Source: a bacterium
GTDB lineage: Bacteria > Thermosulfidibacterota > Thermosulfidibacteria > Thermosulfidibacterales > Thermosulfidibacteraceae
Length of the DNA stretch: 8,870 bases
Direction of reading: 5' to 3'
Assembly (NCBI GenBank): GCA_027022065.1
Contig: JALVZS010000116.1
Coordinates: 1 to 8,870, forward strand
Shown here: one piece after another, positions 1-8,870 of the stretch
Layout of the letters: each line of letters begins with the position of its first letter
Numbering within the stretch: the stretch's first letter is position 1
Program-made: the position numbers and the translations under genes
The notes under the pieces: generated by a model
Databases searched by the model: none
What the model saw: only the letters and a program-made list of their open reading frames with translations
Told to the model about the DNA's origin: nothing

Positions 1-45
1 TACCAGTACATGGCAGAGCTGACGAAGGAGATGATAGAAAGTTGA
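1..45 (+). CDS. 3' end of an unidentified protein gene (partial, continues left of the window)
   Basis: The first reading frame is open from the first base and ends at a TGA at 43-45, giving the C-terminal residues YQYMAELTKEMIES. This charged, helix-prone tail is too short to identify a family. It is taken as a real gene end because the frame is open to the edge and the stop coincides with the putative -35 box of the downstream tRNA promoter, a common compact arrangement. It could also be a chance open frame. Confidence 0.45.
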   Translation, partial: YQYMAELTKEMIES

Positions 46-70
46 TCTAAAGGCACCTTTTGGATATACA
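42..70 (+). promoter_or_regulatory. Putative sigma70-type promoter for tRNA-Leu
   Basis: TTGATC at 42-47 (4 of 6 consensus positions) is followed after exactly 17 bases by TATACA at 65-70 (4 of 6). Transcription would start near 77, a few bases before the mature tRNA 5' end at 86, as expected for a tRNA gene. The -35 box overlaps the TGA stop of the preceding gene. Assignment is by consensus only. Confidence 0.45.
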
Positions 71-85
71 AATAATTGCCCTTCT

Positions 86-170
86 GCCGGAGTGGCGGAA
101 CTGGGAGACGCGGGGGACTCAAAATCCCCTGGGCTTCACGCCCGTGCGGGTTCGACTCCCGCCTCCGGCA
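86..170 (+). tRNA. tRNA-Leu, anticodon CAA
   Basis: A complete type II tRNA cloverleaf of 85 bases can be folded by eye. The acceptor stem GCCGGAG (86-92) pairs with CTCCGGC (163-169) over all 7 pairs. The D stem is GCG/CGC (95-97 with 109-111). The anticodon stem GGGGA/TCCCC (113-117 with 125-129) encloses the loop CTCAAAA, with anticodon CAA at 120-122, which reads the leucine codon UUG. A long variable arm GGGC-TTCAC-GCCC follows, then the T arm GCGGG-TTCGACT-CCCGC (146-162). A170 is the discriminator base typical of leucine tRNAs. The 3' CCA is not encoded, so it must be added by CCA-adding enzyme. No terminator is visible after it, so the primary transcript may run into the gene starting at 198. 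Confidence 0.97.
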
Positions 171-197
171 TTAATTCTTAAAAGTGGTATTACGCGT

Positions 198-1061
198 GTG
201 AAAAGAAAGAAGATCTCAGAAATAACAGAGGAAGCTCTTGGTAAGATACCTGCCAAGGATCTTAGGGGGTTTGTAAAGTATCTTGTAGAAATGAATACAG
301 AGGCAAAGAACGCCTTTTTGTCTTGGTTTTTCCCTTATGTAGATTTTGGAACCCGGAGTCTTGAAGCTAAGTATAATGCCTTGTTTAGGCATCTTATGCA
401 GAGCTACATGCGCAAGGGTTTCTTAAATTATTACTCTACTATGAATTTGGAAAATAATATTGAAAAGATAATTTCCCTGGCAAGTGATTATCTAGAAAAG
501 GGCCGTATAGATGAGGAAGAAGCTTTCGTAATTGGTAAGTGTATGCTCAGAAATTGGATTAAAAACTTGAATAAAATGGATGACTCTTCAGGAAGTACAT
601 ACTCAGTTCTTCTTGTTCTTTTTGGCCTTTTTTCCAAACTCTACGAGGCCGGAATGGAGGAAGTTTTTGACTTCCTTATAGAGGAGGCTCAAAAGGAGTA
701 TTGCAAGGAATGGGGTGTGGAATGTGAGATTGTGAAGGCACTTATTGAGCTTGTAGATTCACCTGAAAAGGCAGAAAAGGTCCTTAAACTATTGGATGTC
801 TTGGAGTGTGGCAATATTTATAAGGCTGAGTTGCTTTATAGATTTTTCCCTCAAAGATATGAAGAGTTTGTTCATGAGAACCTTTCAGACTGGCAGGTAG
901 CGGAATTTCACTTGGATAATCTCATCAGGAAGGAAGCATTTGAAGAGGCTTTACATTATGTGGATCTTGTTCTATCGGTGCCGGATATTCCCAGAAGAAC
1001 AGATTTCCTTAAAACCAGGGCATTTATCTGCGAGAGGCTTGGACTTAGGGGAGAGGCATAA
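198..1061 (+). CDS. Uncharacterised alpha-helical protein, 287 residues
   Basis: I do not recognise this gene. The reading frame is open through the tRNA, but translation cannot sensibly begin there, so the GTG at 198 is chosen as the first usable start after it. The preceding AAAGTGGT (181-188) is only a weak ribosome binding site; the next in-frame ATG, near 291, would remove about 31 residues. The product is acidic and leucine/glutamate rich, with no signal peptide or membrane segment. It appears almost wholly alpha-helical, with successive amphipathic stretches such as IEKIISLASDYLEKGRI and AEKVLKLLDVLECG, reminiscent of alpha-solenoid or TPR-like scaffolds. No catalytic motif is seen. 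It lies 27 bases after tRNA-Leu and ends 13 bases from the convergent acyl-CoA synthetase, so it is probably not part of the catabolic cluster. Confidence 0.8.
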   Translation: MKRKKISEITEEALGKIPAKDLRGFVKYLVEMNTEAKNAFLSWFFPYVDFGTRSLEAKYNALFRHLMQSYMRKGFLNYYSTMNLENNIEKIISLASDYLEKGRIDEEEAFVIGKCMLRNWIKNLNKMDDSSGSTYSVLLVLFGLFSKLYEAGMEEVFDFLIEEAQKEYCKEWGVECEIVKALIELVDSPEKAEKVLKLLDVLECGNIYKAELLYRFFPQRYEEFVHENLSDWQVAEFHLDNLIRKEAFEEALHYVDLVLSVPDIPRRTDFLKTRAFICERLGLRGEA

Positions 1062-1074
1062 GTCTTGTGGAATC

Positions 1075-2706
1075 TTAAGTTTCCTTTAAAGCCCTGCGGA
1101 GTATTTTGCCTATAGCGCTTTTTGGCAGGGAATCGCGGAATTCTATTTCGGAAGGTACCTTGTAGGGCGCAAGGTGTTTCTTGAAATGCTCCAGCAGCTC
1201 TTCTTTGGAAGCGGTTTCTCCATCTTTTATAACCACAAATACCTTGATGCGTTCCCCTTTGTATGCATCTGGAATACCTATGGCCACGCCCTCTTTAACT
1301 TTAGGATGCTTGTAGAGCACCTCTTCTATCTCTCTGGGGAATACGTTAAAGCCTCCCACTATTATGAGATCCTTCTTCCTGTCTGTTATGTAGAAATAGC
1401 CTTCCTCGTCCATGTATCCTATGTCACCTGTGTATAGCCATCCGTCTTTTAATACTTCCTTGGTTTCTTTTTCTTTTTTGTAATACCCCATCATCACGGT
1501 GGGTGTTTTCAGCACTATCTCTCCCTGCTCCATGGGTGGTAGTTCTCTTTTGCCGTCTAGAGACACTATCTTTGCATCAACATCAGGAAAGGGAATACCT
1601 ATGCTTCCCACCTTGTGCTTTCCTTTGTAAGGGTTTGCCATTATGGCGGTAACCGCTTCTGTGAGGCCGTATCCCTCTATTACTCTGCACCCTGTTTTTC
1701 TTTCAAACTCCTCTTTTACTGCCTTGGTTAGTGGTGCAGCTCCAACCCATACTGCTTTTAGACTTGTCATGTCGTATTTTTCTAATCCTGGAGTGTTCAT
1801 TAGGGCTACGAGTATGGTTGGGACGACCGCTGTCATGGTGGGTTTGTACCTGTGGATGTGCTGAGCCATGAGTTTTGGGGAGAATTTTGGAAGAAGAACA
1901 ATGGATGCCCCTGCCAGTATAGGCGCATTCATGCAAACATTCATGCCGTATCCGTGGAAGAGGGGAAGCACCGATAACAACCTTTCCTCTGGCCCAAGAT
2001 TGCCCCATGTGGCTATTTGGAGGGCGTTGGAGCAAACTGCTTTGTGGGAAAGCATTATACCCTTTGCCACCCCTGTGGTTCCTCCAGAGTATATTATTAC
2101 GCCGAGATCTGACGGGTGTTTTTTAATGGGCTTGGGGCTCCTCCTGCTCTTGGTAAGATCTTTCATTTTGTAGTATTTGATGCCGACACCGGTTAGCTGC
2201 TTCCATTCTTTAAGTTTCATGGGTATGGCAAGTTTGAAGGGAAGGAAATCAGAAATATTTGATATTATCATAAACTTGAGTTTTAGCTTTCTTGCGATTT
2301 TTGCTACTTTTGGAGCAAACATGGGTATGGTGATTGCCCCAGCACACTCTGAATCTGATATCTGGTTGCTCAGCTCCTCCTCGGTATATAGGGGATTTAG
2401 AGGAACTGCCACTGCACCGGCCTTCAGAACTCCATAGTATGCAACGATGAAGCCTGGGAAGTTTGGCATAATGATGGCTATCTTGTCTTCAGGGCCTATT
2501 CCTAGTTCCTGCAGAGAATATCCTAAACTATCAGAATACTGTTTTGATGTTTCATAGCTAAATTTTCTTCCGAAGAAGATAGCTAGGGTTCCGTTTGGAT
2601 TCTTCTGGGCGCTTTTGTCAAGGAGATCCTGTATAAGAATATCGGGGTATTCCAAACTTTTGGGCACATGGGCGTCGTAGAATCTAAACCAGGGTCTTTC
2701 CATCAT
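1075..2706 (-). CDS. Long-chain-type acyl-CoA synthetase (AMP-forming, FadD-like), 543 residues
   Basis: This cytoplasmic ANL-superfamily ligase activates a carboxylic acid to its acyl-CoA via an acyl-adenylate, using ATP and CoA. Visible motifs are the phosphate-binding loop YSGGTTGVAKG (residues 206-216), the adenine-site GYGLTE (345-350), YTGD (425-428) with the ribose-binding Asp428, ITDRKKD (440-446) with hinge Arg443, GGFNVFPREIEE (451-462), and the C-terminal catalytic lysine Lys534 in AIGKILRR. Length is normal for the family and every core motif is intact. The closest general resemblance is to long-chain fatty acid:CoA ligases, but substrate cannot be read from sequence. Two adjacent ATG codons (2706-2704 and 2703-2701) could start it; neither has a clear Shine-Dalgarno sequence. 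It is transcribed away from the catabolic cluster and shares its 223-base upstream region, so co-regulation is plausible. Confidence 0.92.
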   Translation of the reverse strand: MMERPWFRFYDAHVPKSLEYPDILIQDLLDKSAQKNPNGTLAIFFGRKFSYETSKQYSDSLGYSLQELGIGPEDKIAIIMPNFPGFIVAYYGVLKAGAVAVPLNPLYTEEELSNQISDSECAGAITIPMFAPKVAKIARKLKLKFMIISNISDFLPFKLAIPMKLKEWKQLTGVGIKYYKMKDLTKSRRSPKPIKKHPSDLGVIIYSGGTTGVAKGIMLSHKAVCSNALQIATWGNLGPEERLLSVLPLFHGYGMNVCMNAPILAGASIVLLPKFSPKLMAQHIHRYKPTMTAVVPTILVALMNTPGLEKYDMTSLKAVWVGAAPLTKAVKEEFERKTGCRVIEGYGLTEAVTAIMANPYKGKHKVGSIGIPFPDVDAKIVSLDGKRELPPMEQGEIVLKTPTVMMGYYKKEKETKEVLKDGWLYTGDIGYMDEEGYFYITDRKKDLIIVGGFNVFPREIEEVLYKHPKVKEGVAIGIPDAYKGERIKVFVVIKDGETASKEELLEHFKKHLAPYKVPSEIEFRDSLPKSAIGKILRRALKET

Positions 2707-2716
2707 GGCGGTTAAA

Positions 2717-2746
2717 GATATAAGCTTAAAAAGATCTATATGGCAA
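2717..2746 (-). promoter_or_regulatory. Weak candidate promoter for the minus-strand acyl-CoA synthetase
   Basis: Read on the minus strand, TTGCCA (2746-2741, 5 of 6 consensus positions) is followed after 18 bases by TATATC (2722-2717, 4 of 6). Transcription would begin about 2710, only a few bases before the ATG at 2706, giving a nearly leaderless mRNA. That would agree with the absence of a Shine-Dalgarno sequence at this start. The region is AT-rich, so such matches arise by chance; confidence is low. Confidence 0.25.
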
Positions 2747-2821
2747 GGGTGCAGGGAAAATTTTTTAGATTACGCTCTTTCTATTGGTCTCTTATATAAA
2801 ACCGTTATTATTTTAGCTGGC

Positions 2822-2851
2822 TTGACAAGGGTGCTGGGTTGGTGTTTTAAT
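2822..2851 (+). promoter_or_regulatory. Sigma70-type promoter of the outer-membrane/CoA catabolic cluster
   Basis: A perfect -35 box TTGACA (2822-2827) is followed after 18 bases by TTTAAT (2846-2851), which matches 5 of 6 positions of the -10 consensus. Upstream, 2795-2815 is A/T-rich and could act as an UP element. Transcription would start near 2858 and give a 5' leader of about 70 bases before the ATG at 2930. It is the best promoter candidate in the intergenic region and is correctly oriented for the gene cluster that follows. Confidence 0.6.
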
Positions 2852-2861
2852 CACTAACACC
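2841..2861. promoter_or_regulatory. Candidate operator: inverted repeat over the -10 box
   Basis: GGTGTT (2841-2846) and AACACC (2856-2861) form a perfect 6-base inverted repeat separated by 9 bases, total span 21 bases. The -10 box of the candidate promoter lies inside it and the predicted transcription start falls in its right arm. A dimeric regulator bound here would block RNA polymerase, so this looks like a repressor operator, possibly responsive to an acyl-CoA or the pathway substrate. No run of T follows, so it is not an intrinsic terminator. The regulator itself is not in the window. Confidence 0.4.
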
Positions 2862-2918
2862 TGAATAATTGTTTCTGAATTGTGTGAGTTTTATTCATAT
2901 GAAATAGAACATAATTTT

Positions 2919-2924
2919 GGAGGT
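2919..2924 (+). promoter_or_regulatory. Strong ribosome binding site of the beta-barrel gene
   Basis: GGAGGT lies five bases before the ATG at 2930 and fixes this start, which also places a clean signal peptide at the N-terminus. Confidence 0.8.
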
Positions 2925-2929
2925 AGGGC

Positions 2930-4744
2930 ATGAGGAAATTAGCAGGATGTTTCGTTGTTTTTCTGCTGCTATTTTCTTGGAGTGTTTCTCAGGCAAAGCT
3001 CATTCCTGAGGCGAAGTCTGGCTTCAGCAAGGTTATTATCCCGACCAAGTCTGGGATTGAAGTGCGGTTTGGTATGAACGAGATCTTTCACATTAACTGG
3101 TTGGAGAATCTTGACTTCTACGATAAGGCCACAGATCCTCTGATTTACACAGATCCAGAGGGCTACATCAGGGATAACTTCATGTTCCATCAGGTTTATC
3201 TCCCCATAGACTTTGTTAAGAAGGGGCAGTGGAAGGCTCATTTGGTATTTTCCTATAAGGGCAGTGATTTTGATCAGGGTGCAGATGCTGACTTTGGGAA
3301 ATATCCCAACGATAAGATGAATGGCGTTGACTACGACAGGTGGCGTGTTGAGAGGGCGGCATTTGACTTCAAGCTCAACTTCCTGCCCTTTAACGCCTGG
3401 CTCCAGGTGGGGCATGATTCCTATGTGCTTGATTACCTTCTCATCTATGGGGATGATGATCCTGGCATAAGGCTCTATGGTTCAATTAATAAGTTTGCTT
3501 TTGATATAAAGTATGTAAGGAAGTCTGAGCAGACGGATGTTGCCGATTTTGGAGTTGACTCAAACAGGGATATACTGGCAGCAAAGCTTTCCTATGATTT
3601 CGGTAAGCATTTTAAGCCTTCTCTTGTCTTTGCCTGGGACAGAAATGGCGCTATGACCAACTGGCAGAGCTTGCCCGCAGTGCCAGAAGCCGTGGCCAAT
3701 GCCTGTTTGCTGAAGTATTCGGCTTGTAAGGCTGGTGATATGGCAGCCTGTGCGTTTGTGCAGACCAAGTGCAACGGTTTGAAGCTTGCCAACCTAACAG
3801 ATGTGATAAGTAAGGGAAAGCTTCCCAAGTATAATTCTGTACCCATTGAGAATGCCGGCACCTGGGACATCTACTACCTTGGGCTTACCTCTACAGGCCT
3901 TGTAGGTCCTTTCAGGTACTTCTTTGAGGTGGCTTATCAGTTTGGAGATGTGGACCTTAAGGGTAAAGGCATGCTCATGCCTGATGGGGACTGGGAGGAT
4001 CACTTTGATGTAAGCGGCTGGGCTGGAATGCTCTTTCTGGCAACAGATCTTGGGTATCTCTATCCCTCACTGGGCAAGTTCATTGTAAGCTTTGGCGGTG
4101 TGTACTTCTCTGGGGATGACGATGCCAACGACAACGACTTAAATGGCTATGTGGGAGCCACCTCAGGCTCCAGGTTCTTCCCGCTAACCGGATTTTACAC
4201 TATTCCAATCCATGGAGGTACTTCAAATCCCATAATAGGACTTCCCACCTACGCCTGGAATCCTACAGGCTGGGGAGTTGGCCCTGGTATAGGAGGTTTG
4301 GCTGGTCAGCCCATAGATGTGGGAACTGCCTCTGCAGGTGCCCACGGAGACAATCCAGGTCTTTGGGCCCTCATGTTTACTGTGGACTGGTATCCTACAC
4401 CCAAGTGGGAGCTAAAAGCTCAGGTTAAGTATATGGAATGGGTTGATACAGACCCCATAGAGACACAGCTTGGCCACAACAAGATAGGGATGCTGAGGAT
4501 TCCCTATGTGGATCTCAAGGAGTTTGACTACAATAGAAAGGCTGCTTCGGACATAGACGAGGAGATTGGCTGGGAGGTTAACACCTTTGTCAACTATGAG
4601 ATATACGACGGCGTAAATATACAGGGCGGCTTCTCTGTTCTCTTTCCAGGGCAGGGTATAGAGGATATCAACAAGGTGCTTTACAACGATGATGATGCCG
4701 ATCCTGCCTGGCATGTGAGGCTGGGGGTAAGGTTCCTATTCTAA
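2930..4744 (+). CDS. Outer-membrane beta-barrel (porin-like) protein, 604 residues
   Basis: The N-terminus is a classical Sec signal peptide: Arg2-Lys3, a hydrophobic core (FVVFLLLF), and a likely signal peptidase I cut after SQA (residues 20-22). The mature protein has alternating polar/hydrophobic strands rich in Tyr, Trp, Phe and Gly (for example WKAHLVFSYKG, FRYFFEVAYQFG, WELKAQVKYMEW) and ends in the strand WHVRLGVRFLF. That terminal Phe is the usual recognition signal for the BAM assembly machinery. Long insertions look like surface loops: one (roughly 243-310) carries four cysteines, and others are very acidic (GDDDANDNDLNG near 395-406, NDDDAD near 586-591). The exact family is not recognised; it is not a clear FadL match. 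As the first gene of the cluster, 11 bases before an acyl-CoA synthetase, it probably brings the organic acid substrate across the outer membrane; this role is inferred from context. Confidence 0.85.
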   Translation: MRKLAGCFVVFLLLFSWSVSQAKLIPEAKSGFSKVIIPTKSGIEVRFGMNEIFHINWLENLDFYDKATDPLIYTDPEGYIRDNFMFHQVYLPIDFVKKGQWKAHLVFSYKGSDFDQGADADFGKYPNDKMNGVDYDRWRVERAAFDFKLNFLPFNAWLQVGHDSYVLDYLLIYGDDDPGIRLYGSINKFAFDIKYVRKSEQTDVADFGVDSNRDILAAKLSYDFGKHFKPSLVFAWDRNGAMTNWQSLPAVPEAVANACLLKYSACKAGDMAACAFVQTKCNGLKLANLTDVISKGKLPKYNSVPIENAGTWDIYYLGLTSTGLVGPFRYFFEVAYQFGDVDLKGKGMLMPDGDWEDHFDVSGWAGMLFLATDLGYLYPSLGKFIVSFGGVYFSGDDDANDNDLNGYVGATSGSRFFPLTGFYTIPIHGGTSNPIIGLPTYAWNPTGWGVGPGIGGLAGQPIDVGTASAGAHGDNPGLWALMFTVDWYPTPKWELKAQVKYMEWVDTDPIETQLGHNKIGMLRIPYVDLKEFDYNRKAASDIDEEIGWEVNTFVNYEIYDGVNIQGGFSVLFPGQGIEDINKVLYNDDDADPAWHVRLGVRFLF

Positions 4745-4750
4745 GGAGGT
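4743..4750 (+). promoter_or_regulatory. Strong ribosome binding site overlapping the preceding stop codon
   Basis: AAGGAGGT shares its first two bases with the TAA stop of the beta-barrel gene (4742-4744) and sits five bases before the ATG at 4756. It fixes the start of the acyl-CoA synthetase and allows re-initiation by ribosomes finishing the upstream gene. Confidence 0.8.
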
Positions 4751-4755
4751 AAGGT

Positions 4756-6396
4756 ATGGAGAGGTTCTTTTCTATTGGTTATAAGTTTCAGCTAAACATA
4801 TACAACCTGCTGGAGAGGACCCTTGAGTGGTCCCCCCAGCAGGAAATCGTTTATAGAGATGTCTTCAGGTACACATACGCGGACTTTTTCTCAAGGGTTA
4901 AAAAATTAGCTGCTTTATACAAGAGTTTGGAAATCAAGCCTGGCGATGTTGTGGGGGTTATGGACTGGGACTCCCATAGATACCTTGAGCACTACTACGC
5001 TGTGCCTATGATGGGTGCTATTCTTCACACTGTCAATGTTAGGCTCTCTCCTGAACAGTTGCTTTACACCATCAATGATGCCGAGGACAAACTGCTTGTG
5101 GTTCATAGGGATTTTATTCCACTACTTAAGGCTATAGAGCCAAGGCTTGAGACGGTTGATAAGATTATACTGATAGGAGACGGCCAGAAAGCGGAATACA
5201 CCTCTCCCAGGGTTGTGGGGGAATACGAGGAGCTTTTGGCGCAGGTAAAGGAGGACTACGAGTTTGACGATACTTTGGAAGAGAATACCATAGCAACCCT
5301 TTTCTACACCACGGGCACCACTGGAAATCCTAAGGGCGTTTACTTTACCCACAGACAGCTTGTGCTTCACACCTTATCTTTAGGTTTTGCCGCTGCGGCT
5401 TTCCATCAACCCGTTTCCTTTACATACACCGATGTTTACATGCCTCTTACCCCCATGTTCCATGTTCATGCGTGGGGAGTTCCCTATGTGGCCACACTTC
5501 TTGGGGTTAAGCAGGTTTATCCTGGAAGGTATGAGCCTGAGATGATTCTAAAGCTTTTGGTGAAGGAGAAGGTAACCTTTTCCCACTGTGTTCCCACTAT
5601 TCTGCACATGATAGTTACCCACCCTGCCACCAAAGATGTGGATCTTTCTGGCTGGAAGGTGATCATAGGTGGCTCTGCCTTGCCCAAAGGCTTGTGTAAG
5701 GCAGCGTGGGAGAGGGGCATAAAGGTGGCTTCAGGATACGGAATGTCTGAGACCTGCCCTGTTCTTACCTTGGCCCAGCTTAAGCCACACATGTTTGACT
5801 GGGATGAAGAGCGGAAGATTGATGTTTATACAAAAACGGGTTTCCCCGTTCCCCTTGTGAAGCTCAAGATTGTGGACATGGATATGAATGAACTGCCTCC
5901 TGGAAGGCATAATCAGGGAGAGATCGTTGTGAGGACTCCATGGCTTACCATGGGCTACTACAAGTCTGAGGAGAAGTCCAAAGAGCTGTGGAGGGGAGGC
6001 TGGCTGCACACGCAAGATGTGGCTTACAAGGACGAGGAGGGATACGTTAAGATCACGGATAGGTTGAAGGATGTTATAAAAACAGGAGGTGAGTGGGTTT
6101 CATCCCTTGAGCTTGAAAGCTTGATAAGTCAGCATCCTGCCGTTTCCGAGGTGGCTGTTATTGGCGTTCCTCATGAGAAGTGGGGAGAGCGCCCTGTGGC
6201 CCATGTGGTTTTGAAGCCCGAATATAAAGATAAAACCACAGAGGAGGAGCTCAAAGATTTCATGATGAAGTTTGTTGAAGCGGGAACCATTGAGAAGTGG
6301 GCTGTTCCCGACAGATTTGTGTTTGTTGATGAGCTTCCCAAAACCAGCGTTGGCAAGATAGACAAAAAGGCCATAAGGGCTCAGTATCAGCTGTGA
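4756..6396 (+). CDS. Fatty acyl-CoA synthetase, AlkK/medium-chain type, 546 residues
   Basis: A second AMP-forming acyl-CoA ligase that converts a carboxylic acid, ATP and CoA to acyl-CoA, AMP and PPi in the cytoplasm. Motifs in order are the P-loop YTTGTTGNPKG (184-194), PMFHVHAWGVPY (233-244, characteristic of the AlkK branch), SGYGMSET (326-333), the ribose-binding Asp421, ITDRLKD (433-439) with hinge Arg436, TGGEWVSSLELE (443-454) and catalytic Lys534 in SVGKIDKK. The usual TGD triplet around Asp421 reads TQD, with Gln420 in place of Gly. The protein is clearly different from the minus-strand ligase, so the two probably act on different acids or chain lengths. It lies 11 bases after the beta-barrel gene and overlaps the next gene by 4 bases, so its product should feed the reductase/dehydratase encoded next. 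Substrate is not determinable from the sequence. Confidence 0.93.
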   Translation: MERFFSIGYKFQLNIYNLLERTLEWSPQQEIVYRDVFRYTYADFFSRVKKLAALYKSLEIKPGDVVGVMDWDSHRYLEHYYAVPMMGAILHTVNVRLSPEQLLYTINDAEDKLLVVHRDFIPLLKAIEPRLETVDKIILIGDGQKAEYTSPRVVGEYEELLAQVKEDYEFDDTLEENTIATLFYTTGTTGNPKGVYFTHRQLVLHTLSLGFAAAAFHQPVSFTYTDVYMPLTPMFHVHAWGVPYVATLLGVKQVYPGRYEPEMILKLLVKEKVTFSHCVPTILHMIVTHPATKDVDLSGWKVIIGGSALPKGLCKAAWERGIKVASGYGMSETCPVLTLAQLKPHMFDWDEERKIDVYTKTGFPVPLVKLKIVDMDMNELPPGRHNQGEIVVRTPWLTMGYYKSEEKSKELWRGGWLHTQDVAYKDEEGYVKITDRLKDVIKTGGEWVSSLELESLISQHPAVSEVAVIGVPHEKWGERPVAHVVLKPEYKDKTTEEELKDFMMKFVEAGTIEKWAVPDRFVFVDELPKTSVGKIDKKAIRAQYQL

Positions 6397-7469
6397 CCAG
6401 AAGGGATGTCATTGAAAGGGCAAGGGAAGAAGGCAGACTTGTAGCGGCTGTATTCCCTATACGGTATCCAAGGGAGCTGTTAAGGGCCTTTGGCATTGAA
6501 CCTATTGAGGTGTGGGGTCCCCCAAGGGTGAGGGGTTCGGAAGGGGCCTCTCACCTTCAACCTTATATCTGTTCTGTGATTCACAATGGCCTTTCTTTCC
6601 TTCTAGAAGGTGGTCTGGATGATGTGGATCTTATCCTAGTTCCCCACTGTTGTGACAGCTTGCAGGGGCTTGGAAGCCTGCTGAAGGACTTTGTAAATCC
6701 TCGCCAAGAGGTGCTTACCTTTTATATACCCAGAGGGGACTATAAAGCGTCCAAGGATTTTTTGGTAAAGGAGCTTGTGATCCTTTATGAGAGGTTGAGG
6801 TCTATCACTGGTAAAGAGCCATCGGCTCAAGAGATTATGAGTAGTATCATTGAGGAAGAGATGGCAGATAGGCTTTCGCTGGAGCTTTACAGGAACAGAA
6901 AGCGTATAGGTTTGTCCAGCAGAGAGTTTGTGGAGATTTTGAGGAAGAGAGAGTATCTGCCTCCCAAGCTCTTTGCGGAGGAAGTTGAGAAAAGGCTTGA
7001 TGTTGCCAGCGGGGATGTTAAAGGTGTGGAGGTTATAATAAGTGGTATACTGCCTGAGCCTATGGATCTTCTTGACGAGATAGATGATGCGGGGGGCGTG
7101 GTCGTTTCTGATGACATGTCCTGTTTGAGGAGAAGGCTCTTGAAGCCTGGAAAGAGCGAGGATCCCTTTGAGAGAATAGCCGAAAGGCTTTTGTCGGCTC
7201 CCTATGATCCTGTTCTTGGATGTTTCTTCGCGGAGAGAATCTCCTTCTTAGAGAGGCTAATAGAAGAAACAGGGGCTAAAGGGGTTGTGTTTTACAATGT
7301 GAAGTTCTGTGAGGGGGAGGATTTCTACTATCCGGAGGTTTCAAGGTGGCTTAAAAGTAGAGGAATTGACTTTGTTAAAATAGAAGCGGACATAACACCT
7401 CCCTTACCGAAGCAGGTTTCTCAAAGACTGAGGGCTTTTATAGAGATTTTGGGAGAAAGGTGTGGCTAG
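6393..7469 (+). CDS. 2-hydroxyacyl-CoA dehydratase / benzoyl-CoA reductase family, small (HgdB/BcrC-like) subunit, 358 residues
   Basis: This is one half of a heterodimeric Fe-S enzyme that uses ATP-driven low-potential electrons to dehydrate a 2-hydroxyacyl-CoA or reduce an aromatic acyl-CoA. It opens with the family's N-terminal pattern ([26 protein letters not shown] region, residues 17-42). Three likely cluster ligands follow in the expected places: Cys60 in [11 protein letters not shown], Cys86 or Cys87 in VPHCCDSL, and Cys306 in [13 protein letters not shown]. The VVSDDMSC segment (237-244) and the closing IEADITPP stretch are also typical. At 358 residues it is somewhat shorter than the usual 370-390. 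Translation starts at GTG 6393, which overlaps the preceding TGA by 4 bases; there is no well-placed Shine-Dalgarno sequence, so it depends on coupling. Order before a 436-residue partner resembles bcrC-bcrB, but dehydratase function is equally possible. Confidence 0.9.
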
Positions 7470-8772
7470 TATTGTAAAGAAATTGAAATTAAAGGCGTTA
7501 AAGTTTGCTTTAGGTGCCAAAAGCTTTTGGGATTACATTACCTACTCCCCTCCTAAGGGGTGGAGGACAGATATACTGGCCCCACCCCTAAGGATAGGGG
7601 TTAAAACGAAGGAGCTGGTAACGAAGCATTATCTTGAGGGTGTCTATATAGATGGGGATAGGCCTGTTGCCTGGGTGACATCTGGGGCTCCCGTTGAGTT
7701 TCTGAAGGCATTAGGTTTCTATGTGCTTTATCCAGAGAACCATGCCGCTTTGTGTGGTGCAAGAAGGGTTGCTCTGGAGCTGTGCCAGAAAGCAGAGGAA
7801 AGGGGATATTCCATAGATATATGTTCCTATGCCAGAACGGACATAGGATCTCTGCTTTCTAGAAAGACTCCTGTTGGTAAACTTCCAAAGCCTGATCTGC
7901 TTCTCTGCTGCACCAATATCTGCCAAACTGTGCTTTACTGGTATCAGGTTTTGTCCCATTATTTTGATGTTCCTTTGGTAATTATAGATACTCCCTTTGT
8001 GTATTCAGAGGCCACCGATGCTGATCTAGAGTATGTAAAAAAGCAGATAGAAGCTGCCATTGAGGTTGCAGAAAGGATTTCTGGAAGAGCACTTGATTTT
8101 AACAGGTTAAGGGATGTTATGAAGCTCAGTAAGATGGCTACAGAACTGTGGCTTGAGGTTATATACACGGGTAAGCACATTCCGTCTCCCATCTCTGCTT
8201 TTGATCAGTTTATTCACATGGCCCCCATAGTGGAGATGAGAGGGGATTCGCAAACCGTGGACTTTTATGGGGCCATGCTGAAGGAGCTCAAAAAGAGGGT
8301 AAGTAAGGGCATTGGTGCTGTTGTTAAGGAAAGAAAAAGGGTTTTGTGGGATAATTTGCCCATATGGCATAGCTTGAGGTTCCTATCTGAAACCTTGGCG
8401 GATTGGGGAGTGTGCGTGGTTACCTCCACCTATACATACGCTTGGGGAGAGCTGGCTCCCATGATAGATCCTGACAGGCCTGTTGAGTCCATGGCTAAGG
8501 TGTACTTACATCCAATACTCAATAGGGGAACAGGTGATAAATACAGACTTATGAAAGGCATGATAGAAGACTTCCATCTTGACGGTGTTATCCTGCACTC
8601 GGACCGCTCTTGCAAACCCTATTCCATAGGCCAGATGGATCAGAGGACGAATATCGTTCAGGATCTAAAAATCCCTGCTGTTCTGGTGGAGTCTGATCAC
8701 AACGATCCCAGGGCCTTTTCTGAGAAGCAGGTTATAAATAGACTCAAGGCCTTTGTGGAGATGATGGGATGA
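7462..8772 (+). CDS. 2-hydroxyacyl-CoA dehydratase / benzoyl-CoA reductase family, large (HgdA/BcrB-like) subunit, 436 residues
   Basis: This is the partner of the preceding subunit, expected to bind the CoA thioester and a second Fe-S cluster. Family signatures are [13 protein letters not shown] (90-102), [12 protein letters not shown] (115-126) with Cys121, [12 protein letters not shown] (146-157) with Cys149, Cys150 and Cys154, and [15 protein letters not shown] (379-393) with Cys384, followed by [15 protein letters not shown] (409-423). Cys121, one of the 149/150/154 group and Cys384 are the likely cluster ligands. The length matches BcrB/BzdO-type subunits (about 435-450) better than longer HgdA proteins, which mildly favours the benzoyl-CoA reductase side. 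It begins at GTG 7462, six bases after GGAG (7452-7455), and overlaps the previous stop by 8 bases. The N-terminal 30 residues are basic and hydrophobic, with no signal peptide. Substrate remains uncertain. Confidence 0.92.
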
Positions 8773-8870
8773 GGGATTTGAGGGCTGTTGGGATAGATGC
8801 AGGCTCAACTGCTATAAAGGTGGTAGGTGTTAACAGCAAGGGAGAGTTGCTTTACCACAAGGTGGAACCT
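8769..8870 (+). CDS. BcrA/BadF/HgdC-type ASKHA ATPase, dehydratase/reductase activator (5' part only)
   Basis: Thirty-four codons are present before the window ends. The N-terminus contains [13 protein letters not shown] (residues 7-19), the phosphate-1 motif of acetate/sugar kinase-Hsp70-actin fold ATPases. It is characteristic of the Fe-S protein that drives electrons into 2-hydroxyacyl-CoA dehydratases and class I benzoyl-CoA reductases with ATP hydrolysis. The ATG at 8769 overlaps the previous TGA (8770-8772), and GGAG at 8757-8760 lies eight bases upstream. Position directly after the two catalytic subunits makes the assignment firm. The part that would show the cluster-binding cysteines and tell a single HgdC-type activator from a BcrA/BcrD pair is outside the window. 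Confidence 0.88.

Follow-up and report, generated by a model that had tools for sequence, protein, structure and literature searches.

Our best explanation for the 8870-base window that we analyzed, to which we assign a probability of about 0.5, is that it carries a recurrent cassette of a ligase, a two-subunit dehydratase and its activase, with chemistry of the 2-hydroxyacyl-CoA dehydratase (HAD) type, rearranged in the host lineage by the insertion of an outer-membrane barrel gene together with a gene for an AasS-like ligase. The window covers contig C116 from end to end, within a draft genome of 1.57 Mb in 251 contigs. Five genes run in the same direction on its plus strand, encoding an outer-membrane beta-barrel protein of 604 amino acids (2930-4744), an AasS-like fatty-acid-activating ligase of 546 amino acids (4756-6396), an HgdB/HadC-like subunit of 358 amino acids (6393-7469), an HgdA/HadB-like catalytic subunit of 436 amino acids (7462-8772), and the start of a BadF/HgdC-type ATPase, the activase, which is stopped by the contig end (8769-8870). 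ORF calling reproduced all coordinates of the earlier note, including its gap of 11 bases and subsequent overlaps of 4, 8 and 4 bases (+11, -4, -8, -4). The two catalytic subunits and the ATPase that it had recognized were likewise confirmed by the domains and matches described below. Its coordinates omit the gene on the other side, encoding a divergent AMP-forming, fatty-acyl-CoA-ligase-like enzyme of 543 amino acids (1075-2706, minus strand; Pfam AMP-binding), which became the key neighbor.

The intergenic region between the divergent genes (2707-2929) contains the sole match in the window to the pattern TTGACA-N18-TTTAAT (2822-2851, plus strand; 0.02 expected by chance), a promoter-like site, by consensus only, that ends 79 bases upstream of the barrel start. 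Downstream, the Shine-Dalgarno sequence of the AasS-like ligase (AAGGAGGT, 4743-4750) overlaps the barrel stop codon. Together, this overlap and the single promoter-like site ahead of the barrel fit one transcript that begins at the barrel, and the five genes are probably co-transcribed from the predicted promoter at 2822-2851. The GC content of all five genes lies inside the host range, and GC3 is 0.47-0.49 in the divergent ligase, HgdB and HgdA versus 0.53-0.55 in the barrel and the AasS-like ligase, a contrast that stays within about one standard deviation of the host-gene mean.

We compared the window with 22 other loci that contain a close HgdA relative (57-70% identity), drawn from genome contigs and genome searches. 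These loci are not independent, with L046 and L047, and likewise L138-L142, being near relatives, and the genomes are drafts (G001, from the sister genus, is 71% complete), in which absence is weak evidence. In 10 of the 22 loci, HgdB is immediately preceded, in the same orientation, by an ortholog of the divergent ligase (60-68% identical). The ten (L069 in G001, L046, L047, L130, L131 and L138-L142) come from at least three lineages; the ligase overlaps HgdB in nine of them and is separated from it by 142 bases in one, and HgdA and then usually one ATPase follow. In L137, a distantly related ligase (28%) occupies the position upstream of HgdB. In the ligase tree, the divergent ligase and its G001 and L046 counterparts form one clade (support 100/100), and within the host taxonomic order, which is sampled by nine genomes (G000-G008), the dehydratase and the divergent-ligase ortholog are both present only in the window genome and G001. 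Neither the barrel nor the AasS-like ligase adjoins the dehydratase in any of the 22 other loci, and the same five-gene order, whose search the earlier note had proposed as a check, was found in none. By parsimony, we infer that ligase-HgdB-HgdA-ATPase is the older order and that the window is rearranged. It counts against our best explanation that the ortholog is not adjacent in 12 of the 22 relatives, and the trees of HgdA and HgdB alone leave the branching of the window, G001 and the other relatives unresolved. The five-gene order could also occur in members of the host family beyond those sampled. In the open-licence literature, we found no described ligase-HAD cassette of like kind.

Both dehydratase subunits, which are encoded side by side, contain the HGD-D domain (PF06050). 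Three cluster cysteines per subunit, at the positions of HadB C84, C117 and C346 and their HadC equivalents, are present in the window and its orthologs. In HgdA, C121, C154, C384 and S74 are invariant and E92 is kept in 23 of 24 alignment rows; in HgdB, C60, C87 and C306 are invariant in all 21 rows. The closest solved relative of HgdA is HadB (3o3m_A, E 2e-71), and that of HgdB by sequence is HadC, which also ranks first by both Foldseek and VIA-align against an AlphaFold model of HgdB (pLDDT 84). BzdN comes within about 1 Z unit of HadC against this model; fold alone does not separate dehydratase from reductase. The window system has in common with HadABC of Clostridioides difficile (HadBC, PDB 3o3m) a pair of HGD-D subunits, each with three cluster cysteines, the equivalents of the active-site residues Ser37 and Glu55 and, going by its relatives, probably a single activase. 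It differs in its low identity, in having AMP-forming fatty-acid-type ligases as neighbors, and in scores far below the NCBIfam equivalog cut-offs (297 of 750 bits for HadB and 100 of 700 bits for HadC).

The activase ORF extends for 102 bases (34 amino acids) before the contig ends. This fragment matches NCBIfam weakly (E 8e-4) and is 59% identical over 27 amino acids to the complete ATPase that occupies this position in the sister genus, a BcrAD_BadFG/acyl-CoA dehydratase activase. The orthologs at this place are single TIGR00241 activases with both cluster cysteines, of which the window copy shows only the first 34 amino acids. One ATPase adjoins HgdA in 18 of the 22 relatives; L049 (64% identical) has two, located upstream, the L052 and L142 loci end too early for a count, and in L134 none was seen beside HgdA.

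The ligase embedded in the operon (4756-6396) contains Pfam AMP-binding and AMP-binding_C domains and scores 645 bits against the NCBIfam fatty-acid-CoA ligase model PRK06187 (cut-off 476). Its best PDB match is Vibrio harveyi AasS (8hsy, E 2e-189), to which it is 53.6% identical over 532 positions, with the equivalents of AasS W230, D411, R426 and K432 all kept in the alignment, including the fatty-acid gate motif HAW to which W230 belongs. AasS, a soluble acyl-ACP synthetase, loads exogenous fatty acids onto ACP and in this way recycles them (PMC11271967). The window ligase shares its catalytic and gate residues but sits with a barrel and a dehydratase, and its acceptor may be ACP or CoA. 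Judged from these matches, it is an AasS-like fatty-acid-activating enzyme with CoA or ACP as the predicted thioester acceptor, and the likeness to AasS points to fatty acids rather than aromatics. In the tree, the enzyme falls into a clade with ligases of two distant genomes (G051 and G028, 59-62% identity), apart from the divergent-ligase clade. Its best relatives inside the host order are 40-42% identical (G005-G008), and no AasS-like ligase was detected at E<=1e-100 in any of nine host genomes of dehydratase relatives.

The N-terminus of the barrel protein looks like a signal peptide, and the protein ends in Phe. Pfam Alginate_exp (PF13372) matches three of nine members of its family (best E 3e-7), one homologue scoring 29.9 against a cut-off of 25.2. 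The family remotely resembles the AlgE-type alginate-export barrels in these matches and in its two termini, but the window copy differs from them in that it stays below the PF13372 gathering score and matches no Pfam family. A search of the PDB with the family profile found nothing, and an AlphaFold model built from the single sequence (pLDDT 31.5) was discarded. In the sample searched, close homologues occur in the host taxonomic order only (G000:C84 and G001-G007). They sit after an FG-GAP-repeat gene (in G003-G007 and G000:C84, with two copies in tandem in G004) or beside housekeeping genes. In G002, only the end of the barrel is visible, followed by a phosphoesterase-like gene. The only true ortholog, from G001 (76%), comes after genes recognized by eye as trp genes and is stopped by the contig end. 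No dehydratase gene lies beside any other barrel copy in the readable DNA of the host order. Barrel homologues thus lie away from dehydratase genes, a distribution that the earlier note had named as speaking against its proposal, with the gene downstream of the G001 ortholog lying beyond the contig end. A further AasS-like ligase, in G028, precedes a possible barrel, a signal-peptide protein that ends in Phe; this protein has no significant similarity to the window barrel and was ruled out as its homologue.

The same subunits could instead form an ATP-dependent aryl-CoA (benzoyl-CoA) reductase in an operon for an aromatic-acid pathway, which we consider very unlikely. Class I benzoyl-CoA reductases (BzdNOPQ, MbdONPQ and Bcr), whose features we took from PMC11971306, share the superfamily, the fold and ATPase activation with the window enzyme, and the active-site Ser and Glu of BzdO are also conserved here. 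The HadB score of 297 bits nonetheless stands against 179 for BcrB and 143 for BzdO, all below cut-off, and the benzoyl-CoA reductase equivalogs (TIGR02260, TIGR02263, TIGR03190 and TIGR03191) are all far below theirs. BzdO His131 is replaced by Val in the alignment. The extra double-cubane cysteines of BzdN and DCCP are not Cys in the alignment of the window HgdB clade, where window position 22 is Pro in 21 of 21 rows, and are present in more distant relatives (L104, L055 and L056). HadC and MbdN, the latter from 3-methylbenzoyl-CoA reductase, are likewise without these cysteines, so that their absence argues against a Bzd-type but not against an Mbd-type reductase. The DCCP model NF040772 gives 76 and 73 bits for the two subunits (cut-off 350); a true DCCP is encoded elsewhere in the window genome, on C5. 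L049 resembles benzoyl-CoA reductase in its two ATPases, but most relatives have one ATPase, not two. An aromatic substrate, which the earlier note had entertained, is disfavored, as the closest matches of both ligases are fatty-acid ligases.

That note had read the five genes as one dedicated uptake-activation-reduction unit: a specific acid would enter through the barrel, be converted to a thioester by the ligase at 4756-6396 and in that form serve as the substrate of the dehydratase. It was right in seeing a compact, operon-like run and in that a barrel-first layout is not that of a standard bcr/bzd operon, and the tight co-directional spacing, the ribosome-binding site, the single promoter-like match before the barrel and the ligase-barrel-like pair of G028 all suit its model. 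The 4-base overlap between the ligase and HgdB, as tight as in the relatives, suggests moreover that the new order may have been selected for a functional link, which counts against our best explanation. The model is nevertheless mostly unsupported and, in our judgment, doubtful: none of the 22 relatives has the five-gene order, a barrel or an AasS-like ligase at the locus, the barrel family is otherwise found away from dehydratases, and the recurrent partner is a different ligase that still adjoins at 1075-2706. Quite unlikely, too, is a complete operon that leads long-chain 2-hydroxy fatty acids from the outer membrane to the radical enzyme: the barrel would admit them, the AasS-like ligase activate them and the HAD-type enzyme dehydrate them for beta-oxidation, with the second, ancestral ligase under a divergent promoter. 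Alternatively, the barrel and the AasS-like ligase might take up exogenous fatty acids and convert them to acyl-ACP for use in membrane lipids, merely sharing a transcript with the dehydratase. The identity to V. harveyi AasS, a loader of exogenous fatty acids onto ACP (PMC11271967), and the retained HAW motif would fit such salvage, but the preference for CoA or ACP is unreadable from sequence, the NCBIfam family is one of fatty-acid-CoA ligases, and sharing a transcript with a catabolic enzyme would be odd; we hold this to be unlikely. Finally, the short contig, the 251-contig draft and a gene order unique to the window genome might suggest an assembly chimera of a barrel-ligase piece and a dehydratase piece. 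Such a join is hardly credible given the exact overlap of 4 bases between the ligase stop and the HgdB start, the ribosome-binding site at the barrel-ligase junction, the host-like GC of all five genes, and the nearest relatives of both barrel and dehydratase in G001.

In the rearranged-cassette explanation that we prefer, three genes would form the core and encode an ATP-activated radical dehydratase of the HAD type. Its activase, a BadF-type homodimer, would spend ATP to transfer an electron to the [4Fe-4S] clusters of HgdA-HgdB; by a mechanism modeled on HadABC, this heterodimer would remove water from a 2-hydroxyacyl-CoA to yield an enoyl-CoA. The acid substrate would be activated by the ligase at 1075-2706, the recurrent partner of the dehydratase; going by the ligase families alone, it may be a fatty, possibly 2-hydroxy, acid. 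In the host lineage, this ligase would have been separated from the dehydratase, so that it now lies on the opposite strand, and the barrel gene and the AasS-like ligase gene would have entered the space between them, where they now open the dehydratase operon. The two inserted genes most likely encode a general pair for fatty-acid entry and activation, with transport by the barrel being a prediction, that is co-transcribed with the dehydratase and not needed by it. The product of the dehydratase would enter ordinary beta-oxidation. Related cassettes lie near an acyl-CoA dehydrogenase gene (L141) or near Etf and acyl-CoA dehydrogenase genes (L135), and the window genome carries, on C34, a beta-oxidation operon encoding a 3-hydroxyacyl-CoA dehydrogenase/enoyl hydratase, a thiolase, an acyl-CoA dehydrogenase and a ligase of its own.

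The five-gene layout appears to be a local rearrangement and hence is not citable as evidence for a dedicated transporter. Our analysis defines an uncharacterized clade of dehydratases with two subunits and a driving activase, found repeatedly across several bacterial lineages and often accompanied by the same fatty-acid-type ligase. The solved members of the superfamily that we found are HadBC, benzoyl- or methylbenzoyl-CoA reductases and double-cubane proteins only, and an enzyme acting on fatty-acyl substrates, if true, would therefore widen the range of the superfamily.

At the left end of the window, a tRNA-Leu (CAA) gene on the forward strand (85-171) overlaps the ORF listed at 60-1061, so the true start of this gene must lie further downstream. 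Read from 156 onward, this ORF had no matches to Pfam or NCBIfam families.

Relatives of the dehydratase genes occur in other layouts. At L049:4963-9194, two BadF ATPases lie immediately upstream of HgdB and HgdA, as in the gene sets of four-subunit benzoyl-CoA reductases; this HgdA is a 64% relative of the window HgdA, and with such genes the Parcubacteria label of the source bin is doubtful. A longer operon in Campylobacterota/Hippea bins (L063, L064 and L067) joins a ligase, HgdB and HgdA (36% identity to the window HgdA) to further acyl-CoA-type genes, all gene names here being assigned by eye. At L104:6233-10085 (genome G031), an HgdB carrying the extra double-cubane cysteines is followed by two HgdA-like genes in tandem, both about 46% identical to the window HgdA. 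The window's own genome encodes a double-cubane-cluster protein as a separate gene on contig C5 (L005:3145-4428; NF040772, 483 bits, above the cut-off).

In genome G028 (L096:3170-6414), the gene that lies 113 bases downstream of an AasS-like ligase encodes a 495-aa protein with a signal peptide and a C-terminal Phe. This protein may be another barrel, and its sequence is unrelated to that of the barrel in the window. Within Thermosulfidibacterales, a conserved FG-GAP-repeat gene precedes members of the barrel family (L070:6315-11890, L071:4644-8299, L073:2751-6502, L074:10916-14356 and L075:5269-8884), and its product of about 620 aa is likely a secreted partner of this family.
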